DNA from: an uncultured Verrucomicrobia subdivision 3 bacterium | GTDB lineage: Bacteria; Verrucomicrobiota; Verrucomicrobiia; Limisphaerales; UBA11358 | DNA length: 64,000 bases | Direction: 5' to 3' | Assembly: GCA_903850425.1 (NCBI GenBank) | Contig: CAINLR010000109.1 | Location: 1-64,000 of the forward strand | Shown here: piece after piece, positions 1 to 64,000 of the stretch | Position numbering within the stretch: position 1 is the first letter of the stretch | How the letters are laid out: every line of letters starts with the position of its first letter | Notes under the pieces: generated by a model | Databases searched by the model: none | Told to the model about the DNA's origin: nothing | Seen by the model: the letters and a program-made list of their open reading frames with translations, nothing else | Program-made: the position numbers and the translations under genes

Positions 1-2
1 TG

Positions 3-113
3 GCGGAGCGAAATCTGGCGCCCAAGCGATACGTCTGGCGCAAGAAGGGTGAGGAAATTCTGGCCAAGATTTCCAAAGCCCGGGCGGCCCAAGTCGCCAC
101 ATCACCGTTATGA
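3..113 (+). pseudogene. C-terminal fragment of an IS630-like transposase (truncated by window start)
   Basis: Frame 3 reads AERNLAPKRYVWRKKGEEILAKISKARAAQVATSPL*, resembling IS630-family C-termini (..PFVWTKTADEIL..ARA..). Confidence 0.5.
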
Positions 114-158
114 CCCCTCATTTACAGAACACTACACTAGAATCCCCTCCGCCGGCAC

Positions 159-184
159 CCACCGGGCTGAAGCCCGGTGCTAAT
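159..184. repeat. REP-like palindrome CCACCGGGCTGAAGCCCGGTGCTAAT
   Basis: Same 26-mer at 10925-10950 and inverted at 10812-10837. Confidence 0.85.
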
Positions 185-350
185 CAGGGTCGCGTCGGAG
201 GGTCGGCCAATTGGGTGTAGCGATGGCGACAAGCTGCGCGCCGGCACCTTTTCGCCGGCGGGTGCAGTTCTAAATTAGCTCGAAAGCCGGTTACCAAAGC
301 GCAAAGCCCTGCGTCTAACGCGGCAGAAATCAAACCCGGAACCGATCGCT

Positions 351-2537
351 TTGATAAAATCCTCTATGAATTTCGCCAGACTAGCGGCGGTGGTTCTGCT
401 TTTTGCGATCCCCGTAATGGCCCCGGCGGCGACCAATTCCGCCGTCACGGTGGTCGAGGATGAAAACTCTTTCACGCTCGCCAACGGCATCGTCACGGCG
501 GAAGTCGCCAAGTATTCCGGCAATTTGATTGCGCTGAAGTTTCGCGGCCTCGAAATGCTGGATGCCGGCAACCGGCAGCCTGCCTATTGGTCACACAACG
601 CCGCGCGCGGCCGGCAGGAAACGCGCGTCACCATTGATCCCAAGACCAACGCCGGCGAACGCGGCGAAGTTTCCATCAAGGGCATTTCCGGCGGCAACCA
701 AATCGGCAGCGGCCCGGGCGGCAGCGTGGTGGCGGATGTGGAAATCCGTTTCGCGCTCGGCCGTGGCGATTCGGGCGTTTACACCTATTCCATTTTTTCG
801 CACCCGACCAATTATCCCGCCACCTCCGTGGGCGAGGCGCGCTTCTGCATGAAGCTCAACGATGACCTCTTCGATTGGATGACGGTGGATTCCAACCGGA
901 ACATGAAAATGATCTCGACCTACGATTGGAATCACGGCACGCAGATGAACGGAAAGGAAATGCGCCGGATGAACAGCGGGCTTTACCAAGGCCAAGTGGA
1001 ACACAAATACGATTACTCCGCCAACCAGTTCGACGTGCGGGCGTGGGGTTGGTCGAGCAGCAGCAATCACGTCGGCATCTGGCTCGTGAATCCCAGCGTG
1101 GAATATCTGAGCGGCGGGCCGACAAAGTTTGAACTCTCCTCGCACCGCGACGCCACCTTCACCGACAGCCTTACCGCGCCCGCGCCGCCGACGTTGTTGA
1201 ACTATTGGCGCAGCAGTCATTACGGCGGCAGCATTTGCAATATTGCGCAAACCGATGCGTGGACCAAAGTCATCGGGCCGTTCTTGATCTATTGCAATTC
1301 CGGCGCGACGCCCGAGGCGATGTGGAAGAATGCGCTGGCTCAAGCCGACATGGAATCCACCGCCTGGCCATTCGCTTGGGTCGACGGCGTGGACTATCCG
1401 CACCAAGCAGAACGCGCGACGGTTACCGGAAAAATCACGCTGAATGATCCGCAAGCGCCCGATCTCCGCATGAGCAATCTGCTGGTCGGTTTGTCCGCGC
1501 CGGATTATTCGCCGGCCAGCATTCCGCGCGGACGCGGTGCTTTCGGCGGCGGCTTTGGCCCGGGGGGCGGCGGCGAGGATGAAACCAATTATCTGCGCAA
1601 CGTCAGCGGCGGCGGCCGCAACGCCGATTTCAACGCAACCAATTTCCCTCCGCGCGTTGGCGGGAACATCACAAATCAATTGGGCACCAATCCCTTTGCG
1701 CGCTTTGGCACGAACGGTTTTCGCGGACGCGGCGGGCGCGGCGGCGGCGGATTCAACTCCGGCCCGCACATGGTGGACTGGCAGAATGACGCCAAAAACT
1801 ATCAGTTTTGGGTGCGCGCCGATGCGGATGGAAATTTTTCCATCCCGAATGTCCGCGCCGGCAACTACACGCTGCACGCCATTGCGGATGGAGTGTTGGG
1901 CGATCTGGCTGTAACCAACATTGCCGTCGCATCCGGGAAAAATCTGGCGCTGGGGAAAATTGACTGGCAGCCCGTGCGATTCGGAAAACAACTGTGGGAC
2001 ATCGGCATTCCGAATCGCACTGGCGCGGAGTTCTTCAAGGGCCACGATTATTTTCATTGGGGTTGGTATCTCCAATATCCGAAGCTGTTTCCCTATGACG
2101 TGAAGTATGTCATCGGTAAAAGCAATTTCCGCCAAGACTGGTTTTTCGAGCAGGTGCCTTACAATGACGACACCAACAACGTCACCGGTCGCGGCAACGG
2201 CAGTGCGACGACCTGGACGGTCGCGTTCAATCTACCTTCGCCGCCCCAGGGCAGAGCGACGTTGCGGCTGGCGATCTGCGGCGTTGGCACGCGCACCCTC
2301 ACGGCAGAATTGAATGACCAGTCCATCGGCAACGTCAGCAACCTCGTCTATAACGCGACCATCAATCGCGATGGCATCGGCGGCTATTGGATGGAGCACA
2401 ATCTCGCGTTCGACGCGTCGCTGATGAAAGCGGGGACGAATGTATTGAGCCTCACCGTTCCCGCCGGTGGCTTGATGAATGGCATCATTTACGATTATCT
2501 GCGACTGGAATTAGATGAATCTCCCAAGCCAAAATAG
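351..2537 (+). CDS. Rhamnogalacturonan lyase-like protein (polysaccharide lyase family 4 type), secreted
   Basis: 728 aa, signal peptide, N-terminal lyase-like beta domain, middle carboxypeptidase-regulatory-like segment (VRAGNYTLHAIADG), C-terminal CBM-like jelly roll. Confidence 0.75.
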   Translation: MIKSSMNFARLAAVVLLFAIPVMAPAATNSAVTVVEDENSFTLANGIVTAEVAKYSGNLIALKFRGLEMLDAGNRQPAYWSHNAARGRQETRVTIDPKTNAGERGEVSIKGISGGNQIGSGPGGSVVADVEIRFALGRGDSGVYTYSIFSHPTNYPATSVGEARFCMKLNDDLFDWMTVDSNRNMKMISTYDWNHGTQMNGKEMRRMNSGLYQGQVEHKYDYSANQFDVRAWGWSSSSNHVGIWLVNPSVEYLSGGPTKFELSSHRDATFTDSLTAPAPPTLLNYWRSSHYGGSICNIAQTDAWTKVIGPFLIYCNSGATPEAMWKNALAQADMESTAWPFAWVDGVDYPHQAERATVTGKITLNDPQAPDLRMSNLLVGLSAPDYSPASIPRGRGAFGGGFGPGGGGEDETNYLRNVSGGGRNADFNATNFPPRVGGNITNQLGTNPFARFGTNGFRGRGGRGGGGFNSGPHMVDWQNDAKNYQFWVRADADGNFSIPNVRAGNYTLHAIADGVLGDLAVTNIAVASGKNLALGKIDWQPVRFGKQLWDIGIPNRTGAEFFKGHDYFHWGWYLQYPKLFPYDVKYVIGKSNFRQDWFFEQVPYNDDTNNVTGRGNGSATTWTVAFNLPSPPQGRATLRLAICGVGTRTLTAELNDQSIGNVSNLVYNATINRDGIGGYWMEHNLAFDASLMKAGTNVLSLTVPAGGLMNGIIYDYLRLELDESPKPK

Positions 2538-2607
2538 GCTCACTTGTCGGCAAAAATTTTAATGACACGCGGGTTGGCAGCGTCAAGAATAAGCGCGGCA
2601 CACACGC

Positions 2608-3324
2608 ATGACGATCACGCTTTTTATTCCCTGTTTCATAGACGCGCTGTTTCCGCGCGCGGGCATCAGCATGGTGCAACTCCTCGAAGGCCTCGGTCAC
2701 AAGGTTGTCTGTCCGCCGGAAATTTCCTGCTGCGGCCAGCCGCCGTTCAACTCCGGTTACTGGGACGAGGCGCGCCCGGTCGCCGCCAAAGTTCTGGAAC
2801 AACTCAAAGACGCCGAAGCCGTCGTCATCGGTTCCGGTTCCTGCGGCGCGATGGTTAAAAAGTTTTATCCCGAGCTGTTCGCCGGCAAACCGCAGGAAGC
2901 AATGGCCAAAAAAGTCGCCGCGCGCACGTGGGAATTTTCTGACTTCATTGTGACCAAACTCGGCGTCACGGATTTTGGCGCGAAGTTCCCGCACAAAATC
3001 ACCTTCCACGACGGCTGCCACGGTTTGCGCGAACTCGGCATCAAGAAATCGCCGCGCGCCTTGCTCGCCAAGGTCCAGGGTTTGCAACTCGTCGAGATGG
3101 CCGAGGCCGAGACGTGCTGCGGCTTCGGCGGCACCTTCGCCGCGAAGTTCCCGATGATCTCCACCGCGATGGGCGATGTGAAATGCGCCAGCGCCGCCGA
3201 GACCGGCGCGGAATACATTGTCTCCAACGACTCCAGTTGCTTGATGCACCTGCAAGGCTTGCTGTCGCGTCAGGGCAAGCCGCTGAAAACCATTCACCTC
3301 GCGGAAGTGCTGACCCAAAAATGA
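2608..3324 (+). CDS. lutA: (Fe-S)-binding protein, lactate utilization LutA/YkgE
   Basis: CCG-type motifs (ISCCGQPPFNSGYW, ETCCGFGGTFAAKF), followed by lutB and lutC. Confidence 0.9.
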   Translation: MTITLFIPCFIDALFPRAGISMVQLLEGLGHKVVCPPEISCCGQPPFNSGYWDEARPVAAKVLEQLKDAEAVVIGSGSCGAMVKKFYPELFAGKPQEAMAKKVAARTWEFSDFIVTKLGVTDFGAKFPHKITFHDGCHGLRELGIKKSPRALLAKVQGLQLVEMAEAETCCGFGGTFAAKFPMISTAMGDVKCASAAETGAEYIVSNDSSCLMHLQGLLSRQGKPLKTIHLAEVLTQK

Positions 3325-3329
3325 AATTT

Positions 3330-3468
3330 CAACCACGGATAAACACGGATGGACACGGATGGAAAGACGCGAACTACGCGAATTATCGCGAATTACAATG
3401 TCCGGTCTTTAATTCGCGTCAATTCGCGTCAGTTTTTATCTGTGCTCATCCGTGTCCATCCGTGGTTC
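3330..3468. repeat. Interspersed inverted repeat (ACCACGGATNNACACGGAT family), copy a
   Basis: AACCACGGATAAACACGGATGGACACGGATGG at left and ATCCGTGTCCATCCGTGGTT at right; copies at 17629, 28644 and 35390. Confidence 0.9.
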
Positions 3469-3481
3469 ATTCTTTTTCCGC

Positions 3482-4879
3482 ATGAGCACCTTCGCCACAG
3501 GTTTTCTCAAACAAGCCCGCGTGATGACGGCGGATTTGCGCCATCGCAAAATCATCCGCACGGCGCTGACCAATTACGAGATCGTCCGCGACAAACGCAA
3601 AGGCGCGTTTCAAAGCTGGGAATCCGCACGGTCGGCGGCGGCGGAAACCAAATGGGAAGCCGTCAATCATCTCGATAAATATCTCGTCGAGTTCGTTTCA
3701 AAACTGGAAGCGCGCGGCACGAAGCTGCATTGGGCCAGCACCGGCGCGCAGGCGAGCGAGATCATTTTGGAGATCGTTCGCGAAAAAAACGCCCGCTCCG
3801 TCATCAAGTCCAAGTCCATGACCAGCGAGGAAGTGCATCTGAACGACGCGCTCGAAAAAGCCGGGCTGGAAGTCGTCGAAAGTGACCTTGGCGAATTCAT
3901 TATGCAACTGCGCGATGAACCGCCGTATCACATCGTGTTCCCCTCGATGCATCTCACGCGTGGCGAGATCAAAGAGTTGTTCGAGCGCGAACTGGGCGAC
4001 GCGCCTTCCGACAGTCCCGAGGAACTCACGATGGTGGCCCGCCGTGCGTTGCGGAAAAAATATCTGACGGCGGACATTGGCTTCACCGGCGCCAATTTCG
4101 CCATCGCCGAAACCGGCATGATTTCCATCACGGAAAACGAGGGCAACGCGCGCCTCACCGCCGCACTGCCCAAGACGATGGTTTCGCTGCTTGGCATTGA
4201 AAAAGTGCTGCCTCGATTGGAAGACCTCGCGCTGTTTTTACCGATGCTCGCGACGGCGGGAACTGGTCAGGCGTTGACGTGTTACAACACGATGTATGGC
4301 GGTCCGCGCCAGCCCGGCGAGTGCGACGGCCCGGAGGAATTTCACGTCATCCTGCTCGACAATCGTCGCACGGAACTCCTCGCCGACGCCGAGCAGCGCG
4401 ACGCGCTGCATTGCATCCGTTGTGGCGCGTGTCTGAACGCCTGCCCGATTTTTCGCAACATCGGTGGACACACTTACGCCACGACTTACAGCGGCCCCAT
4501 CGGCTCGGTCATCACGCCACACCTGCGCGGCTTGCAGGATTGGAAGCATCTTTCCGCCGCCTCGTCGCTGTGCGGCGGTTGCACCGAGGTGTGCCCGGTG
4601 AAAATTGATCTGCACCATCATCTGCTGCACAACCGTCGCAATGCCGCGAAAGAAAAACCAGCTTTGATTGAGCGGTCGCTGTATCTGATTTTTGGTTTCG
4701 TCGCGAACCGTCCGGCACTGTGGTCGCTTGGCAAGAAGCTCGGGCGACTCAGCCAGCCGTTGCACAATCTGGTGAAAGGCTCCGCGCTCGATCCGGCGCG
4801 GTCGTGGACGCAAACGCGCGATCTGCCGCCGCTGGCGCAAGAATCTTTCAAAGACTGGTGGAAAAAAAGAAATAGATGA
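3482..4879 (+). CDS. lutB: Iron-sulfur cluster-binding protein LutB
   Basis: LutB-type sequence with HCIRCGACLNACPIF and CGGCTEVCPVKI motifs. Confidence 0.92.
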   Translation: MSTFATGFLKQARVMTADLRHRKIIRTALTNYEIVRDKRKGAFQSWESARSAAAETKWEAVNHLDKYLVEFVSKLEARGTKLHWASTGAQASEIILEIVREKNARSVIKSKSMTSEEVHLNDALEKAGLEVVESDLGEFIMQLRDEPPYHIVFPSMHLTRGEIKELFERELGDAPSDSPEELTMVARRALRKKYLTADIGFTGANFAIAETGMISITENEGNARLTAALPKTMVSLLGIEKVLPRLEDLALFLPMLATAGTGQALTCYNTMYGGPRQPGECDGPEEFHVILLDNRRTELLADAEQRDALHCIRCGACLNACPIFRNIGGHTYATTYSGPIGSVITPHLRGLQDWKHLSAASSLCGGCTEVCPVKIDLHHHLLHNRRNAAKEKPALIERSLYLIFGFVANRPALWSLGKKLGRLSQPLHNLVKGSALDPARSWTQTRDLPPLAQESFKDWWKKRNR

Positions 4880-4886
4880 AGGCAGA

Positions 4887-5594
4887 ATGAAAAACGAAGA
4901 AACAGTCTTGAGCGAACGCGAAAAAATTCTGGCCCGCGTGCGCGAGGCGCTGAGCGTTCCGGCGCATGTTCCCGGCGCACACGGCCTCGCACCGCTGGCG
5001 GCTTCGGCGCAATCTTCCGCTGCCGGCGTGCGCCAGTGGCTGCCAAAAGTCGGCAACAGTTTTGCCGAACAACTTGGCTTGTTTCAAAAGAACGCCACCG
5101 AGTTGAAGACGGATTTTCAGTTGTTTGATTCGGCTGAGGAAATGCGCCAAGCCCTCGTCCGGTTACGCGATGCGGAAGGTTGGAAGCGCGTGGCCTGTCA
5201 CTCCGGAGATTTGACGAATGCCATTTGCCCGCCGCTGAACCTGCCAATGTTGCGCACGGATAAGGCTTACGATGTGCACGAAATGGAAGCCTGCGATGCG
5301 GGCATCAGCGAGTGCGATGCGCTCGTCGCGCAGACCGGTAGCGTGCTGGTGACGAGCCGCAGTGCGGGCGGACGCGCCTTGTCGGTGCTGCCGCCGCACC
5401 ATGTCGTTATTGCGCGACGTGAACAACTCGTGGCGGATTTGCCGGCGGCTTTTGCTTTGGTGAAAACGAAATACGCGCCGGACTTCCCGAGCATGATTTC
5501 CTTCATCACCGGCCCCAGTCGCACCGGCGACATTGAGCGCATTTTGGTTTTGGGCGCGCATGGGCCGAAGCGGTTGACCATTTTGGTTTTCTAG
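4887..5594 (+). CDS. lutC: LutC/YkgG family protein
   Basis: VAQTGSVLVTSRSAGGRALSVLPPHHVVI and SFITGPSRTGDIERILVLGAHGPK motifs; third gene of lut cluster. Confidence 0.92.
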   Translation: MKNEETVLSEREKILARVREALSVPAHVPGAHGLAPLAASAQSSAAGVRQWLPKVGNSFAEQLGLFQKNATELKTDFQLFDSAEEMRQALVRLRDAEGWKRVACHSGDLTNAICPPLNLPMLRTDKAYDVHEMEACDAGISECDALVAQTGSVLVTSRSAGGRALSVLPPHHVVIARREQLVADLPAAFALVKTKYAPDFPSMISFITGPSRTGDIERILVLGAHGPKRLTILVF

Positions 5595-5631
5595 CCCGTC
5601 ACTGGATTTCCCATGGCCTGATGTTAAGCTT

Positions 5632-6051
5632 TTGATCATGAACGAAACTCCTGCGAACCCCGCGAAGATACTGGTGATTGACGACAACGCCATCATCCAG
5701 CGCACCGTTCAGCTGGCGTTGCAGGAACTCGGCTATCAAACGGTCGTGACCGGAGAAATTGCCGAGGCGTTGAATTTTGTGCGCCGGGAAAAGCCGGCGT
5801 TGATCCTGTTGGACATCAATTTTCCGCCCGACTCCGCCACGTTCAGCGGCGGATTGCGGGACGGGTTCTGGGCCCTCGAGTGGATGCGTTATTTGGGCGA
5901 ACTCGAAGGCGTGCCGGTCATCGTGATCTCGGGCGATGATCCGATTGCTGCCAAGCCGCGGGCGCTGGCGGCCGGTGCCAGAGCCTATCTGCACAAGCCC
6001 ATCCGCAAGGATGAACTGGCTGCCACCGTCGCCGAATTGTTGAAAAAATGA
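5632..6051 (+). CDS. Single-domain response regulator
   Basis: Receiver motifs VIDDNAIIQ, LILLDINFPPDS, VIVISGDD, HKPIRK. Confidence 0.88.
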   Translation: MIMNETPANPAKILVIDDNAIIQRTVQLALQELGYQTVVTGEIAEALNFVRREKPALILLDINFPPDSATFSGGLRDGFWALEWMRYLGELEGVPVIVISGDDPIAAKPRALAAGARAYLHKPIRKDELAATVAELLKK

Positions 6052-6130
6052 TTTCGGCCTGGCTTAACGTTCACCGTCGCGCAACGCTGCTTACGGCGAG
6101 AGCCAGCTCAAGTTCCCTCCGGATTGACCG

Positions 6131-6607
6131 ATGTCTAAAGGTGACTCTGCCCTTATGATGCCCGCGCAAGCCACGACCGTGCTGCGCAAAATCCTGGTGA
6201 TTGATGACAATCCAATCATCCAGCGGGCGGTTTATTTTGCCCTGCGGGACAAGGGCTTTCTCGTGTTGATGTCCGGAACCATCAGCGATGCCCTGAACCT
6301 TATCCACCAGCAAAAACCGGAGTTGATACTACTGGATCTCAATTTTCCGGTGGACAGTTCAGACTTGGGCGTGTCCTTGAGTGACGGGTTTACCGCTCTC
6401 CAATGGTTGCGACGGACGGATCATGCCAAGAACCTTCCCATCGTTGTCATTTCCGGATCCAATGAGGGAGAATCCCGGCCGCGGGCGCTGGCGTTGGGTG
6501 CCTCGGCTTATCTGGCGAAGCCGCTCGACAAGGAGAAATTGCAGACGCTCATTGTGACATTGCTGGGCAAGCACCCCCCCAACCCGACGGCATATCCGCT
6601 TTCCTGA
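6131..6607 (+). CDS. Single-domain response regulator (paralogue of preceding gene)
   Basis: VIDDNPIIQRAVYFAL, LILLDLNFPVDS, VVISGSN, AKPLDKEKL. Confidence 0.88.
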   Translation: MSKGDSALMMPAQATTVLRKILVIDDNPIIQRAVYFALRDKGFLVLMSGTISDALNLIHQQKPELILLDLNFPVDSSDLGVSLSDGFTALQWLRRTDHAKNLPIVVISGSNEGESRPRALALGASAYLAKPLDKEKLQTLIVTLLGKHPPNPTAYPLS

Positions 6608-6679
6608 CTTCGGGAGCGAGGGTGCGCCGCACTCATAAAGTTCATTTCGGAATTTGAAACGGCGGCGAGCTGCGCTAAA

Positions 6680-7336
6680 ATGGTGGGTGTGAAACGCAAA
6701 TTGATTTTGCCGGCGATCTTCATCTTGATGTTCGCAGTATCGCGGATCCCCGGACTGATGCCGCTGAATTTCAGCGTGGCGTATGCGTTTGCTTTTTGTG
6801 CCGGGGTATTTTTTCGTGGACCGATGGGATGGTGGCTGCCGCTCGGAGTGATGCTGGCCACGGATATCGGCCTGAATTGCTATTACTCCGCGCACGGCGT
6901 GGCGGTCTGGGATGCGGCGAACCTCGACAATCTCGCCTTCAATTATGTGGCCTACGCGATTTTAGTTTTTCTCGGCCGACGTTTCAAACCGCAAGCTTCA
7001 TTTCTCGGGCTGCTGGGCGGTGGAATACTTGGCGCGATTTTGTTTTACTTCATCACCAACACCGCGTCCTGGTTATTCAATCCGTTTCATAATCCGGAAT
7101 ACACCAAGAACCTCGCGGGCTGGCTGATCGCACTTACCAAAGGCACGGGCGGTTATCCTTCGACCTGGGAGTTTTTCCGCAACACGCTACTGAGTGGTGC
7201 TCTGTTCACGGCGTTGTTTGGCGCGCTGGGCAAGCTCACCGCCGAATCGCCCGCAGAAAAAAATGCCGGCGCGCGCGAGCCGGAAGCCGAGGACGAATCG
7301 GAAGCGGCTCCGGAACCGGAGGAAGCGAAGACCTGA
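6680..7336 (+). CDS. DUF6580-like putative integral membrane transport protein
   Basis: Several hydrophobic helices; RIPGLMPLNFSVAYAFAFCAGVFFRGPMGWWLPLGVMLATDIGLNCYY. Confidence 0.65.
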   Translation: MVGVKRKLILPAIFILMFAVSRIPGLMPLNFSVAYAFAFCAGVFFRGPMGWWLPLGVMLATDIGLNCYYSAHGVAVWDAANLDNLAFNYVAYAILVFLGRRFKPQASFLGLLGGGILGAILFYFITNTASWLFNPFHNPEYTKNLAGWLIALTKGTGGYPSTWEFFRNTLLSGALFTALFGALGKLTAESPAEKNAGAREPEAEDESEAAPEPEEAKT

Positions 7337-7417
7337 CCTCGGAGCTGTGATGGGTGACTTGGCAATCTCTCGTCCTCAATCTTCAAGTCACCCTTCACGC
7401 ATCCCCCAATACCTCTC

Positions 7418-7879
7418 ATGAAAATCGGCGTTATTTCGGACACTCATGGCTTCCTCGATCCGCGCGTGCAGCGACTGTTTGCCGGTGTGGACCACATCTT
7501 ACACGCTGGGGATATCGGCGACCCGATGATTGAATTTGAATTGCGGTTGATTGCCCCGGTCACCGCCGTCCTGGGCAACAATGATGCGGGGCTGCCCTTC
7601 AAGGAAACTGAGGTGGTCTCCCTGGCGGAAAAGAAATTTCTCGTGCATCACATCATCAACCCGCGCGCGCTCCCAGAGGAAATTAACGCCCGCATCCAGC
7701 GTGAGCAGCCCGCTGTCGTTGTCTTCGGCCATACGCACAAACAGTTTTGCGAAGTTATGGCAGACATCCTCTTCTTCAATCCCGGCTATGCCGGCAAGCC
7801 GAAGTTTGGTGCCGAGCGCAGCGTGGCTCTGCTCAACGTGGAAAACGGCGCCATCGTTCCGAAATTTATTTCACTTTGA
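7418..7879 (+). CDS. YfcE/MJ0936-family metallophosphoesterase
   Basis: ISDTHG, HAGDIGD, VLGNND, VFGHTHK motifs. Confidence 0.9.
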   Translation: MKIGVISDTHGFLDPRVQRLFAGVDHILHAGDIGDPMIEFELRLIAPVTAVLGNNDAGLPFKETEVVSLAEKKFLVHHIINPRALPEEINARIQREQPAVVVFGHTHKQFCEVMADILFFNPGYAGKPKFGAERSVALLNVENGAIVPKFISL

Positions 7880-7928
7880 TGGGGCGTGGGCGGGGACTTT
7901 TTGCGGGTTGGCGACTCTTACCATCGCC

Positions 7929-8291
7929 ATGTCGTCGAAATCGATTCTGTCTGACTTTAGCTGGCTGTTCCTCATTGTGCTGTTTGGTGCCTTCACTTGG
8001 TCGGCGGCTGCGGTCAGCCCCAATGGCACCCCATCGTTTATCATCAACGCCCAGAACCATCCAACCCTGACGCTGACGCGTGGCGTCACTTATGTGTTCG
8101 TGCTTTCAGGCACCTCCATTCGTCCGTTTTGGATCAAGACCGATCTCACCATCGGTTCTGGCGGCGGTTGGCCCATTGCCCGCGCCCGGGCTATTTGTTT
8201 TCAGCGAGTGCCGCCTGCGTGGCCAGCAACTCGCGCCGCATTTCCGCCGCCGATGCATACCGTTCGGCGCAGTTCGGGTGACAGGCTTTGA
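7929..8291 (+). pseudogene. 5' remnant of a secreted protein gene, truncated against the converging kinase gene
   Basis: Signal peptide plus NHPTLTLTRGVTYVFVLSG...PFWIKTD, then low-complexity readthrough overlapping the kinase 3' end. Confidence 0.5.
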
Positions 8292-10242
8292 GAATGATGG
8301 TGTTCAGTGGAAAGAAATTCGTGGCTTTACTCGGGTCAACCAGGCTCGTGGCCAGCTCCGGAAAAAAGGTCGGTTTGTTGCCGGTGCTCAAGACGTAGAG
8401 CATCATGCCCAGCGCGTAGATATCGGCCTGCGGCGTGCCGGGCCGCTCCGGCGGCGGCGGCATGTAGCCGGGCGTGCCGACCAGCGTGCGTTCCTGATCG
8501 GCCGGACGGATTTCGGACGTGAGTCCCATGTCGGCCAGTTTGGGCTGGCCGTTCACGAAGATCACATTTTGCGGTTTGATGTCGCGGTGCGTCAGCCCGC
8601 AGCCGTGCAGAAAATCCAGCGCCTCGGTCAGCGCGAGGCTGATGCGGAGACAATCCGCCACCGGCAAGCGCTTGGCGTGGGATTGGGCGCGTTCGTTGAC
8701 CAGATCGCGCGGGATGTAAGTGGCGGGCGCGCTTTCCCAGCCCGGCGCGAGCGCATCGCCCAGTTCCATGACGTAGTAGAAATAGCCGTCCAATTTTCCG
8801 CTGACAAAATCCACGCGCAACAGTCCGGGATGCTGCGTGGAAACTGGATGGTAACGGCTGATGCCGTTGAACTCGCGCTCATACGGATCGGGATTCTCAT
8901 CAAACCGGGCGAGATAGATCACTTTCAGCGCCCGCCATTCACCACGTTGGTTGCGGGCCAGCCAGACTTGCCCGTAAGCGCCCTCGCCGAACGGCGGATG
9001 GAATATTTCGTAGCCGGGAATTTTCGGGGCGGCCACCATCGGAATGGTTCGGCCAGCGGCCGCTTCGTGGTGGAGCGTGACGGCGGTTTGCGTGCCATAA
9101 ATTTTTACGCCCACCGCCCACGCCAGCGCGCAGGGCACCTGGCCGGCGGCAATCACCAGCCACGGGAACCAGCAATTGGTGAAATAGCTGAATGAAATCG
9201 CCCCAACCGCCACCGCCAGGGCCAGCCCCGTGGCCGTCAGGCCGGCGGTCAGCCAGCGCAGCCGCCACAAGTTTCCGCCCAGCCATGCTCCGGTCACGGC
9301 CAGCAGCAGCATTTCCACCAGCCACGGGGGGCGGCGCAGCCAGTCGCGGTTCATGAGATTTAAAAACTCGGTGACCAGAATTTCCACGCCGCCGGAAGAC
9401 TCGTCCGTCCAGCGCGTGTAGGGCGTGGCGAATTCATCCTCTTCACCGTCCATCAGCGACGTGTGCGGCTGCGTGCCGACGAAGACAATCTGGTCGCGAA
9501 AATAATTCGGCGGCTGGGTCAGCGCGAACGCGTAGCTCATCGTGGTCCAGCCGCCTTGCGGTCCGTAGTAACGCAGCCATTGTTCGTGCGGCAGCTTGTC
9601 CAGCCGCGCGCCCGCCAGCCGCGCCACCGTCCACGGCAGGCTGGGATACGGTCCCAGCGACGGGAACGGCCAGTGCCGGCGCACGATGTGATCCAGGTCC
9701 GGATTGAGCCAGGCGACGCCCCAGTTGGTGCCGGCCGCGTTGACAAAAATTTCCGCCGGCAGATTGGGTTGCGAGCCGGTGAAGCCGGGATGGTTCACCT
9801 GCGATTGTTCCGCCATCAACACCACGCGGCCTTGCCGGCGCATGGCGCTCGCGAGCGCATCGTCTTTCGCCGGGGCGTCCGGTTTTTCAAAAAACGAATC
9901 AAATGTCACCAGGGCGCAACCGTCAGCCGCCAGCTTGTTCAATAATTCGGCATGCAACGCCCGGTCCCACGGCTGGCCGCGCGGCTGATGAAATTGCGCG
10001 AATGCCGCATTATCCATCAGGATCAAAGTGACCCGGTTGGTGACGACAGGCCCGCCGAAGCGGAACAAATAATCGTAGCTGGCATTTACCCAGGCATCCC
10101 CCAGCGGCAGCATCCACAGGAGCCAGCCGCATAGCACCACCACCGCCGCGCCCAGCGCGGAAATGAGCCGTGAATTGTGGTTGGGGGGCGGGCTGCTCAC
10201 AACGTGCGGCCACACTGTAAGCAGGCGTGGGGCAAAGAACAA
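8191..10242 (-). CDS. CHASE2 sensor domain serine/threonine protein kinase
   Basis: N-terminal CHASE2-like region with TM segments; kinase motifs GEGAYGQVWLAR, ALKVIYL, HRDIKPQNVIF, DMG, GTPGYMPPPE. Confidence 0.85.
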   Translation of the reverse strand: MFFAPRLLTVWPHVVSSPPPNHNSRLISALGAAVVVLCGWLLWMLPLGDAWVNASYDYLFRFGGPVVTNRVTLILMDNAAFAQFHQPRGQPWDRALHAELLNKLAADGCALVTFDSFFEKPDAPAKDDALASAMRRQGRVVLMAEQSQVNHPGFTGSQPNLPAEIFVNAAGTNWGVAWLNPDLDHIVRRHWPFPSLGPYPSLPWTVARLAGARLDKLPHEQWLRYYGPQGGWTTMSYAFALTQPPNYFRDQIVFVGTQPHTSLMDGEEDEFATPYTRWTDESSGGVEILVTEFLNLMNRDWLRRPPWLVEMLLLAVTGAWLGGNLWRLRWLTAGLTATGLALAVAVGAISFSYFTNCWFPWLVIAAGQVPCALAWAVGVKIYGTQTAVTLHHEAAAGRTIPMVAAPKIPGYEIFHPPFGEGAYGQVWLARNQRGEWRALKVIYLARFDENPDPYEREFNGISRYHPVSTQHPGLLRVDFVSGKLDGYFYYVMELGDALAPGWESAPATYIPRDLVNERAQSHAKRLPVADCLRISLALTEALDFLHGCGLTHRDIKPQNVIFVNGQPKLADMGLTSEIRPADQERTLVGTPGYMPPPPERPGTPQADIYALGMMLYVLSTGNKPTFFPELATSLVDPSKATNFFPLNTIILKACHPNCAERYASAAEMRRELLATQAALAENK

Positions 10243-10335
10243 TTTTCACTTTGTTTTTTTCTTTACAGACCGGCGCGGGTGTGAGATTCCGATTCGGACG
10301 GCGGTGACGGCCTCGGAAACAACACACCAATCAAT

Positions 10336-10764
10336 ATGACCAAAAAAATCAAACCCACCTTGGGATGCGTGTTGGCCCTGCTGGTGCTGGCAGGCTTCGC
10401 GGCGGACGTTGCCTGGGCGGACCTCCAGGTCATTCCGTTCACCGCCCGCGTCATGAACGGTTCCGGCTGTCCCGGGGCGAACAATGGTTATGCCAAGATG
10501 ACGAACAGCGCGGGAACCTACAACATCACGCCGCCGGCCAACGCGACCGGTTGCACCTTCACGGATGCGTCCGGGTTTGCCGCGCCCTATGTTTCCGTGG
10601 CGACGGTGATTCGCAAAAGTGACCAGTTGACTTGGTGCGGCACCAACAGCGTGACCTTCCCGGTGGCGAGCAACCAGCAGTATTCCATGACGATCTACGT
10701 CAAGAGCACGCCGCCGCCGCCGACCAACAGCCAGCCGATCAAATTACAGGCCAATTGGCAGTGA
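10336..10764 (+). CDS. Secreted hypothetical protein
   Basis: 142 aa with clear signal peptide MTKKIKPTLGCVLALLVLAGFAADVAWA. Confidence 0.6.
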   Translation: MTKKIKPTLGCVLALLVLAGFAADVAWADLQVIPFTARVMNGSGCPGANNGYAKMTNSAGTYNITPPANATGCTFTDASGFAAPYVSVATVIRKSDQLTWCGTNSVTFPVASNQQYSMTIYVKSTPPPPTNSQPIKLQANWQ

Positions 10765-10811
10765 GTTGCTAATTCCAGCTCGCGTTCAAGAGGATATTCA
10801 TCCGGCATTAC

Positions 10812-10950
10812 ATTAGCACTGGGCTTCAGCCCGGTGGCAGGAATGTCCGGGGGCGACAGCCGTTTCAATGCCTTTTTTAGTGGGACCAAGCCGTTGAAAC
10901 GGCTGACTTTGGTTTTGATTCGTTCCACCGGGCTGAAGCCCGGTGCTAAT
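10812..10950. repeat. REPIN-like nested inverted repeat
   Basis: Outer arms 10812-10837 and 10925-10950; perfect inner 12-bp arms CAGCCGTTTCAA / TTGAAACGGCTG. Confidence 0.85.
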
Positions 10951-10979
10951 CATAGGCCCAACTGGAACGCGTATTAGAT

Positions 10980-13379
10980 TTAGAAGCTGATCTTGAGCCG
11001 GGCGAGGAAAGTCCGGCTGCGCACCATTTCGTTGTGCAGGTTCAGCGGCTCCAAGGAATAATTCTGGTCGAAGACATTCAAAAATCCCGCCGTCAGTTCT
11101 GCGCGGCGATGCCAGAAGCGGTAGCCGGCAAAGGCGTTGAACTGCCAGAAATCATCGCCCGGTTCGGGCGTGGAAAATCCTGAGTTCTGCTGGTGATACC
11201 AGTTGGCCTCCAGCACGGAGAAGAGGCCGCAGGGATGATTCCAGTTCGCGTGGAGATTCACTGTATGCAGCAGGCTTTCCATGCTTTGGCGGACTTGAAA
11301 CGGCGCGTCAAAATTAATGGCCGGCAGTCCGTCAGGGAAATCCGCATAGTGCAAATCCAGTTTGGCCTGCGACAACCGGTAACGGGCGCCGGCGGTCCAC
11401 TGCTGGCCGAGCAGTTGATCGGCCGAGCAGGTGAGCGACGCCTCTTGGAACTTCATGGATTGCCTCAAGCCGGTGGTGTAGGTCGGATAAAGATTGGTGT
11501 CCGATTGATCCACGTTGTAGATGTAGGCTCCTTGCGCGCCGTCTTTCTGCGAACAAAGAAATTCTCCCACCACGGCCAGATACGTTCCGGTATCAAATTT
11601 TTGTTCCAGCGACAAAGCATAGGTGTCGAATTGGGAACCGCTGGAGTCGCCGGCCACGGATTCTGGAGCCAGACTGCGGAAAGCCTGATTGAAACCCGCC
11701 ACCTCCGTCGGTTCCAGCCGCAGGCTCTGGCCTTGCGCGAAACCGGACAGGGAGCGCGTGTAGGCGGCACGCAGGGTTGTGTTCGTCCGCGGCGTCCAGA
11801 TGAATCCAATTTTGGGCGAAAGCAGACTCGTGGTCTTTTCCTGCGCGGCAAATGGCGTCGTTGCCAAATCCATCGGCTGATACAATTGGTCATAGCTCAA
11901 GCCTGCGTTGATGGCGAAAGTATCAGTCAACTGCCAGTTGTGATAGCCATAGACCGTGAATTGGTGGAAGTTCAAGGAAAAATCTTGGGGCGTAAGCGTG
12001 TAGCCGTCTTCGAACAACTCTGCTGGGAATTGACTGCCTAAATTGAAATTCGCGTTCCCCCGGTGTTGATCGCGAACCTCGCCCCATTGGTAGCGCGCGC
12101 CGACCATGGTGGAATGGTTCGGAGTTTCCCAGATTTGCTGGAGTTCGGCCGAATACAGCAACTGCGAAATTTGCACCAACTCATCCGCACCCATATACCG
12201 TTGGGCATTCAAAGCCCCATTATAAATAAACCCAATTACTTGGGCTCCGTTGATCACGTTGGCGATTTCATCCGCCGCCTGCCGCGTGCCGAAGAACAGC
12301 GTGTGGACGCCCGGACTCCATTCGTGGTGATAACCCAGATACACATTTGGCTCCTGCCTTTCCGCAAAGCGGATGGTGGGATTGGCGTAAGCCTGATCGT
12401 AGTATTGGCTGTTATCGCCGTAGTTAATCTGGGCCAGTTGCACGCCGCCGAAGAGGCTGTCTTGGGAAGTCAATTGCCCCTTGAGCGTGACATTAAGTTC
12501 CTGGTTCTGGAAATCGCCGTTGAGCCGTTGGCCGGGATCGTATTGGTGGGCCACGCCGACGTTGTAACTGAAATTGCCGGAGGTGTAAAACTGCTCGGCC
12601 TTTTCCGTCAAGCTGCCGCGGCTGAGATATGTCGTGTCGGACGCGAAACCCAGCCGGCTCTGCTCAAAAAATTTCGTGCGCGGCTGCTCGGAAGTCAGCG
12701 GGGTCAGCCAGCCGGCCCCGGTGGGCGCGAGCAAATTGGCGATCCAAAATTCGTCGCTGGCCGGCGTCTCGTAACGGAGATTGCTCCAGTTCGGATCGCG
12801 CAACTGGTCGTAGCTGTTGGCCAGAAACAGGTGCGCGGAATAATTCGCGTAATCGGCGCTCACGGCGCGGCCGGCTTCGCGCAAGCTCACGTCCAGCATC
12901 CCGGCGTCGCGATACACGCCCGCCAGATTGGCGCTGCGCACCGCGCGGTCCTGATCCAGCAACAGTTGCGAGCGATAGACGCTGCGGTTGTCATTCAACG
13001 CCTGGGATTTTTCCAGGTCGCGAATCGCGTCGTTGATTTCGTTGCCTTGCTGCTTGAACAACGCCGAATACAGCCACGGCGTCGGGTCCTGCGGATCCAG
13101 CTTCTGCGCGAGCGCGAGTTCCTTGGCGGCTTGCGCGTGGTCGCCCTTGGCGATGTCGGCCTTGCCGAGATAGCTGCGCAACTCGGAGCGCTGCGGTTCG
13201 AGCGCGGCCGCCACGAGCAAATCCTCGCGTCCGCCCGCCGCGTCGCCCCGCCGGATGCGCGCCAGGCCGGATGCGCGCCAGGCCGCGACCGAGCCAGGCA
13301 TTGCCCAGCGCGGAATCCACGGCGATGGCCTGGTCAAACCAGGTGATGGCTGCGTGCGGCTGATTTCTGGCGGCGGCAA
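10980..13379 (-). CDS. 3' part of split gene: TPR segment plus TonB-dependent-receptor-like outer-membrane beta-barrel
   Basis: Alternating aromatic beta-strand pattern, C-terminus ...FLARLKISF; TPR-like N-terminal part continues the reading of 12991-14553 in another frame. Confidence 0.75.
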   Translation of the reverse strand: MPPPEISRTQPSPGLTRPSPWIPRWAMPGSVAAWRASGLARIRRGDAAGGREDLLVAAALEPQRSELRSYLGKADIAKGDHAQAAKELALAQKLDPQDPTPWLYSALFKQQGNEINDAIRDLEKSQALNDNRSVYRSQLLLDQDRAVRSANLAGVYRDAGMLDVSLREAGRAVSADYANYSAHLFLANSYDQLRDPNWSNLRYETPASDEFWIANLLAPTGAGWLTPLTSEQPRTKFFEQSRLGFASDTTYLSRGSLTEKAEQFYTSGNFSYNVGVAHQYDPGQRLNGDFQNQELNVTLKGQLTSQDSLFGGVQLAQINYGDNSQYYDQAYANPTIRFAERQEPNVYLGYHHEWSPGVHTLFFGTRQAADEIANVINGAQVIGFIYNGALNAQRYMGADELVQISQLLYSAELQQIWETPNHSTMVGARYQWGEVRDQHRGNANFNLGSQFPAELFEDGYTLTPQDFSLNFHQFTVYGYHNWQLTDTFAINAGLSYDQLYQPMDLATTPFAAQEKTTSLLSPKIGFIWTPRTNTTLRAAYTRSLSGFAQGQSLRLEPTEVAGFNQAFRSLAPESVAGDSSGSQFDTYALSLEQKFDTGTYLAVVGEFLCSQKDGAQGAYIYNVDQSDTNLYPTYTTGLRQSMKFQEASLTCSADQLLGQQWTAGARYRLSQAKLDLHYADFPDGLPAINFDAPFQVRQSMESLLHTVNLHANWNHPCGLFSVLEANWYHQQNSGFSTPEPGDDFWQFNAFAGYRFWHRRAELTAGFLNVFDQNYSLEPLNLHNEMVRSRTFLARLKISF

Positions 13380-14553
13380 TAAAGCCTTTTAACGCGAGGG
13401 CCTGGGCATTGCGCGGGGCCAGCGCGAGGCTCTTATCCAAAGCCTCGATCGCCGGGCCGGTGCGGCCAAAACTAAATTCCAATTCCGCCACGCGCGCCCA
13501 CGCGAAGCCGAACTCCGGCGTCGTTTTCGCCGCCTGCCGCGCCAGCGTCAAGGCGGTGGCTAGGGAAGTGTCGCGGCGGGCGCGGGATTGTTCGTAGTAG
13601 GAATCGGCCAGCCACGTCGTGGAAGTTGCGGCGTTGCTGGCGCCCGAACGCGGCTGAAATTTCACGGCGCTGATGACTTCGCGCAACGCGTCGGCGAGCG
13701 GCGATGGCATCGTGCCGAGTTGCCTTTCGCAGGCATCCGCCTGGCCGACCGACAACAGCAGTCCGGCATAATATATTTTTCCGGCCTCGGAAACGGGTGC
13801 CGTCGCGCGCGGATAATTCGCCAGCGCCGCCGGCAAATCGCCCGTGCGATAGGCCGCGAGCGAGGCGTTGAGCCTGATCTTCTCCTCCGGCGTGAGTGCC
13901 AATTCATCCGGGTTCAGCACGGCGGGATAATAAAAACACCATTGCAAAAGATTGTTGGCAATGAAGCCGGCCGTGCGCACCGGCGTCTGGCCCAAATCCA
14001 CCATCGCCTGCTGGCCATTGGTCAGCGTGAGGGTCGCTTGGTCGTTGCCAAATGCAACCTGACCGTCCACGACCGACAGGATCGTGCGCTCCGTAGCATC
14101 CACGGCCAGCACAAATTCCGTGCCCCGCACCCCGGCGACCGCGCCGCGCGTGATGATCTTGATGCGCCCCGGCTGGTCGCGATGAAAAAAGGAGAGGATG
14201 CCCTGAACCAAATGCAAGCCGCTCTGATCTTGGGGCGTGGGCGGCGGCAACACTTCGAGTTCGGTTGAAGCCCCGAAGGCAATGACGCTTTGCCCGGACC
14301 ACCGCAGCGCCATGCGGCTGTTGGCCCCGGTGCGCAACCGGTCAAACGCGTGAAAAATCTGGTTGGTGTGCGCCATCGTCCAAGTCGTGGCCCCGGCAGG
14401 GGCGGTTTCCACCGCGCCCTGGAGCTCCACCATTTGAACTTCGTTCGCGTGACTGGCGGCCGGTTGAGCACCGGCGACACTGGTCAGCACTGCGAGGATC
14501 GCCCCATTCAGCAGGAGTAACCGCGACCGGCTCTTGAGTAAAAACATATTCAC
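12991..14553 (-). CDS. 5' part of split gene: FecR-domain plus TPR protein
   Basis: Signal peptide, FecR-like segment (ITRGAVAGVRGTEFVLAVD), TPR-like repeats; loses sensible sequence after GRGLARIR at a 16-bp duplication. Confidence 0.75.
   Translation of the reverse strand: MNMFLLKSRSRLLLLNGAILAVLTSVAGAQPAASHANEVQMVELQGAVETAPAGATTWTMAHTNQIFHAFDRLRTGANSRMALRWSGQSVIAFGASTELEVLPPPTPQDQSGLHLVQGILSFFHRDQPGRIKIITRGAVAGVRGTEFVLAVDATERTILSVVDGQVAFGNDQATLTLTNGQQAMVDLGQTPVRTAGFIANNLLQWCFYYPAVLNPDELALTPEEKIRLNASLAAYRTGDLPAALANYPRATAPVSEAGKIYYAGLLLSVGQADACERQLGTMPSPLADALREVISAVKFQPRSGASNAATSTTWLADSYYEQSRARRDTSLATALTLARQAAKTTPEFGFAWARVAELEFSFGRTGPAIEALDKSLALAPRNAQALALKGFIAAARNQPHAAITWFDQAIAVDSALGNAWLGRGLARIRPGAHPAGRRGGRTRGFARGGRARTAALRVAQLSRQGRHRQGRPRASRQGTRARAEAGSAGPDAVAVFGVVQAARQRNQRRDSRPGKIPGVE
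13251..13282. repeat. 16-bp perfect tandem duplication CCGGATGCGCGCCAGG x2
   Basis: Read directly; removing one copy restores a single continuous frame. Confidence 0.97.
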
Positions 14554-14812
14554 GACGTGCCCAGGTTGACAAATGTTGAGGGGTTATGTAGTCAAGGCGG
14601 CGGCTTTGGGCAATGCAATTCAGCATAATTCGTGTTTTCACATTGGTGGCCAAGGCGTGCCCGCCCTGCGTGGGCCCGCCGAAACTCGCGGTTCCAGCGG
14701 CACCGGGCGGCGGCGCTGATGTGCGTGAAAGGAAAATTCAGCGTCGGCGATTCAACGTGCCCGTGGCAAAAAACACGGAGGCATTGCTTGGCACGCAGTA
14801 GTGCCTGAAAAA

Positions 14813-15619
14813 TCATTTCGCAATAATTGTAAAATCTGCGGATGCATAGTCGCTCCAGATTTCATTCCAGGGCGTGTCAGTTTCCTTGCCAAGCGGTGCC
14901 CGGTAGAAATCCAAAAGGTATGAACCGTGAATGAGATAAGTTCCGGGTTGGTCGAACGCGAACCATTTTTTCAGGTCAATTTGGTCTTCAAACAATTTGC
15001 CTGAATCCAGGGGAACAAGCGTGCTTAACCCGCCGAAGCAGGCGGCGTGGCTTGCGGTCAAGGCCTGGCGCACGCCGTTTTTGTTTGAAAGTTGCCCGCT
15101 AAAACTAAATTGGTTGTCTCGCCGACCCCGTTGCAGTCCGCCGCGCTGGAAGACGACTGTCCGTTCGTCCAAATTTTTAAGCTGGAACTTAACCACCACT
15201 GGCTCATTGGTCGTGTATTCCGGTTTCAACGGAACGAATTGCGCAGTGAGTTTGTAACCGGGTGGTGACCGCAAGTCACAGTTCACGGAAAACCATTTGG
15301 CGATGGCTTCGGCTTCGTCCTGAACGTGAGTCTTAAACCATACGACATTGATGGTGTCTTTTGGTGCCCCGCCCCAGCCAGAACAGGAATATTCATGCCC
15401 GCTGATTCGAAGCCTCACCAAATTGGTGACGCCGTCCAATCTGAAGGAGAAATCGGTATTGGCGTTGTTCTCCGAATAAACATGCGCCTGGAGGTTTTTT
15501 GTTTCCACCGCTGCACCGGAAGCAACATCGTAGAGGCCATTGGTCTCAGCCGCCCCAAGCGGCAACACGGTGGCCGCAAATAGAGCGGTTATCAAACCCG
15601 ACCTCGGGAGGAAATTCAC
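14813..15619 (-). CDS. Secreted hypothetical protein
   Basis: 268 aa with signal peptide LITALFAATVLPLGAAE; stop overlaps no other gene. Confidence 0.6.
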   Translation of the reverse strand: MNFLPRSGLITALFAATVLPLGAAETNGLYDVASGAAVETKNLQAHVYSENNANTDFSFRLDGVTNLVRLRISGHEYSCSGWGGAPKDTINVVWFKTHVQDEAEAIAKWFSVNCDLRSPPGYKLTAQFVPLKPEYTTNEPVVVKFQLKNLDERTVVFQRGGLQRGRRDNQFSFSGQLSNKNGVRQALTASHAACFGGLSTLVPLDSGKLFEDQIDLKKWFAFDQPGTYLIHGSYLLDFYRAPLGKETDTPWNEIWSDYASADFTIIAK

Positions 15620-17610
15620 GCAAGTTGCCCCCCGCCGACGAGCTTCGTCGCGGTAGTGGCTTCGCCAAACTGCGCTTTCACCTTGGCCACGGTGTTCTCA
15701 ACGGAGAGACCATACTTGGCGCGGAGTTCGTCCTGCGTGGTGGCGTGTTCGATGAATTGATCCGGCCAGCCGATGCGCACCACGGGCGTGGTCACGGCTT
15801 TCTCGCTGAACAATTCCAGCACGGCGGATCCGTAGCCGCCGATGAGGACGTGGTCTTCGAGCGTCACAATCAATTCCGCCGCGCGACCGAATTGCTCATG
15901 CAGCGCCGCGTCAATCGGCTTGGTGAAGCGCGGATTGATGACGGCCACGTCGTAGCCGTCGGCGTTGAGCTGCTGCGCGGATTTCTGCGCAATGGCATTC
16001 ATCGGCCCGAGGCCGAACAGCGCGACTTTGCGTTTGCCGTTGTTTGAAAAATTGCTGACGACCTTCGCCTTGCCGACTTCGATGAGTTGCGGTTCTGGCT
16101 TCATCGGCACGCCTTCCGCCGTGCCGCGCGGATAGCGGATGAACGTCGGATGATCAATCTTGGTGGCGGTGAGCATCATGTCCGCAAGTTCATCCTCGTT
16201 GGCCGGAGCCATGGCGATGACGTTCGGGAAACAGCGCAGATAGGAAATATCGAACAAGCCGTGATGCGTCGGGCCGTCGTTGGCGGAGAGGCCCGCGCGA
16301 TCCATGACGAAAATCACCGGTAGATCCTGCAAACAAACGTCGTGATGAATGCAGTCGTAGGCGCGCTGGAGGAACGTGGAATAAATCGCCACGACCGGCC
16401 GATACCCCATCGTCGCCATGCCGGCGGCAAAGATGACGCCATGTTCTTCCGCGATGCCGACATCGAAATAACGATCGGGCATGGCTTTTTCCAGATGCTT
16501 CATGCCCGTGCCCGTGGGCATCGCGGCGGTGAGGCCGACAATATTTTTGTTGTTCTGGCAGAGCTTCACCAACGTCTGGCCCATCACATCCTGATACGCG
16601 GGCGGCGTGCCGGGTTTGTTGGCGGGCGTTTCGCCGGTGGCGGCGTTGTAAGGCCCGAGGCCGTGGAATTTCTCCGGCGACTTCAGCGCCGCTTCGTAGC
16701 CTTTGCCTTTTTGCGTGAGAATGTGGATGACAATCGGATGGTCGCACTGCTTGGCGAATTCCAGCGTGCTGATGAGCAGCGGCAGATTATGGCCGTCAAT
16801 CGGGCCGAGATAGCGCATGCCCATTTCCTCGAAGAACACCGGGCTGCCGTGCCCGCCGCGACCGTCGGTGTCCAGTGCCTGCGTGGTTTGTTGCAGGCCG
16901 ACGCTATTGATGGCGCCTTTGACGCCGCCTTCGGCGCGATGCGCCAGTTGGATGGCGAGGCCGCCCTTCGGCAACCGGCGGACGAAGCTTTCAAACTCTT
17001 TCGCGAGCTTGTTGTAAGACGGATTGGTGATGAGCTTGTTGAGGTAGCCGGAAATCGCGCCGACGTTTTTGGCGATGCTCCATTCGTTGTCGTTGAGGAT
17101 GCCGATGAATTTTTTCGTCGTGTGACTGACGTTGTTCATCGCCTCGAAGGAAATGCCGTTGGTCAAGGCCGCATCACCGAAGATGCAAACGACTTGTTCG
17201 TCCGTGCCGCGTTTGTCACGCGCTGCCGCCATGCCGAGCGCGGCGGAGAGCGCGGTGCCCGCGTGGCCCGCGCCGAAGCAGTCATGCTCGCTCTCGGTGC
17301 GCAGCGCGAAACCGTTCAGCCCGTCCGTCTGGCGGATGGTGCGGAAACGGTCTTTGCGACCGGTCAAAATTTTGTGGACATAAACCTGATGGCTCACATC
17401 CCAGACAAACTTGTCCTTGGGCGTGGTAAAAACCTTGTGCAGCGCGATGGAAAGCTCCACGACGCCGAGGTTGGGGCCGAGGTGCCCGCCGCCTTTGGCG
17501 AGGCCTTCGATCAGCTCGGTGCGAATTTCGCCGGCGAGTTCCTGCAATTGCGGCACCGTCAGTTTTTTGACGTGCGCCGGTCCATCCACCATGTCCAAGT
17601 AACGACTCAT
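15616..17610 (-). CDS. dxs: 1-deoxy-D-xylulose-5-phosphate synthase
   Basis: 664 aa; transketolase motifs GHAGTALSAALGMAAARD, FVMDRAGLSANDGPTHHGLFDISYL, IRYPRG, LEDHVLIGGYGSAVLE. Confidence 0.95.
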   Translation of the reverse strand: MSRYLDMVDGPAHVKKLTVPQLQELAGEIRTELIEGLAKGGGHLGPNLGVVELSIALHKVFTTPKDKFVWDVSHQVYVHKILTGRKDRFRTIRQTDGLNGFALRTESEHDCFGAGHAGTALSAALGMAAARDKRGTDEQVVCIFGDAALTNGISFEAMNNVSHTTKKFIGILNDNEWSIAKNVGAISGYLNKLITNPSYNKLAKEFESFVRRLPKGGLAIQLAHRAEGGVKGAINSVGLQQTTQALDTDGRGGHGSPVFFEEMGMRYLGPIDGHNLPLLISTLEFAKQCDHPIVIHILTQKGKGYEAALKSPEKFHGLGPYNAATGETPANKPGTPPAYQDVMGQTLVKLCQNNKNIVGLTAAMPTGTGMKHLEKAMPDRYFDVGIAEEHGVIFAAGMATMGYRPVVAIYSTFLQRAYDCIHHDVCLQDLPVIFVMDRAGLSANDGPTHHGLFDISYLRCFPNVIAMAPANEDELADMMLTATKIDHPTFIRYPRGTAEGVPMKPEPQLIEVGKAKVVSNFSNNGKRKVALFGLGPMNAIAQKSAQQLNADGYDVAVINPRFTKPIDAALHEQFGRAAELIVTLEDHVLIGGYGSAVLELFSEKAVTTPVVRIGWPDQFIEHATTQDELRAKYGLSVENTVAKVKAQFGEATTATKLVGGGQLA

Positions 17611-17628
17611 AAATTCTTAAAACATATT

Positions 17629-17720
17629 AACCACGGATGGACCCAGATAGACACGGATGAAAATTCATCGGCGAGCTGCGTTTGTCAGAATCCGTGTGCA
17701 TCGGTGTCCATCCGTGGTTT
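17629..17720. repeat. ACCACGGAT-family inverted repeat, copy b
   Basis: TTAACCACGGATGGAC...GTGTCCATCCGTGGTTT. Confidence 0.85.
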
Positions 17721-17726
17721 CCAAAA

Positions 17727-18065
17727 TTATTCTTCGGCTAGGTCGAGCGGCTTGAGCTTCAGTTCGCCGGCCGCCGTCTTTTCCAGTTGCTGGATCTTCA
17801 ATTCCGCCTCCGCCAGTTTTTCCTGGCAGACTTTGACCATGCGTGCGCCTTCCGCGTATTTCGCGAGGAGCGTTTCCAGCGGCAAATCATCCGCTTCCAT
17901 TGCTTCGACAATGGCTTCCAGGTTTTTCAACGCTTCCTCGAACGGCGGATGCTTGGCGGGACTCGTCGGTCCTGCGGCTTTTGTGTGGTTCGGCACGGCT
18001 GAAATTCTAGGTAAACCAACGACGTTCGTCCAGTTCACATTATTATTTCCATTCCCTGCTTGCAT
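17727..18065 (-). CDS. xseB: Exodeoxyribonuclease VII small subunit
   Basis: FEEALKNLEAIVEAMEADDLPLETLLAKYAEGARMVKVCQEKLAEAELKIQ; start may be internal. Confidence 0.88.
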   Translation of the reverse strand: MQAGNGNNNVNWTNVVGLPRISAVPNHTKAAGPTSPAKHPPFEEALKNLEAIVEAMEADDLPLETLLAKYAEGARMVKVCQEKLAEAELKIQQLEKTAAGELKLKPLDLAEE

Positions 18066-18095
18066 CCTCTGCGCCCGCCCAAATAAATTATCATC

Positions 18096-20306
18096 ATGCG
18101 GATGTCATCCTCGGTCGCCTCCACCCTCAAGACGCTCTGGCTTGCCGGCGTCTGCTTTTTGTTGTCCGTCGCGCACGGGCAGAATAACGTCAACGTGCGC
18201 GTCATGGCGGCGAACCTGAACGGCAACACGCAGAGCTACCAGCCGTTCGCCCTCCGCATCCTGCAAGGCCTCAAGCCGGACGTGGTGGCCATTCAGGAAT
18301 TTAATTACACCAGCACGAACGGTCTGGGCGTCAACACCCCCGCCGCGTTCCGCGAAATGCTGGATACGGCGTTCGGCACCAGCTTTGTTTACTTCCGTGA
18401 AAGCGGCAGTTACAACATTCCCAATGGTATCATCAGCCGTTATCCGATTTTGAATTCGGGGTCTTGGACCGGGAGTGCGCCGGATCGCGGCTACGCGTGG
18501 GCGCAAATCCAGTTGCCCGGCACCAACACGCTTTATATCGTCAGCGTGCATCTGCTCACAAAAGATGCGCCCACGCGGTCCACCGAGGCCACGGCGCTGA
18601 AAAACCTGATTCAATCAAACTTCCCGACGAATGCGTGGGTGGTTCTTGCCGGCGATTTCAACACAGACACGCGCACGGAATCCACCACGATGACGACCTG
18701 CGACAGTTATTTGAGCGACAATCCGATTCCGGTTGACGATCTCGGCAATTCGGACACGAGCATCAATCGCAACCACCCCCATGATTATGTTATGCCGAGC
18801 TTTAATCTGACGAATTTGGAAACGGCCACGGTTTTTCCAACGCACATTTATTCCAATGGGTTGGTTTTTGATTCACGCGTTTACAGCAATCTCAACGATT
18901 TTGCGCCGGCGCAATCCGCCGATTCCGGCCTGGCCCAGCACATGGCGGTGATGAAGGATTTTTCCATCCCCGCCGGCCCGGCCACCAATCCGCCGGCCAT
19001 CCTCACACAGCCGCAGGGCCAGACGAACGCCGTGGGCGCGACCATTTCTTTCTCCGTAGCCGCCAGCGGCAGCGGCACGCTGAATTATCAATGGCTGTTC
19101 AATGGCACGAACATTTCCGGCGCGACGGCGAATCCGCTGGTGCTGGCCAATGTTCAGCTCACGAGCTCTGGAAATTATTCCGTCACCATCACCAATATCA
19201 TTGGCAGCGTCACCAGTTCCAATGCGCTGCTCACCGTGACCAATGCGCCGCCGGCCATTTCCATTCCGCCGCAAAGCCAGAACATTCTCGCCGGCCAAAC
19301 CGCCGTCTTCGGCGTGACGGCCAGCGGGACCCTGCCGCTGAATTTTCAATGGCTGCTGGGCGGCACAAACATTTTCGGCGCGACCACGAATCCGTTTGTG
19401 CTCACCAATGTGCAAGCTACGAACGCCGGCAATTATTCCGTCGTCATCACGAACGTCGCCGGCAGCGTGACCAGTTCCGTGGCGACGCTGGCCCTGCTGT
19501 TCACCAACCCGGTGGTATTTGCCCAATGGAATTTTAACAGCGTTCCGCCGGACGGCAGCACGACCACCGGCACGACCACGCCCGCCATTGGCAGCGGCAC
19601 GGCCGCGCTGATCGGTGGGGCCACCGCGACTTTTGCCACCGGCGACGCCACGTTTGATCCGGCCGGCAGCACGGACAATTCCGGCTGGAATACGACGACC
19701 TATCCAACGCAAGGCACCGCCAACAAGTCGCGCGGCGCGCAGTTTGCCGTCAGCACGGCGGGTAAACAAAACATCTCCGTCAGTTGGAGTTCGCAGGCCA
19801 GCAACACGGGTAGCAAATACGGCCGGCTGCAATACACCACCAATGGCACTGACTTTGTTGATTTTCCAGCCGCCTTCACCAATGGCACCGCCTTCACCGT
19901 GAAGACGAACAGCCTCGCCGGGATTCCAGGCGTCAGCGACAACCCAAGTTTTGCCATTCGGTTTGTCGCCGAATTTGAAAGCACCGCTATCGGCACGACC
20001 AACGGCAATTACGTCGCCGCCGGCACCACCTACGGCACCAGCGGAACGATGCGCTACGACATGGTTTCCTTTTCCGGCACCGCCATTCTGGCTGGCATGC
20101 CAGCGGTTTTGGGCGCGCCAGTAATTGCCGGCGGCCAAGTTGGCTTCACCATTTCCGGCAGTGCGGGAGTAAACTACGTCGTGCAGACTGCCACCAACCT
20201 CGGAGCAGCCAGTTGGATTCCGATCTACACGAATGTTGCGCCGTTCAGCTTCAGCGATACGAACCAGACTGGCAGGCAGAAATTCTACCGCGCGGTTTCG
20301 CAATAA
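18096..20306 (+). CDS. Secreted endonuclease/exonuclease/phosphatase-family protein with Ig-like domains
   Basis: N-terminal EEP motifs (ANLNGNTQ, VVAIQEFN, LAGDFNTD), two Ig-like repeats (QPQGQTNAVGATISFSVAASGSG), C-terminal KFYRAVSQ. Confidence 0.85.
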   Translation: MRMSSSVASTLKTLWLAGVCFLLSVAHGQNNVNVRVMAANLNGNTQSYQPFALRILQGLKPDVVAIQEFNYTSTNGLGVNTPAAFREMLDTAFGTSFVYFRESGSYNIPNGIISRYPILNSGSWTGSAPDRGYAWAQIQLPGTNTLYIVSVHLLTKDAPTRSTEATALKNLIQSNFPTNAWVVLAGDFNTDTRTESTTMTTCDSYLSDNPIPVDDLGNSDTSINRNHPHDYVMPSFNLTNLETATVFPTHIYSNGLVFDSRVYSNLNDFAPAQSADSGLAQHMAVMKDFSIPAGPATNPPAILTQPQGQTNAVGATISFSVAASGSGTLNYQWLFNGTNISGATANPLVLANVQLTSSGNYSVTITNIIGSVTSSNALLTVTNAPPAISIPPQSQNILAGQTAVFGVTASGTLPLNFQWLLGGTNIFGATTNPFVLTNVQATNAGNYSVVITNVAGSVTSSVATLALLFTNPVVFAQWNFNSVPPDGSTTTGTTTPAIGSGTAALIGGATATFATGDATFDPAGSTDNSGWNTTTYPTQGTANKSRGAQFAVSTAGKQNISVSWSSQASNTGSKYGRLQYTTNGTDFVDFPAAFTNGTAFTVKTNSLAGIPGVSDNPSFAIRFVAEFESTAIGTTNGNYVAAGTTYGTSGTMRYDMVSFSGTAILAGMPAVLGAPVIAGGQVGFTISGSAGVNYVVQTATNLGAASWIPIYTNVAPFSFSDTNQTGRQKFYRAVSQ

Positions 20307-20311
20307 TGCTT

Positions 20312-20380
20312 GGAGCGCGGACAGCCTTGTCCGCGAGTGGCTGCAAGTGCGGTTCGCGCGGACAAGGCTGTCCGCACTCC
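20312..20380. repeat. REPIN-like inverted repeat between convergent genes
   Basis: GGAGCGCGGACAGCCTTGTCCGCG ... CGCGCGGACAAGGCTGTCCGCACTCC. Confidence 0.85.
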
Positions 20381-20387
20381 GTTGAAG

Positions 20388-21365
20388 TTATTTCGCCTTG
20401 ACCGTCCAGCCTTGCTGGATGGCGACATCGCCCGTGTAGGATGCGCGGCTGCGATCTTCCTTCACGCCGGACAAGGTGACTTCGCCGATCAACTTTTCAT
20501 CGGTGAAAACCACGTTGCCTTTGTCATCCTTCACATCGTTCGTCTGGTAGATGTTAACCTTGTCGCCGTCCTTGAATCCCTGGTTGCTGCCCACCGAAAC
20601 AATGATCGTGTCTTTGCTGGCCACCGCGAGCACTTTGCCCGGCGCGTGTTTGATCGCATCCGTCGCGGCCGCAGCCGTGGCGGCTTGCGCGGATTTTTGC
20701 TTCACGCGGCCGGATTGCGGCAGCGTCGCGCCCTGCACCTCGGCGATGATTTGCTGCAAAGTCTTTTCCGTGGCCTTGCCCAGGGCGCTATCCATGAATT
20801 CAGAATTGCCAAAACCAATGTTGCCGCCGCGGCCGCCCACATTCACGCCGGTGTCGAAGCCGCCGCCCTTTTGCGACGCCGAGGAGGAACCGGTCTTGAC
20901 GATCTTGCGATTGGCCGCATCCACCAGCCGCCAGTCAATCCGCACATCCGCCGTGGTTTGATGGACACCGAGATTGCCAAAATTGCCCGGCACAAAACCG
21001 CCGAGACCGATATGTGTTTCCTTGTTGCCGAAGCGCGTCACCTTGGCGGTGAACATGAAGTCCGCCGCCGCGAACCCGCCCTTGTCCACTTTCTGCGTCT
21101 GATCCACCCAGCCGTCCTGTCCCATCGCGATTTCATTTTTCAGGTCGCCGAGCTGGTTGACTTCGAGCATTTGAAATTTATTGATCTTGCCGAGTTCGGT
21201 CGTGAGCATTTCACCCAAGCCTTCGCCCAACGCGGGCTGCCAGTTGGCGATGACCGTGCTATCGCCGCTGAACGGCGCGACGAAACAGGTGGGGAGGTCA
21301 TCGGCGAAAACGCGGCTGGTGGCCAGTGAAGCACCGACAACAATGGTGGAAAGAATTTTCTTCAT
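20388..21365 (-). CDS. CsgG-family-like secreted protein
   Basis: Signal peptide MKKILSTIVVGASLATSRVFA; GLGEMLTTELGKINKFQMLEVNQLGDL and AVASKDTIIVSVGSNQGFKDGDKVNIYQ; start placed at the internal Met. Confidence 0.65.
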   Translation of the reverse strand: MKKILSTIVVGASLATSRVFADDLPTCFVAPFSGDSTVIANWQPALGEGLGEMLTTELGKINKFQMLEVNQLGDLKNEIAMGQDGWVDQTQKVDKGGFAAADFMFTAKVTRFGNKETHIGLGGFVPGNFGNLGVHQTTADVRIDWRLVDAANRKIVKTGSSSASQKGGGFDTGVNVGGRGGNIGFGNSEFMDSALGKATEKTLQQIIAEVQGATLPQSGRVKQKSAQAATAAAATDAIKHAPGKVLAVASKDTIIVSVGSNQGFKDGDKVNIYQTNDVKDDKGNVVFTDEKLIGEVTLSGVKEDRSRASYTGDVAIQQGWTVKAK

Positions 21366-21563
21366 GCCGATTCTTTGCCAAACCGCCCCCGGCAGGTCAA
21401 CCAGAAATTGGCCGAACATTCCGGAGTTGCTGTCGCAGCAAGTTAACGCAACGCCACGTCGCTGCGGCCCAAATTGCAGATCGGAAATGGGAAGTTAAGC
21501 ATCGCTGCCTGACGTTGGCTGCATCGGTGTTGGCGCCGTGGCGCGCACGTCTTTTTGGAAATG

Positions 21564-21595
21564 GAAAAAGCCGCTCCGGCTTTCCGGGGCGGCTT
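21564..21595 (-). terminator. Rho-independent-like terminator downstream of the 21627-22193 gene
   Basis: Minus strand AAGCCGCCCCGG-AAAG-CCGGAGCGGCTTTTTCC. Confidence 0.6.
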
Positions 21596-21626
21596 GGTTT
21601 GCGTTCGTCAATTAGTTGGTGGTCGG

Positions 21627-22193
21627 TCAGTTTTTCAACCGGAAGAACAGATTCCCCTTGGGCGGCGCATTGGTCACGCTGTTGTTGACGATGGCACCGA
21701 GGTAATTGCCCCACGTCGGCGTGGCGAGGTTGGCGTTGGTTTGCAGCATCCAGCCGGTGACCGATGGCGGCCACGACACGATGGCTTGATTGCCGCCATA
21801 GGTGATGGTGAGCAACGGTGCGCCGGGCGTTTGCACGGCATAGAGCGACCAGAAGCCGCCGGTCAAAGAATAATTGCCGCCAGTCATCGCCCCGCTGGCA
21901 TCCGGCTGGCCAATGGTGCCGCTAACTTGATAAGTGCCACCCGTGCTGGTGCCGCCACCGTCGGCGATTTTATACCAGTCCACCGAGTAGCTTTGGGCGC
22001 TAACGGAGACGGTGACGGCGAGAAAGGCCAGCAACGTGCCGAACATCCGCCAGGTTTTGGACTGCGCCAGCCCTCTGGCGCTTTGCCAGGCGGAATTTGC
22101 GCCACGGTTCAAGAGCGGCAGAGGACTGCCGCACTCCAAGACGCTTCGCGCCCTCCATGCGCCTGTTTCAATAGTCAATGGACTCATTTTCAT
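21627..22193 (-). CDS. Secreted hypothetical protein; N-terminal region contains a translated palindromic repeat
   Basis: Internal signal peptide MFGTLLAFLAVTVSVSAQ (Met at 22046); C-terminal domain ending LFFRLKN; start either 22193 or 22046. Confidence 0.65.
   Translation of the reverse strand: MKMSPLTIETGAWRARSVLECGSPLPLLNRGANSAWQSARGLAQSKTWRMFGTLLAFLAVTVSVSAQSYSVDWYKIADGGGTSTGGTYQVSGTIGQPDASGAMTGGNYSLTGGFWSLYAVQTPGAPLLTITYGGNQAIVSWPPSVTGWMLQTNANLATPTWGNYLGAIVNNSVTNAPPKGNLFFRLKN
22057..22139. repeat. Palindromic interspersed element (LECGSPLPL-type when translated)
   Basis: Arms TTGGACTGCGCCAGCCCTCTGGCGCTT and GAGCGGCAGAGGACTGCCGCACTCCAA are imperfect inverted repeats, each with its own hairpin. 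Confidence 0.8.
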
Positions 22194-22239
22194 AATTGCC
22201 TTATTTTCTTTTTAATTTATGGAACGTTCATGCCAACCG

Positions 22240-22299
22240 GTGGCAGCCGACGTGCGGAGGCGCTGACTGGTTTTTGAGCCTCATCACCTCGGCTGCCAC
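22240..22299. repeat. Palindromic repeat GTGGCAGCCGACGTGCGGAGG.../...GCCTCATCACCTCGGCTGCCAC
   Basis: Same family as the element inside xseA at 27905-28001. Confidence 0.8.
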
Positions 22300-22313
22300 G
22301 AATGATCAATATC

Positions 22314-25300
22314 TCATTGGATGGCCATGATGATGCCGTTGGTGATGTAGAGCGTATGGCCGCCAATCAGGAGGTTGGTGTTGACTCCGCCGGTGATGGC
22401 GTTGGCGGAAAGATTGGTCAAGCCCGCGCCGTTGCCGGTGACCACGCCGGCAATGAACGCCTGCGTCTGGCCGGAGCCGATGCGGATTATGTTGGTGTCC
22501 GTGGCCGAGCCCATGTTTCCAATGTCAATGTTGGAACTGCCCGTGGTGATGTTCCAGCCAGCCTGATAACCCAAGCCAATGTTGTAGCTGCCAGTGGTGT
22601 TTTGGTTAAGCGACTGATAACCGTCGGCAGTGTTGTTATTGCCGGTGCTGTTGTTCCAAAGCGCGCTGCCTCCGTTGGCGGCATTGTTGTTGCCGCTGGT
22701 GTTTTGGTTAAGCGACCAATAGCCGCTTGCGGTATTGTTGTTACCGGTGGTGTTGTTCCAAAGCGCGCTGCCACCATTGGCGAGGTTGCCGTTGCCAGTT
22801 GTGTTGCTCGCCAGCGCCTGATAGCCGACGGCTGCATTGTTCAAAGCTGAATACGCCGAGGGGCCGGTCAAATTCACGTTCGTCAAACCCGCGCCATTGC
22901 CAGTGATGACGCCAGCAATCAACGCCAGCGTCTGAACGTCGCCAATGCGGATAATATTGTTGTCCGTGGCCAGCCCCGCGCTTCCAATAATAATGTTGGA
23001 ACTGCCCGTTGTATTGTAGTAACCCGCCATGCTGCCCAGCGCGATGTTGTTACTGCCGGTGGAGTTATTATAGAGCGCATTCCAACCTTCCGCCGTGTTG
23101 TTATAGCCGCTGCTATTATTCGCCAATGCCTGAAAGCCATTGCCGGTATTGTAATAGCCGCTGGTATTGCCGCCAAGCGCCCCTTCACCGGCTGCTGTAT
23201 TGTCGCTCCCCGTGGCATTGCTATACAACGTGCCATTGCCATAAGCCGTGTTCCCACTGCCGATGGTATTTTGCTGCATCGCTTGAATACCCGCCGCCGT
23301 GTTGCCGGTGCCGCTAGAGTTGAGGTGCAGCGCCTGCCAGCCAAGGGCGGTGTTGCCCAGGCCACTCATGGTCAGGTTGCCGGCCCCGGCACCGACAAAA
23401 ATGTTCTTCGTTCCGAACGCCTGGAGCAAGGGGCTCCCGCCCGAGTAGAGGATTCCCGCCGTCGCCGTCGTGGCGGGCAGATACAAGTTGCTACTCACCG
23501 TTATATTCCCTGCGAAACCCGCGCCATTGAGATTGGTCAAACCCGCGCCGTTGCCGGTGATGATGCCGGCAATGAACGCCTGCGTCTGGCCGGAGCCGAT
23601 GCGGATGATGTTGTTGTCTGTGGACAAGCCCATGTTGCCAATGTCAATGTTGCTGCTGCCCGTGGTTGGGTTGTAACCTGCCTGAAAACCCAAGGCGATA
23701 TTATTGCTGCCGGTCGTATTACTGGTAAGCGCCTGAAATCCGTCTGCCGTATTATTTTTTCCGCTCGTGTTGCTCACCAGTGCCGCCTCGCCATTTGCGG
23801 TGTTGTTGCTCCCGCTTGTGTTGCTGGCCAGCGCGAAGAATCCTGCGGCGGTATTCAAAGAACCAATCGTGTTATTCTGCATGGCCGAAACCCCATAGGC
23901 GGTGTTCTCAATTCCGATCGTGTTCGACCGGAGCGCATTTACACCGCTGGCGGTGTTCTGAAATCCGGTCGTGTTGGCGGACAACGCGCTCAAGCCGCTC
24001 GCCGTGTTGTCGAAGCCGGTCGTGTTGTTCAGAAGCGTTTGGAAGCCAACGGCGGTATTATCGTTGGCGGTCGTGTTGTTGAAAAGCGCATGGTAACCGG
24101 CAGCGGTATTCAGAGAGCCGCTCGTATTGTTTTGCAATGCACCACTTCCACTGGCCGTGTTTTGGTAGCCGGACGTATTCGCGTAAAGCGCCCAGTCGCC
24201 GACGGCCATGTTTTGATATCCGCTGGTGTTGTAAAAAAGCGCCAATTGTCCGAAAGCCTCGTTGGCCCATCCATTCGTGTTGGTGTTGAGTGCCTCGTAG
24301 CCAACGGCGGTATTGCCGCCCGCAGTCGTATTGTTTTGGAGTGCTCCGTAACCACAAGCTGTGTTCTGGCTGGCGGTGGTGTTGGCAGCAAGGGCATACG
24401 AACCGCAGGCTGTGTTCACGCCACCACTGGTATTGCTAAAAAGCGCGTGATCGCCAACGGCGGTCAGCCAGCCTCCCGTGGTGTTGAATAAAAGAGAATC
24501 CGTTCCCACAGATGTGTTCTGGATACCGGTAGTATTATTAACCAAAGCGGCTTGGCCGACGGCGGTGTTATTATAGCCGGTTGTATTGGATTGCAAGGCA
24601 GCTTGGCCAACGGCAGTGTTATAACCTCCAGTCGTATTGTGTTGCAGCGCATCAACACCGTTGGCGGTGTTGTCACTGCCGGTAGTGTTGGCGGCAAGCG
24701 CCAGATAGCCATTGGCCGCGTTTCCCAGCGCGGAGCTTGCTGAAGGTCCGGTCAAGTTCACGTTGGTCAAGCCTGCGCCGTTGCCATTAAATAAACCTAC
24801 GAATGAATTGCTCAGATTGTTGAATGTGCTGGCCCCGTTGAAAACATTGCCGCAATTGAAGGTCTGATAGGCATTGCTCGGCGGCAATGCAATCGTCAGC
24901 GTGGCGGCGGCGGAATAATGGGTGCCCGCATTTTGCACCGTGAGACTCGTCACTGCGCCGTTGACAACCGTGCAGGTGATGACCGCGTTGGAACCGCTGG
25001 CATCCGTGACCGTCACCAACGGAGCCGTCGTGTATCCCGCCCCGCCATTGGTGATGATGGTGTCCACAATGAACCCGGAAACAATGACCACACCCGCCGT
25101 GGCCTGGACGGTGGTGTTGGGAATGTTCAGCCGCGCGATGTTGCTGCTCAACAGACTGTCGGCCACCGTGCCGGTCAGGCTGGCTGCCGGCAGATTCGTC
25201 AGGCCGCCGCCATTGCCGGTGAACGTGCCGGTCAGGTTTGCGCCGGTGGCATTATTCGTCACCACGGCGGCAGGCAATTGCGCCAGCGGCACGGTGCCCA

Positions 25301-25712
25301 TGATGTTTGCCGCCGCCACCGAACCCGCATTGCCGGCAGTGGCGGCATAAATGGCGTAAGGCGTGGGCAGGATGGACTGGCGGGGACTCAAGGGACTGAA
25401 CGCGCCGCCGCCATTGGTGCGTGCGGCCAACTCCAGCCAGTAATTGGAACCGTTGAACACTGCGCCAAAGTCCAGCGCGACGGTGAACAGGCCGTTGGTG
25501 ATGCCAGTGGCGGCATTGGTCAGCGCGCCACGCGCCGTGCCATTGGTCGTGGCATCGTAAATGGTAAAGCGCAAATCGTAAATGCCCGTGGCGGGATTCG
25601 CGCCGTCATTGAGCCGGCCATTGTAGGTGAAGGCCGTGCCTTGGGCGGCGACGTGATTGATTCCGGCAAGCATTGCCAGCGCGATGAGCAGGTTTTGAAT
25701 TTTATTTTTCAT
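22314..25712 (-). CDS. Large secreted repeat protein with about 34 17-aa NTAxGxxAL-type repeats
   Basis: Signal peptide; units such as GQAALQSNTTGYNNTAV in three blocks separated by IIRIGSGQTQAFIAG / GNGAGLTNVNLTGPSA linkers. Confidence 0.85.
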   Translation of the reverse strand: MKNKIQNLLIALAMLAGINHVAAQGTAFTYNGRLNDGANPATGIYDLRFTIYDATTNGTARGALTNAATGITNGLFTVALDFGAVFNGSNYWLELAARTNGGGAFSPLSPRQSILPTPYAIYAATAGNAGSVAAANIMGTVPLAQLPAAVVTNNATGANLTGTFTGNGGGLTNLPAASLTGTVADSLLSSNIARLNIPNTTVQATAGVVIVSGFIVDTIITNGGAGYTTAPLVTVTDASGSNAVITCTVVNGAVTSLTVQNAGTHYSAAATLTIALPPSNAYQTFNCGNVFNGASTFNNLSNSFVGLFNGNGAGLTNVNLTGPSASSALGNAANGYLALAANTTGSDNTANGVDALQHNTTGGYNTAVGQAALQSNTTGYNNTAVGQAALVNNTTGIQNTSVGTDSLLFNTTGGWLTAVGDHALFSNTSGGVNTACGSYALAANTTASQNTACGYGALQNNTTAGGNTAVGYEALNTNTNGWANEAFGQLALFYNTSGYQNMAVGDWALYANTSGYQNTASGSGALQNNTSGSLNTAAGYHALFNNTTANDNTAVGFQTLLNNTTGFDNTASGLSALSANTTGFQNTASGVNALRSNTIGIENTAYGVSAMQNNTIGSLNTAAGFFALASNTSGSNNTANGEAALVSNTSGKNNTADGFQALTSNTTGSNNIALGFQAGYNPTTGSSNIDIGNMGLSTDNNIIRIGSGQTQAFIAGIITGNGAGLTNLNGAGFAGNITVSSNLYLPATTATAGILYSGGSPLLQAFGTKNIFVGAGAGNLTMSGLGNTALGWQALHLNSSGTGNTAAGIQAMQQNTIGSGNTAYGNGTLYSNATGSDNTAAGEGALGGNTSGYYNTGNGFQALANNSSGYNNTAEGWNALYNNSTGSNNIALGSMAGYYNTTGSSNIIIGSAGLATDNNIIRIGDVQTLALIAGVITGNGAGLTNVNLTGPSAYSALNNAAVGYQALASNTTGNGNLANGGSALWNNTTGNNNTASGYWSLNQNTSGNNNAANGGSALWNNSTGNNNTADGYQSLNQNTTGSYNIGLGYQAGWNITTGSSNIDIGNMGSATDTNIIRIGSGQTQAFIAGVVTGNGAGLTNLSANAITGGVNTNLLIGGHTLYITNGIIMAIQ

Positions 25713-25835
25713 AGGTTTTGTTTTTGTAGGAGACGAGGAGACTCAAATCATTTGTATTGGAATCTTAATTAGAGCCTCCTTGCGTCGGCTCTTCCATTTT
25801 TATTGCGCCGGTAGGTTGGTTTGTGGGGATATGGT

Positions 25836-26555
25836 TCACGCATTCAGCGGGCGGTCCGGGGGCAGGTCGAGCTTGCTCCGCGTGCCCGCGCTGGCCGGGT
25901 CCGTGTGGGGGTATTCGCCATCGGCGGCGTGCTGGAGTTGGCGGCGGCGCACGGCCAGGGTTTCCACCATCTTGGCCAGTTGCTTGCGCAGCGTCGTGGC
26001 GTCGCCCTTTTTGCCGGTTTGATCCACTTTGGTTTGCTTGTAGGCATCCAGCGCGGCTTGCAGGTCGGTGCCATGCTGGGGGGTGATTTTGGGCAGGGTG
26101 TCCGTTTTGAGCTTGGCCACGATGTTGCCGGCGGCGGTTTCCAGCTCGGGACGGCTCACGTCAATGTTCGTGCCAATGCCATATTCGGGCAAAACCCCGT
26201 GGTTGCCTGCGTATTTGAGCTTGGCCTTGCTTTGGATGTAATGGATTTTGCCCAGCAACGTGCTTTTGGCGGTGCTTTCAGTGACGGTCTTGAGTTTGCC
26301 TTCCACGATGGCCTCGTTGGCGGCACCGGTGTATTGGCCGATGAATTGCAGGTCCTTTGACAGCGCGGTCATGAAGGCGGGGGTGATGATCAGGTCGTCC
26401 TGGATTTTAGCAAAGATGGCCGGATCGCTGTTGACCACGCCGGTGATGGTGCTGGTTCTGCTGATTTCCGCCAGTTGATGCTTGTCCAGCAGGCCGTGGT
26501 GTTTGGGGGTTTTGCCGCCTTCCGGGGCGGGCGTTGGGGTGGGAGTTTCGCTCAT
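25836..26555 (-). CDS. Hypothetical protein, no signal peptide
   Basis: 239 aa with sensible amino-acid composition; no family recognised. Confidence 0.6.
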   Translation of the reverse strand: MSETPTPTPAPEGGKTPKHHGLLDKHQLAEISRTSTITGVVNSDPAIFAKIQDDLIITPAFMTALSKDLQFIGQYTGAANEAIVEGKLKTVTESTAKSTLLGKIHYIQSKAKLKYAGNHGVLPEYGIGTNIDVSRPELETAAGNIVAKLKTDTLPKITPQHGTDLQAALDAYKQTKVDQTGKKGDATTLRKQLAKMVETLAVRRRQLQHAADGEYPHTDPASAGTRSKLDLPPDRPLNA

Positions 26556-26708
26556 AGGTTTGTTTGTTTCAGTGTTTTATTGCAAAGGCTCAAAGGGTTG
26601 CCCGCCGGGATATCCGCTGCTCGTCCCACCCCCATCCGCGGGGCGCAATGGGCCGGCGCGAGCGCCGAAAAAAGCGGGATTTTGATGAGGTTTGGCGATT
26701 TTTCGGCA

Positions 26709-26960
26709 AATCCGTTGGGTTGGCGGCTTACTCCGTTGTTTCGCACCCCCACTCCATTGAAATGCCTGCCCACTCCCTGGCCGCAGATTGCCACTCCGTA
26801 GCTTCAGCTTACCACTCCCTAGCCACGAAGGCCGATGCCGTTTCAGTGGAGATCCGCACTCTGGCTCCGAAGATTTGCGCCGTGGTCTCAGATTAGGCCG
26901 CCGTTGCCGTAGATGCTGACTCCGTTGCTCCGAAAACTCACTCCTTTGCGGTGGAAGGCT
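26709..26960. repeat. Degenerate 21-nt-period array, core ACTCC (GGAGT on minus strand)
   Basis: 12 phase positions from 26709 to 26940 at exact 21-nt spacing; ACTCC exact at 7 of them. Confidence 0.8.
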
Positions 26961-27216
26961 GCTGTCCGGGCCTTCGGCCTCACGAGCAGATCGTGGACTG
27001 AGGCTCTCCGGCGGCGGTGGTGGAAGTTTTACCAATGCCCCGGTGCGGGCAGGCGGCGGAGAAAATAATGGCCGGGAACGCGAAATGGTCGCGTCGAATA
27101 TTGCGGCCAGCCAGATTGAAGTGATCCCGCCCATGGCAATGAATAAGCGAGACTGTTGTTCATAACTAACGGCGTGGCAATACTTATTTGAAATTATTTA
27201 CTCACCGGCCAAAATT

Positions 27217-28632
27217 TCAGTTTTCAGTCCGGCTCAGGAGCTCGCCCTGCTTCAGCCGCGTTCTGATTTTCTGGCCGGCTGTGACCGTGGCCGCGTCGTG
27301 CAACACTTTCCCCGTGGCCGCATCGGTGGTGATGGAATAGCCGCGCGCCAGCACCTGCTCCGGGCCGAGCGAGTTCAGGCGTTTTTCCAGTTGCCGCAAC
27401 GTCTCGCGCCGCGCTTTCAACGCCAGCGACGGCTTCGCCCGCAAAAATCGGCCCGCCAGATTTTGCAAAACCAGTCCGCGCGAACGCGTGCCCGTTTTCA
27501 AGCCGCGCAGGAGGCCCGACGACAAATCGTCCAGCCGCTGCAAGGATTCATCCAAGCGCCGACGCGGATGCAGACGGGCCAGCCGTCCGCCAAGCTGAGT
27601 GTAGTTCTCAGCCGCGTCCTCAAAGCCGCGCCAGGCCGCCCGGCGCAACAGCTCCGGCGCGCTCGCGACAAATTCCCGGCTGGCAAAGACGTCTTCCGTG
27701 ATGATTTCCGCCGCCGCACTGGGCGTGGCTGCGCGAAAATCCGCGACGAAGTCCGCAATGGTGAAATCAATCTCGTGCCCGACGGCGGACACGATCGGCA
27801 CCGCTGATTCAAAGATCGCCCGGGCCACCGGTTCCTCGTTGAAGGCCCACAAATCTTCGAGCGACCCGCCGCCGCGCGTGAGGAGAATGAGATCCAATTT
27901 TTCCGTAGGAGCCGACGTGCGGAGGCTGTGACTAATAGCCGGCTGCCGATGGCCGATGGCCGATTTTGAAGTTTGAGCCTCGTCACTTCGGCTGCTACCG
28001 ACGCTGAATTCATTTAGCAACCTTATCGCCTCGGCGATTTCCCTGGCCGCACCGTCGCCTTGCACGCGCGCCGGCACCAGAATGATTTCCAATCCTGGAT
28101 TGCGCCGTTGCACCACATGCAGCACGTCGCGGATGGCTGCGCCCGTGGGCGAAGTGACGAGACCGATGCGCTGCGGATAGCGGGGCAGGGGACGCTTGCG
28201 CTCCGCCGCGAACAAGCCTTCCGCCGCGAGCTTCTGTTTCAATTTTTCAAACGCTACTTGCAGCGCGCCGACGCCTTGCAATTCGACGGCGCGGACGATG
28301 AGTTGATATTGCCCGCGCGCCTCATAAACCGTCACGTCGCCCTGCAGCAGGACTTTCTGGCCATCCGCCAGCAGCTCGCGCTGGGAGACTTTTTCACGGC
28401 TAAAGAGCACACAGCTCAATTGCGCGCCGGCATCCTTGAGCGTGAAATACATGTGCCCGGAACTTTGCGCGCGCAAGTTGGTGATCTCGCCGCTGACCCA
28501 GACCGAGCCAAGTGATTTTTCCAGCAGCGCCCGGACTGTGCCGGTCAATTCCGAGACGGTCAAAACCTTCCGCATTTCTGCCGGTGAAAATAATTCACCA
28601 AAGTTCCACTGCGATTTGGCCGGTTTGCTCAT
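27217..28632 (-). CDS. xseA: Exodeoxyribonuclease VII large subunit
   Basis: OB-fold N-terminus (LGSVWVSGEITNLRAQSSGHMYFTLKDAGAQLSCVLF), RIGLVTSPTGAAIRDVL, LTRGGGSLEDLWAFNEEPVARAIF, SAVGHEIDFT. Confidence 0.95.
   Translation of the reverse strand: MSKPAKSQWNFGELFSPAEMRKVLTVSELTGTVRALLEKSLGSVWVSGEITNLRAQSSGHMYFTLKDAGAQLSCVLFSREKVSQRELLADGQKVLLQGDVTVYEARGQYQLIVRAVELQGVGALQVAFEKLKQKLAAEGLFAAERKRPLPRYPQRIGLVTSPTGAAIRDVLHVVQRRNPGLEIILVPARVQGDGAAREIAEAIRLLNEFSVGSSRSDEAQTSKSAIGHRQPAISHSLRTSAPTEKLDLILLTRGGGSLEDLWAFNEEPVARAIFESAVPIVSAVGHEIDFTIADFVADFRAATPSAAAEIITEDVFASREFVASAPELLRRAAWRGFEDAAENYTQLGGRLARLHPRRRLDESLQRLDDLSSGLLRGLKTGTRSRGLVLQNLAGRFLRAKPSLALKARRETLRQLEKRLNSLGPEQVLARGYSITTDAATGKVLHDAATVTAGQKIRTRLKQGELLSRTEN
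27905..28001. repeat. Palindromic repeat inserted in frame within xseA
   Basis: GTAGGAGCCGACGTGCGGAGGCTGTGACT ... AGTTTGAGCCTCGTCACTTCGGCTGCTAC; related copy at 22240-22299. Confidence 0.85.
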
Positions 28633-28643
28633 GCACAGAAATT

Positions 28644-28793
28644 AAACCACGGATAAACCCGGATGGACACGGATAAAATAGCTGCCGAAGCGCTATGCGG
28701 GGAGCTTCCGCAATTCAGACGCTTCGCGAGAAATCCAAGTTCAAACCACGTCGCGTTTTTCCAATCCGTGTTGATCCTGTCCATCTGTGATTA
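28644..28793. repeat. ACCACGGAT-family inverted repeat, copy c (diverged)
   Basis: AAACCACGGATAAACCCGGATGGACACGGAT ... AATCCGTGTTGATCCTGTCCATCTGTGATT. Confidence 0.8.
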
Positions 28794-29561
28794 AAAACTC
28801 ACGGCCGCGTTCACGGCCGCGACGAGCGCATCCACGCGGGTCGCGAGCGGAAAATCCGACGGCGCTTCGAGCGTATAGCCCTGACGCGATTTGTGGCTGA
28901 TGAGATACAGCGCCTCCGGCCAGTCGGGTCGCTCCAGCGGGTTCAGGATCGGCCGGATGATGCCGTCGCGGGCGGGACGACCTTCGATATTTTCGGAAAG
29001 ATCCACCGGACAAACCGGCTGGACGGCCGTGATGATTTTTTCCGCGAGCGAAGGCCGTTGGTCCGGGTTTTGTTCGTAAAGATAAAAGCCGTGTGACTCC
29101 CAGTCTTCATGCAGGCAGAGATAGCGATCGAACTTCGCCTGCCGCTCCAGCCAGGCGATGTGCGTCCGCGTTTCGGCAGATTTGGGATGGCGATAATCGC
29201 GATTCAGGTCAACCCCGTCGGCGTTCTCGCGCTGATTCAGCGTGAAGCCAATCGGATTCAAGCACGGCAGTAAATAAATCTCCGCGTCGTCCGGCCAGCG
29301 ATTTTCCGAGAGCAAACGCAATGCGGCGAGTGGTCCGGCGGGTTCGTCGCCATGGGTGCCGGCGCTGATGTAAATGCGGGCGGCATGCGGCGGGCGGCGG
29401 GCGGGGCGATGGAGCGCCAGCCATTTGAAGTCCGCGTGCGCGTGGAAAACTTCACGCGTCCAGCCGTGCTGCGGTGCGGCGAGTTCGACCGCGCGCAGCA
29501 CGGCGCGGATGTCAACGGTCTCGCCGTGATAACCGCCGTGATTTTTGCCGAGCTTTTGCAC
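28791..29561 (-). CDS. M14-family metallocarboxypeptidase-like protein
   Basis: ISAGTHGDEPAG, LPCLNPIGF, DGVDLNRDYRHPKSAETR, CLHEDWES motifs. Confidence 0.75.
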   Translation of the reverse strand: MQKLGKNHGGYHGETVDIRAVLRAVELAAPQHGWTREVFHAHADFKWLALHRPARRPPHAARIYISAGTHGDEPAGPLAALRLLSENRWPDDAEIYLLPCLNPIGFTLNQRENADGVDLNRDYRHPKSAETRTHIAWLERQAKFDRYLCLHEDWESHGFYLYEQNPDQRPSLAEKIITAVQPVCPVDLSENIEGRPARDGIIRPILNPLERPDWPEALYLISHKSRQGYTLEAPSDFPLATRVDALVAAVNAAVSF

Positions 29562-29584
29562 GCGAAGAATTTCACGGCGGCCGG

Positions 29585-29962
29585 CTAGACCCGGAATTTC
29601 AGGCGCAGTTCCGACAGCAAGGTGCTTTCCCAGGTGCTGACATGCGGGTCGGTGGTCATGAATTTCTGAACGGTGGCATACACCAGCTTGTGCTCGGGGC
29701 GCGTGGTGAAGGCTTCGGCCAGCAGCAACGCCTGCGTTTTGGCTTTCTGGATGGACTGGAGGCAGGGCCGGATCCGGGTGACGGCGGCATCCAATTCCTT
29801 TTGGCGATCGCCTGCTTGCGTATGGCCCATGGCCGTGAGCAGTTTTTCCAATAACTCGTTCTCGATCGTCGTCAGCTGGCCGTCCGCATACATCGCCAGA
29901 ATCAACAGCTCGAAAAGCGCCCGGCGCTGCAAATCTGAAAAATCAGTGAAGTCAATGTCCAT
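29585..29962 (-). CDS. TerB-like hypothetical protein
   Basis: LQRRALFELLILAMYADGQLTTIENELLEKLLTAMG resembles TerB-like helices; start placed at MDIDF. Confidence 0.5.
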   Translation of the reverse strand: MDIDFTDFSDLQRRALFELLILAMYADGQLTTIENELLEKLLTAMGHTQAGDRQKELDAAVTRIRPCLQSIQKAKTQALLLAEAFTTRPEHKLVYATVQKFMTTDPHVSTWESTLLSELRLKFRV

Positions 29963-30268
29963 GCCGCGAGCATACCGCAAGTGACCGAGAATTGAAAAGC
30001 CCAGACCGGCCATTTTTGCTTTTCGAACCGCCCGTTGCGCCGGTCCCGAGTCAGTGGCCGTGAAGCGCCGTTGGAAAAAGCTTGTCTCCCTATTGCGGCA
30101 GCATTATTTCTCCTTAAATGATCCCGCCGCAGAAACAATTATCCGCGACCAGCTCCGGTGCCACCGCTTTCCCGCCAATGACCGGAACCAGCCTCGGCAC
30201 CGTTGGCGGTTTCCGCCAGGCCACCTCCATTTCCGTTCACTCGAAAATTCCCAAACCCATTCCATGTT

Positions 30269-31438
30269 ATGCTTAACCTCGCCCTCTTTGGTCCGCCCGG
30301 CGCCGGCAAAGGAACCCAGTCCGAATTCCTCGTCAAAAAATACAACCTGTTCTACATCTCCACCGGCGACCGGTTGCGCAAGGAAATGGCCGGCAAAACC
30401 AAGCTGGGCCTCGAAGCCCAGAGCATCATTGCCACCGGCGGTTTGGTTTCCGACGAGATCATTGTGCAGATCATCGAGAAAACCATCACCGACAATCCCG
30501 GTAGCAACGGCTTTTTGTTCGACGGTTTTCCGCGCACCTACATTCAGGCTTACATTCTGGAAGGGCTGATGCTCAAGCTGCATACGTCGTTGAACTGTCT
30601 CATCAGCCTCAGCGTGCCAGAGGAAGAATCCGTCCGCCGCTTGATGAACCGGGGCATCACTTCGGGTCGCAGCGATGACAACGAATCCGTCATCCGCAAC
30701 CGGCTGCGTGAATACAATCAGAAGACATTGCCCGTGCTGCAATTTTACCGCGACAAAGGCATCTATGTGGAAGTGGACGGCACGGCGGAGATTGACCAGG
30801 TGCATCAACGGATCACCGAAATCGTCCGGAACGAACTCAGCAAAAGTCTCTTCAACGTGGTGCTCTTTGGCTACCCCGGTTCGGGTCGCGGCTCGCAAGG
30901 CAAGGCGCTGGCGCGGAAATTCGGTCTCGAATACGTCGCCACCGGTTCGATGCTGGAAGCGGAAATCAAGGCCGGCACTGAGACGGGAAAACGGATTACC
31001 GCGCTCTACGAAAATGGCCAGTTGGTGCCCGACGAAATTGTGGTGCAACTCATCGAGAAACGACTGGCCGATTCCAAGGGCGTGAAAGGCTTTATTTTCA
31101 AGGGCTTTCCGCGCACGCTGGTGCAGTCCTACATTCTCGACGGCCTGCTGCAAAAGCACGGCTCATCCATCACCCAAATTATTGAGATCGAAGTCCCGAC
31201 GCTCGAACTCATCCGGCGGCTGGACGAACGCAGTCAGACTGCCGGTTGCATGCCTTACGACAGCAGCACCTCGAAAATTGTGAAGCGCCTCCATGAGCAC
31301 GAAACCAAGACCGTGCCCGTGATTGCGAAATACAACCAGCTCCACGGCGTGGTGAAGATTGACGGCCAGGGCACGTTCGACGAAGTCTTTGCGCGCATTT
31401 CCGCCGGCATCGAGGACGGATTCAAAAGCATGCGGTAG
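30269..31438 (+). CDS. Tandem adenylate kinase-like protein (two NMP-kinase domains)
   Basis: Domain 1 GPPGAGKGTQ, DGFPRT, GRSDDN; domain 2 GYPGSGRGSQ, KGFPRT, no recognisable LID RxDD. Confidence 0.85.
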   Translation: MLNLALFGPPGAGKGTQSEFLVKKYNLFYISTGDRLRKEMAGKTKLGLEAQSIIATGGLVSDEIIVQIIEKTITDNPGSNGFLFDGFPRTYIQAYILEGLMLKLHTSLNCLISLSVPEEESVRRLMNRGITSGRSDDNESVIRNRLREYNQKTLPVLQFYRDKGIYVEVDGTAEIDQVHQRITEIVRNELSKSLFNVVLFGYPGSGRGSQGKALARKFGLEYVATGSMLEAEIKAGTETGKRITALYENGQLVPDEIVVQLIEKRLADSKGVKGFIFKGFPRTLVQSYILDGLLQKHGSSITQIIEIEVPTLELIRRLDERSQTAGCMPYDSSTSKIVKRLHEHETKTVPVIAKYNQLHGVVKIDGQGTFDEVFARISAGIEDGFKSMR

Positions 31439-31597
31439 GCCCTAGGCTGAGGAATTCAGACGAGGAGTTTGGCGCTGCCCGGGATGAGCGTTTCCCAAAT
31501 TTCATCCGCCCAAAATCCTCGATCGCGAAACCCGCTGGCGACGCGAATTGATTGGCCGTTCAGTTCGCGCGTTTCGCGGGGTTCGCGGTTGGCCACG

Positions 31598-32815
31598 TTA
31601 CCCAATGAACGCCGCGTGCACCGCCTTCACCGCCTGCTCGCCTTTGGCCAGATCAATGATGATGGAAATCTTGATTTCGCTGGTCGAGATCATGTCAATG
31701 TTGATCCCTTCCTTGGCCAGCGTCTCGAACAACATGCCCGCCACGCCGGTGTGCGACTTCATGCCGACGCCCACGATGGACAGCTTGCCGATTTTGTCGG
31801 CGGTGATGACTTCGCGGTAGCCGATTTCCTTCTTCAGGCCTGCGATCACCTTCTGCGCCTTGAGCAAATCCGCCTTGTCGGCGGTGAAGGAAATGTCCGT
31901 CGAGGGTGTGCCCGTGCCGTGGCTGATGTTCTGGATGATCATGTCCACGTTCACGGTCGCGTCGCCGAGCGACTTGAAGATCGTCGCGGCCACGCCGGGT
32001 TTGTCGGGCACGGCGACGACCGTGATTTTGGCCTGGTTTTTATCGAGGGCAACGCCGCGCACGACGATGCCTTCCATGCTTTTGGTTTCTTCTTTCACAA
32101 TCGTTCCGGGGTTTTCGTTTAAGCTGCTGCGGACTTCAAACACGACGCCAAATTTTTTGGCAAATTCAACCGAACGGCTTTGCATCACCTTGGCCCCGAG
32201 GCTGGCGAGTTCAAGCATTTCGTCGTAGGAAATTTCCGGGATCTTTTTCGCGTTGGGCACAATCCGCGGATCGGTCGTATAGACGCCGTCCACGTCGGTG
32301 TAAATCTGGCAGAGATCGGCCTTCAACGCCGCCGCCAGCGCAATGGCCGTCAGGTCCGAACCACCGCGGCCCAGCGTGGTGATCTGACCGTCCTTGGTTT
32401 CGCCCTGAAACCCGGCGACGATCACCACCTTGCCCGCGTCCAAGTGCTCATGCACCTGCCGCGGCGTGATGTTGTGGATCTTCGCCTTGGTGTGGACGCC
32501 ATCGGTCAAAATGCCCGCCTGCGCGCCGGTCAGCGAAACGGCGGGGACGTTCAACGTCTGCAACGCGATGGCGGTGAGCGCAATGGTTTGCTGCTCGCCG
32601 GTCGCCAGCAACATGTCCATCTCGCGTTCGCTCGGCAGCGGCGCGATGTCCTTGGCCAGTTTAATCAAGCCGTCCGTCACCCCGCTCATGGCGGAAACCA
32701 CGACGACCACCTTGTCGCCCTGCGCGTGATATTTCGCCACGCGTGCCGCGACATTCTTGATGCGGTCGGTGTTGCCCACCGAAGTGCCGCCAAATTTTTG
32801 AACAATCAATGCCAT
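31598..32815 (-). CDS. lysC: Aspartate kinase
   Basis: MALIVQKFGGTSVGNTDRIKNVA, GRGGSDLTAIALAAAL, ACT domains; 405 aa. Confidence 0.95.
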   Translation of the reverse strand: MALIVQKFGGTSVGNTDRIKNVAARVAKYHAQGDKVVVVVSAMSGVTDGLIKLAKDIAPLPSEREMDMLLATGEQQTIALTAIALQTLNVPAVSLTGAQAGILTDGVHTKAKIHNITPRQVHEHLDAGKVVIVAGFQGETKDGQITTLGRGGSDLTAIALAAALKADLCQIYTDVDGVYTTDPRIVPNAKKIPEISYDEMLELASLGAKVMQSRSVEFAKKFGVVFEVRSSLNENPGTIVKEETKSMEGIVVRGVALDKNQAKITVVAVPDKPGVAATIFKSLGDATVNVDMIIQNISHGTGTPSTDISFTADKADLLKAQKVIAGLKKEIGYREVITADKIGKLSIVGVGMKSHTGVAGMLFETLAKEGINIDMISTSEIKISIIIDLAKGEQAVKAVHAAFIG

Positions 32816-32962
32816 AGAAAATTTCCAGGCAGAGGGATCGTGTTGCGATCACCGGACGACGCAGTGCATCGTGTCTGCCATTTCCACAAACGGGAGCCGA
32901 AGCATAATCAGAGGCGCGTCGTTTGAAAAGCGTCGATTTGGGCGGCCTTGGTTGGCGCGCGG

Positions 32963-33988
32963 TCAGCGTCCGAATTCCGACCGCGCCGCCGTCAGCCCAC
33001 GTTCGTAGGCGGCAATGAGTTTGTCCCACGCACGGTTCGCTTCCGCGTCAATTTCCTGCCGCGCCGGGTCGGCATCAAACCATTGGATGCTGCGGGCGAT
33101 GCCGTCGCGGAAGCGCGTGGTGGCGACGAAGTCCGGCACGAAGCGTTTGATCTTGGTGTTGTCGAACACAGCAGACTGCGCCTTGTCGCCATGCAAGCCG
33201 CCAGCAAATTCCGGCAGGCAGGCGGTGATGAAATCCGACGCGATATGCACCAGCTTCGGTTTGGGCGCACCGGCTGCCGCTGCCACGGCTTCGTAAATTT
33301 GATTCCAACTCAGCACTTCGTCCGAGGTGATGTGAAACGCCTGGCCGATCGCGCCTTGATGACCCAGCAACCCCACCAGACCTTTGGCGAAATCCGAATT
33401 GTGCGTCATCGTCCAGAGCGACGTGCCATCGCCTGGAACAATCACCGGCTGGCCGCGCCGCAAGCGGTCCAGCGCGGTGAAACTTTTCTTGCTGTTCACG
33501 GGGACGGTGATGCGCCGTTCGTCGTAAGTCCACGACGGGCGGATGATGGTCACGGGGAAATTTTCCTCCTGCAACGCGCGCAGCAGCCGCTCTTCGCAGG
33601 CGATTTTGTTGCGCGAATAATCCCAGAACGGATTCACCAGCGGCGTGGATTCGGTGATGGGAAAATGGCCGGGCGGTTTTTGATAGGCGCTCGCCGAGCT
33701 GATGAAAATAAACTGCGCCGTGCGCCCGCGAAATAGCGCGATACGTTGCTCGATTTCCGTCGGCAGGTAGGCGATGTAATCTACCACCACATCCCAGCAT
33801 TCGTTGCCAAGCGCTTCGGCCGTGGCGGCAGCGTCGCTAATGTCGGCAATGATTTGCCGCGCGCCCGGCCAAGCCGGTTGCCGACCGCGATTGAGGAGTG
33901 TGAGCTCAAAGCCGCGCGCCAGCGCGAGGCGCGAGCAGGCTGCGCTGATGGTGCCGGTGCCACCGATGAAGAGAATTTTCATGGTCAA
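32963..33988 (-). CDS. NAD-dependent epimerase/dehydratase family protein
   Basis: Rossmann motif LFIGGTGTISAACSRLALARG, extended SDR-type sequence. Confidence 0.8.
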   Translation of the reverse strand: MTMKILFIGGTGTISAACSRLALARGFELTLLNRGRQPAWPGARQIIADISDAAATAEALGNECWDVVVDYIAYLPTEIEQRIALFRGRTAQFIFISSASAYQKPPGHFPITESTPLVNPFWDYSRNKIACEERLLRALQEENFPVTIIRPSWTYDERRITVPVNSKKSFTALDRLRRGQPVIVPGDGTSLWTMTHNSDFAKGLVGLLGHQGAIGQAFHITSDEVLSWNQIYEAVAAAAGAPKPKLVHIASDFITACLPEFAGGLHGDKAQSAVFDNTKIKRFVPDFVATTRFRDGIARSIQWFDADPARQEIDAEANRAWDKLIAAYERGLTAARSEFGR

Positions 33989-34024
33989 TAAAATCGAACT
34001 TGGTTCAGCCGCGAGTTGATTGGA

Positions 34025-35395
34025 TCAGCCCTTGTGGCGCTCGATCAAATAGTCGCGGAAGGTCGAATACTCTGCATCCATGCGGTCGAAATCTTCCGGC
34101 AACCGCAGCGAGGCCAGCATGTTCGTAGGCACGTCCGGAGCCCAGCCCACGACCTTTTCAACTTCTTCAGGAAATTTCGCCGGATTGGCCGTCTCGACCA
34201 GCACGGCCGGCGAGTTGCCAAGCGGTTCCACGGCGGTCCAGTCTTGGAAACCCTGCCACGCGACCGCGCCGTGCGGTTCCAACAGCAGTTGGAAATTGTT
34301 CCAGAACTCACGCACGCCGGACACGGTGCGGGCGTCGGAAATTGAGGTGGAGAAAACATCGCGTCGCATCGCATTCAGGTAGGGCAGCTTGATGAGCTGG
34401 CCCGTCTCATCCATCTGGCCACCGTAAACCGCCACCAACCGCGCCAGGTTGCTCGGATGCCCGACGTTCATGGCATTCGAGAGCGAGTTGCGCGAGGGTG
34501 AGATTTTTTCGTAGCTGCCGCTGGCGAGAAATTTCGGGAACGCATCGTTGTCGTTGACGGACGCGATGATTTTTCGCACCGGCAAACCCATTTCGCGCGC
34601 GACGACCGCGCCCATCATGTCGCCAAAGTTGCCGCTGGGAATGGAAAAGACCACCGGCTCGCCCGCCTGCGCGACGCGCGACGCGGCGTAAAAATAATAA
34701 ACGCTCTGCGGCAGCAGCCGTCCGATGTTGATGGAGTTCGCGGAGGAAAGCGGAATGTGTTTCAACGCCGGATCGGCGAAAGCCTGCTTCACCATGGCCT
34801 GGCAGTCATCGAACTTGCCGTCAACCGCCACCGTGCGGACGTTGTCCTTGAGCACCGTCATCAGCTTGCGCTGGCTCTCGCTGACCTCGGCTGCCGGGAA
34901 GAGCACGATGACGCGCACGCCGGGAATTTTGTGGAACGCGTGCGCCACCGCCGCGCCCGTGTCGCCGCTCGTCGCGGTGAGGATCGTCACCTGCCGGCCG
35001 TCTTCCTTGAGAAACCGTCCGAACATCCGCGCCATCATCTGCGCGGCAAAATCCTTGAAGGAGGCCGTCGGTCCCTGGTCCAGCCGCATCAGAAAAACGC
35101 GGACATTCACGATCTCCAGCGGCACGGGAAAGTTATAGGCCGAGCGGCACATGGCGGACAGGTCCGCGTCCGGGATGATGTCCTCGGTGAACTTTGAGAG
35201 CACGCGAAAGGCGATTTCGTGATACGGCAACTTGGCAAACGCCGCCATTTCCTCGAACGACAGTTTGGGAAATCGTTCGGGTAAATAAAGGCCGCGATCC
35301 GGTGCGAGGCCGAGCAGCAGCGCCTCGCGCAGATTGACGGCGGGCGACTGGCCGTTGGTGCTGTGAAAAAGAAGGGCCATATTATTTTTAACCAC
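34025..35395 (-). CDS. thrC: Threonine synthase
   Basis: TILTATSGDTGAAVAHAFHKIPGVRVIVLFPAAEVSESQRKLMT, GPTASFKDFAAQMMARM; 456 aa, start may be 35380. Confidence 0.93.
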   Translation of the reverse strand: MVKNNMALLFHSTNGQSPAVNLREALLLGLAPDRGLYLPERFPKLSFEEMAAFAKLPYHEIAFRVLSKFTEDIIPDADLSAMCRSAYNFPVPLEIVNVRVFLMRLDQGPTASFKDFAAQMMARMFGRFLKEDGRQVTILTATSGDTGAAVAHAFHKIPGVRVIVLFPAAEVSESQRKLMTVLKDNVRTVAVDGKFDDCQAMVKQAFADPALKHIPLSSANSINIGRLLPQSVYYFYAASRVAQAGEPVVFSIPSGNFGDMMGAVVAREMGLPVRKIIASVNDNDAFPKFLASGSYEKISPSRNSLSNAMNVGHPSNLARLVAVYGGQMDETGQLIKLPYLNAMRRDVFSTSISDARTVSGVREFWNNFQLLLEPHGAVAWQGFQDWTAVEPLGNSPAVLVETANPAKFPEEVEKVVGWAPDVPTNMLASLRLPEDFDRMDAEYSTFRDYLIERHKG

Positions 35396-35547
35396 GGATG
35401 GACGCGGACAAACACGGATGGGGCAAAACGCCGAGACGCGGAGGCCGCAAAGAAACGCAGAGGATTTTTTTTCCGCTGCGCCATTCCGCGTTCTCTGCGC
35501 CTCCGTGTTTGTTTTTATCCGTGTTCATCCGTGTCCATCCGTGGTTG
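35390..35547. repeat. ACCACGGAT-family inverted repeat, copy d, with inner inverted repeat
   Basis: AACCACGGATGGACGCGG ... ATCCGTGTCCATCCGTGGTT with CGCGGAGGCCGCAAAGAAACGCAGAGG and its inverted partner inside. Confidence 0.9.
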
Positions 35548-35551
35548 AAGT

Positions 35552-36868
35552 TTACTCGAAATTTTCCACGCGAATCATCACCGGCTTGTTTTTCACGACG
35601 GGCAATTTCGCAATCTTCGCCAGGGCTTTGCGCATGGCCGCATTCGGCGCATCGTGAATCATCAGGATCAGTGCTACGCTGGCCCCGGTCTGGCTTTCCG
35701 GCTGGAACACGGAAGAGATGCCGATTTTGGCCGACGCAAAAATGGCCGCAATCTTGGCGATCACGCCCGGCTTGTCCAGGACGCACAAGCGGACATAGTA
35801 GCGCGAAACGATTTCATCCATCGGCGCGATGCGACCGCCTTTGACGCAGGCCACAAATGGCGCAACGCGAACTTTCCCGCCGTTCTTCAAATCGAGCGCG
35901 GCGTCGGCCACGTCACTCAACACGGCGCTGGCGGTCGCGTCTTTGCCTGCCCCGCGTCCGTAAAACAGCGTGTCGCCCACGATGTCGCCGCGCACGAAGC
36001 AGGCGTTGAACACGCCGTTGACGCTGGCCAGAACGTGCGCGTTCGGAATGAGCGTTGGATAAACCGAGACTTGCACGCCGGGCTTCTTGCCGGAAATCTG
36101 CTTGGCGATGCCGAGCAACTTGATCGTGTAGCCGAGTTTCTCGGCGAACTGCATGTCAACTTTGGAAATCTCGCGGATGCCTTCGGTGTGGATGGCGTGG
36201 TGATCCGCCCAGAAACCGTGGGCGAGCGACGCCAGAATGCCGATCTTGTGCTGCGCGTCGTAGCCGTCAATGTCCAGGTCGGGCGGGGTCTCGGCATAGC
36301 CGAGCTTTTGCGCGTCAGCCAGCACGTCGGCGAATTCCGCGCCTTCCGCTTTCATGCGCGACAAGATGTAATTGCAGGTGCCATTGACGATGCCGTAGAT
36401 CGCGGGAAACTGATTCGCGACAAATCCTTCGCGTAGCGACTTGATAATGGGAATGCCGCCGCAGACGCTCGCTTCGTAATAAAGATTCGCGCCACTTTTT
36501 GCTGCTGCTGCAAAGAGTTCCGGGCCATGCGTGGAGAGCAAAGCCTTGTTCGCGGTCACCACGGTTTTGCCTTGCGCGAGGGCTGCCAGCACCATCGTTT
36601 TGGCGATGCCGGTGCCGCCCACGAGCTCGATGACAATGTGGATTTCCGGATCGTTGACGACTTCCTGCCAGTCCGTCGTCATCAGATTGCGGGCAATGGG
36701 ATACGGGCGCGGCTCGTCAAACGACTTGACCGCGATCTTGCGGAAAACGAGCTGCACGCCGAGGCGCGCGGCCATGAGCCCGCCGTTTTTCTCCCACGCG
36801 TGGAAGACGCCGCTGCCGACGGTTCCGCCGCCAATCATGCCGAGATTCACTTGCTGCATAGAACGCAC
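35552..36868 (-). CDS. hom: Homoserine dehydrogenase
   Basis: NLGMIGGGTVGSGVF, VVTANKALLSTHG, GGIPIIKSLREG, GIVNGTCNYILSRM, C-terminal ACT domain. Confidence 0.95.
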   Translation of the reverse strand: MRSMQQVNLGMIGGGTVGSGVFHAWEKNGGLMAARLGVQLVFRKIAVKSFDEPRPYPIARNLMTTDWQEVVNDPEIHIVIELVGGTGIAKTMVLAALAQGKTVVTANKALLSTHGPELFAAAAKSGANLYYEASVCGGIPIIKSLREGFVANQFPAIYGIVNGTCNYILSRMKAEGAEFADVLADAQKLGYAETPPDLDIDGYDAQHKIGILASLAHGFWADHHAIHTEGIREISKVDMQFAEKLGYTIKLLGIAKQISGKKPGVQVSVYPTLIPNAHVLASVNGVFNACFVRGDIVGDTLFYGRGAGKDATASAVLSDVADAALDLKNGGKVRVAPFVACVKGGRIAPMDEIVSRYYVRLCVLDKPGVIAKIAAIFASAKIGISSVFQPESQTGASVALILMIHDAPNAAMRKALAKIAKLPVVKNKPVMIRVENFE

Positions 36869-36904
36869 AGCTTGCCGCGAAACAGCACAGGGGACAATTC
36901 AATT

Positions 36905-37348
36905 TTAGAAACTCGTTTGTTTCAGCAGCAGAATGCTGTCCAGGTCGGTGGGCTTGAAAACAAAGTGATTGCTTGCAGCCTGCGGCGGTGGCGGCTGCGC
37001 CCGGTTGGCAACCACGTAATAGCCTTCCCACCACTTTCCCCGATCCTTGAATTCCAATTCCGAAATCCATATTTCAATCCCGCCTTGGTAGCTGCAAACC
37101 AAGTGTGGATGCAGGGCCAGAATTGAGGGGGGCCATTTGGCTCGAGGAATTATCCGGATGCCAAGATCGCATTGATATCCGTAGTCAGGAACATTTGTTG
37201 GCAGTTCGCTGACGGGAAATTGTCCAAATAAAACCCTTGAGTCTGCACGAAGCGCTTCCGCATTTTTGACGGGCGGCAGATCGTGGCGGGCGCACGAAAC
37301 CAACGCCAGGCTACAACAAAGAATTACAAAAGTAAGGGCGTCGCGCAT
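36905..37348 (-). CDS. Putative lipoprotein
   Basis: Lipobox-like LALVSCARH after a hydrophobic signal. Confidence 0.55.
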   Translation of the reverse strand: MRDALTFVILCCSLALVSCARHDLPPVKNAEALRADSRVLFGQFPVSELPTNVPDYGYQCDLGIRIIPRAKWPPSILALHPHLVCSYQGGIEIWISELEFKDRGKWWEGYYVVANRAQPPPPQAASNHFVFKPTDLDSILLLKQTSF

Positions 37349-37390
37349 TTTCTAAAAACATCCGCCTAAAGTTCATTTCGCCGGCGAGCT

Positions 37391-38404
37391 TCACGCCGCC
37401 GCCGAAACTTGCCCCAGAATTTCTGCCACGACCTCAGCCACTTTGACGTCGGGACGCTGCGCGTCCTTGCGCACGATGAGCCGGTGCGCCAAAACTTTTT
37501 GCGCAATCGCTTTCGCTTGCTCCACGGAAACGGAATCCCGGCCTTCAATCGCCGCCATCGCCTGCGCGGCGCGGAACAGGCCCAGCGAACCGCGCGGACT
37601 CGCCCCCAGCCGCAGCGCCGGATGTTCGCGGGTTGCCCGCACGATCCGCAAAATGGCCGCGCACGCGTCCGGCGCGACGTTGATGCTGCGCACATATTCC
37701 TGGCATTTCGTGATCGTGTCCGGCGTCGTCACCGGTTGCAGCAGCTCGATGGGATGGCGCAGTTGGAAGCGTTCCACCATTTCCTTTTCGTCCGCATAGC
37801 TGGGATAGCCCAGCTCCATCCGCATCAGGAAACGATCCTTCTGCGCTTCCGGCAGCAGAAACGTGCCCTCCTGCTCGATGGGATTTTGCGTGGCGACCAC
37901 CATGAACGGCTTCTGCAATCGGTAGGTGACGCTGCCCGCCGTGACCATGGATTCGCCCATCGCTTCAAGCAACGCCGATTGCGTGCGCGGGCTGGCGCGG
38001 TTGATTTCGTCCACCAGCACGAACTGCGAAAAGATCGGGCCGAAACGAAATTCCGAGCGACCGGTCGTCGGTTCCAAACGCGCCTCGCCCAGCACATCGG
38101 TTGGCTGCAAATCCGGCGTGCATTGGATGCGCTTGAAGGTGCAGCCGGCGCTCTGCGCGATCGCCCGCGCCAGCATCGTCTTCGCCACGCCGGGCACGTC
38201 TTCAATGAGCAGATGGCCTTCCGCCAGAAAGACCGCGATGGCCAGCACGATCTGCTCGTGCTTGCCCACCACCACTTTCTCCACGTTGCCGATGAGCTGG
38301 CGCGCGATGGCCGATACTTCCGGCCCCGCCAACCCTTTCGGTTCGGCAATGGGCGACAAACTGACTTTGGGTTTTTGTCCGGCGGGCAATTCGCGAAATG
38401 TCAT
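37391..38404 (-). CDS. MoxR-family AAA ATPase
   Basis: EGHLLIEDVPGVAKTMLARAIA, LVDEINRASPRTQSALLEAM, VVATQNPIEQEGTFLLPEAQKDRFL. Confidence 0.92.
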   Translation of the reverse strand: MTFRELPAGQKPKVSLSPIAEPKGLAGPEVSAIARQLIGNVEKVVVGKHEQIVLAIAVFLAEGHLLIEDVPGVAKTMLARAIAQSAGCTFKRIQCTPDLQPTDVLGEARLEPTTGRSEFRFGPIFSQFVLVDEINRASPRTQSALLEAMGESMVTAGSVTYRLQKPFMVVATQNPIEQEGTFLLPEAQKDRFLMRMELGYPSYADEKEMVERFQLRHPIELLQPVTTPDTITKCQEYVRSINVAPDACAAILRIVRATREHPALRLGASPRGSLGLFRAAQAMAAIEGRDSVSVEQAKAIAQKVLAHRLIVRKDAQRPDVKVAEVVAEILGQVSAAA

Positions 38405-38682
38405 AACGTCATCCTATCAAACATCCGGCAAGTTGGTGGCTGATTTCCTGCAACGCATTGATTTCCGCCGTCGCGGATGGGCACGCCCAACGCGCCGCCC
38501 AGGCCGGTGCGGTGACGGCTGAGCCACGGACTATGCGTTCCTGCTACCAGCGCCACCGTGGCGGCGGGAGTAAGAACGACCGACGGACGGGCTTTGGTAG
38601 TTTTAGTTTTCATTGGCAGAGTAGAGTAACCCAGTTGCTGACACCGGGCCTCTGCCTTCTCATTCTATCTTGTTAGGCCACG

Positions 38683-39132
38683 TCATGTTTTATTCTCGAA
38701 CTTGCCTCTCAAAAATCTGTAATAGGACCATACACTATCCACTGGCCCGTTCTCCAATCGCATTCCAACTTTTAGGTGTGGCCACATATCGCCACCAGCA
38801 CCAGCCTGAAAAGTCAAAAGCGTCTGTCCGGGATACAACGCACTCTCCATCTTCCAAGTCCCGCCGAATTGACGTTTGATGACCTCGGCAATATAACCGC
38901 CGAACATGAGGCTAATCTGCTCCAGCTTTTCCGGCGGCGGCGGAGCTTTCTTGGTGATCTTGCTCCAAAATCCTCTTGGAATCGTGAGATAAATCCTGGA
39001 CAACATACTCTCGACCTTCTCGATGCTCGCATCGGAGTAGTCTAATGTTATGCCAAACGACTGACGAGCATACTCCACGCAAGAGTTAGCGGCCTCGCTC
39101 ATTGTTTCATTAACTGATTCGCTCTCGCTCAT
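38683..39132 (-). CDS. Hypothetical protein
   Basis: 149 aa ORF with start codon, plausible composition. Confidence 0.5.
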   Translation of the reverse strand: MSESESVNETMSEAANSCVEYARQSFGITLDYSDASIEKVESMLSRIYLTIPRGFWSKITKKAPPPPEKLEQISLMFGGYIAEVIKRQFGGTWKMESALYPGQTLLTFQAGAGGDMWPHLKVGMRLENGPVDSVWSYYRFLRGKFENKT

Positions 39133-39451
39133 AAACTGTGCGTGCCAAGTGGCCTAACTAGGATTCGGGCGCAAATTGCGGTATATCAAGTCAGGCATGG
39201 AGGGGTTGTATTTCAGGCTTCCCCCGTTGTCAACAAGGGTTTGTATCTTTTCCAGCCATGAGTATTGAACCGGGAAAAACCGCACGCCCGCGCGCCCAGC
39301 CAATTCCCAATCCGAAGTTGCGGCTGCGGAGTCCGCAGGATGGCTGAAACCAGGAAAAAATGCCGGATTTGGGAGTTTTCAGGATTTTATTGCGATTTTC
39401 GGCGCTTTTGGAGGAGTTTTGGCCGGCAACCTTCCTTCCACCACCGCCCGG

Positions 39452-39703
39452 ACTCCTATCCTGGCGGCGCGGACTCCTATCCTGGTGGCGCGGACTCCTA
39501 TCCTGACGGCGCGGACTCCTATCCTGACGGCGCGGACTCCTATCCTGACGGCGCGGACTCCTATCCTGACGGCGCGGACTCCTATCCTGGTGGCGCGGAC
39601 TCCTATCCTGGCGGCGCGGACTCCTATCCTGGTGGCGCGGACTCCTATCCGGGCGGCCAGAACTCCTATTCCGGCGGCGCAGACTCCTTTCTGGCGGGCG
39701 GCA
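39452..39703. repeat. 21-nt tandem array (12 units), consensus ACTCCTATCCTGRYGGCGCGG
   Basis: ACTCC at 39452 to 39683 at exact 21-nt spacing. Confidence 0.97.
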
Positions 39704-39891
39704 GTTCATTGGCGGGTGGCGGGGATGGGTGGCCGGCTGCCTGGCATTCCTGGGCCAGGGCGGCGGATTGGAAGCCGGGCGAGGTGGGTTGGCCGCCCGC
39801 CGGAGACGGTTTAACCTGGAACCCGAGGAGTTGGTTCACGGGTTTCAGGGCAACATCACTTGTCAGGCAGCGGGGCGGCTCAATGGCGATT

Positions 39892-40473
39892 TCAAGGGGT
39901 GCGGACTTTTTCCACTCGCCCGTCAAAGTAGAGCGCGTTTTTTCCCGCGAGCCGGCTGTGGGCGCCATGGAAAGGGTCGGCGTCGCCCATGATCGGGGTT
40001 TCGTCGCGGCCGCCAAAGAGTGTGTTCACAATGACGCTGGCTTCGTTGGTGTAGATCGTGGCCCATTGCGGCGCGGAATACGGGGCGTCGTTCAACCAGA
40101 AATTCCATTCGTAGCTGGTGAGTTCCTGGTCAAAAAGATTTTGATCGGCCGGACAGGCGAATACTTTGTTCGTCTTTTGATTGGCGAACAGGGTGGTGGT
40201 GATGGGCGGCAGCTTGGTCATCTGGCTGGGCAGATAGCCCGCGCAGACCGGCAGGCGGTCGCGATTGTCCTGAATGTAAACGTTCAGCGCCAGGCCGATC
40301 TGATGCAGGTTGCTGACGCAAGCAATGGATTTGGCGGTGTTTTTTCCCTTGGCCAGCGCCGGGAGTAACAAGGCCGCCAGAATGGCAATGATGGCGATGA
40401 CCACCAGCAGTTCAATCAGCGTGAAGGCCCGGAGGGGGCGGTGTGACCCGGTGGATTTATCGTGGAGATGCAT
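39892..40473 (-). CDS. Prepilin-type N-terminal cleavage/methylation domain protein
   Basis: [30 protein letters not shown]. Confidence 0.88.
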
Positions 40474-40490
40474 GCGCGCGAATGGTTGGG

Positions 40491-41027
40491 TTACTGCAGG
40501 CTGCCAATGGTTTTCAGCAATTGCGAAATCACGGGCGCGGTTTGCCCGCGATACTGGACATCCTGGGAGTTATATTGGGCGGTGGCCTTTTGCAACATGG
40601 CCCGGCCGGCCGGCGATTGCAGACGCACGCTCAAGTCGGCGCGGGCTTGCGGCGAGAGGGACTGGCGGTATTGCTCCACCCATTTGGCGGAGGCGTTGAT
40701 GTTGGCCTGCCGCTGGCTTTCGGGGGAATGCTTGACCATCAACTGTAGGGCGCGGATATGGTCCACATTAAAAAAATCCAGAAACGCCTTTTGCTGGTTG
40801 GCGGGATCTGCCTGGCTGCCATAACGGCCTTCGAGATATTTTTGGAAACGCGCGTCGGCATCGGGAGCATTGCGCGCGGCGATGCCCGCGCGGATATCCT
40901 GCATCAATTCCGGCGGCAGGCGCTGGCGGATCCGATACGCGACGACGGCACCGACCACGGCTAGAACCGCGATCGTGATGCCGGCAACGCGCCAGAAAAC
41001 TCCCCGTGATCTTGTTTTCGCTTGCAT
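40491..41027 (-). CDS. Hypothetical membrane-anchored protein
   Basis: N-terminal [26 protein letters not shown]; 178 aa. Confidence 0.55.
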
Positions 41028-41227
41028 AAGTCCTGATGAAAAATTGTGCGCTAGCCTAGCAGAAAATAAGCTGCCACGTCACGCGGCAAACATCGCTTGG
41101 CAGCTTCGCCCCCGCGTTTTGGCCCTTCTGGCTCAGGATGGTCACCGGTTCAGGCTGGCTGGCGCCATATTTTGGGATGGAAGAAATCCAAGATCAGGGA
41201 TGGCCAGAAGCGTTCCGCCCGCCGCGC

Positions 41228-42022
41228 CTACGGCTCCAGATCGCCCGCTTCCAGAACTTTGAGGATCAGGTCAAAGGCGGTGTAGAGGCTCACGCTGCCG
41301 CCAAGGTTGACCGTGAAGCGCCCGTCGCGGTTGAGCTGTGACTGCGTGTGACCGTCCGAATAGAGAATATTCACCGCGCGTTGCTGGTGGTGGGTGCTGG
41401 GCAAAATGCCGTAAGTGGCCATGCCCGGTGGACAAAGGAATTGCGTGTCTATGACCAGCGCGCGAAGAGGCATCCCATTGCGGTTGTTGCCCAAGTCATC
41501 CAGCTTGGGCGGAGTCAGAGTCGGACTTCCGAACATCTGGGTATTGCCTGCGTGCCGGTAGTAGTAACTGCACAGCGCCTGGCGCACGCCCACATTGGTA
41601 AGCTGCGTGTCGGCATCAAGCAGTTGGTCGCTGCCCGGACAAAAAAGCACTTTGGGCTGGGCGGCCAGTTGCTGGCTCAGCAGCAGGCCCAATCCCACGG
41701 GCGCGCCAGTGCCCAAAGAAATCAAGCTGGTCGGCGCACCAGTGGAGGGATACAAATCCATTGGGCTGGTGAATGCGCCCGCCTTGGGGCCAAATGGAAT
41801 CTCGCCGTTGCTGTCGTTGGCGTAGATGCGAATCGCCACGCCTCCCTGTCGCAAATTTGAAAGACACACGGCGCGATTGGCCTTCGCCTTGGCGGCGGCC
41901 ATTGCTGGCAATAACAGCGCGGCGAGGATGGCAAGGATGGCAATGACCACCAACAACTCAACGAGCGTGAAAGCCCGGCGAAAGTTGGTTGGAAGCGGCA
42001 GTTGCATTGCCAAAATCAGCAA
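41228..42022 (-). CDS. Prepilin-type N-terminal cleavage/methylation domain protein
   Basis: [34 protein letters not shown]; start may be 42004. Confidence 0.88.
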   Translation of the reverse strand: MLILAMQLPLPTNFRRAFTLVELLVVIAILAILAALLLPAMAAAKAKANRAVCLSNLRQGGVAIRIYANDSNGEIPFGPKAGAFTSPMDLYPSTGAPTSLISLGTGAPVGLGLLLSQQLAAQPKVLFCPGSDQLLDADTQLTNVGVRQALCSYYYRHAGNTQMFGSPTLTPPKLDDLGNNRNGMPLRALVIDTQFLCPPGMATYGILPSTHHQQRAVNILYSDGHTQSQLNRDGRFTVNLGGSVSLYTAFDLILKVLEAGDLEP

Positions 42023-42025
42023 CCA

Positions 42026-42973
42026 TCACCGAGCCTGCGCCCGATAATAACGTTGGCCTAAAGTGGTGATGCTGTCGCTGAAGATTGTGGAACCGGTGAC
42101 GTTGGTAAACGTGCCCAGGCTGGTCCAATTACTGGCAATCGTCATGAGGTTTGTGGTCGTGAAGATCGTGAATGGCCGCCCGGGCTCGCTTTGCACGGTG
42201 AAGGTAAAGCCGTTAGTCGTCACTGCTGAATTGAGCAAAGTGGGCGCGAGCGTTTTGACCAGCCGGACATTATCCAAATCCCAATAGCCGCCTGCCAATT
42301 CAAAAGCCGTGGTGGAAAGAAGCTGAATCCCGATGTGCTGGCCGGCCCAAGGATCACTTGCTCCCACGGTTGGCAGGTGAACTTGAAAATCCACCAGATG
42401 CGTATTGTTGGGAAAAGTCGTGGGGCTGTTGGTAACGCTGGTAGTAGCCACCATCACGAGGTTGCTCGCGGCATCGCGATAATAGAGACCTAACTGTAGC
42501 GTCACCCCCGGTTGCATGTTGCCGCCGCCGCCGATCACGCCCACCGTCAAATCATACGCGCTGCCCACTTCGAAGGTGGCGTTGAATGCATGGCTGGGTG
42601 TGGTGTTGGTCCCCGAAAGCGAATTGTAATCCTGAAACAAACCAGCCCCGGGTAGCGCGAATAAAAACGCCGCCTGCTGCCCGTCAGCGTTGTCAATAAA
42701 AGTGCCGGGATTGGGCACATTGAAGAAGGTGCCCATGAGAAAATCCCACGGCGTGTTGAAATTCTGGCTGGGATCATACCAGAAAGGCTGGGGAGTTTTC
42801 TGCCATTCCTCCATGTCCGGAATGGCGTAAGGGTTTTCCATCGGAACCAGCGGCGATTCAAAGGAGCCGTTGGGAATCGCCACGTTGCCGGCTTTAAGGG
42901 CCAGAGCCAGCGGCGTCAACAGACAGCACAGCCAGGCGCTGCGCTTGAACTTAGAATGATTTTTGAAGGACAT
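42026..42973 (-). CDS. Secreted hypothetical protein with C-terminal RYYRAQAR-type domain
   Basis: Signal peptide, NGSFESPLVP jelly-roll-like N-terminus, C-terminus similar to the 18096-20306 protein. Confidence 0.65.
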   Translation of the reverse strand: MSFKNHSKFKRSAWLCCLLTPLALALKAGNVAIPNGSFESPLVPMENPYAIPDMEEWQKTPQPFWYDPSQNFNTPWDFLMGTFFNVPNPGTFIDNADGQQAAFLFALPGAGLFQDYNSLSGTNTTPSHAFNATFEVGSAYDLTVGVIGGGGNMQPGVTLQLGLYYRDAASNLVMVATTSVTNSPTTFPNNTHLVDFQVHLPTVGASDPWAGQHIGIQLLSTTAFELAGGYWDLDNVRLVKTLAPTLLNSAVTTNGFTFTVQSEPGRPFTIFTTTNLMTIASNWTSLGTFTNVTGSTIFSDSITTLGQRYYRAQAR

Positions 42974-43125
42974 AAATTATGGGATTCCGCGATCTTCAGC
43001 GACGCTTTCTCAGTCGCGCGGTCGGAAAGTAAAACGCGAAGCCGCTTTGAAGTAAAACGTTTCTTCCGGCGGAACGCGCAAAATTGCCAGTCCGAAAATT
43101 GCGCGGCGGTGGTGAGGGCTTGGCT

Positions 43126-44703
43126 TCATCCTTTTGTCATATTTCGCCGATCTTCCTCAAACGTGAGCGCGCTGGTCGGACAGTGCTTGACGCAAAGTTC
43201 TCCGACCCGTTCCAAACCCTCTTCCAATGAGCGATTGAGCGGCACGGCAATCCGGACATCGAAGCCACGCCCGACGAAAGTCAAACCCAGCGTTTCCTGC
43301 GCTTGGCTCGCCAACTCCACACAAATGCCGCACGAGATACACTTGCCCGGCTCAAACAGGACGCCGCCGGGTTGGCGGATGAATTCAAAACGCCGCCGAT
43401 GTTCGCCCGCGAACGCGCGGGGGTCGGCTCCGTAAAGCTCGCCGAAGTGATGCAGTTTGCAGTTGTTGGCGGAACGGCAATCGCAATGACAGCAGCGGCC
43501 CGCCGCCTGTTCGGCAGTCGTGATCAGTTCGCGGACGCTCAGCGCGGCATTCGAGCCTTTGGCCAGTTGCATATACTCCTCTGCCGACAGTTTCGGGATC
43601 GTGGAGGTGAACGGTTGGCGCACGATCTGCATCGGTTTGCCGGCGAAATAGTGGTCCACACACTCGGCCAGAATCCGGCCATCACCCACCGAGCGCGACG
43701 GATCGTAGCCAGAGCGAACCGCTGTGCCACCGGCGAAAACTCCGGGGACACTCGTCTGAAAATTGGCGGCATCAATGCGGATCGTTCGCTCGGTGGCTTC
43801 GACGCCGAGCGCGGCGGGATCGGTTTTCTGCAAACTGCCGACGGCCAACACCACGGCGTCAAAATCGCGGCGCAGTTCCGCGAGGCTCACATCGCGACCG
43901 AGCCGGGTGTTGAGGCGGAACTCCAAGCCCATCCGCTGGATGATGGCGATTTCTCCATCCAGCACGGCGCGGGGCAAGTCCGCTTCCGAAAAGCCGTGGC
44001 GCATTTGCCCGCCGGGTTCTGCATGATCATCAAACACCACGCAGGCGTGTCCGGACTTCAGCAAAAAGAAAGCAGCAGACAACCCCGTAGCGCCGGCTCC
44101 GACAATGGCGATGCGTTTGCCGGTTGGAGCATTGCAGGTGGGAACAAAGCGTTCTTTCGCCGCTGCATCCTGATTGGCGACTTCCCGTTCGATCAATTGA
44201 ATCGCAACAGCGCCGTCGTATTTGCTCCGCCGGCAGCCGTTTTGGCAGGGCGCGCGGCAAATCCGTCCCATCACTCCCGGGAACACGACGTTTTCTTTGA
44301 CGACTGCAATCGCCTCGCGCATCTGCCCCGCCGCCACGAGCCGGATCACGGCGGGAATCTGCAAGCGCGCCGGACAGACGCGTTGGCAGACGGAAATGCA
44401 ATCGCCGAGATGATCGCTGAAGAGCAGTTCCATCGCCGCCTTACGCGCGGCTTTCACCTCCGCCGTTTCACTGGCCACGGTCATGCCTTGCGTGACTTTC
44501 GTGGAGCAGGATGGCACCAGGCGCGCATCGCCATTGATCCTCACGACGCACGCCATGCACGACGGTTTGTTTTCCTTCACGCCGGCGAGGAAGCACAAGG
44601 TGGGAATGGTGATGCCGAGTTTTTGCGCCGCCGTCAACACGGTGCTGCCCTCGGGCACTTCGACCGCTCGCCCGTCAATGGTCAGTGAAATCAGCTTACT
44701 CAT
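43126..44703 (-). CDS. NuoG-like 2Fe-2S / GltD-like FAD oxidoreductase / 4Fe-4S fusion
   Basis: N-terminal 2Fe-2S (TLCFLAGVKENKPSCMACVVRI), GltD-like VGAGATGLSAAFFLLKSGHACVVFDDHAEPGGQMRHG, C-terminal CISCGICVELASQ. Confidence 0.85.
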   Translation of the reverse strand: MSKLISLTIDGRAVEVPEGSTVLTAAQKLGITIPTLCFLAGVKENKPSCMACVVRINGDARLVPSCSTKVTQGMTVASETAEVKAARKAAMELLFSDHLGDCISVCQRVCPARLQIPAVIRLVAAGQMREAIAVVKENVVFPGVMGRICRAPCQNGCRRSKYDGAVAIQLIEREVANQDAAAKERFVPTCNAPTGKRIAIVGAGATGLSAAFFLLKSGHACVVFDDHAEPGGQMRHGFSEADLPRAVLDGEIAIIQRMGLEFRLNTRLGRDVSLAELRRDFDAVVLAVGSLQKTDPAALGVEATERTIRIDAANFQTSVPGVFAGGTAVRSGYDPSRSVGDGRILAECVDHYFAGKPMQIVRQPFTSTIPKLSAEEYMQLAKGSNAALSVRELITTAEQAAGRCCHCDCRSANNCKLHHFGELYGADPRAFAGEHRRRFEFIRQPGGVLFEPGKCISCGICVELASQAQETLGLTFVGRGFDVRIAVPLNRSLEEGLERVGELCVKHCPTSALTFEEDRRNMTKG

Positions 44704-47152
44704 GGTGGGCCAGCGGTTGAGGGCGAGATTCTTTCCGGGAATGACCGGTGCATGGACTGCCGCCGCTCACAATGGCGATGGCATTTTCCGGACAGTCCAC
44801 GCGGCAGACATCGCAGCGCGTGCAAAGTGCGGTGTCTATCTCATGCCGGCGGTAAGGCGCGGCGGGAATGGCGCCCACGGGACAATGTTGCGCGCAAATA
44901 GTGCAACCGGTGCAATGGTCTTGCACGACGTATTGAACCAGCGCCTTGCACTTTCCCGCCGGACAGCGACCGGCAATGTGCGCTTCGTATTCGTCAAGAA
45001 AGTGTCTCAAGGTTGAGAGCACCGGATTTGGCGCGGTGCGACCGAGGCCGCAGATGCTGCCCTGAGTGGTGAGCGCCGCGAGTTGCCGCAGATCGTCGAG
45101 ATCAGCTCGCAAGCCTTTGCCTGCGCAAAGCCGGTCGAGAATTTCCAACATGCGCATGGTGCCGATGCGGCAGAACGTGCATTCGCCGCACGATTCCTTT
45201 TGCAGAAACGACATGAAGTAGCGCGCCACGTCCACCATGCAATCGTCTTCATCGAGCACGATCAATCCGCCCGAGCCCATGATGGAGCCCGCCGCCGCGA
45301 GCGCTTCGAAATCCACCGGGATATCGCAGAGCGCCGCCGGGATGCAGCCGCCGGACGGTCCGCCAACCTGCACGGCCTTGAGCCGTTTGCCGCCGGGCAC
45401 GCCGCCGCCGATGTCCTCGATGATTTCGCGCAAGGTGATTCCCATCGGCACCTCGATCAAGCCGGTGCGATCCACTTTGCCGGCGAGGGCAAAGACTTTC
45501 GTGCCCTTGCTCTTTTCCGTGCCGAGCGCGGCAAAGGCCGCCGCGCCGTGGCGAATTATCCACGGCACCATCGAAAGCGTTTCGACGTTGTTGATCAGCG
45601 TCGGGCGGCCCCACAATCCGCTTTCCACCGGATACGGCGGGCGCAACTGCGGAATGCCACGGTGACCTTCGATGGATTTGATCAACGCCGTTTCCTCGCC
45701 GCAGACGAAGGCACCCGCGCCTTCAAACACGCGCACGCGAAATCGGAATGAACTGCCCATTACTTTTTCACCAAGAAAACCGCGCGCTTCCAACAGCCGG
45801 ATGGCCTCGCGCAAACGACTGACCGCGCGCGGATATTCAGCGCGGACGTAGATGTAGCCCTCGTTCGCACCCACGCTGGCAGCCGCAATCAACATCCCCT
45901 CAATCACGCGGAAGGGGAATGATTCCATCAGCATCCGATCCATGAACGCACCGGGATCGCCCTCGTCGCCGTTGACGATCACATACTTGATTCCGTCCGG
46001 CGACACGGCGGCGCGCATCCGCGACCATTTCACGCCGGTGGGAAATCCAGCGCCACCGCGCCCGCGCAATCCGCTGGCGGTGATGGCGGCGATGGTGGCT
46101 TCAGGCTTGCCGCCGAGAACTTGGCCGAGCGCGACAAATCCTTTCTGCGAAATATATTCATCCAGATCCAGCGGATCCATTTCTCCGAATCCTTCGGTGG
46201 CGATGCGAACCTGCCGCGACAAGAAAGACACCACTGGTTTGCCGGCAAAATCCAGCGCAGCTCGGCCGTTTTGTTTGCTCTCGCCGTTTGGATTCACCCA
46301 GCCATCCAGCGTGTGATCGAGCCAGCCAGTCAGTTGTCGCCGGATGCTCAGCGGACGGAAATGGCGGCGCACAATTCGCAGCGCTTCTTCGGGACCGACT
46401 TTGGAGTAAAAGGCATTCGCACCGTCGGCGAGACGGACTTCCACAATCGGAGTTTGATGGCACATACCCACGCAGCCGACGCGTTTGACGGCGACATCAA
46501 TGGCAAAATCTTTCACCGTCTGGCGCAGCGAATGAAACAAGGCATCGCTGCCCTTGGCCATGCAACAGGAGCCGAGGCCGACGCGAATCTCGCCCTGGCG
46601 GCGGTTGTCTTGGTGATGTTGGATCGAGTCCACATCCGCCACCGCGAGATTTCGCGCGCCAAGAAAATCTTCAACCATCGCGCCGATGTTGGCGGGAGTC
46701 AGATGACCATAAGTGCTTTCATCAATCTGCACCGCCGGTGCCAGCGTGCAGCAGCCCAGACACGCGACGCGCTCCACGGTAAGCATTTTGTCGGGCGTGG
46801 TGTCGCCGTTTTCTGGTAACTGCAACTGACGATTAACAGCGTCGTGAATATTTTCCGCACCTTTCACGTGGCACGCGGTGCCGTGACAGACGCGCAGACT
46901 GTGCCGCCCCGCCTCGCGCAGTCGGAACTGATGATAGAACGTCGCTACGCCAATCAGGTCGGCTAGGCGGATGCCGGTCAATTCGCTCACGCGCTGCAAG
47001 GTGGCTTCCGGGAGATGACGATACTCGCGTTGAATGCCCTGCAGAATCGGAATGGTGGCCTCGCGACCGCGACCGGTCCGCGCGAGCAATTGCTCCAGAA
47101 ACCGGTTGAGGGATTCCGGCGTCATGGCCTGCTTGGATTCGTCGTGCGCCAT
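44696..47152 (-). CDS. NuoE-NuoF-like fusion with second thioredoxin-like 2Fe-2S domain and C-terminal 2x[4Fe-4S]
   Basis: NuoE (GVATFYHQFRL, CHGTACHVKGA, CLGCC), second 2Fe-2S (GSCCMAKGSDA, VGCVGMCHQTP), NuoF (GLRGRGGAGFPTGVKW, NGDEGDPGAFMDRMLME, GPSGGCIPA, ESCGECTFCRIGT), 4Fe-4S CTGCTICAQHCPVGAI / CTRCDVCRVDCPENAI. Confidence 0.9.
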   Translation of the reverse strand: MAHDESKQAMTPESLNRFLEQLLARTGRGREATIPILQGIQREYRHLPEATLQRVSELTGIRLADLIGVATFYHQFRLREAGRHSLRVCHGTACHVKGAENIHDAVNRQLQLPENGDTTPDKMLTVERVACLGCCTLAPAVQIDESTYGHLTPANIGAMVEDFLGARNLAVADVDSIQHHQDNRRQGEIRVGLGSCCMAKGSDALFHSLRQTVKDFAIDVAVKRVGCVGMCHQTPIVEVRLADGANAFYSKVGPEEALRIVRRHFRPLSIRRQLTGWLDHTLDGWVNPNGESKQNGRAALDFAGKPVVSFLSRQVRIATEGFGEMDPLDLDEYISQKGFVALGQVLGGKPEATIAAITASGLRGRGGAGFPTGVKWSRMRAAVSPDGIKYVIVNGDEGDPGAFMDRMLMESFPFRVIEGMLIAAASVGANEGYIYVRAEYPRAVSRLREAIRLLEARGFLGEKVMGSSFRFRVRVFEGAGAFVCGEETALIKSIEGHRGIPQLRPPYPVESGLWGRPTLINNVETLSMVPWIIRHGAAAFAALGTEKSKGTKVFALAGKVDRTGLIEVPMGITLREIIEDIGGGVPGGKRLKAVQVGGPSGGCIPAALCDIPVDFEALAAAGSIMGSGGLIVLDEDDCMVDVARYFMSFLQKESCGECTFCRIGTMRMLEILDRLCAGKGLRADLDDLRQLAALTTQGSICGLGRTAPNPVLSTLRHFLDEYEAHIAGRCPAGKCKALVQYVVQDHCTGCTICAQHCPVGAIPAAPYRRHEIDTALCTRCDVCRVDCPENAIAIVSGGSPCTGHSRKESRPQPLAHHE

Positions 47153-47153
47153 T

Positions 47154-48887
47154 TTATTTCTCCGGGCTCTTGACTGCCACCGGCGCACTTTCCTCAAGAC
47201 AGAAGAGATGTTTGCCTGCACGCAGATATAGACACTGCCGGTCCGGCACGGGCGTGGCGTTACAATTTTCGCCGAGTTCGCTCTGGCCTAGATCGTGAAA
47301 TTGATCCGCGTTTTCGAAGACATGGGCAACGCCTTTACGCGACACAATGATCACGCGGTTGCCGCCAATGGCAGGCGAAGAATAAAAATCATCCTTGAAC
47401 TCATGCGACCATTTCACCTGACCGCTGCCGGGATCCAGACAACTCAACTGGCCGTCGCCCGTCAACAGATAGAGCCGCTGGCCATCGCACGCCGGGCTGG
47501 AGACGGCGGGCACGCCGGCATCGGTTTTCCACGCCGCCAGATTGGTGGACAGGTCGCCTGATCCGTTTGCCGGAATGGCCCGGACATCGCTGCCCGGATT
47601 GCAGACGATGACTTTGCCGCCGGTGTAAGCCGGGGATGGCGCGAGTTCGCCGCCCAGTCCGTTCACCCGCCATAATTCCGAGCCGTCCAGCGGATTGTAG
47701 CTGATCACCCACGGTTCGCCGCAGGTGATCAACTGCGGTTTGGCTTCGACTTCAACCACAATGGGCGAGGCCCACGAACCGACGATCGGACGTGCCACGC
47801 GCCACAATTCCTGACCAGTGCTCGTGTTCAAGGCGACCAGCTTCGAAGTGGCTTCGCCTTGGTCCAGTTGCACCAGCAAGCGATCCTGATAAATCGCCAG
47901 CGAAGCGGCGTGACCGTAGGGATTGTCCAGCGGGCCAAGGATGCGGCACCAAATTTGTTTACCGGAGAAGTCCAGGGCCGCCACTTCGGCATTGGCGAAA
48001 ATCGCGTAGATCCGCTGGCCATCCGTGACTGGCGTAGGCGCGGCCAGACCGGTGTCTTCCATCACTTTTGGTTCCGGCATTTTGTTTCCGGGGTTGCGCA
48101 AGGTCGTTGACCAGACGAGTTGTCCCTTGTCCGCATCGAACCGATAAACCACATTGCTCTGCGCGTTGGCCCCGGTCAGAAACAACGCGTTGGTCCACCG
48201 GATCGGCGAACTCATGCCCGGCAACGGCACTTCAGTTTTCCATCGAATGCCCTGGCCACTTGCTACATTCCAAGCGGCCGGAATGGCGGCCACTTCGCGA
48301 TAGCCACTACCGTCGAATCCCCGGAACGCCGGCCAGTTCTCCCGCATTTCCGCCGAGGTTGGAAAGCGAACTGCGGCGGCTTGCACCGGGGCCGGCGGAG
48401 ACGGAAGTCTGACGGCTTGCAGCGAAGTGCCGACCGCGGCCACCGCGGCAACGCCGAACATCGCAGCCACGGCATACTGCGTTTTCAAACGAGTGCGATT
48501 CTCTTCGACGGGCCGACGCGGTCCCCAAGCCAGCGGATCAGGAAGTTTCTGCCGTTGCTTCCTAACCAAATGGGCGCTGGCCAGGAATAACCCCGCGACC
48601 ACGATCATGGCGCTGGCGCCGTTGTGGGAAATGCGGAGTTCGGTGAACGAGTTCTGCCGGAGCTGTAGATCGAGTTTGCGGATGCGCTGCTTGAGTTCTT
48701 CGTCTTGCGGACGCTGGCGCAGTTCATTGTGCAATCGGACGAGTTCGGTGGATTGCACCAATCCAGCCACCTTGCCTTGCGCTTGATTGAACAGCAGCAG
48801 TCCGCCCATCAAAACCAGAAAGACTCCCGAGGCGATGGCCACCGCCAGCGAGCCTTGCTTCCAAATTGTTTGGCTCAGTGGCTTCAT
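47154..48887 (-). CDS. Membrane-anchored PQQ-like beta-propeller protein
   Basis: N-terminal TMs, repeated propeller-blade motifs (GQLVWSTTLRN, ALDFSGKQIWCR, GSELWRVNGLGGEL). Confidence 0.8.
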   Translation of the reverse strand: MKPLSQTIWKQGSLAVAIASGVFLVLMGGLLLFNQAQGKVAGLVQSTELVRLHNELRQRPQDEELKQRIRKLDLQLRQNSFTELRISHNGASAMIVVAGLFLASAHLVRKQRQKLPDPLAWGPRRPVEENRTRLKTQYAVAAMFGVAAVAAVGTSLQAVRLPSPPAPVQAAAVRFPTSAEMRENWPAFRGFDGSGYREVAAIPAAWNVASGQGIRWKTEVPLPGMSSPIRWTNALFLTGANAQSNVVYRFDADKGQLVWSTTLRNPGNKMPEPKVMEDTGLAAPTPVTDGQRIYAIFANAEVAALDFSGKQIWCRILGPLDNPYGHAASLAIYQDRLLVQLDQGEATSKLVALNTSTGQELWRVARPIVGSWASPIVVEVEAKPQLITCGEPWVISYNPLDGSELWRVNGLGGELAPSPAYTGGKVIVCNPGSDVRAIPANGSGDLSTNLAAWKTDAGVPAVSSPACDGQRLYLLTGDGQLSCLDPGSGQVKWSHEFKDDFYSSPAIGGNRVIIVSRKGVAHVFENADQFHDLGQSELGENCNATPVPDRQCLYLRAGKHLFCLEESAPVAVKSPEK

Positions 48888-50143
48888 CCGTTGGCGGGCT
48901 TGGGAGTTTCGGGCACGGGCAGGCCGAGCCGTTGGAGTTCCTGCGGACAAGACCGATAGCAGCGTGCGCAGCTCAGGCAGTGCGCTTGATCGGCTTCGTA
49001 GTCGGTCCGCCTGCGGACGATTGCCAGCGAAAGCAGTTTCAGTCCGATGACGAGGCCGATCCACGCACCGCACCAGCGCGCGGCCACGACATAACGATGG
49101 TGCAAGGCGCGGGCGTCGGCATAGAGCGTCTCGATGGAGTTGTTGCCCGCGCGAAACGCAGCCGACGCATCGGTCGTATCTTGAACCGCGCCGCTTTCCT
49201 CAAGCTGGAGTCGCTCGGCCAGATTCACGATGCGATGTTTGCCGGCCAGCGTGCCGCCCGCGAGTCCACCCAATCCGATGCCGCCCGCAATCAACACGGG
49301 AAGCAACACCAGCAACAAAATCAAACGCCGCTTGTCCGTGGCGCGCGGTTGGGATGGCGCGTCCACGGCAGACTTGTTGATGGCACCAAAAGCGCAGGAT
49401 TCTTCGCACAGGCGGCATTGCGTGCAGGTGTCGGGCGTGATGCGCACGCGCCATTTGGAAACGGACGCGGCGACGCCCAGCAAAACTCCGTAGGGACAAA
49501 GGAAGCGGCAATAGGGTCGCCCGACAAAAATTCCCACCACCAGCAAACTCACCCCGAACAGCACCATCGTCAGACTGCCGCTGAGGCGAAAGATCGGCAC
49601 GAACGGATCGTATTGGCAGATGATGTAGCCGCCGCCGGTTGCGGCGAAAACGACCGCCAGACCGAGATAAATCCACGCCAACATGCGCAGCGAGTGGTCC
49701 AGCCAGTTCGGAACTTTGACGGGCTTGAGCAGCACCAAATCCTGCAGCGCGCCGTGCGGACAAACCGCCGCGCAAAATGTGCGGCCAAAAAACAGCGCGA
49801 ACAGCAACGGAACAAGGCCGAACGCCAGAACCGTCAATGGCACGCCAAAAGAAGAATCGAACAGCGCCTGGGAAAGATTCTGGATGCTGCCAATCGAGCA
49901 GATGCAGCCTTTCCGCCAGAAGCCGAAGTAGAGCACGGAAAAAATTCCAACGCCGACCACGCCACTCCGCGAACGCCGCCGCAGCACCAGCCAAGAAACC
50001 AATACCAGCGCCGCGATCAACACCCCGATGTCGAGATAGTCCAGCCACAGCGCGCGCACGGCTGGCTCGGTCGGCACCGGCAGCAGATGGCTGGTTTCCG
50101 TGAACTGCGGTGGGGGAAAACGTTGCGCGACAACCTGGGGCAT
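48884..50143 (-). CDS. 4Fe-4S polyferredoxin membrane protein (NapH/NosR-like)
   Basis: TM helices with FFGRTFCAAVCPHGALQD, GRPYCRFLCPYGVLLG, CTQCRLCEESCAFGAI, CLSCARCYRSCP. Confidence 0.85.
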   Translation of the reverse strand: MPQVVAQRFPPPQFTETSHLLPVPTEPAVRALWLDYLDIGVLIAALVLVSWLVLRRRSRSGVVGVGIFSVLYFGFWRKGCICSIGSIQNLSQALFDSSFGVPLTVLAFGLVPLLFALFFGRTFCAAVCPHGALQDLVLLKPVKVPNWLDHSLRMLAWIYLGLAVVFAATGGGYIICQYDPFVPIFRLSGSLTMVLFGVSLLVVGIFVGRPYCRFLCPYGVLLGVAASVSKWRVRITPDTCTQCRLCEESCAFGAINKSAVDAPSQPRATDKRRLILLLVLLPVLIAGGIGLGGLAGGTLAGKHRIVNLAERLQLEESGAVQDTTDASAAFRAGNNSIETLYADARALHHRYVVAARWCGAWIGLVIGLKLLSLAIVRRRTDYEADQAHCLSCARCYRSCPQELQRLGLPVPETPKPANG

Positions 50144-50691
50144 CAGCTCTTCCTTTCGCGGCTTTTGAACTGATACGGGCGATCAGCGGGGACGCGGTGA
50201 ATGGCATCGGCGGGACAAGCCCGGGCGATGGAACACTCGTTGCAGTTCACACAGCGGTCGTGGCGGATCTGCAAGTGGAGCGATCCGTTGCCGAACATGG
50301 TGCAGCCCTTGACACACTTAGCGCAGCCGACACAGAGCGGTTCGTTGATCGTGTATTCGTAATAGGGATCCTCGATGAACGACCGCACCAGCGCGCCCGT
50401 GGGGCAGAGTTGATTTTCAGCAGCGGTATTGAGCTTGTTGGGATCCGGTTCGAAATAGCCCGTGCAGAGCTGGCAATAGCCGCACATGTCGAAGGAGTGA
50501 ACGCACTTCACTGCGGACAGCTCCAGCACACACTCCGTGGCGCACCGACCGCACTGCGTGCATTGGAACGGATCAATCTGCCAGACCGTGTTCCGCGCCT
50601 TGGCCCGGCCGGTGATTGCGCCCAGCACGCCGCCCAAGGCAAGCATCAGCGATCCGCGCAGGCTGCCGGATAAAAAATTGCGGCGGTTCAT
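50143..50691 (-). CDS. Twin-arginine-type 4Fe-4S ferredoxin
   Basis: MNRRNFLSGSLRGSLMLALGG; CTQCGRCATECV, CGYCQLCTGYF, CVGCAKCVKGCTM, CVNCNECSIARACP. Confidence 0.85.
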   Translation of the reverse strand: MNRRNFLSGSLRGSLMLALGGVLGAITGRAKARNTVWQIDPFQCTQCGRCATECVLELSAVKCVHSFDMCGYCQLCTGYFEPDPNKLNTAAENQLCPTGALVRSFIEDPYYEYTINEPLCVGCAKCVKGCTMFGNGSLHLQIRHDRCVNCNECSIARACPADAIHRVPADRPYQFKSRERKS

Positions 50692-50885
50692 GAATTTTCC
50701 TTTCGCCAAGGCAACGCGCAGTTCGCGAGTAGCGTGCAATTCTGGCAAGTGCCGCGGGCATTGCACGCCCGCCGCGCCAGCACTGTGCCCACCACGACGA
50801 TCCCGCCCAGCAACACCGTGCGGATGGCCGTGCGGGCAAATTCACGGCGCGTGGTCTGCGGCAGATGGGGTTGGTTTGGTTTCAT
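50688..50885 (-). CDS. Small Cys-rich membrane-anchored protein
   Basis: MKPNQPHLPQTTRREFARTAIRTVLLGGIVVVGTVLARRACNARGTCQNCTLLANCALPWRKENS; start and stop overlap both neighbours by 4 nt. Confidence 0.65.
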   Translation of the reverse strand: MKPNQPHLPQTTRREFARTAIRTVLLGGIVVVGTVLARRACNARGTCQNCTLLANCALPWRKENS

Positions 50886-51946
50886 GCGCCGGCAGTTTTC
50901 GGTGTGAAGACGCGAATGGTTTTGGTCGCGGGATCCAGCGCGAGCACGTGGTCCTTTGAATCGCAAGCCACGTCAAAGCCAAACCCAATCGAGCAGTTGG
51001 CGCAAGCCTTCCGGGCCAGTTCCAGATCTTTGACCAGTGTTTCCGTGCCGGCGACGACGCCGGTGAAATTCCCCTTCACATCGTGAAGCTTGATGCGGTT
51101 CAGTCCTTTCTCACTCGTGACGAAACGGCCGTCGGCCAATCGCGTGAAATGGACGGGATTGCAGCAACCGCAGAAACCTTCCACTGCCATGGAGGTGTTG
51201 CCCCAACTGAGTTCGAACTGACCTTCGGGAGTATAGGCCTCGAGCCGATGGCGTCCGGGATTGGCAACCCAGAGCAGTCCGTCGGAGCCGTAACAAAGAT
51301 CAAAGTAAGGACTGGGAACCACGAAACCGGGCGTGCCGTCCTTCGCCCCAACCCGGCCGAAGCGACCGAGCACCCGGCCGTTCGCATCGCAACGAATCAC
51401 CTCACGATTGCCGGCGTCGGCCACGAAAATGTGATTGCCGCCCGCTGCGACTGAAGTCAGGAACACACGAGCGCCAAGCGGTTCGCTCTTCATGATCTGC
51501 CGACCCGACTGATCGAAAATTTCAAGATGGTCCGGCAGGGCAATCAGCAGTCGGCCATCGGCAGTGGGCAAGATGGCTTGCGGGCGTTGCGTCAGCGACA
51601 CGGTGAAACGCAGTTCGCCATCTCGACTCAAAGCCTTCACAGCGTTGTCGCCACCGATGAAGGTCACGTCGTCCCAACCAATCGCCAGACAGCTCGGATC
51701 GGAAAAGCCGGTGGGAATCGAAGTGCTTTCTAAATAGCGGAGCAATGCAGGATCGGTGCGCTCAAAGCGGCTGACATCGTAGGTGAAGCGCGGATCCAGC
51801 GCGGGACGATGCGGCTTTTCCGCGACCGGATTGTTTTTGCGCCGCGTGGAGAGCCAGCCGGCCAGTCCGCCGGCAGAAAGCAAGCCGAGGCCGATCGCAC
51901 TGTTGCTGACAAATTTTCGCCGGTTGAGCTTTGAATCGTTGTTCAT
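50882..51946 (-). CDS. Tat-signal NHL/6-bladed beta-propeller-like protein
   Basis: LNRRKFVSNSAIGLGLLSAGGLAGW signal; propeller-like sequence (FVADAGNREVIRCDANGRVLGRFG). Confidence 0.75.
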   Translation of the reverse strand: MNNDSKLNRRKFVSNSAIGLGLLSAGGLAGWLSTRRKNNPVAEKPHRPALDPRFTYDVSRFERTDPALLRYLESTSIPTGFSDPSCLAIGWDDVTFIGGDNAVKALSRDGELRFTVSLTQRPQAILPTADGRLLIALPDHLEIFDQSGRQIMKSEPLGARVFLTSVAAGGNHIFVADAGNREVIRCDANGRVLGRFGRVGAKDGTPGFVVPSPYFDLCYGSDGLLWVANPGRHRLEAYTPEGQFELSWGNTSMAVEGFCGCCNPVHFTRLADGRFVTSEKGLNRIKLHDVKGNFTGVVAGTETLVKDLELARKACANCSIGFGFDVACDSKDHVLALDPATKTIRVFTPKTAGA

Positions 51947-53391
51947 TTTTCTTCTCCGGTTATGTCCAGACACACCATTCGAGTTAGGTCGCGCGCCAGC
52001 AATCGTCCGCCGGCCAGCGCCAAGGGCGCCCACGCATCGTGACCCTGCAACACGCGCGCCTGAGTGATCGGATGATAACCTACCGGGCTTGCCTCTGCCA
52101 GCGTCAGCAGCCCGTCATCGTTCAGCACGAAGATCAGACCGTTGGCGATCATGAATGGTCCCAGCCCGAATTTTGCGCCAGCGCCGCTATTCCAAAGCAC
52201 TTTGCCATCCACGTCCAAGCAGGCCAGTTGTCCATCCGGCCGGACGCCGTAAATGTGGTCCTGATAGAAAATCGGCGTTTGCTGAGTGGCTCCAAACTCC
52301 GTGGGCTTCAGCCGAAACAGCGGCTTGGCCACGAGGCGTCCCTCAACCTCCTTGAGCTGCAACATCAGGCTGCCAGCATTGTAACCGCCGGCTAGAAAAA
52401 TTTTCCCGTTCCCAACTGGAATCGGCGTCGCAATCGTGGCGATGGAAATCTTCCATTGATCCGTCTCCCACAACACCGAGCCATCGTCTGCCGAGACACC
52501 CACCACGCCGCCACTGCCGCAATAGACGAACATCTTTCGCCCGGCGAACTCCATGGGCAGCACGGAGCAATGCGTCATTTTCCAGCCGTGAACATTTGGC
52601 GTGGACCACAGAGTTTTTCCCGTGGCGCAATCCACTTTCAGCATGAGCGATTTTCCGCCGACGGCGAGAATGGCGCAGCCGTCCTGAATCAACGGACATT
52701 GCCCGGCATACCATAGCGGCACTTCCGCCTCGTAATCGCGAACCAGATCCAGCCCCCACAAAAATTTGCCACTGACTGGCTCCAGGCAAACCACGTGGCA
52801 CTTAGGCCCGAGCGAAACCACAAACTTCTCGGTCACCGCCGGAGTGGTCCGGCTCATGCCGTGATTGCGTTTGATCTTCACCGGATAGGAGTAGCGCCAG
52901 ATCTCCTTGCCATCTGCGAAGGACAGACAACGCAGCGCATCGGCTTGTTTGGTTTCATCGTAATCGAGCACGTAAACACGACCGTTCAGCACGGCGGGCC
53001 CAGCATAACCTTCGCCGAGACTCACATCCCACAATGTCGCCGGGATGCCGCTGCCCCATTTGCGCGCAATGGTTGTCGGTCCGGAGAAAATCCCATCGCC
53101 CTTCGGCCCGCGAAACCCGCGCCAGTCGCCGGGCAAATCAGACGCACTGCCGGAACCCATCACAAGTTTGCCCAACGCAATGGGTGATTCCTGCTCCGCT
53201 TGGAGATCGCGACCGGTGCGATCCATGCCCGGCTGGCGCTCCACGAGCGGTTGCAGCGGATGGTTGCTGACGCGAAACACAATGACCAACAACAATACCG
53301 CCACGACGCTCAACGCGAGGGTGGCGGTGACCATCAAACCCCTCCGACCGCTGCGGTCGGGCAATTTCAGGCTTGGAGAAGGTTCTGTCAT
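51943..53391 (-). CDS. Membrane-anchored PQQ-like beta-propeller protein
   Basis: N-terminal TM; DWRGFRGPKGDGI and blade motifs (GKEIWRYSYPV, GKTLWSTPNVHGW). Confidence 0.82.
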   Translation of the reverse strand: MTEPSPSLKLPDRSGRRGLMVTATLALSVVAVLLLVIVFRVSNHPLQPLVERQPGMDRTGRDLQAEQESPIALGKLVMGSGSASDLPGDWRGFRGPKGDGIFSGPTTIARKWGSGIPATLWDVSLGEGYAGPAVLNGRVYVLDYDETKQADALRCLSFADGKEIWRYSYPVKIKRNHGMSRTTPAVTEKFVVSLGPKCHVVCLEPVSGKFLWGLDLVRDYEAEVPLWYAGQCPLIQDGCAILAVGGKSLMLKVDCATGKTLWSTPNVHGWKMTHCSVLPMEFAGRKMFVYCGSGGVVGVSADDGSVLWETDQWKISIATIATPIPVGNGKIFLAGGYNAGSLMLQLKEVEGRLVAKPLFRLKPTEFGATQQTPIFYQDHIYGVRPDGQLACLDVDGKVLWNSGAGAKFGLGPFMIANGLIFVLNDDGLLTLAEASPVGYHPITQARVLQGHDAWAPLALAGGRLLARDLTRMVCLDITGEEK

Positions 53392-53446
53392 GAGTTCCGG
53401 GCTGGCTCATCGGCTCTTGGACAAAAACACATCGCCAGATACAAAG

Positions 53447-54793
53447 TCAATGGTTGCCAGCACCAGGAGTTTCAATCCGATACAAACTTGCCTTGGTCCG
53501 CAGGATGAGGGCTTTTCCGGCCACGGCTGGCGAGGCCATGAAACCGTCAGACAAGATATTGGTGGCCAGTAGCTGAAAAGTGCGGCCGGGCTTCAGCACC
53601 GTGGTTTCACCCGACTGATTGAAAAAGTAAATTCGTCCATCCGCATAAATGGGCGAGGCAGCATACTTGCCGTTAATTCGCTGCCGCCAGACTTCCTTGC
53701 CATTGCCAGACTCCAAGCAAGTTACCATGCCGTCATCGGCAACCATGTAGAACAAGTCGTCCACCAGCACGGGCGAAGCCGTCTTGGCCACCAGCGTATC
53801 CACCATCCAGACCACATGCGTTGCGGTGACATCGCCTTGGCCATCCACGCGGACGGCGAGCAGTTGGGTTTTGCCCGAACCAGTGATCAGGAAGGCCAGA
53901 CCCTGACGGAACACCGGCACGGGTGCAGCCGACCACGAATCGTGATGGATGCGCCACAATTCCTTGCCGGTGGCCGGATCATAGGCGTAGGCAGACCTGG
54001 CGGCCGCGCTGAGCAATTGCGTTTGTGAATTGAAGGTGATGAGCAGCGGAGTGCTGTGTGCTTTGTGGCGGTCTCCCAGACTGACCATTTCGGACGGGTC
54101 ATTGCGATCATCCCACGTAAATGAGCGATCCGTTTTCCAAACGGTTTTGCCCGTCATTTTGTCGAGCGCGACCACATATTGCAAATCCACGCCATCCAGC
54201 GTCAGGATCAAGAGGTTGGAAAACAAGACTGGCGAAGAAGAGGGGCCGCGATAATGCCGGCAAGGCAAGTCAGTGCGTTTCCAAAGCACCTGACGGGTTC
54301 CGGTGTCCAGACAAGCCGTCCCGTAGCTGCCAAAGTGAACATAGACACGGCCCGGTTCAATGACGGGCGAGGGCGTGGCGTAGCAATTGACGGGGTTGCC
54401 CAGCGGCTCCGGCGTATCGCAGTGAAAGAGCTTTTCATTCAGAAGGATTTTGCCGGTCTTGGCATCCACGCAGAGGACAAAAAAATCGTGCCCTTCCTGC
54501 GTGGCCGTGGTCAGCCAAATCTGCTCCCCCAGCACCACCGGGGTGGACCAGCCGCGCTCGGGGATTTCCGTCTTCCATTTGATGTTATTCGTCTCGCTCC
54601 ACGCGAGCGGCAGTCCAAGCAGCCGCGTATCTCCGGGCGCCGACACCTGACCATCGCCCCACGGCCCGCGGAACTGTGGCCAATCCGCCTGGGCCGTCAG
54701 CAGTCCCGCTGCCAGCAAGGCCAGCGCGATTGCATAAGTCAGGCGATGCGAGCCGGACGGATAGGCAGCGTTATGAGCTTCCCATGGTTTCAT
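53447..54793 (-). CDS. Secreted PQQ-like beta-propeller protein
   Basis: Signal peptide, ADWPQFRGPWGDGQ, blades GKTVWKTDRSF, GKELWRIHHDSW. Confidence 0.82.
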   Translation of the reverse strand: MKPWEAHNAAYPSGSHRLTYAIALALLAAGLLTAQADWPQFRGPWGDGQVSAPGDTRLLGLPLAWSETNNIKWKTEIPERGWSTPVVLGEQIWLTTATQEGHDFFVLCVDAKTGKILLNEKLFHCDTPEPLGNPVNCYATPSPVIEPGRVYVHFGSYGTACLDTGTRQVLWKRTDLPCRHYRGPSSSPVLFSNLLILTLDGVDLQYVVALDKMTGKTVWKTDRSFTWDDRNDPSEMVSLGDRHKAHSTPLLITFNSQTQLLSAAARSAYAYDPATGKELWRIHHDSWSAAPVPVFRQGLAFLITGSGKTQLLAVRVDGQGDVTATHVVWMVDTLVAKTASPVLVDDLFYMVADDGMVTCLESGNGKEVWRQRINGKYAASPIYADGRIYFFNQSGETTVLKPGRTFQLLATNILSDGFMASPAVAGKALILRTKASLYRIETPGAGNH

Positions 54794-54797
54794 ATTT

Positions 54798-56039
54798 CTA
54801 CTTTTGCTTCACGTCGTAGCAGAGGAGAATGTCTTTGTCTCTCAGGTAAAGCTTGCCGCCGGAAATGACTGGATGCGGCCAACTATTTACGTTGCTGCGA
54901 TTCGGTTGATCGAAGCGGCCCTTTTCCGTCCAACCGGTGGGCGTCGGTTCGAGCAACACCACGGTGCCCGGTCCGCTTTCGGCGCGGAGATAAAGCATGC
55001 CATCGGCGCAGGAGAGCGAGCCTTTGGGCAACTTGGCTTTCTCCTGCCACACTGCTTCGCCCGTCTTGAAGTTTTGGCAAGTCCAACCGTCGCCATCAGA
55101 GTGGCCGTAGAGATACTCACCCACTTTCACAATGCCGCCGTGCTGGTTTTTGATCACCTTGTTGGCGTAAACCTGTTGCGCGTTGAAGCTGCCAGCCGTG
55201 GTTCCGGCAGAAATTTTGAAAAGATTGCATCCCACGTTATAACCAGAATCCACATAAACCGAATCGTCCGCAAAGATCGGCGTCGGAATGACGGCGGTCT
55301 TGCCGGGCCGCGGCGCGCGCCAAAGCACGCTGCCATCCTTGGGCGAAACGCCAGCGACACTCGCGTCGGTCAATTGGATATACTGCCGCACGCCGTTGAC
55401 CATCGCGATAATCATCGAAGTATAAGCGGCGTTCTCGGTCCAATCCTTGGAGTGCCAGACGACTTCGCCCGTTTTTTCGGAGAGGGCGATCATCGTGCCT
55501 TGCGCACCGCCGGGGGTGCAGATGACTTTGCCATCATCCACCAGCGGTGATTCGGCGTAGCCCCACATGGACATCATCTTGCCACCGAAATCACTTTTCA
55601 GGTTGTGCCGCCAAAGTTCCTTGCCATCCGCAGCCGCCACGCAAAGCAGATCGCCGAACTGGCCAAGCGCGACTACATGGTCACCGGCGACGGTGGGAGT
55701 GCAGCGCGGCCCCGCATAATTGCCGCCGGCCTTGCCCACTTTGGTTGACCAAATCACCTTGCCATTCGCCGCGTCGAGCGCGAGCAGGAAGCTCGCCTCG
55801 CCGAGGTCGCCCATCGTGTAAATGCGTCCACCCACCACGGACACGCCGGAGTAGCCCTCGCCCAATCCCGTCGCCTTCCACGCGAGCGGCGGACCATCGG
55901 CGGGCCATTGCTTGAGCAATCCCGTCTCTGTGGAAATATCGTCGCGCAGCGGCCCGCGCCATTGTGGCCAATCGGCGCCAACCGCGATGGTGGCCGTGAG
56001 AAATAATACAAAAAGAGTGTTAATTGCTTTTGTTGGCAT
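54798..56039 (-). CDS. Secreted PQQ-like beta-propeller protein
   Basis: Signal peptide [34 protein letters not shown]; blade motifs [23 protein letters not shown]. Confidence 0.82.
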
Positions 56040-56734
56040 ATGGCGAGTAGTTGGTTTTGCGCGCCGTCCAATCAATCAGGCTGGTAGTAACCCGCACCGC
56101 ATACTGGCTGTTGGCACAATCTATTAGCAGTTTGGCTCGAGGACGAATCGCCTGACTCACCAGAAAATGCGCAAGACATTGTAAATATTGTCCATTGAAG
56201 CGCGCATTCCAAATGCGTCCGCAGCTCGGGGCGGAATTCAAGCTCGAAAGCACACCCGCCTCGCTGGAGGTCGAGGGCTTGCCCCACCGTGCTTTCTACT
56301 CGTTTGCATCCACCTCGCCGAGTCGAGTGCATCTGGACCCGCTTCGGGTAGCGCAGGTTTCTCAACCTGCTGTATCGCCGACTTCCAGTCGGCTGCGCTT
56401 TGAACCGCCGGGAATTTGGGTTTCGTTCACGACCGGCAGATTGGAAATCCGCGCTCCGCCCGCTCGCAGTTCGCGGGCCATGCGAACGCCACAAGCAGTA
56501 GGCAATGCCAAGGACCCTTTTACGATCCTTTTAAGTTGCCGCCAAAGGCGAGCCGGTTTATCGGCGACCAAGCAAACGCCTTCCGGTCGCGGATTTCATT
56601 CACGAACTGAGCGCCTGACCGCGACCGTTTAATGGTCTTTTGACAGCAATTCAGTAAGAGACTCGTCACCTCGGTTCCTTCCTGGGGCGGATTGCTGCAC
56701 TGATTCACGTTGATGGGGTGAACCTTCGCCGACG

Positions 56735-58798
56735 TCATTGGTAGATCAGTGCGGGTGATGCAAGGTAGAGTGTGCCTTCGCTTTTCTGTCGGGCGACGTT
56801 ATCAATCAGAAAAAGCGTGTCCCAGCGAATCGGGAAGTGCATCACGTCATCGTTGGCTCCGCCCCAGTGGCCGGCGGGCGCGTTGAAATCAAACTCGACG
56901 TAGCGCCAGCCGGCCCAGGCAATCGCGGCAGCCGTGGGCTGGAACGTCTGCCCGGTCGCATCCACGATGCGCAAGCGCGGGCTGGCATTCCGGCCATCGC
57001 CGTAAACCCAAATTCCAAACCCAACTGGTTTGCCGGCGATCTCGCGAGCTTTGCCCTCCGGCGGAACGATGCGGAAAAACTTCCAGCCTTCATCGCATTG
57101 GTAGTTCACTTTCACTGCCTGCGAACTGAGTCCGGAAAACGGTTCCGGCGCGGGCGAAACGGCGATGGATTGTTGCGAAACAACTTTGGCGTCGCCGTCC
57201 GAAACGATCCGGCTGGCGGACAACATCGCGTCAGGCAGAAGACGGAATCGGCGCGGCGTCAGTTCCAGCATCACGGCACCTTCACTTTCGAGGCGCAGGC
57301 CGGCCACGATTTCGGAGGTGGTCGAGGGGGCGGACACGACATGCAGGAGTTGCGAGGTTTCGCCAGGTTTCAGTTTGATACTGAGTTTTGCTGAGTTGTT
57401 GAGACTGGCCGTTTGCGTCAGATGGAGTGTGCCGTTGAAAGACGCATCGCTTTGGTTTTCGATTTGGACCGCGAGAGTTTTATCGCTCGCGAGACCGAGC
57501 CTTGCGTGTAAGGGCCACGCCGCCGGTGCGGACCGAAGCAACGGATTGGATTTCCGCACGATGAGATACTGGGGTGCGAGAGTAGGTGTGAACGCGAGCC
57601 CATTTTCGTTTGCGAGGATGGTTTTGCCACGCTCGCCCGTGTGGTTGATGATTTCAAACTCGCCCGGGCTCGAACGGATTCGCACCGGCTGCGGTGTGGG
57701 CGAAGTCGTCCAGACCGCCAGCCGCAACCGGTCACCCTTGTGGAACAACAGCGCGTAATCGTCCGGGTTGCCGAGCGCGAGGCGTTTGGTGAATTGAAAA
57801 CCTTGCAGAACGGAGGTCAATGTTTTCGCCGCGAGGTAGGCGGGTTTCGGTTGGTAAACGGGCGAGCCGCCGGCGTGATATGCGTTGGCCACCGTGCCGA
57901 AATGATGCTCCGGCTCCTGCGGATCGGTGCCGTCCTCGTGCCAGTCATACCAGATTGAGAGCGGAATTTGGTTGGCGAGATTCACGAGCCACTGGCGCGC
58001 GAGCATCTGGCCTTGGGCGGCAGCATCAAAATTTTGCCACGCGCTGGAGTAACCCCATTCGCCGGAAATGATCGGTATGGACTTGCCCTTCGGTGCATAG
58101 CGCGCGATCAACCCACGCAGCTTTTGGTAGTCGGCCTCGGCACTTTCCGGAGCCGACTGCCGATAGGGATGGACGGACACGGCGTCCCACCAATCCAGCA
58201 GGCCGGCCTTGAAGCAGCTTTCGAGGAATTGCAGGTCCACGCCCGAGGTAGCCGGGCCGATGACGGCTTCGCCTGGCGCAGCAGCATGAATTGCCTTCGC
58301 GGCGGCAAGCGCGAGTGCGGCGTAATCAGCCACGTTCGGCTTCGGCTTCCAGAAGCCGATGTTTGGTTCGTTCCAAATTTCCCAGAGGATGCCATGGCCA
58401 TTGAAATGCACCGCCGCCGCCGCCGCCCAGCGCGAGAATGCGCGCCGACCCGCTTCCGTGGCAACAGCGCTATCCGCTTCGTAAAGGGAGTTGCCGTAGT
58501 CGAGGATGAACAGCGCGCGCAATTTTTTAGTTTCGAGCGAGGCGAGCAACCGGTCGTAGGCTGAGAAATCATATTCCCCTGGCCGTTTCTCCGTTCCACC
58601 CCAGGAGAAATCCATGCGCACCCAATGGAAACCGGCGGCTGCGAGCATTTCCAATTCGCCCGGTCGCGCGTCGGTGAAGTGGATGTTGACGCCCAGCCCG
58701 TCCGGCACGACCGCAGCAGGCAACGAGGTTTGTGGTGGTGCGGCGAAGGCGGGCCAGGCCAGGGTGATCGCGCACAAACAGGCGCAGATTTGCTTCAT
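56735..58798 (-). CDS. Secreted glycoside hydrolase-like protein (GH5/GH39-like TIM barrel)
   Basis: GLGVNIHFTDARPGELEMLAAAGFHWVRMDFSW, ILWEIWNEPNIGFW, IIISGEWGYSS-type motifs. Confidence 0.78.
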   Translation of the reverse strand: MKQICACLCAITLAWPAFAAPPQTSLPAAVVPDGLGVNIHFTDARPGELEMLAAAGFHWVRMDFSWGGTEKRPGEYDFSAYDRLLASLETKKLRALFILDYGNSLYEADSAVATEAGRRAFSRWAAAAAVHFNGHGILWEIWNEPNIGFWKPKPNVADYAALALAAAKAIHAAAPGEAVIGPATSGVDLQFLESCFKAGLLDWWDAVSVHPYRQSAPESAEADYQKLRGLIARYAPKGKSIPIISGEWGYSSAWQNFDAAAQGQMLARQWLVNLANQIPLSIWYDWHEDGTDPQEPEHHFGTVANAYHAGGSPVYQPKPAYLAAKTLTSVLQGFQFTKRLALGNPDDYALLFHKGDRLRLAVWTTSPTPQPVRIRSSPGEFEIINHTGERGKTILANENGLAFTPTLAPQYLIVRKSNPLLRSAPAAWPLHARLGLASDKTLAVQIENQSDASFNGTLHLTQTASLNNSAKLSIKLKPGETSQLLHVVSAPSTTSEIVAGLRLESEGAVMLELTPRRFRLLPDAMLSASRIVSDGDAKVVSQQSIAVSPAPEPFSGLSSQAVKVNYQCDEGWKFFRIVPPEGKAREIAGKPVGFGIWVYGDGRNASPRLRIVDATGQTFQPTAAAIAWAGWRYVEFDFNAPAGHWGGANDDVMHFPIRWDTLFLIDNVARQKSEGTLYLASPALIYQ

Positions 58799-59034
58799 GC
58801 TCCCGGTATAGCCGACTTTGCCGGCGAAGGAAGTCATTTTTGATGGGTGCCAACCGCTGGCGAGCAGCTTGAATTCTCCCCCCGACATGGCGGCGTTCTG
58901 GACCGAGCGCCAATCTCCGATATCGCGCGTTGGTTGGAAAAGCAGATGGGCAGGGTCGGCGGCCTGCGCTCCGGGACGTGCGCGGCAAATAGGACAATTG
59001 CTTTTTGGAGATGACTGGCGCATTTTCATGGCGC

Positions 59035-59901
59035 ATGAGCACACGCCTCGACATCAAGAAAACCTACAAGCTCTATATCGGCGGGAAGTTTCCGCGCAGC
59101 GAGAGCGGTCGCTACCTGCCGGCACACTCTTCCAAAGGCGAGCACCTCGATAATTTCGCCCACGCCTCGCGCAAGGATTTCCGCGACGCCGTCGTTGCCG
59201 CGCGCGCCGCGACCGGCGGCTGGGGCAAGGCCACGGCTTACAATCGGGGACAGATTCTTTATCGCGCCGCCGAGATGCTGCAAAACCGCGCGGGCGAATT
59301 GGTCAATGAGATCGCTCGTTCGACCGCTGTTAACGCGGCGAAGGCGAAACGCGAAGTGACGCTGGCGATTGACCGGCTGGTGTATTTCGCCGGCTGGACG
59401 GACAAATACCCACAGGTGTTCGGCAGCGTGAATCCCGTGGCGTCGTCGCACTTCAATTTCACCACGCCCGAACCGACCGGCGTGGTGGTCGTGCTCGCGC
59501 CGGATGAACCGTCGTTGCTCGCGCTCGTGTCGCTCGTCGCGCCGGCGATCTTGAGCGGCAACACGGCGATCGTGGTCGCGTCCGAAAAATTTCCGCTGCC
59601 CGCCGCGACCTTCGCCGAAATTCTGGCGACGAGCGATCTGCCCGGCGGCGTGGTGAACATCCTCACCGGCAAACGCGCCGAACTCGTGCCGCACATCGCC
59701 TCGCACATGGACGTGAATGCCATTGTGGACGGGGCAGGGGATGCCGAGTTGAGCGCCAAGCTGCAAGCCGGCGTGGCCATCAACCTCAAGCGCTACGCGA
59801 ATCACGCCGCCACCGACTGGTTCTCCGCCAAAGTTGAAGACCCGTATTGGATTCTCGACACCGTCGAATTCAAAACCGCGTGGCATCCCATCGGCATTTA
59901 A
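59035..59901 (+). CDS. Truncated aldehyde dehydrogenase-family protein (cysteine-free)
   Basis: ALDH N-terminal Rossmann features (EPTGVVVVLAPDEPSLLALVSLVAPAILSGNTAIVVASEKFPLPAATFAEIL); only 288 aa, no Cys. Confidence 0.8.
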   Translation: MSTRLDIKKTYKLYIGGKFPRSESGRYLPAHSSKGEHLDNFAHASRKDFRDAVVAARAATGGWGKATAYNRGQILYRAAEMLQNRAGELVNEIARSTAVNAAKAKREVTLAIDRLVYFAGWTDKYPQVFGSVNPVASSHFNFTTPEPTGVVVVLAPDEPSLLALVSLVAPAILSGNTAIVVASEKFPLPAATFAEILATSDLPGGVVNILTGKRAELVPHIASHMDVNAIVDGAGDAELSAKLQAGVAINLKRYANHAATDWFSAKVEDPYWILDTVEFKTAWHPIGI

Positions 59902-59919
59902 TTTTCCACTCATTGATTC

Positions 59920-60582
59920 ATGTTGCTCCCGACTGTTCCCGCTGACCTGGCTCGTTTCATTGATCACACTTTGCTCGTGGCGGATGCCACCGCTGCCGAC
60001 ATTGAGAAGCTCTGCGCCGAGGCGCGCGAACACCGATTTTTCGGCGTCTGCGTCAATGGCTGCTGGGTCGCGACGGCATATCATCTGTTGGAGGACACCG
60101 AGGTGAAGGTCGTGGGCGTGGCCGGTTTTCCGCTCGGGGCGATGACTTCCGATGCCAAACGCTTCGAGGTCGAGGCGGCGGTGGATGACGGCGCGCATGA
60201 AGTCGAAGTCGTGCTGAATCACGCGCGGCTTAAGATGGGCGATGACAGATTTGTTCTGCGCGAAATCATTGACGTGGTCGAATCCGCCGATGAACACACG
60301 GTCAAAATCATTTTGGAACCGAGCCTGCTGACGGATGCGGAAAAAATCCGCGCGGCGCACCTCATCGTCGAGAGCGGCGCGCAGTTTTTGCAAATCGCCA
60401 CGGGTTTTGATGCCAGCAGCGCCACAATCGCCGATGTGAAGTTGCTGCGCCAAACCGTCGGCCCGGTCTTTGGAATCAAAGCGGCTGGCGGCATCAACGA
60501 CTGGTCGGCGGCGCGGGCGATGCTTGAGGCGGGCGCGACTCGGCTGGGCATTGCGAACGGCATCGCAATTGTGCAAAGTTAA
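59920..60582 (+). CDS. deoC: Deoxyribose-phosphate aldolase
   Basis: LARFIDHTLLVADAT, VVGVAGFPLGAM, VKIILEPSLLTDAEKIRA, FGIKAAGGINDWSAARAMLEAGATRLG. Confidence 0.92.
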   Translation: MLLPTVPADLARFIDHTLLVADATAADIEKLCAEAREHRFFGVCVNGCWVATAYHLLEDTEVKVVGVAGFPLGAMTSDAKRFEVEAAVDDGAHEVEVVLNHARLKMGDDRFVLREIIDVVESADEHTVKIILEPSLLTDAEKIRAAHLIVESGAQFLQIATGFDASSATIADVKLLRQTVGPVFGIKAAGGINDWSAARAMLEAGATRLGIANGIAIVQS

Positions 60583-60599
60583 AAACGCAACGAAGCAAT

Positions 60600-60800
60600 A
60601 TGCAACGAGGCATTGGCGTCATTTGTCTGATTGTCGGCGTGCTGCTGATCGTCAAGGGCCACGACGTGGCGACTTCCGTCGCGTCGCAGTTCAAACAGAT
60701 TTTCGTCGGCGCACCCGTGGACAAAGCCATGCAACTTTATTTGGGTGGCACTTGCCTGGGATTGTTTGGACTGTTCCTGATTTTCTGGAAAGGGAAGTAA
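60600..60800 (+). CDS. DUF3185-like small membrane protein
   Basis: 66 aa: MQRGIGVICLIVGVLLIVKGHDVATSVASQFKQIFVGAPVDKAMQLYLGGTCLGLFGLFLIFWKGK. Confidence 0.7.
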   Translation: MQRGIGVICLIVGVLLIVKGHDVATSVASQFKQIFVGAPVDKAMQLYLGGTCLGLFGLFLIFWKGK

Positions 60801-60985
60801 ACTCAGTCCACCGCTGTTGGCACGCCTTCGAAGCCGTTCGCTGGAAACCAAATCACCAGGCACACAGCGAGCGGCCTCGCGGTCCTGATCGGCTTATCAG
60901 CGGTCCGTGCTGCTGAACCACGACCGGAGATTTGTTTCCAAATTTATTTCGGTTTCCGGCCACCTTCGGCAGCCTATGGATGAAC

Positions 60986-62680
60986 ATGAATGAGCGGCAA
61001 TCCGATTTCGAGTGGTTACAGCAATTTGCCCGGGCCGGAAACCAAAATGCCTTCCGCGACCTGGTTCGGCGGCACATTGATCTGGTCTTTGCCACCGCGC
61101 TGCACAAAGTCGGCGACGCCGGCGGGGCTGAGGAAATATCCCAAAATGTCTTCAGCGTGCTGGCCCGCAAAGCCTGGCAGTTTGCGCCGGATGATTCCCT
61201 TCCCGCGTGGCTCCACAAAACCTCCTTGCTGGAATCGAAGCAATGGCTGCGCGGGACCCTGCGCCGCCGCCGGCGCGAGCAAGCCGCCGCTGAACTGGGC
61301 ACGACCATGAAAACTCCCGAGGAACAAACCGCCTTTAACGCCTTGGTGCCGCTGCTGGACGAAGCCTTGCTGTCGCTGCGCGAGAAGGATCGCGCGGCCC
61401 TGCTGCTGCGATTTTATGAAAAGCAACCGTTGGGCGAGGTCGGGGCGTCGTTGGGCGTGAGCGAAGACACGGCGCAAAAACGCGTCCAGACGGCGTTGGA
61501 AAAGCTCTCGCAATTTTTCCAGCGGCGCGGTTACAAAACGGCCACGGTGGCAGCGGCAACGGCGGCCATGCAGCACACGGCGGCGACGGCGTCCGCTGCC
61601 ACGCTTTCGCTGGTGGCGAATGCGGCCATCAAGTCCGCGCCACCGGCACTGGCGGGTTTGAGTGCATTACTGGCGCGGTTCGTGACGCTGACGAAAGCTC
61701 AGACGGCCGTAGTGTGTTTGGTCACAGTCCTGGCACCGGTGTTGTGGGAATGGAACGATCAGCGCCATGCGAATGCGGCGCTGGCGCAGGTGAAAACGCG
61801 TTTGAGGGAAACTCAAAATGAAATTGAGATGGTGCAAACGGAGCGGCAGCGCTTGGAAATATTGTCGCAGCGCTTGGACGATTCTTTGACTCACGCCCGC
61901 ATGACGGTGGATCAGCGCGCCGAGATGGAGCGCCAGTTTGCGGCCTGGAAACAGCGGACGCGCGCCCGGTTACTGGCATCGGATTATCAGTGGCCGGATG
62001 ACTTGCCGTTCGTGCGGATTCCCAAGGCGATTGTGCCGCAGTTGAGGGTTCGCCATCCGATTCGCGAGCCGGGGCTGATCAAACAGGAAGCATGTGAGTT
62101 GCTGGGTTTGAGTCCCGCAGGACGCGAGCAGATGGAGGCGGCATTGCAAAAACATTTCGCGGCGATGGACAACTTGATGGAGCAGCATCTTTACGAAACC
62201 AACCGTCTCGATCACACCCCACCGTCCGCTGGCGCGTTGGCGAGCCAGGTCTGGGGGTTGTCGCCGCTTGGAGACGAAGTGAAGCTGCATTCGGATGAAT
62301 TATTGGCGTCCCTAAAAACTGCTCTCGGCAGTGAACGCTGGCCGTTTTTCGAGGAGGCATTAAGGTCACCAGGAACTGAGTCATTGCGGCAGACGCTTGA
62401 TTTGGACGCGGGCGAACGCGGCCAACAGTTGACCGTGTGGATTGAAGAACGCAACGCTCAACTGTTGGTGGGTTATGGCTGGTGTTCTGACCAAGGTTCG
62501 GCCTTCAGTTCAGGTGGCCTGGCCTTGAGCCGGTTCAGTGAGGACGCGCAATTTCCGGAAGGCATGACCCGCGAGCACTATCTTGGCTTCGAGCAACTGC
62601 CCGCCGCACTCACGGAGCCGGCAATGGCGTGGTTGCGACAACAAGCCGCAACCCGGCTCCCAATGAAAGGCGGACGATGA
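60986..62680 (+). CDS. ECF-type sigma-70 factor fused to TM segment and C-terminal extracytoplasmic domain
   Basis: Sigma region 2 (AFRDLVRRHIDLVFATALHKVGD..AEEISQNVFSVLARKA), region 4 (LREKDRAALLLRFYEKQPLGEVGASLGVSEDTAQKRVQTALEKL), TM QTAVVCLVTVLAPVLWEW. Confidence 0.85.
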   Translation: MNERQSDFEWLQQFARAGNQNAFRDLVRRHIDLVFATALHKVGDAGGAEEISQNVFSVLARKAWQFAPDDSLPAWLHKTSLLESKQWLRGTLRRRRREQAAAELGTTMKTPEEQTAFNALVPLLDEALLSLREKDRAALLLRFYEKQPLGEVGASLGVSEDTAQKRVQTALEKLSQFFQRRGYKTATVAAATAAMQHTAATASAATLSLVANAAIKSAPPALAGLSALLARFVTLTKAQTAVVCLVTVLAPVLWEWNDQRHANAALAQVKTRLRETQNEIEMVQTERQRLEILSQRLDDSLTHARMTVDQRAEMERQFAAWKQRTRARLLASDYQWPDDLPFVRIPKAIVPQLRVRHPIREPGLIKQEACELLGLSPAGREQMEAALQKHFAAMDNLMEQHLYETNRLDHTPPSAGALASQVWGLSPLGDEVKLHSDELLASLKTALGSERWPFFEEALRSPGTESLRQTLDLDAGERGQQLTVWIEERNAQLLVGYGWCSDQGSAFSSGGLALSRFSEDAQFPEGMTREHYLGFEQLPAALTEPAMAWLRQQAATRLPMKGGR

Positions 62681-63648
62681 AACGCGCGCTGCTGGCAATT
62701 TTTATTTTGGCGGCGGGGGTGTTTTGCTTTTGTATGCTCCGCAAATCCAATGCGGACATACGTCAGCGGGCCGTTGCGCAACAGGTCGCGTGGCAGGCGC
62801 AGACGAACGAACTCACGCGGCTGAATTTTGAGCAGGTGCAACTGCATGAGCGGACGGCGGAATTCAAAAAACAGCTTGCGGCGTTGCCCATCCTGTCGTC
62901 GCGAGATCAACTGATGGAAAAAGTTCTTTCGCGCGATGGCCTCAAAAATCTTTCGGCCGCTGACTGCGAAAAGTTGCTGGCCGAGCTGGATTGTAATTGG
63001 AACGCCACCGGCGACTATCTCATCGTCAGCAAAAGATCGCTGGACGGCATTGAATACGACGCCATGAAAGGAATCCAGCTCACCGCCGCCGCGCGGGAAA
63101 CGTTGGCGATCACGCCGGCTGAGCAAGCGGCGATTGAGGACATGACCAGACAATTGGGGGAAGCCCAGTCTGAATGGGCCAAAGCTCATGTGCAGCGCAC
63201 CGAACCCAGCGGCAACATGCTCGCGAAATACTCGCTGCCCGTGGACGCCGAATTTTCCAACGCCCAACTGGCGGCCTACACGAACGGCATCGCCAGCGCG
63301 TTGGGCGAGAAGCGTGCTGCGTGGTTGCAAAATCATTCGCTGGATTGGATGCAGGCGATGGGCTTGTTCAGCACGCCGAACCTTTCAGGTATTCCCGCCG
63401 AAATGCTGGCCCAAATGCCAGCTTCCATGCTCGAACCCAAGCCAACGACGATGAAGCTTTCACGAAATCAATCCGGCGATGCGACGCAAATCAATTTAGA
63501 ACTAGAACAAGCGGGCAACAGCATGACGACCACCATTAGTCCTTGGCAGCCGTTCCCCGAAGCGTTCCGCGCCATTTTTCCCGGCGGCTGGAGGGACGTG
63601 GCCGAACGCGAAGGATTTAAGCTGCCGCAGGCGTTTGAGAAAAATTAG
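62677..63648 (+). CDS. Membrane-anchored hypothetical protein resembling the sigma factor C-terminal domain
   Basis: N-terminal TM MKRALLAIFILAAGVFCFCM; start overlaps sigma stop by 4 nt. Confidence 0.7.
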   Translation: MKRALLAIFILAAGVFCFCMLRKSNADIRQRAVAQQVAWQAQTNELTRLNFEQVQLHERTAEFKKQLAALPILSSRDQLMEKVLSRDGLKNLSAADCEKLLAELDCNWNATGDYLIVSKRSLDGIEYDAMKGIQLTAAARETLAITPAEQAAIEDMTRQLGEAQSEWAKAHVQRTEPSGNMLAKYSLPVDAEFSNAQLAAYTNGIASALGEKRAAWLQNHSLDWMQAMGLFSTPNLSGIPAEMLAQMPASMLEPKPTTMKLSRNQSGDATQINLELEQAGNSMTTTISPWQPFPEAFRAIFPGGWRDVAEREGFKLPQAFEKN

Positions 63649-64000
63649 ACGGCAATGTCCGGCGAATTTTTCCCGCCGTTCACCAAAAACAACACGGCCA
63701 TACGGACGGCGAGTCCGTTCGTGACCTGTTGCAAGATCACCGAGCGTTCGCAGTCCGCAATCTCGCTGTCAATCTCCACACCGCGATTGATCGGGCCGGG
63801 GTGCATGATGAGCGCGTCGGGTTTGGTTTTGGCAAGCCGCGCTTTGTTGAGGCCGAAAAGACTGGTGTATTCGCCGATGCTCGGAAACATCGTCTTGCGC
63901 TGGCGTTCGTGCTGGATGCGCAGCAGATGAATGATATCGGCCTCGCGTAGCGCCTCGTCCACATCATGCGTCACGCGGCAGCCCATCTGCTCAAACGTCT
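63645..64000 (-). CDS. pyrB: Aspartate carbamoyltransferase catalytic subunit, C-terminal part (runs off window)
   Basis: EADIIHLLRIQHERQ, LIMHPGPINRGVEIDSEIADCERSVILQQVTNGLAVRMAVL. Confidence 0.92.
   Translation of the reverse strand, partial: TFEQMGCRVTHDVDEALREADIIHLLRIQHERQRKTMFPSIGEYTSLFGLNKARLAKTKPDALIMHPGPINRGVEIDSEIADCERSVILQQVTNGLAVRMAVLFLVNGGKNSPDIAV

Follow-up and report, generated by a model that had tools for sequence, protein, structure and literature searches.

A perfect 16-bp tandem duplication was found inside the gene of a FecR-TPR-beta-barrel outer-membrane protein, within a 64-kb stretch of DNA (the window, positions 1 to 64,000 of a contig of 113 kb) from the genome of a soil-type Verrucomicrobiota. 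The second copy adds a net 16 nt, which shifts the reading frame of this minus-strand gene and splits it into frames of 520 and 799 aa. We consider it rather likely that this is an ordinary, recent slippage duplication that generated a loss-of-function allele of a single-copy secreted FecR-TPR-barrel gene.

The duplication and the two frames

The gene runs from position 14553 to position 10980 on the minus strand and is read as two ORFs, which the first-pass annotation had described together with their translations and which were confirmed as stated. The upstream frame (12991..14553, minus strand, 520 aa) encodes an N terminus resembling a signal peptide, as judged by eye, a FecR domain (Pfam, 3.7e-11), and TPR-like repeats, followed by about 90 out-of-frame residues past the duplication. 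The downstream frame (10980..13379, minus strand, 799 aa), which is in the native frame only past the duplication, includes further TPR sequence from the end of that region and a C-terminal beta-barrel like that of TonB-dependent receptors (Pfam TonB_dep_Rec_b-barrel, 6.4e-6), whose 26.7 bits against a cut-off of 27 bits are marginal alone. In the intact homologue L004, the Pfam order is FecR, TPR, and barrel, the latter passing the cut-off with 38 bits, and in the homologue L008 the barrel reaches 45.8 bits. All parts of the protein are found in the window gene, although not in one frame, as the frame changes at the duplication. Neither half contains a further stop or a second frameshift, and no second copy of the gene was found in a search of the rest of the genome. 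Removal of one 16-bp copy leads, as had been calculated, to a single frame of 3,558 nt. An AlphaFold model built from an alignment of two sequences only had a mean pLDDT of 27.5. The called start of the downstream ORF, a TTG at 13379, is situated on the upstream side of the duplication and belongs to a frame unused by the relatives; no obvious ribosome-binding site accompanies it. It is a start set by the ORF caller and not evidence for a second gene.

Direct inspection of the sequence and Tandem Repeats Finder agreed on the two adjoining identical copies of the unit (13251..13266 and 13267..13282, minus strand; CCGGATGCGCGCCAGG in plus-strand reading), exactly where they had been annotated. 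The entire repeat (13250..13285) comprises 2.25 perfect copies, GCCGGATGCGCGCCAGGCCGGATGCGCGCCAGGCCG on the plus strand, and was reported by the program with a period of 16, 2.2 copies, and a 100% match. Across the entire 6.89-Mb assembly of 197 contigs, CCGGATGCGCGCCAGG was found only at these two adjoining sites. When the 64-kb window was simulated 60 times with a first-order Markov model, no perfect tandem repeat with a period of 12–40 appeared, and the longest run of identity at lags 12–40 was 13 in the simulations versus 20 observed. The tetramer GCCG occurs at 13250–13253, 13266–13269, and 13282–13285, so that in the single-copy form, the 16-bp unit would sit between two 4-bp direct repeats 16 bp apart. 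Short flanking repeats of this kind are typical of duplications that arise through strand slippage or microhomology, and the copies are perfect and adjacent in the window, where the relatives have a single segment.

Other short tandem duplications in the sampled part of the genome (1.35 Mb) were mostly of a length divisible by three or sited where they split no gene. Among those not divisible by three, a 17-bp duplication (L096, 14826–14862) runs across a stop codon at a gene end and leaves a 331-aa ORF intact, two of 14 bp lie inside an open 831-aa frame (L092) and close to the end of an open frame of 567 aa (L072), and one of 13 bp is placed just past a gene start (L059); none of them splits a gene as that at 13250–13285 does. 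Their presence indicates that such events occur in the lineage, and the duplication described here is remarkable only for hitting a long conserved frame; the event itself is ordinary and of a known kind. Frame breaks and frame-breaking duplications were not abundant in the same 1.35 Mb, and the idea that frame errors are in excess throughout the assembly was rejected, as only nine candidate junctions, mostly weak, were detected there.

The window also contains repeats of other types. A 21-bp unit is repeated 12 times at 39449–39701, with a period divisible by three, inside the ORF 39265–40368, and imperfect 102-bp (2 x 51) repeats are located at 22589–22841 inside a 1,132-aa ORF, without a Pfam match in either case. 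In addition, short repeats with a 10-bp period, of the type CACGGATGGA / ATCCGTGTCC, were detected at 3334–3431, 17690–17716, 28643–28677, and 35517–35543, and look like a dispersed repeat family.

Homologues and gene neighbourhood

Relatives of the same genus and order carry both parts in a single open frame of about 1,160–1,300 aa. The 36 homologues in which the junction could be parsed all read straight through it (WLGRGLxRIRxGDxxGGREDLL or similar), and the repeat was present there in none of them (0/36); six more loci were unmatched by the junction-finding motif and left out of this count. Frame breaks in this gene were rare: among about 150 homologues listed, seven besides the window gene had open frames below 1,000 aa, and three of these matches (in G176, G249, and G062) start within 350 bases of a contig start. 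Most of the homologous genes had no frame-changing repeat elsewhere in the gene either. No second genome of the same species was found in the collections searched.

The homologue of genome G038 (L016, about 3080–3130; G038:C326:12212–12254) is likewise in two frames, with the break further downstream, near the border between the TPRs and the barrel, and no tandem repeat was present at that split. In addition, contig ends interrupt the gene between the TPRs and the barrel in three relatives (G005, G023, and G033; loci L018, L015, L028, and L017), which possibly reflects strain variation or assembly difficulty.

The surroundings of the gene are conserved. A CHASE2 sensor with a Ser/Thr kinase domain (8191..10242, minus strand; CHASE2 4.5e-33, Pkinase 2e-23) is intact and 64% identical to the neighbour in the closest named relative (locus L063), a Limisphaerales MAG from palsa soil (PLYV01000161) and the sole named relative from a scan of the genome contigs. 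Between the kinase and the FecR-TPR-barrel gene, a small signal-peptide-like protein of no Pfam family (10336..10764, plus strand) is encoded, 57% identical to the protein at L063:8498–9112. In that relative, a sigma-70 region 2 protein (L063:3929–4720) is divergent from the FecR-TPR-barrel gene; an ORF of this type is absent directly upstream of the gene in the window.

Coding signature and origin of the second copy

A codon-usage scan blind to repeats, run on the 1.35 Mb of genome, gave nine junctions resembling a frame switch, and the strongest of them by the scores of abandoned tail and new frame was that of the FecR-TPR-barrel gene, whose switch falls within the duplication, at 13268. The tail of the upstream frame past the duplication has non-coding codon usage, with codon-position GC values (0.85, 0.71, 0.41) unlike those of the surrounding genes, whereas the same DNA read in the frame of the relatives gives 0.72, 0.42, and 0.85. 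The GC3 of the two halves (0.76 and 0.73) can be set beside that of the neighbouring dxs and kinase genes (0.77). Divergence from the closest homologue by codon position was 0.30/0.22/0.45 for the N-terminal part and 0.23/0.16/0.46 for the C-terminal part, the same third-position-biased pattern as between intact homologues, and the branch of the window gene was not inflated in trees, falling within the range of the intact homologues. Each half still has the appearance of an intact gene under constraint. The retained coding composition, the divergence pattern, and the normal branch together suggest purifying selection until very recently, or selection that is still ongoing if the second copy is an artefact. 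The homologues, the domain content, the codon usage, and this constraint all back the earlier proposal of a single outer-membrane gene put out of frame. Comparison with relatives confirms that the two ORFs are one gene, and they should be recorded as one disrupted gene and not as two proteins.

The sequence of events that best fits these data starts with slipped-strand (microhomology) replication between a pair of GCCG tetramers spaced by 16 bp, by which the 16-bp duplication would have arisen recently in the TPR region of the single-copy gene. The extra 16 nt would shift the frame, and translation would yield a FecR-TPR fragment that stops roughly 90 residues further on and lacks the barrel. 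Because the part encoding the barrel itself carries neither a signal sequence nor a ribosome-binding site, it is predicted to be neither made nor exported. The allele would then be a loss-of-function one, in the sequenced strain or in the majority of its population, although some periplasmic activity of the FecR-TPR fragment is conceivable. Among the alternatives offered by the first-pass annotation, the recent frameshift is the one that fits best.

It is possible, although on the unlikely side, that the gene is intact in the organism, with a single copy of the unit, and that the second copy was introduced by contig building, merging, or gap closing. The assembly is a draft of 197 contigs, apart from the duplication the gene is intact and appears to be under constraint, its homologues rarely show frame breaks, and the contig ends inside the same gene in G005, G023, and G033 suggest that it may be awkward to assemble. 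Against this, the window contains no N, the sampled 1.35 Mb is not generally rich in frame breaks, and the 4-bp microhomology at the breakpoint, expected of biological slippage, would by our own estimate accompany no more than a few per cent of arbitrary joins. A real mutation is favoured by this microhomology and by the generally low rate of frame breaks, whereas the artefact draws its weight from the draft assembly and from a gene that is otherwise perfect.

A contingency switch, in which gain and loss of the 16-bp unit would reversibly toggle the barrel protein in the population, seems improbable. In its favour, the gene product is a protein of surface type, slippage can remove a perfect short tandem duplication precisely, and spontaneous sequence duplications are reported to control phase variation in pneumococcal capsule genes (Waite 2001, 2003, as cited in PMC4022640). 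However, the repeat is not kept across related strains or species at this site, as none of the homologues examined has it, and any duplication leaves two copies as a minimum; there is no sign of selection for repeat instability. The slippage-type on/off switch, as proposed earlier, found no support as an evolved device in the sequence comparison, because the repeat is not conserved. That a two-copy duplication born of microhomology toggles the surface FecR-TPR-barrel protein in a Verrucomicrobiota population in the wild, with no classical tract of repeats, appears very improbable; if a mixed population did exist, uncultured soil bacteria would offer an inexpensive natural case in which tandem duplication reversibly inactivates a surface protein. 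Finally, a real split, in which two functional proteins are made separately or the repeat is a site of programmed frameshifting, is hardly credible: both frames are long and open, but the roughly 90 residues of the upstream frame past the duplication have non-coding composition, the downstream ORF begins in an unused frame and lacks both a signal sequence and a ribosome-binding site, and no such arrangement is seen at this site in the 36 parsed homologues.

Comparison with known systems

The window gene resembles the FecR-TPR-barrel outer-membrane proteins of Limisphaerales (Verrucomicrobiota) in domain order, frame-corrected length, and its CHASE2-kinase neighbour, and differs from them in being out of frame, whereas they are in frame. 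Simple-sequence-repeat contingency loci are many-copy tracts of short units kept at a locus. They share with the window the alteration of a reading frame by slippage in phase variation, but in the window a 16-bp unit is present just twice, and none of the homologues examined has this repeat. In the pneumococcal capsule genes (type 3 locus, cap8E, and tts), short tandem duplications and phase variation have been reported (Waite et al. 2001, 2003, as cited in PMC4022640). As in the window, a short tandem duplication within an ORF breaks there a gene for a surface structure; in contrast to those genes, in which phase variation was reported in the same source, the window gene is unrelated and known from one assembled sequence. 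In addition, microhomology-mediated tandem duplication (MTD) has been described as reversible in the ssp1 gene of Schizosaccharomyces pombe (PMC13207564, review). Although that system is eukaryotic and reversible, whereas the window shows the end product only, both have in common two tandem copies derived from one microhomology-bounded segment and the premature stop that follows.

Follow-up and report, generated by a model that had tools for sequence, protein, structure and literature searches.

The 21-nt array found upstream of a 239-aa gene in this DNA is part of a two-part cassette that recurs in the phylum, in which an array lies 5′ of a small gene belonging to one of two uncharacterised families. 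Among the loci the unit sequences turn over fast while period and phase persist. The pairing of array and gene appears to be undescribed; a description of it was not found in the open-access literature (PMC). The window, i.e. the whole stretch of 64,000 nucleotides that was analysed, contains these features:

25836..26555, minus strand: 239-aa gene, partner of the reported array (W1-type family); predicted to be all-helical, with homologues elsewhere that have upstream 21-nt arrays.
26577..27134, minus strand: 185-aa open frame across the reported array, from the ORF listing and the coding-signal tests; most likely spurious.
26709..26960, minus strand: the reported 21-nt array, 12 in-phase units with seven exact cores, which read ACTCC on the plus strand and GGAGT in the sense direction of the downstream gene.
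27217..28632, minus strand: xseA, adjoining the insertion of array and gene; in most relatives other genes, often apparently dxs, come after it, with no array.
38683..39132, minus strand: 149-aa hypothetical gene, sense-downstream of the second array and outside both family profiles.
39449..39701, minus strand: second array, 12 near-identical 21-nt units (CGGACTCCTATCCTGGCGGCG); an orphan with no family gene.

The genome has a copy of the second array, both flanks included, where a different contig ends (G000:C57; L002/L267). At 22314-25712 (minus strand) the window also holds a 1132-aa ORF with 51/102-nt repeats of the NTTG..NTA.G..AL type, which is coding and unrelated to the 21-nt arrays.

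The reported array is flanked by xseA and the 239-aa gene, which are both minus-strand genes, and lies 5′ of the latter. The initial annotation had placed the ACTCC core at 26730, 26751, 26772, 26793, 26814, 26919 and 26940, with degenerate units between at the 21-nt phase, and the exact positions together with the shuffles confirmed this. Degenerate in-phase units start at 26709 (AATCC), 26835, 26856, 26877 and 26898. Column information over 11 units amounted to 0.653 bits, compared with 0.27 ± 0.02 (maximum 0.352) in 200 dinucleotide shuffles of the 4 kb around the array. A triple-core pattern with up to 3 mismatches gave 29 matches in the whole window against 0.66 expected, a number reached in none of 100 shuffles; the majority of these matches came from the second array (39449-39701) and not from the reported one.

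Among 49 genomes of the genus, 14 had homologues of the 239-aa protein (W1-type), a number of which were weak partial matches. Members of the second family, in which a helical domain is followed by an FN3 domain, were present in 23 of the 49, with up to nine copies per genome. An array was called at a family gene when the 6-unit score reached at least 0.70 at a period of 19-23 within 700 nt. By this call, 31 of 46 family genes of the first batch had an array upstream and 0 of 49 had one downstream, and in a second, independently fetched batch an array was found upstream at 34 of 52 family loci; the family loci are mutually related, the p-values are nominal and many of the genomes are fragmented drafts. 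The background in random 700-nt genome stretches was 11 of 1048 (~1%) at period 21 and zero at 19, 20, 22 and 23. In one relative without a match to either family, 0 arrays were found in 295 kb, and another with seven FN3-type genes had 5 arrays in 326 kb. About a third of the family genes had no detectable array.

The pairing is seen again in other families and classes within the phylum. Beyond the genus, FN3-type genes with arrays were found in three genomes of the same class (L280 and L282 at period 21, L279 at 22), and W1-type genes with arrays in a different family (L440, with 17 units) and in a different class (L441, with 8 units). Orphan arrays without a family gene occur at 39449-39701 in the window, in G029:C119 (before dus), in G048:C286 and in G042:C169. 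A Spartobacteria record (L081, L107) contains similar 21-nt arrays, and a family gene was not found near them; this record and the style of the genes point to Verrucomicrobiota as the phylum concerned.

Many FN3-type loci contain a second, coiled-coil-like small gene. It encodes 85-223 aa (M[AP][FY]DP[TS]LPANxAPIVAAELRNQFNxLKALID...) and follows the FN3-type gene, giving the order array - gene 1 - gene 2 at L229:1659, L230:2281, L232, L233, L234, L236 and L252 (sense coordinates). What had looked like a conserved 3′ DNA element after gene 1 was really the start of this second coding gene. A conserved 5′ element at four loci was set aside as an RNA candidate; part of it coincides with a dispersed 40-nt repeat and, as judged by eye, with array units that have decayed.

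At the 3′ side of xseA, array and W1-type gene occur together in 2 genomes, that of the window and G002, and both are absent from 26. The xseA site of these 26 array-less genomes, all with enough sequence, scored 0.40-0.53, which equals the background, and the next gene was often apparently dxs. In G002 the order is xseA, array, partner gene; the GGAGT core is common to this array and that of the window, the units being otherwise diverged. Three orthologous loci (L233, L252, L235) have 5′ flanks that are ~83% identical and genes that are 77-80% identical, yet L233 has units unrelated to those found at L252 and L235. Paralogous arrays were observed within genomes, namely L024 and L028 (G029:C119 and C172) and L023 and L042 (G002:C15 and C140). 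In such pairs the first units and ~200 nt of the 5′ flank are shared, the sequences downstream differ, and one copy lies before dus and not before a family gene; judging from the sequences of these pairs, it is as if flank plus array could be moved without the gene.

The GGAGT core, with which a genome-wide search had been proposed, turned out to occur in a small number of arrays that are orthologous or otherwise related. The cores of most arrays are different, so that a GGAGT search would miss nearly all of them, and ACTCC/GGAGT is ruled out as a universal motif. When the whole collection was scanned with an exact four-core pattern, many of the matches listed were cyanobacterial and resembled unrelated tandem repeats.

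It is the period that stays constant. We scanned 812,549 bases of the 6.9 Mb genome, window included, at periods 12 to 45, using an 8-unit score with a fixed threshold. The scan gave 13 places at period 21, 8 at period 42, which largely coincide with the former, and 0-2 for each of the other periods. Noncoding arrays were found only at 21 and its harmonic 42, the places with other periods being classed as coding. Some of the period-21 places, a few, are coding coiled coils, and on inspection nine were judged to be genuine arrays; each of the nine has a different unit sequence, except for the array at 39449-39701 and its copy. The initial annotation had left it to further searches whether other phase-locked arrays exist in the genome and whether relatives conserve the period; further arrays were found, and the period is kept. 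When the period was left free between 15 and 30 in the second batch, 33 of 34 new arrays had a period of 21 and one a period of 22. Off-period arrays are L231 with 20 and L243, L316 and L279 with 22, and across loci the arrays comprise about 6-17 units.

Period-21 signals in L198, L201, L203:10979-12112 and L261 were set aside as coding (coiled-coil or other genes). One of these loci, L203:9779-12808, is a ~1010-aa ORF in which a heptad coiled coil generates a strong 21-nt coding period over ~1.1 kb, in contrast to the noncoding arrays. Alternation of two unit types was seen in the period-22 array L279:635-964, where it results in a stronger 44-nt period (TTACTCGACCCCGAGTAA... / GTCTTTGACCTCGAGTAT...), and similarly in L250 and L244. 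In G047, three contigs (L393, L394, L407) terminate inside arrays that all have one 21-nt unit (aaTTACATCGATGTTCCCGCG), which suggests that short-read assemblies break at the arrays.

Phase is maintained as well. Across 73 arrays with 661 in-phase units, 24% of the cells were non-consensus and only about ten phase shifts were found at the ends; because units were added in this analysis only up to a break, the count of interior indels is too low, and some of the intact arrays may be of recent origin. The out-of-phase continuations were mostly of 1-2 nt, three were larger (about 8-9) and none was of 3 or 6. Arrays that have diverged as much as the reported one held their phase over 12 units. This retention of phase in diverged arrays favours the view that the spacing is under constraint. 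Since a turn of B-DNA is ~10.5 bp, two turns are the simplest geometric reason for a step of 21, and this fits the toleration of 20 and 22.

Units were further analysed for self-complementarity, using as null one column permutation applied to all units, which keeps composition and conservation and loses the order. The combined z was -10.4 for 48 arrays and -10.1 for 34 further arrays, and a 5-bp stem exceeded z = 2 in 15/48 arrays of the first batch and 14/34 of the second. Complementarity extends from ~2.5 to 7.5 nt from the axis and leaves about four central nucleotides unpaired. The effect depended on the partner family, the mean stem z being 1.81 in FN3-type arrays, whose units are dyad-symmetric, and 0.23 in W1-type arrays, which lack such units (p = 0.0009). 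The reported array is likewise without dyad-symmetric units.

Searches of the partner proteins against Pfam and NCBIfam yielded no significant domain except FN3 in one family, and no DNA-binding or initiator (Rep) domain. Rfam, PHROGs, NCBIfam and PDB returned generic FN3 matches only, and tblastn gave no match in phages. FN3 domains are more usual in surface or tail proteins. AlphaFold, run on the single sequence of the 239-aa protein, predicted an all-helical structure at low confidence (pLDDT 44).

The reading that we prefer, although its chances are somewhat below even, is a DNA nucleoprotein array with a protein site every two helical turns, which would serve the neighbouring gene. The array would act as double-stranded DNA, presenting a row of putative protein sites on one face of the helix, and the protein would assemble on it cooperatively; candidates for the binder are the adjacent small protein or a common host factor. 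By analogy with iterons and parC-type centromeres, the array could autoregulate or mark the locus, and its 5′ position suggests such a role. For FN3-type arrays the dyad in each unit suggests one dimer per unit, and in W1-type arrays, the reported one included, the putative sites resemble direct repeats. That the core would lie on one DNA face, 21 bp being two helical turns, had been put forward in the initial annotation, and of the options given there it fits best and remains unproven. Against the nucleoprotein model stand the lack of a recognised DNA-binding domain in the partner proteins, the low confidence of the AlphaFold model, the more usual place of FN3 in surface or tail proteins, the orphan arrays and the third of the genes that have no detectable array. 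Sequence-specific recognition is also hard to reconcile with the fast turnover of the units, unless the binder evolves along with them. A doubtful but possible extension is that the arrays constitute a new type of element, whose period is conserved and whose sequence is freely replaced, with a co-evolving small protein that would recognise its own array and build a regular nucleoprotein (or ribonucleoprotein) filament; a genome would then contain several mutually distinct array-protein pairs.

It seems rather unlikely that the arrays function as RNA. They would then be transcribed, as a 5′ leader or as an RNA of their own, into a chain of mini-hairpins (stem ~5-6 bp, loop ~4 nt) that the partner protein binds or processes into ~21-nt pieces. 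The position of the complementarity around its unpaired centre is hairpin-like, and the arrays lie 5′ of the gene and in line with it. In batch 1, 22 of 28 arrays had more G-U than A-C on the strand of the gene (p = 0.004), but this strand-specific excess did not recur in batch 2 (13/24, p = 0.84). For hairpins with compensatory changes the signal was not specific to Watson-Crick pairing: an energy-based column shuffle was first significant, but control base maps equalled Watson-Crick pairing, and overall Watson-Crick covariation was no stronger (6.3) than that of the control maps (6.2 and 5.7). The only array with clear Watson-Crick-specific covariation, which would suit an RNA, is L025:1442-1736 (G042:C169), located between convergent genes, with a z of 5.0 vs 0.7, -1.1 and -0.1 for the control maps. 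Fold scores were nearly equal on both strands. W1-type arrays, among them the reported one, are without hairpins, no Rfam model matched the arrays, and a chain of hairpins has no obvious need for a fixed period of 21.

We regard as unlikely that the arrays are a neutral or selfish satellite, copied with an inherent 21-nt step by slippage or template switching at hairpins, with hot spots beside these genes and no function for the cell. Rapid unit turnover, near-identical arrays such as that at 39449-39701, the dispersal of paralogous arrays together with their flanks and the existence of orphans would all suit such an origin, and template switching could make dyads without selection. On the other hand, other periods are virtually absent from the 813 kb, old and strongly diverged arrays hold their phase with very few indels, and placement is 5′ and not 3′ at two gene families over class-level distances.

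Both open frames described initially, the HS heptads on the plus strand with a stop at their end and the 185-aa frame on the minus strand, are present. An open frame alone is weak evidence here, because 21 is a multiple of 3 and 21-nt repeats readily yield long spurious ORFs. Of 67 arrays, 53 had a fully open frame in the direction of the gene and 45 had one on the antisense strand, against 35 expected from column permutation, a null that does not preserve the dinucleotide bias; with the antisense count also raised, this bias can account for part of the excess. Although 21 nt equal seven codons, it is very improbable that the arrays encode a seven-residue repeat in a small protein or an N-terminal extension, the heptad peptide of the initial annotation. 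Variability was not concentrated at third codon positions (mean z -0.33, with no array above 2), some arrays have a period of 20 or 22, and the phase shifts are mostly of 1-2 nt and not in threes.

Several known systems resemble the arrays in part. Plasmid centromeres (parC of type II ParMRC, tubC of TubZRC and type Ib parS) consist of tandem repeats, which can number about ten or more, in front of a small gene that encodes their binding protein, in many cases also the repressor of its own promoter (PMC5016525). The arrays described here are likewise tandem repeat sites upstream of a small gene; in contrast to the centromeres, they occur in several chromosomal copies, their unit sequence varies from locus to locus within a genome, and neither an adjacent partition NTPase gene nor a known centromere-binding domain was seen. 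ORF listings of the window and the other loci showed no ParM, TubZ or ParA in the ORFs neighbouring the arrays. Iterons are direct repeats of ~17-22 bp that lie close to the gene for their binding protein, at a spacing of roughly two helical turns. The arrays share with them the repeat of about two turns near a small gene and differ in that they are chromosomal and multicopy and in that the partner proteins contain no Rep/initiator domain (Pfam). As neither a partition NTPase in the neighbouring ORFs nor an initiator domain was found, the arrays were not classed as parC/tubC or iterons.

In TIGR-Tas, one protein gene lies beside an array of 5-15 variable palindromic units with spacers (PMC12045711), and the pairing of a single protein gene with a palindromic array is similar here. 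The units of our arrays are, however, 21 nt and not 36 nt long and are related to each other instead of being distinct guides, and the Nop-domain protein is absent from the genome (PF01798; controls positive). Bacterial minisatellites or VNTRs are also tandem repeats near promoters with changing unit number, but in the arrays the period is fixed across unrelated sequences and genomes and the linkage to two gene families is strict.

Conserved spacing with freely changing letters is a rare signature, in which geometry and not sequence is constrained, and which standard searches by alignment or motif do not detect. Should the arrays prove to be selfish, the novelty would lie in a copying mechanism whose step is fixed at 21 nt. 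If each partner protein recognises the array of its own locus, a genome would offer several independently coded protein-DNA (or RNA) pairs in which the evolution of specificity could be studied, and two widespread, uncharacterised families of small proteins would gain a testable role.
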